Source of the DNA: a bacterium
GTDB lineage: Bacteria; CSSED10-310; JAJRTK01
Direction of reading: 5' to 3'
Length of the DNA: 7,260 bases
Assembly: GCA_024278345.1 (NCBI GenBank)
Contig: JAJRTK010000440.1
Span: 1-7,260 of the forward strand
The position numbers were made by a program, and so were the translations under genes. The notes under the pieces are model-generated. The model saw only the letters and a list, made by a program, of their open reading frames with translations, did no database searches and was not told the origin of the DNA. Shown in pieces: positions 1 through 7,260 of the stretch (positions are counted from its first letter, which is position 1; each line of letters starts with the position of its first letter).

Positions 1-2
1 AA

Positions 3-887
3 GCCGCAGTCTACGTTGTGCGCTGTGGGGATGAGCTCCGCTGCGCGAAAGTTTACAAGAAACTGGATCATCGCAGTTTTCGCCAGAACATTCTGCACCG
101 CGAGGGTCGAAAGGTTCGCAACAGCCGCAAGGCGCGGGCCATGGAGAAGCGGACCCGGTACGGGCGGGGGGAAGAGGAGAAGTCCTGGCAAACCGCTGAA
201 GTGGATGCCCTATACCGCCTCGACGCCGCGGGTGTTCGGGTTCCGAGGCCTTTTCATTTCGCCGATGGCGTGCTGCTCATGGAGTTGGTGGTGGGTATCG
301 ACGGCGAAGTTGCCCCGCGATTGAACGACGTGAGGCTCACTGGCGATACAGCCCGTAGTTACTTTAAAACGTTGATTCGAGCGGTCCAGAGGATGCTCTG
401 CGCCGGCCTGATCCATGGCGATCTTTCCGAGTACAATGTGCTGGTGGACAGCGACGGACCCGTGATCATCGACCTTCCCCAGGTGGTGAATGCCGCCAGC
501 AACAACAACGCAAAGTCCATGCTTCTAAGAGACGTTCGGAATGTGAAGCTCTATTTCGGGCGCTTCGCGCCAGAGCTTTGTTCCACGAAATATGGCGAAG
601 AGATGTGGCACATCTACGAGACCGGTCAGCTCCACCCGGAGACTCGGCTCACGGGACGTTATCAGCCGCCGAAGAAAAAAGCCGACCTGGAAAGTGTCAT
701 GGAGGAGATCGATCTTGCCCGGGAAGATCTGGATGCCCGCCAGAGGGAGGAGCTGGAGGATGTCGTCAAGCAAGAGTTGCGGCGCCTTCGGCAGACTGGC
801 CCACAGAGCCGTGGGCGCACGGCCAAAACCCCTCCGTCCAAGCGGCGGAAGAAGAGGTCCCGTCGCCGCGGGCGCCGCGTCGCCTGA
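3..887 (+). CDS. RIO-family atypical serine/threonine protein kinase, 5'-truncated by the window edge
   Basis: The frame is open from base 3 with no start in view, so the N-terminus (start, most of the P-loop) lies upstream; the GTG at 18 is internal. RIO kinases phosphorylate Ser or act as ATPase switches in ribosome maturation in archaea and eukaryotes; bacterial roles are poorly known. Numbering from base 3: the fragment opens with the end of the nucleotide-binding loop (VYVVR) and the strand carrying the presumed ATP lysine (AKVYK, K16). The catalytic loop HGDLSEYN is at 138-145 (catalytic D140, metal-binding N145). The RIO-type metal loop IDLPQ is at 156-160, replacing DFG of ordinary kinases. 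No activation segment or substrate lobe follows, as expected for RIO. The last ~90 residues are charged and helical, ending in a very basic Lys/Arg tail (about 270-293) that could bind nucleic acid. It converges on the outer-membrane gene. Family call secure; target unknown. Confidence 0.93.
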   Translation, partial: AAVYVVRCGDELRCAKVYKKLDHRSFRQNILHREGRKVRNSRKARAMEKRTRYGRGEEEKSWQTAEVDALYRLDAAGVRVPRPFHFADGVLLMELVVGIDGEVAPRLNDVRLTGDTARSYFKTLIRAVQRMLCAGLIHGDLSEYNVLVDSDGPVIIDLPQVVNAASNNNAKSMLLRDVRNVKLYFGRFAPELCSTKYGEEMWHIYETGQLHPETRLTGRYQPPKKKADLESVMEEIDLAREDLDARQREELEDVVKQELRRLRQTGPQSRGRTAKTPPSKRRKKRSRRRGRRVA

Positions 888-1042
888 TCACTCTCTCCGT
901 CGGCGTCCCAGGCGGGCGCCCCTTCCACGAAGCTCACGGGCCGGTTGAGACCCGCCCCCGCAGCCTCCGGTGGCCGCTTTTCTTCGGCGCGTGGAGACGC
1001 GTCTCAGGCGGCCTCGGGACGATCCGTGACGAGAGATCAGGG
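888..1042. other. Convergent intergenic spacer with overlapping inverted repeats
   Basis: This 155-base gap separates the stops of the RIO kinase (+) and the outer-membrane fusion gene (-). It contains a perfect 12-base palindrome, GAGACGCGTCTC (994-1005). Overlapping this, 1001-1020 can fold into an 8-bp stem with one bulge and a 3-base loop (GTCTCAGG against CCTCGGGAC). Neither is followed by a T-run on either strand, so a classical intrinsic terminator is not shown. Rho-dependent or bidirectional hairpin-assisted termination is possible. No gene is seen here. Confidence 0.4.
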
Positions 1043-3820
1043 TCAGAAGGCCTGGGTCAAGCCAAGGAATACCTTGTAGCCTCCGCCCTCCGAGCCAAGA
1101 ATGGGAAAACCGACGTCAATTTTTCCCATGGAGGGCATGATGCCGAACCAACGTCCATGAAGGCGCAACCCGAACCCGACGTCAGCGTACCCTTTTCCGT
1201 CGAAGAGGTTCCGGCTGGCGGAGCTCAAGGCGGCGTCTCCAAACGTGACGACCTGAAGGCGGTTCAGAAAAGCCAGGCGGAAGAAGGAAAAATCGAAGTT
1301 CCTGAGTAGATCGGTTCGGAGCTCCATGGAGACTAATCCGACGTTTTCCGCCAGAACCTCGTCCGCCACGAAACCGCGCAGCGCGTTGGCGCTGCCCAGG
1401 ATGAACCGTTTATTGCTCGGGAACTCGCCAGCCGCCATCCCAACAAAGAGCCTGCCGGAAGCCGTGACCCGGGAGTCGAGGCGCTGGTGCCGCGCCAACT
1501 CAAGGCGGCCTATCAAGAAGCTGGAATCGCCCAGGACCTGCTTTGAGCTTCCCTCGATCAATAGATCGATGAAGGTGTCGTTTTTCTGATCGACTTCGCT
1601 CAGGTAGTTGGTGGTATCGTACTGGATGCCAAACCGGAAGGTCAGGAGGGACTGTGCGGGATCGCCGCTGTCCGAATCCCCGGAGATCCGCTCGAAACCC
1701 GCTCCAGCCCGGAAGGCCAGAGGGAAGCGCAAGGGATCGATGGCTTCGCCGTAGTGCCAGGTAAGATCCGCGGTGACGCCGGTTCGGATGGGGTTCTGCG
1801 TTGCTTCGATGAAAAGAAGCCTGCGATAGTCGTGCTGGCGAAGGAACCCGAATCGCAACAGAGCGTTCAGCTCGCCGCTCTTCGACTCCAAGTTGACGCG
1901 GCTGTTGTAGAGAAGGAATTTTAGACGCGGTGGTTTCAGGTTGTCGGCACGCCAGGGATCATCGAGATCACTTCGTGGGTCGAGAGAGACCCGCTTGGGT
2001 TTGCCGTGGCTTTCGAACGTGATCTTCCCGGTGTCGCCCTCCAACAAGATCGATTTTCTCAAAGACTCCTTGCCCCGCGTTTTCAGCTCCACCTCCAGCA
2101 GGTCGATTCGGGATCCGGTCCGAGCCACCTCCACCGTTGTCCGATAGCGCGGACCCGAAGGGTCGCGAAGCTTTTCCGTCTCCACGCTGGCGATCTTGAA
2201 GCTCAAGGGCCGAGGCGGTCCAAGCCACTGCTGGAAAAACCAGTCAAGAGGCTTCTTTCTCCTTTCCTCCAGGTAACTCCGAAGAGATTCCGGGGCCGGC
2301 GATCTTGTCAGGAACTCCCGGGCATCCTCGATCAATTGGGCTTCGCCCACGAACCGCCCAAGCCGTTCCGCCACCAGAGCCCCGGTCATCCAGGCCATTC
2401 CGTGGCTGAAAATATCTTCCGGCACTTCCCCCTCGACTTCGATCCGCTGCAAGTAAAACTGCCGGCCGGGGAAGTCGGCGCCATTGATGAGCTCGTCAAA
2501 GGCCGGGAGGAGCCGGAGAGGGCCTCGGATCACATCCTTGAGACTCTTGCCCAGGCCATATTTCTCCTGGAAATAGCCCTGGCGGATGGAGCGGGCCAGG
2601 AACTGGAACTCCCAAGGCCGCGCCCGCAGACTCGGGTAGTCCCGCATGAGGAGCGCCTCATAGTAGCCGTCCAGCAAAGAGCGCTCGTGGAAGACATCCA
2701 GCATCGGCAAAATCCGGAAGAGCTGGTCGGAGACCAGCAGAAAGCCTACGGCCGGCACGGCCAGCCGTTGATCCAGCGGAGCAAACGCGATTTCCAGCAT
2801 GGGCATCTTATGACGCCCCGTGAACCGCTCGTAGAAGCGCGACGCCTGATCTAGGATTTGTCCGAGTTTTGAAAGCTGTTTCTTCCTTTTTCGGTAGACC
2901 AAGACCCTGTGGTGGAGCTCGCCAACCTCAAGCTCCTGGAAACGGCGGGAGACCGAGAATGAAAACCCCGCAACCGGCGCGGAAGATCTCGTTTTGTCTG
3001 CCGAGTCGGGTATCGGCGTAAGGCGGGACAACTCGAGGCTTTCCGGCGCCTCGCGTTGCTCGGCGGTCGTCCGGGGATTCTCTCCCCGGTCCCCTGGCGG
3101 GGCTTCGACCTGCACCCACCGGGGATCGTGCTCCCTGGACCCAGATGGTGGAGCGCTGCGTGCTTTTTCCTCTCTTCCTTCTTTCTCCCGCCTTACGCGG
3201 GATCCCGCCGAGTCGATCCAGAAGGTCCCCTTGGGATAGCGGATGTTGACTTGGTATTCCGCCGGGCTGGCGGGGCCATGGCGTCCGGAGAGAACCAGCG
3301 GATACCAGCCGCCCTGAACCGTCAAGACCCTGTCGAGCCGCCCGAAGGGACCGCGCTTTTTCGGGAATCGCGTTCGGAACGACACCTGGATCGTCAAACT
3401 TTTGCCCGGCTCGAGCGGTTGGGAAAGACCCATCCTCAAGATTTCCCCGGAAACCGGCGTCACTTGGCCCGCGCCGCCCCTGAGACTCAAATCCATCCAG
3501 CCCGGTTCCACGCCGCGGACGTATCGCAGGTCGATCTCGCTCCAGCTCATTTTCTTGTCCGGCATCCCATAATAATCGGGAAGCGTCCGAAGATAGATCT
3601 CATTGATGGAGTTCTCCGTGAGGTTGGTCACCTCGATGGTCCCGCTCCCTTCGAGCTGTGCCAGGTCATGGGAAACCACGGCTCCCAGCCGATAGACGAC
3701 GCCTAACCCTTCGCCTTTGGCCATTGAAGGCCCAGGGAGGGACAAGAAAAGAAGGGCGTAACCCATGATGACAGCTCGGAGCAATCCGCTCTCACGCTTC
3801 GCACGTTGCGCTCGGAACAC
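1043..3820 (-). CDS. Secreted outer-membrane protein: degenerate M1-peptidase-like region fused to an Omp85/BamA-like C-terminal barrel
   Basis: Start: AAAGGA at about 3832-3837 sits well for TTG 3823 or GTG 3820; GTG is used here (925 aa), TTG 3829 is too close to it. Residues 1-34 look like a signal peptide (basic n-region, hydrophobic 16-30, probable cleavage after SMA). Residues ~42-200 match the beta-rich N-terminal domain of M1 aminopeptidases, including a WYP motif (172-174). Residues ~202-287 are a charged, low-complexity insertion. Residues ~305-535 resemble the M1 catalytic and helical part and end with FFQQWL (528-533), typical of the family. The zinc site appears broken: HERSL (378-382) stands where HEXXH is expected, and no Glu fits the downstream ligand position. 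A beta domain follows (~540-625). Then comes an amphipathic barrel (~635-925) with LRGF (814-817), like the Omp85 loop-6 VRGF motif, and a terminal Phe. The barrel looks short for 16 strands. Likely role is surface or translocation related, not proteolysis; function inferred only. Confidence 0.85.
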   Translation of the reverse strand: MFRAQRAKRESGLLRAVIMGYALLFLSLPGPSMAKGEGLGVVYRLGAVVSHDLAQLEGSGTIEVTNLTENSINEIYLRTLPDYYGMPDKKMSWSEIDLRYVRGVEPGWMDLSLRGGAGQVTPVSGEILRMGLSQPLEPGKSLTIQVSFRTRFPKKRGPFGRLDRVLTVQGGWYPLVLSGRHGPASPAEYQVNIRYPKGTFWIDSAGSRVRREKEGREEKARSAPPSGSREHDPRWVQVEAPPGDRGENPRTTAEQREAPESLELSRLTPIPDSADKTRSSAPVAGFSFSVSRRFQELEVGELHHRVLVYRKRKKQLSKLGQILDQASRFYERFTGRHKMPMLEIAFAPLDQRLAVPAVGFLLVSDQLFRILPMLDVFHERSLLDGYYEALLMRDYPSLRARPWEFQFLARSIRQGYFQEKYGLGKSLKDVIRGPLRLLPAFDELINGADFPGRQFYLQRIEVEGEVPEDIFSHGMAWMTGALVAERLGRFVGEAQLIEDAREFLTRSPAPESLRSYLEERRKKPLDWFFQQWLGPPRPLSFKIASVETEKLRDPSGPRYRTTVEVARTGSRIDLLEVELKTRGKESLRKSILLEGDTGKITFESHGKPKRVSLDPRSDLDDPWRADNLKPPRLKFLLYNSRVNLESKSGELNALLRFGFLRQHDYRRLLFIEATQNPIRTGVTADLTWHYGEAIDPLRFPLAFRAGAGFERISGDSDSGDPAQSLLTFRFGIQYDTTNYLSEVDQKNDTFIDLLIEGSSKQVLGDSSFLIGRLELARHQRLDSRVTASGRLFVGMAAGEFPSNKRFILGSANALRGFVADEVLAENVGLVSMELRTDLLRNFDFSFFRLAFLNRLQVVTFGDAALSSASRNLFDGKGYADVGFGLRLHGRWFGIMPSMGKIDVGFPILGSEGGGYKVFLGLTQAF
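2960..3217 (-). other. Charged low-complexity insertion within the M1-like region of the fusion protein
   Basis: About 86 codons between the N-terminal beta domain and the helical part of the M1-like region encode a segment rich in Arg, Glu, Pro, Ser and Gly, with no hydrophobic core pattern. The flanks resume recognisable M1-like sequence on both sides (IRYPKGTFWID before; GFSFSVSRRFQELEVGE after). It reads as a disordered linker or surface loop in the protein. The reading frame stays open, so it is not a frameshift artefact on the evidence available. Confidence 0.5.
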
Positions 3821-3941
3821 CAAATCCAATTCCTTTCACATCTTGGCCCGTCTCAGATGCCCCTTCGCGGAGCCGATCCCGTGGCCCTGCGGGTGGGCTG
3901 AACCGGGGGGACCCCCTTGGCCCGTGTCCGAAGATCCGGAA
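3821..3941 (-). other. Intergenic leader between the TIGR04283 glycosyltransferase and the outer-membrane gene
   Basis: The 121-base gap holds the ribosome-binding sequence of the downstream gene (leftward strand AAAGGA, about 3832-3837). It also has a GC-rich imperfect inverted repeat (3895-3923: GGGC/GCCC outer arm, GGGG/CCCC inner arm) and a 10-base direct repeat CTTGGCCCGT at 3842-3851 and 3916-3925. No T-run follows the hairpin, so the two genes may be cotranscribed. Alternatively, the gap may carry its own promoter, but no convincing -35/-10 pair was recognised. Confidence 0.35.
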
Positions 3942-4640
3942 TCATCGGACCGGAGGTCCATAGAGCTTCGCCAGGCGCTCAGGGGAAACCCCCAACCCGT
4001 AGGCGAGGCCGATTCCCCAACTTCTCAAGGTTACTTTCAAAACGCCTTCCACCCTCCATCGCCGCGCCGACGATACCAGACGATGCCTCAGCATCACCAG
4101 CTTACCCCTCTTTTTCAAGCGCTGGGCGAATTCAAGGTCTTCCAGTAGGGGTATTGGCTTGTAACCGCCCAGATCCTCGAAAGCCTCTCGCCGAACGAAG
4201 ATGCCCTGGTCACCGTAAGGCAGGCCAAGCAAGCGTGCGCGCCCATTGGAGAGAAAGGCGATGAGCCGGAAGAGCCAGGCGGTGTCGTCGAGCTCCATGG
4301 AAAAAGCCCCCCCGTGGACATTCGACTGATTCAAAGCAGCCATCATGGCCTCCACGAAACCGGGGTCCACCAAGGAATCGGCGTGGAGAAAAAGGAGCAC
4401 GCTCCCGGTGGCCAGCCGGGCGCCGGCATTCATCTGAACCGCCCGCCCTTGGGGGCAGACCACCGTGATGGCGCCCTGGTGCGCCGCCTTTTTGACGGTC
4501 TGGTCCCGGCTTCCACCATCGGCCACGATGACTTCGGCCGCGCCGTAGTCTAGACACCGGCCCACGGTCCTGCCGATGAGCGCCTCTTCGTTCAGGGTGG
4601 GAATCACGACACTGACGGGGAAAGCCTCCTTGTCACACAC
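3942..4640 (-). CDS. Family 2 glycosyltransferase, TIGR04283 type
   Basis: A soluble GT-A-fold transferase of about 232 residues, close to the usual size of the family. Numbering from GTG 4640: IPTLNEE (13-19) is the nucleotide-binding first strand, VADGGS is at 39-44, GRAVQMNAGA at 65-74 and the DXD-equivalent LHAD near 85-88. The family signatures LPYGDQG (140-146), LEDLEF (166-171) and SSARRW (190-195) follow. TIGR04283 members were first noted beside radical-SAM/selenodomain genes and are now often labelled arsenosugar biosynthesis transferases; none of those partners is in this window, so the substrate is left open. The GTG overlaps the end of the upstream glycosyltransferase gene by 8 bases, suggesting translational coupling. 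A TTG at 4706 would add 22 Pro/Gly-rich residues not typical of the family and has no ribosome-binding site. An AAGGAGG at 4625-4631 lies just inside the gene without a start at usable distance. Confidence 0.92.
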   Translation of the reverse strand: MCDKEAFPVSVVIPTLNEEALIGRTVGRCLDYGAAEVIVADGGSRDQTVKKAAHQGAITVVCPQGRAVQMNAGARLATGSVLLFLHADSLVDPGFVEAMMAALNQSNVHGGAFSMELDDTAWLFRLIAFLSNGRARLLGLPYGDQGIFVRREAFEDLGGYKPIPLLEDLEFAQRLKKRGKLVMLRHRLVSSARRWRVEGVLKVTLRSWGIGLAYGLGVSPERLAKLYGPPVR

Positions 4641-5406
4641 GGTTTCTCTGTCCGGCTTGCCCTTCGGCGCTGTTGGCGGGCTTCCTGCTCCGGGCGCTCC
4701 CACCAAGAAAACGGAGCTTGAACAAGGTCCAAAGAATCTTGTATCCGGCGCCGATAGTTCCCCGGAGAGTTCCCGTGATCTTCGACACCCCCACCCGCTT
4801 CTTGTAGCTCACGGGAACCTCCAAGATCCTCAGCTTCGCCTCAATGGCCTTCACCTGCATCTCCATGTTCCAGCCATAATTCCGGTCGACCATACCCAGC
4901 CGTTCCAGGGCTTCGCTGCGAATCGCCCGAAACGGCCCCATATCGGTGAACCGGTGGCTGTAAAGCAGGCGAATCAAAAAGGTGGCCAAGGCATTGCCCC
5001 ACCGGGCCTGGGGAAGGAGCGCTCCCGGTTCCGCGCCGCCCAACGTCCTGGAGCCCAGCACGAAGTCCGCCTGCCCCTTTTGGATCGGCTCCAGAAGGCG
5101 CGGCAATTCGACCGGAGAATCGCTATAATCGGCATCCAGAAAGACCACGATCTCCGGCATCCGCCCCTTGAGCGCCCGGATCCCGGCAAGGCAGGCCGAC
5201 CCATATCCCCGGCGCCGCTCTTCCACCAGGGTGACGCCCGCTTCGCGAGCCACCCCGGCTGTCCCATCCTCGCTCCCATTGTCCACCACGATCACTTCTT
5301 GCACATCTTCCTGGGGAAGCTCCTGAAGGACAAGTGGCAGGCTCTTTTCCTCGTTGAGGGCGGGAATGATCACGGCGGCCTTGGCCTTTGTGCTGGGCCC
5401 GTTCAT
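4633..5406 (-). CDS. Family 2 glycosyltransferase, DPM/DPG-synthase-like (polyprenyl-phosphate sugar synthase type)
   Basis: 257 residues, one GT-A domain, no transmembrane segments. The ATG is supported by GAAGGA seven to eight bases upstream. Visible motifs: VIIPALNEE (12-20), VVDNGSEDGT (40-49), RRGYGSACLAGI (65-76), the metal-binding FLDADYSD (89-96), the VLGSR strand (116-120), TDMGPFRAIR (154-163) and YGWNMEMQ (177-184). These match bacterial relatives of dolichyl-phosphate mannose/glucose synthases, which move a sugar from a nucleotide donor to a polyprenyl phosphate at the inner face of the cytoplasmic membrane. Donor and acceptor cannot be read from sequence. The absence of a C-terminal membrane anchor resembles the short DPM types. 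It is followed with overlap by a second glycosyltransferase and lies 155 bases downstream of the sigma factor gene. Another envelope-glycan transferase role is possible. Confidence 0.92.
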   Translation of the reverse strand: MNGPSTKAKAAVIIPALNEEKSLPLVLQELPQEDVQEVIVVDNGSEDGTAGVAREAGVTLVEERRRGYGSACLAGIRALKGRMPEIVVFLDADYSDSPVELPRLLEPIQKGQADFVLGSRTLGGAEPGALLPQARWGNALATFLIRLLYSHRFTDMGPFRAIRSEALERLGMVDRNYGWNMEMQVKAIEAKLRILEVPVSYKKRVGVSKITGTLRGTIGAGYKILWTLFKLRFLGGSARSRKPANSAEGQAGQRNRV

Positions 5407-5447
5407 GGGAGTTTCCTTCTCATTGAACCAGTCTCCGGGGACAGAGC

Positions 5448-5472
5448 TTCAGCCCCCGGGAAAGGGGGCGAA
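5448..5472 (-). repeat. GC-rich hairpin
   Basis: Perfect 6-bp stem GCCCCC/GGGGGC (5452-5457 with 5464-5469) around the loop GGGAAA, extended by TTC/GAA across a one-base bulge. No T-run on either side, so it is not a standard terminator. It lies about 40 bases before the glycosyltransferase start, in the presumed 5' leader, where it could affect mRNA stability or translation. Confidence 0.5.
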
Positions 5473-5475
5473 CAG

Positions 5476-5495
5476 CGGCGGACGGACTGCCGCCG
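5476..5495 (-). repeat. Second GC-rich hairpin in tandem
   Basis: Perfect 6-bp stem CGGCGG/CCGCCG (5476-5481 with 5490-5495) with an 8-base loop, separated from the neighbouring hairpin by three bases. The strand is that of the presumed leftward transcript. No T-run follows it. Confidence 0.45.
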
Positions 5496-5515
5496 ATGGG
5501 AGCGGAACTCAACCC

Positions 5516-5554
5516 AAAAAACAACGGTCGTGCTTCGTGATTCCTGGGCAACCG
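5516..5554 (-). terminator. Possible weak intrinsic terminator after the sigma factor gene
   Basis: On the leftward strand, CGGTTG (5554-5549) can pair with CGACCG (5530-5525), a 6-bp stem with one G-U pair and an 18-base loop. It is followed directly by TTGTTTTTT (5524-5516). It begins seven bases after the sigma factor stop. The long loop and short stem make it weak; partial read-through into the glycosyltransferase genes is likely. Confidence 0.3.
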
Positions 5555-5561
5555 GCCTTCC

Positions 5562-6122
5562 CTACTTCACGACTCCGGCGCGTTTCGCCTGGTCAAGAAG
5601 CATCTTCTGAAGGAGCTTGCGACCCCGGTAAATCCTGGACATCACCGTTCCCATGGGGACATCGAGGATTTCGCAAATCTCCTTGTAGTGAAACTGCTCA
5701 ACACAGGCAAGTTGGATGACTTCCCGGAAAGGCTCCGGGAGCTTTTCGATGGCACCGGTGATTTGTTCCACGGCCGCGAACTCGAAATATTCTTCCTCCG
5801 GCGTCTTGCTTCCCGGGCTGTGCCGGGCGCGGATGAGCTCCAGGAAGGGCTCGACGTTGTCGTAATCCACCTGTTGCGGGGTCCGCCGCGTTTTCCGGAG
5901 ATGATTCCGGAAGCTGTTCATCAAGATGGTGAAGAGCCATGCCTTGAGATTGGTCCCCGGCTGGAAGCGGTGGAACAAACGGAAGGCCTTGAGATAGGTA
6001 TCCTGGACGAGATCGTCCGCCTGATCGGAGCGGCGTGTCAGCCGGAGCGCCGTGCTATAGAGCGCGTCAAGGTGCTGATACGTCTCGTCGAAATCCGTTC
6101 CACCAGAACCGGAAGATGCCAT
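5562..6122 (-). CDS. ECF-type RNA polymerase sigma factor (sigma-70 family, group 4)
   Basis: 186 residues from ATG 6122. Region 2 spans about 20-80: TALRLTRRSDQADDLVQDTY (core-polymerase helix), then FRLFHRFQPGTNLKAWLFT and MNSFRNHLRKTRR for -10 recognition. Region 4 spans about 125-175: IEKLPEPFREVIQLA, then the helix-turn-helix HYKEICEILDVPMGTVMSR and the basic RGRKLLQKM. The layout resembles SigR/SigH-like ECF factors that work with zinc-binding anti-sigma proteins, but the next gene on this strand is a glycosyltransferase and no anti-sigma is visible. Two GTG codons (6140, 6137) could add up to six residues, with no better ribosome-binding site; ATG is preferred because GGTGGGA lies upstream of it, though spacing is long. 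The promoter must lie inside the divergent membrane-protein gene. Regulon unknown. Confidence 0.95.
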   Translation of the reverse strand: MASSGSGGTDFDETYQHLDALYSTALRLTRRSDQADDLVQDTYLKAFRLFHRFQPGTNLKAWLFTILMNSFRNHLRKTRRTPQQVDYDNVEPFLELIRARHSPGSKTPEEEYFEFAAVEQITGAIEKLPEPFREVIQLACVEQFHYKEICEILDVPMGTVMSRIYRGRKLLQKMLLDQAKRAGVVK

Positions 6123-7260
6123 GTCGCTGCGTCCCACCACCGCCCGAGCCGCTCCGCGAGGACTCTGGCTGCTGCTCTTTATTGGGTTCGTGTCTCTTGC
6201 CGTCTATGGCCGCTTAGCCTTCAATTCCCATCTGGGAAGGATTGTTCCGCTCTACGTGGGAATGCACCTCTTTCTGGCGGCTCTTATGTTCATCGCCTGG
6301 GCGGGCTTGGAACGTTGGCCCCCCGCCAGCCACCGGCACACAGTCTGGATGATCGTCCTTTTCGGCGTTTTGCTGCGCCTTCCTCTTCTTCCGTCGGAGC
6401 CCTCCCTCTCCGATGACATCTACCGCTATGTTTGGGATGCCCGGGTCACGGCCGCGGGAGTGAGCCCATATCGGTTTCCTCCAGAGGCCCCGGAGTTGGC
6501 CCCGCTGCGGGACGATCTCTACCAAAAGATCAACCACCGGCCCATCCCCACCATCTATCCGCCGGCGAGCCAGGCTTTTTTTACCATCGGCGGGTGGTTC
6601 TTGCCAGGCGTCGGCGGTCTCAAATTTGGCTTGTTGCTCCTGGACATCGCCGTGATGTTGCTTCTTGGGCGGCTTTTGCTTCTTTTGGGACGTTCGCCCG
6701 GAGCCCTTGTCCTCTATGCTTGGAACCCCCTAGTCATCGTGGAAATCAGTAGTAGCGGCCACTCAGAATCCCTCGTGTCGCTCTTTTTCCTGCTATCTTA
6801 CTGGAGCCTGCTCCAAAACAAAAGGAGTCTTGCGGGAGCCGCCATGGGGACAGCCATCATGGCAAAGCTCTACCCGGTGGCTTTGATGCCTTTATGGCTC
6901 CCGCGGTTAGGCGTCCGGGGCGTCGCGTGGACGCTGGGCATCGCCACCCTGCTGGCGCTTCCCTTTCTGAGCCGGGACCTGGTGATCCTCAATGGTTTGT
7001 TGACCTTCGCGGAACATTGGAACCACAACGAGTTCCTCTATCGTTTTATCTTATTCGCCACCCCAACCCGAGAGATCGCCAAGCTGGTTTGTGCCCTGAT
7101 CTTCCTGGGCATCGTCGCTATTTTCGCCTTTCGCGACAAAACCAGCACCCCTGGCGATCTCGCATGCCGGAACCTTTGGTGCCTGACTCTGCTCTTGGCC
7201 CTTTCGCCCACGATCCACCCTTGGTACGTGACCTGGCTGGCGCCCTGGGTCGTCTTGGCT
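6121..7260 (+). CDS. GT-C fold polyprenyl-phosphate-sugar-dependent glycosyltransferase (GT87/DUF2029-like), truncated by the window's right edge
   Basis: 380 codons are visible and open to the last base, so the C-terminus is missing. A TGA at 6076-6078 bounds the frame and ATG 6121 is the only start before the first membrane helix (about 15-32). The protein is strongly hydrophobic with roughly eight or more membrane helices. Motifs: an acidic pair in the first external loop, SDDIYRYVWDAR (97-108); SPYRFPPEAPEL after it; TIYPPASQ (144-151); WNPLVIVEISSSGHSES (181-197); MAKLYPVAL (247-255); EHWNHNEFLY (338-347); and HPWYVTWLAPW (366-376). These fit GT-C mannosyl/hexosyltransferases that take sugar from a polyprenyl-phosphate donor on the outer face of the inner membrane; the Asp pair is the likely catalytic site. 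It diverges from the sigma gene. A DPM-like donor synthase close by is consistent with this role. Sugar and acceptor unknown; an alpha-1,6-type mannosyltransferase-like relative is an alternative. Confidence 0.85.
   Translation, partial: MSLRPTTARAAPRGLWLLLFIGFVSLAVYGRLAFNSHLGRIVPLYVGMHLFLAALMFIAWAGLERWPPASHRHTVWMIVLFGVLLRLPLLPSEPSLSDDIYRYVWDARVTAAGVSPYRFPPEAPELAPLRDDLYQKINHRPIPTIYPPASQAFFTIGGWFLPGVGGLKFGLLLLDIAVMLLLGRLLLLLGRSPGALVLYAWNPLVIVEISSSGHSESLVSLFFLLSYWSLLQNKRSLAGAAMGTAIMAKLYPVALMPLWLPRLGVRGVAWTLGIATLLALPFLSRDLVILNGLLTFAEHWNHNEFLYRFILFATPTREIAKLVCALIFLGIVAIFAFRDKTSTPGDLACRNLWCLTLLLALSPTIHPWYVTWLAPWVVLA

Follow-up and report, generated by a model that had tools for sequence, protein, structure and literature searches.

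An Omp85-type barrel directly preceded by an M1 peptidase-like domain that has lost its zinc site

Bacteria, mitochondria and chloroplasts rely on Omp85 proteins to build their outer membranes; members of this superfamily usually, though not always, carry at least one POTRA domain of ~75 amino acids. The window analysed here, a 7,260-nucleotide stretch of bacterial DNA, holds one reading frame in which a signal peptide, an apparently inactive M1-type metallopeptidase and an Omp85-like barrel follow one another. Is this fusion real, is the loss of its zinc site the decay of one copy or a trait shared by a lineage, and what might a peptidase fold that no longer looks like an enzyme do for an outer-membrane barrel?

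Results

One minus-strand gene encodes the fusion

The first-pass annotation had proposed a single open frame at 1043–3820. The frame holds, at 928 codons, with the correction that it is coded on the minus strand and runs over 1043–3829 from a TTG start (Table 1); position 3820, taken earlier as its end, is an alternative GTG start. AAAGGA precedes both the TTG and the GTG, and the signal peptide claimed before is evident by eye from the latter. A chance open frame is ruled out: the longest among 500 shuffles of the window reached 381 codons, and codon-position GC is gene-like in both halves (0.63/0.45/0.74 in the M1 part, 0.59/0.42/0.75 in the barrel), with similar values in neighbouring genes.

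Table 1 Features of the fusion gene and its insertion, in window coordinates
Feature	Position	Strand	Basis
Pseudo-M1/Omp85 fusion gene, 928 codons	1043–3829	minus	Open frame, shuffles, codon-position GC
Probable Sec signal peptide, residues 4–37, ending ...LLFLSLPGPSMA before KG	3719–3820	minus	Read by eye from sequence
M1-aminopeptidase-like region, residues 40–633, interrupted by the MITE-like element	1931–3712	minus	HHalign, structure comparison, PDB profile matches
Target-site duplication, first copy (GACTCGGC)	3207–3214	minus	
MITE-like element, 199 bp, in frame, with ~24-nt imperfect terminal inverted repeats	3008–3206	minus	Own-genome matches, aligned copies, geometry
Target-site duplication, second copy (GACTCGGC)	3000–3007	minus	
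Lost HEXXH, here RSLLD, residues R383–D387	2669–2683	minus	Profile alignment and column table
Lost Glu zinc ligand, here Gln409	2603–2605	minus	Column table
Lost catalytic Tyr, here Trp480	2390–2392	minus	Column table
FFQQWL landmark, residues 531–536, common to M1 relatives	2222–2239	minus	Alignments
Omp85-type barrel, residues 634–928	1046–1930	minus	Pfam Omp85 at 648–853; family profile matches TamA and BamA
LRGF motif, residues 817–820	1370–1381	minus	RG conserved in family

An M1 fold runs up to an Omp85-type barrel

In this protein Pfam sees Omp85 alone and leaves the first 640 residues unmatched, so proof of the M1 part had to come from relatives. A profile of 28 family members without the HEXXH motif aligns with that of 43 HEXXH-bearing M1 relatives at a probability of 100 (HHalign, E 4e-60, residues 40–633). 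The full-length AlphaFold2 model is weak (pLDDT 46.6 overall, with only portions of the M1 region modelled well), and solved M1 aminopeptidases match its M1 part at a best Z of 15.6, with an r.m.s.d. of 8.8 Å over 446 residues (VIA; matches generally at 8–9 Å). The N-terminal, catalytic and third domains of an M1 fold are thus recovered, by HHalign and by structure comparison alike, and the M1-type region claimed from the letters is borne out. TFIID chain 7edx_B, which we take to be TAF2, is among the structural matches. Two SAR324 relatives show both halves to Pfam in the same polypeptide (Peptidase_M1, E 1.7e-14 and 1.5e-13; Omp85, E 1.5e-6 and 5e-7), and Peptidase_M1 is matched in 5 of the 11 members of the family alignment.

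For the barrel, the Pfam match (PF01103, residues 648–853, E 3e-5) scores 24.1 bits in this protein against a cut-off of 24, and the same domain is found in 8/11 family members (best E 1.9e-15). Searched against PDB sequences, the 11-member profile finds TamA (E 2e-11), BamA and M1 aminopeptidases (aminopeptidase N, best E 8e-7), and nothing besides these among the best 60 matches listed. The RG of the (L/V/I)RG(F/Y) barrel-loop motif is kept in all members that reach the region, and this protein retains the conserved linker, the LRGF and the C-terminal Phe, in keeping with the barrel first proposed. A separate model of the barrel, built from 4 sequences, has a pLDDT of 31, too low to count strands (16 expected for Omp85), and the barrel assignment rests on sequence.

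No POTRA domain is matched by Pfam in this protein or in the 11-member family, and there is no room for one, because M1 homology extends as far as residue 633 while the Pfam Omp85 match starts at 648. Nor does Pfam match a patatin domain here, as type Vd proteins would have; the M1 fold stands in that position. On this sequence evidence we regard the chimera as established: a pseudo-M1 domain leads straight into an Omp85-type barrel, and a POTRA would not fit between them.

The zinc site is lost here, and HEXXH is absent from all 28 motif-less members inspected

M1 enzymes carry HEXXH(X18)E and a catalytic Tyr; the corresponding residues here are R383, S384, D387, Q409 and W480. The loss of the zinc ligands was read correctly at the outset, including the missing downstream Glu, whose column holds Gln409. 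The HERSL string then taken for a remnant of HEXXH is a coincidence: the HEXXH columns lie two residues later. H, E and H are absent from 28/28 motif-less members inspected and present in 36/36 comparison relatives, a set that was itself chosen by HEXXH, so that only the 28/28 absence is informative. The Glu-ligand column is still Glu in 4 of the 6 members of this protein's clade.

A dispersed repeat lies in frame within the M1 region

The first-pass annotation missed an insertion within the peptidase-like region. Residues 206–274 lie outside the M1 fold and derive from a dispersed repeat inserted in frame: 207 added bases (69 codons) preserve the frame, relatives do not have the segment, and the remaining gene has a different GC by codon position. 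As expected of a MITE, the element is short (199 bp) and multi-copy, with 40 strong matches in its own genome (copies at L040–L069), terminal inverted repeats that read GGGTATCCACG(T/C)AAGGCGGGACA... and a target-site duplication, an 8-bp duplication being visible by eye also at copies L042, L057 and L065.

Other copies lie within long open frames (L065:427–3150, L057:1–2166 and L064:945–3095). In a comparison with Rickettsia palindromic element-like insertions, which recur in frame in many conserved genes, nine further open frames that run across the element gave no Pfam domain extending over it.

Motif-less fusions are conserved in other lineages

We searched 386 genomes and then whole phyla. 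One small phylum has the motif-less fusion once per genome in all five of its genomes, which represent five families. In the SAR324 phylum, 34 of 52 genomes hold a matching fusion, and some of these have additional copies. No full-length fusion was found in the seven searched genomes of the window's own phylum, and the window's copy may derive from transfer. One SAR324 genome (G389) has at least three paralogues of the motif-less fusion (L102, L108 and L112).

In SAR324, pairwise dN/dS (Nei–Gojobori, pairs restricted to M1 dS < 1.5) is ~0.13–0.28 for the dead M1 part and ~0.06–0.17 for the barrel. The dead M1 domain is under purifying selection there, its dN/dS lying well below 1. Fusion and motif loss, which had been flagged as features whose conservation should be sought in relatives, are both conserved.

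A tree of the M1 part gives this protein a long branch and groups it with the five-genome phylum (support 100/99). The SAR324 members fall into a separate clade, nearer to HEXXH-bearing fusions. This tree calls for two state changes, but the test does not reject a single inactive clade (p-AU 0.13). We collected 16 fusions with invariant H, E, H, E and Tyr from further genomes, including KSB1. Pfam recognizes Omp85 in only 3/16 of these; their barrels are homologous to those of the motif-less fusions (HH probability 98 and 94), so that M1–Omp85 is a wider architecture, some of whose branches look enzymatic while others are non-enzymatic. Judged by their conserved sites, these fusions show that the architecture as such need not be non-enzymatic. 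The loss of the zinc site, with HEXXH missing from all 28 motif-less members inspected, is a lineage trait.

Had close relatives kept an intact HEXXH, this copy was to be considered a decayed enzyme. That outcome applies only in part: relatives with an intact HEXXH do exist, but on other branches, so the protein is not simply one decayed copy. Since two or more further bacterial lineages maintain the same chimera, it looks like a previously unrecognised, non-enzymatic Omp85 branch rather than a broken enzyme.

The fusion is an additional Omp85 without a common neighbourhood

All eight genomes tested hold further Omp85 matches, the strong ones BamA-like by score and length, so the fusion is an extra Omp85. 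In 5/8 genomes tested, TamB is encoded close to an Omp85 gene other than the fusion, and Pfam finds no TamB (PF04357) in three SAR324 genomes carrying the motif-less fusion (G390, G422 and G414). Members of the TamA family have three POTRA domains and a gene beside tamB; the fusion has no POTRA, and there is no TamB in the window. A role as a TamA substitute is unsupported in the five genomes with TamB, since TamB there has a different Omp85 gene in its vicinity.

The genome of the window also encodes a WD40/PD40–Omp85 protein (L170, G000:C536) and a 438-residue short Omp85 (L166, G000:C498), both of known kinds.

Neighbouring genes differ between lineages. Throughout the small phylum (5/5 genomes; L114–L117 and L123), a gene for an SLT+LysM lytic transglycosylase lies divergent to the fusion. 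Across the main SAR324 clade it is followed on the same strand by a gene for a ~340-residue protein at 14/14 loci (L127–L140, for example L127:4505–5578); this protein has a charged N-terminal part, one apparent transmembrane segment and no Pfam family above cut-off. Within the window, a TIGR04283-type GT2 glycosyltransferase, a second, overlapping GT2 and an ECF sigma factor occupy 3942–6140 on the minus strand, and the fusion gene follows on the same strand. The window shares no neighbourhood with its relatives, and no neighbour gene is common to all lineages.

Discussion

The reading we favour, at a probability of roughly 40%, is that the protein is a POTRA-less Omp85 whose dead M1 fold would act as a periplasmic clamp, binding polypeptide or a partner as a POTRA or a tethered chaperone does, in addition to BAM. 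The protein would be exported by Sec and its barrel inserted into the outer membrane by BAM; the M1-like part would remain in the periplasm beneath the barrel, like PlpD's patatin domain, with a clamp-shaped groove that would bind stretches of extended polypeptide, or a partner protein, and present them to the barrel. The fusion would thereby serve a subset of outer-membrane or exported proteins. The first-pass annotation had likewise suggested a peptide-binding chaperone or a new translocation/assembly system as a possible role. The HEXXH-bearing fusions and the lack of a neighbour gene common to all lineages count against this reading. M1 grooves bind polypeptide, and the pseudo-M1 groove may do so on behalf of its barrel, which is less certain than where the domain resides. 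The analogy is with the yeast M1 pseudopeptidase Tma108, which binds nascent chains (PMC11266112). By analogy, a periplasmic position is likely, because the PlpD patatin domain, for years regarded as secreted, proved to remain in the periplasm (PMC11116518).

Other roles for the barrel have to be weighed against a clamp. Type Vd-like display, in which the barrel would carry the M1-like domain to the cell surface, would make surface aminopeptidases of the HEXXH versions and surface binding proteins of the dead ones. The passenger-then-barrel order with its signal peptide suits this, but a folded domain of ~600 residues is a difficult passenger for an Omp85 barrel. Patatin–Omp85 proteins were long interpreted in this way (PMC4104836), yet in PlpD, the type case, the N-terminal domain proved to be periplasmic (PMC11116518), and we hold display to be unlikely. 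PlpD also exemplifies an Omp85 scaffold reused for other functions (PMC11116518). A PlpD-like envelope protein would use its barrel, possibly as a dimer, as a structural or lipid-homeostasis platform, with the pseudo-M1 domain binding a partner such as a cell-wall enzyme and nothing being assembled or translocated. The lytic transglycosylase gene beside the fusion throughout the small phylum agrees with such a role; its absence from that position in SAR324 and in the window does not, and the proposal seems to us somewhat unlikely.

Two further explanations concern the M1 domain itself. The long branch, the transposable insertion, an Omp85 score barely at the Pfam cut-off and the lack of a relative among the seven genomes searched in its own phylum could all mark the window's copy as a decaying version of the fusion protein. 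Against this, 928 codons stand open with gene-like codon-position GC in both halves, the linker, LRGF and C-terminal Phe are conserved, and the motif loss is common to conserved relatives; decay is accordingly rather improbable. That the domain retains some other catalytic activity, at a different site, is very improbable: the Glu-ligand column does remain Glu in most of the clade, but this protein has lost it, and the residues found instead of H1, E2, H5 and the catalytic Tyr differ in kind from member to member.

Comparison with known systems sets the periplasmic-clamp reading in context. TamA and BamA share with the fusion a homologous barrel, an RGF-type motif and the C-terminal Phe; they have POTRA domains where the fusion has an M1 fold, and such proteins are also present in the genomes tested. 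PlpD and other patatin–Omp85 proteins likewise join an enzyme-fold domain to an Omp85 barrel in one polypeptide, but PlpD is a patatin lipase with one POTRA and an intact site (PMC11116518), whereas the fusion has an M1 fold, no POTRA and a lost site. With the M1 aminopeptidases (PepN, ERAP and LTA4H) it has in common the fold and domain order over residues 40–633; unlike them, it has lost the zinc ligands, the catalytic Tyr and the GxMEN motif and has a barrel attached. HEXXH-bearing M1–Omp85 fusions from KSB1 and elsewhere have the same architecture, with the complete H-E-H-E-Y set and on other branches of the tree. The eukaryotic TAF2 and Tma108 also have an M1 fold that lacks, or does not use, peptidase activity, but they are cytosolic or nuclear and have no barrel. 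The fusion fits none of the ten architectures described in the text of the Omp85 classification by Heinz and Lithgow (2014), which names no M1 or aminopeptidase domain among its ten subfamilies and whose Metallo group is PF00149 (PMC4104836). A word-matched text search of the open-access literature found no report of an M1–Omp85 fusion.

We rate the family as an Omp85 with a new N-terminal module, partly non-enzymatic. It is a tentative and doubtful extension that bacteria of several phyla have a further Omp85 assembly or translocation factor, in which a peptidase fold stripped of its zinc site would take over from POTRA domains as the periplasmic arm that binds substrate, periplasmic proteolysis having possibly given way to chaperoning on more than one occasion. 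A dead peptidase that is conserved in a lineage, and stands where POTRA domains usually do, would probe whether non-POTRA modules can serve Omp85 barrels, and the natural active and inactive versions of one fusion offer a means to learn what the peptidase fold does there.
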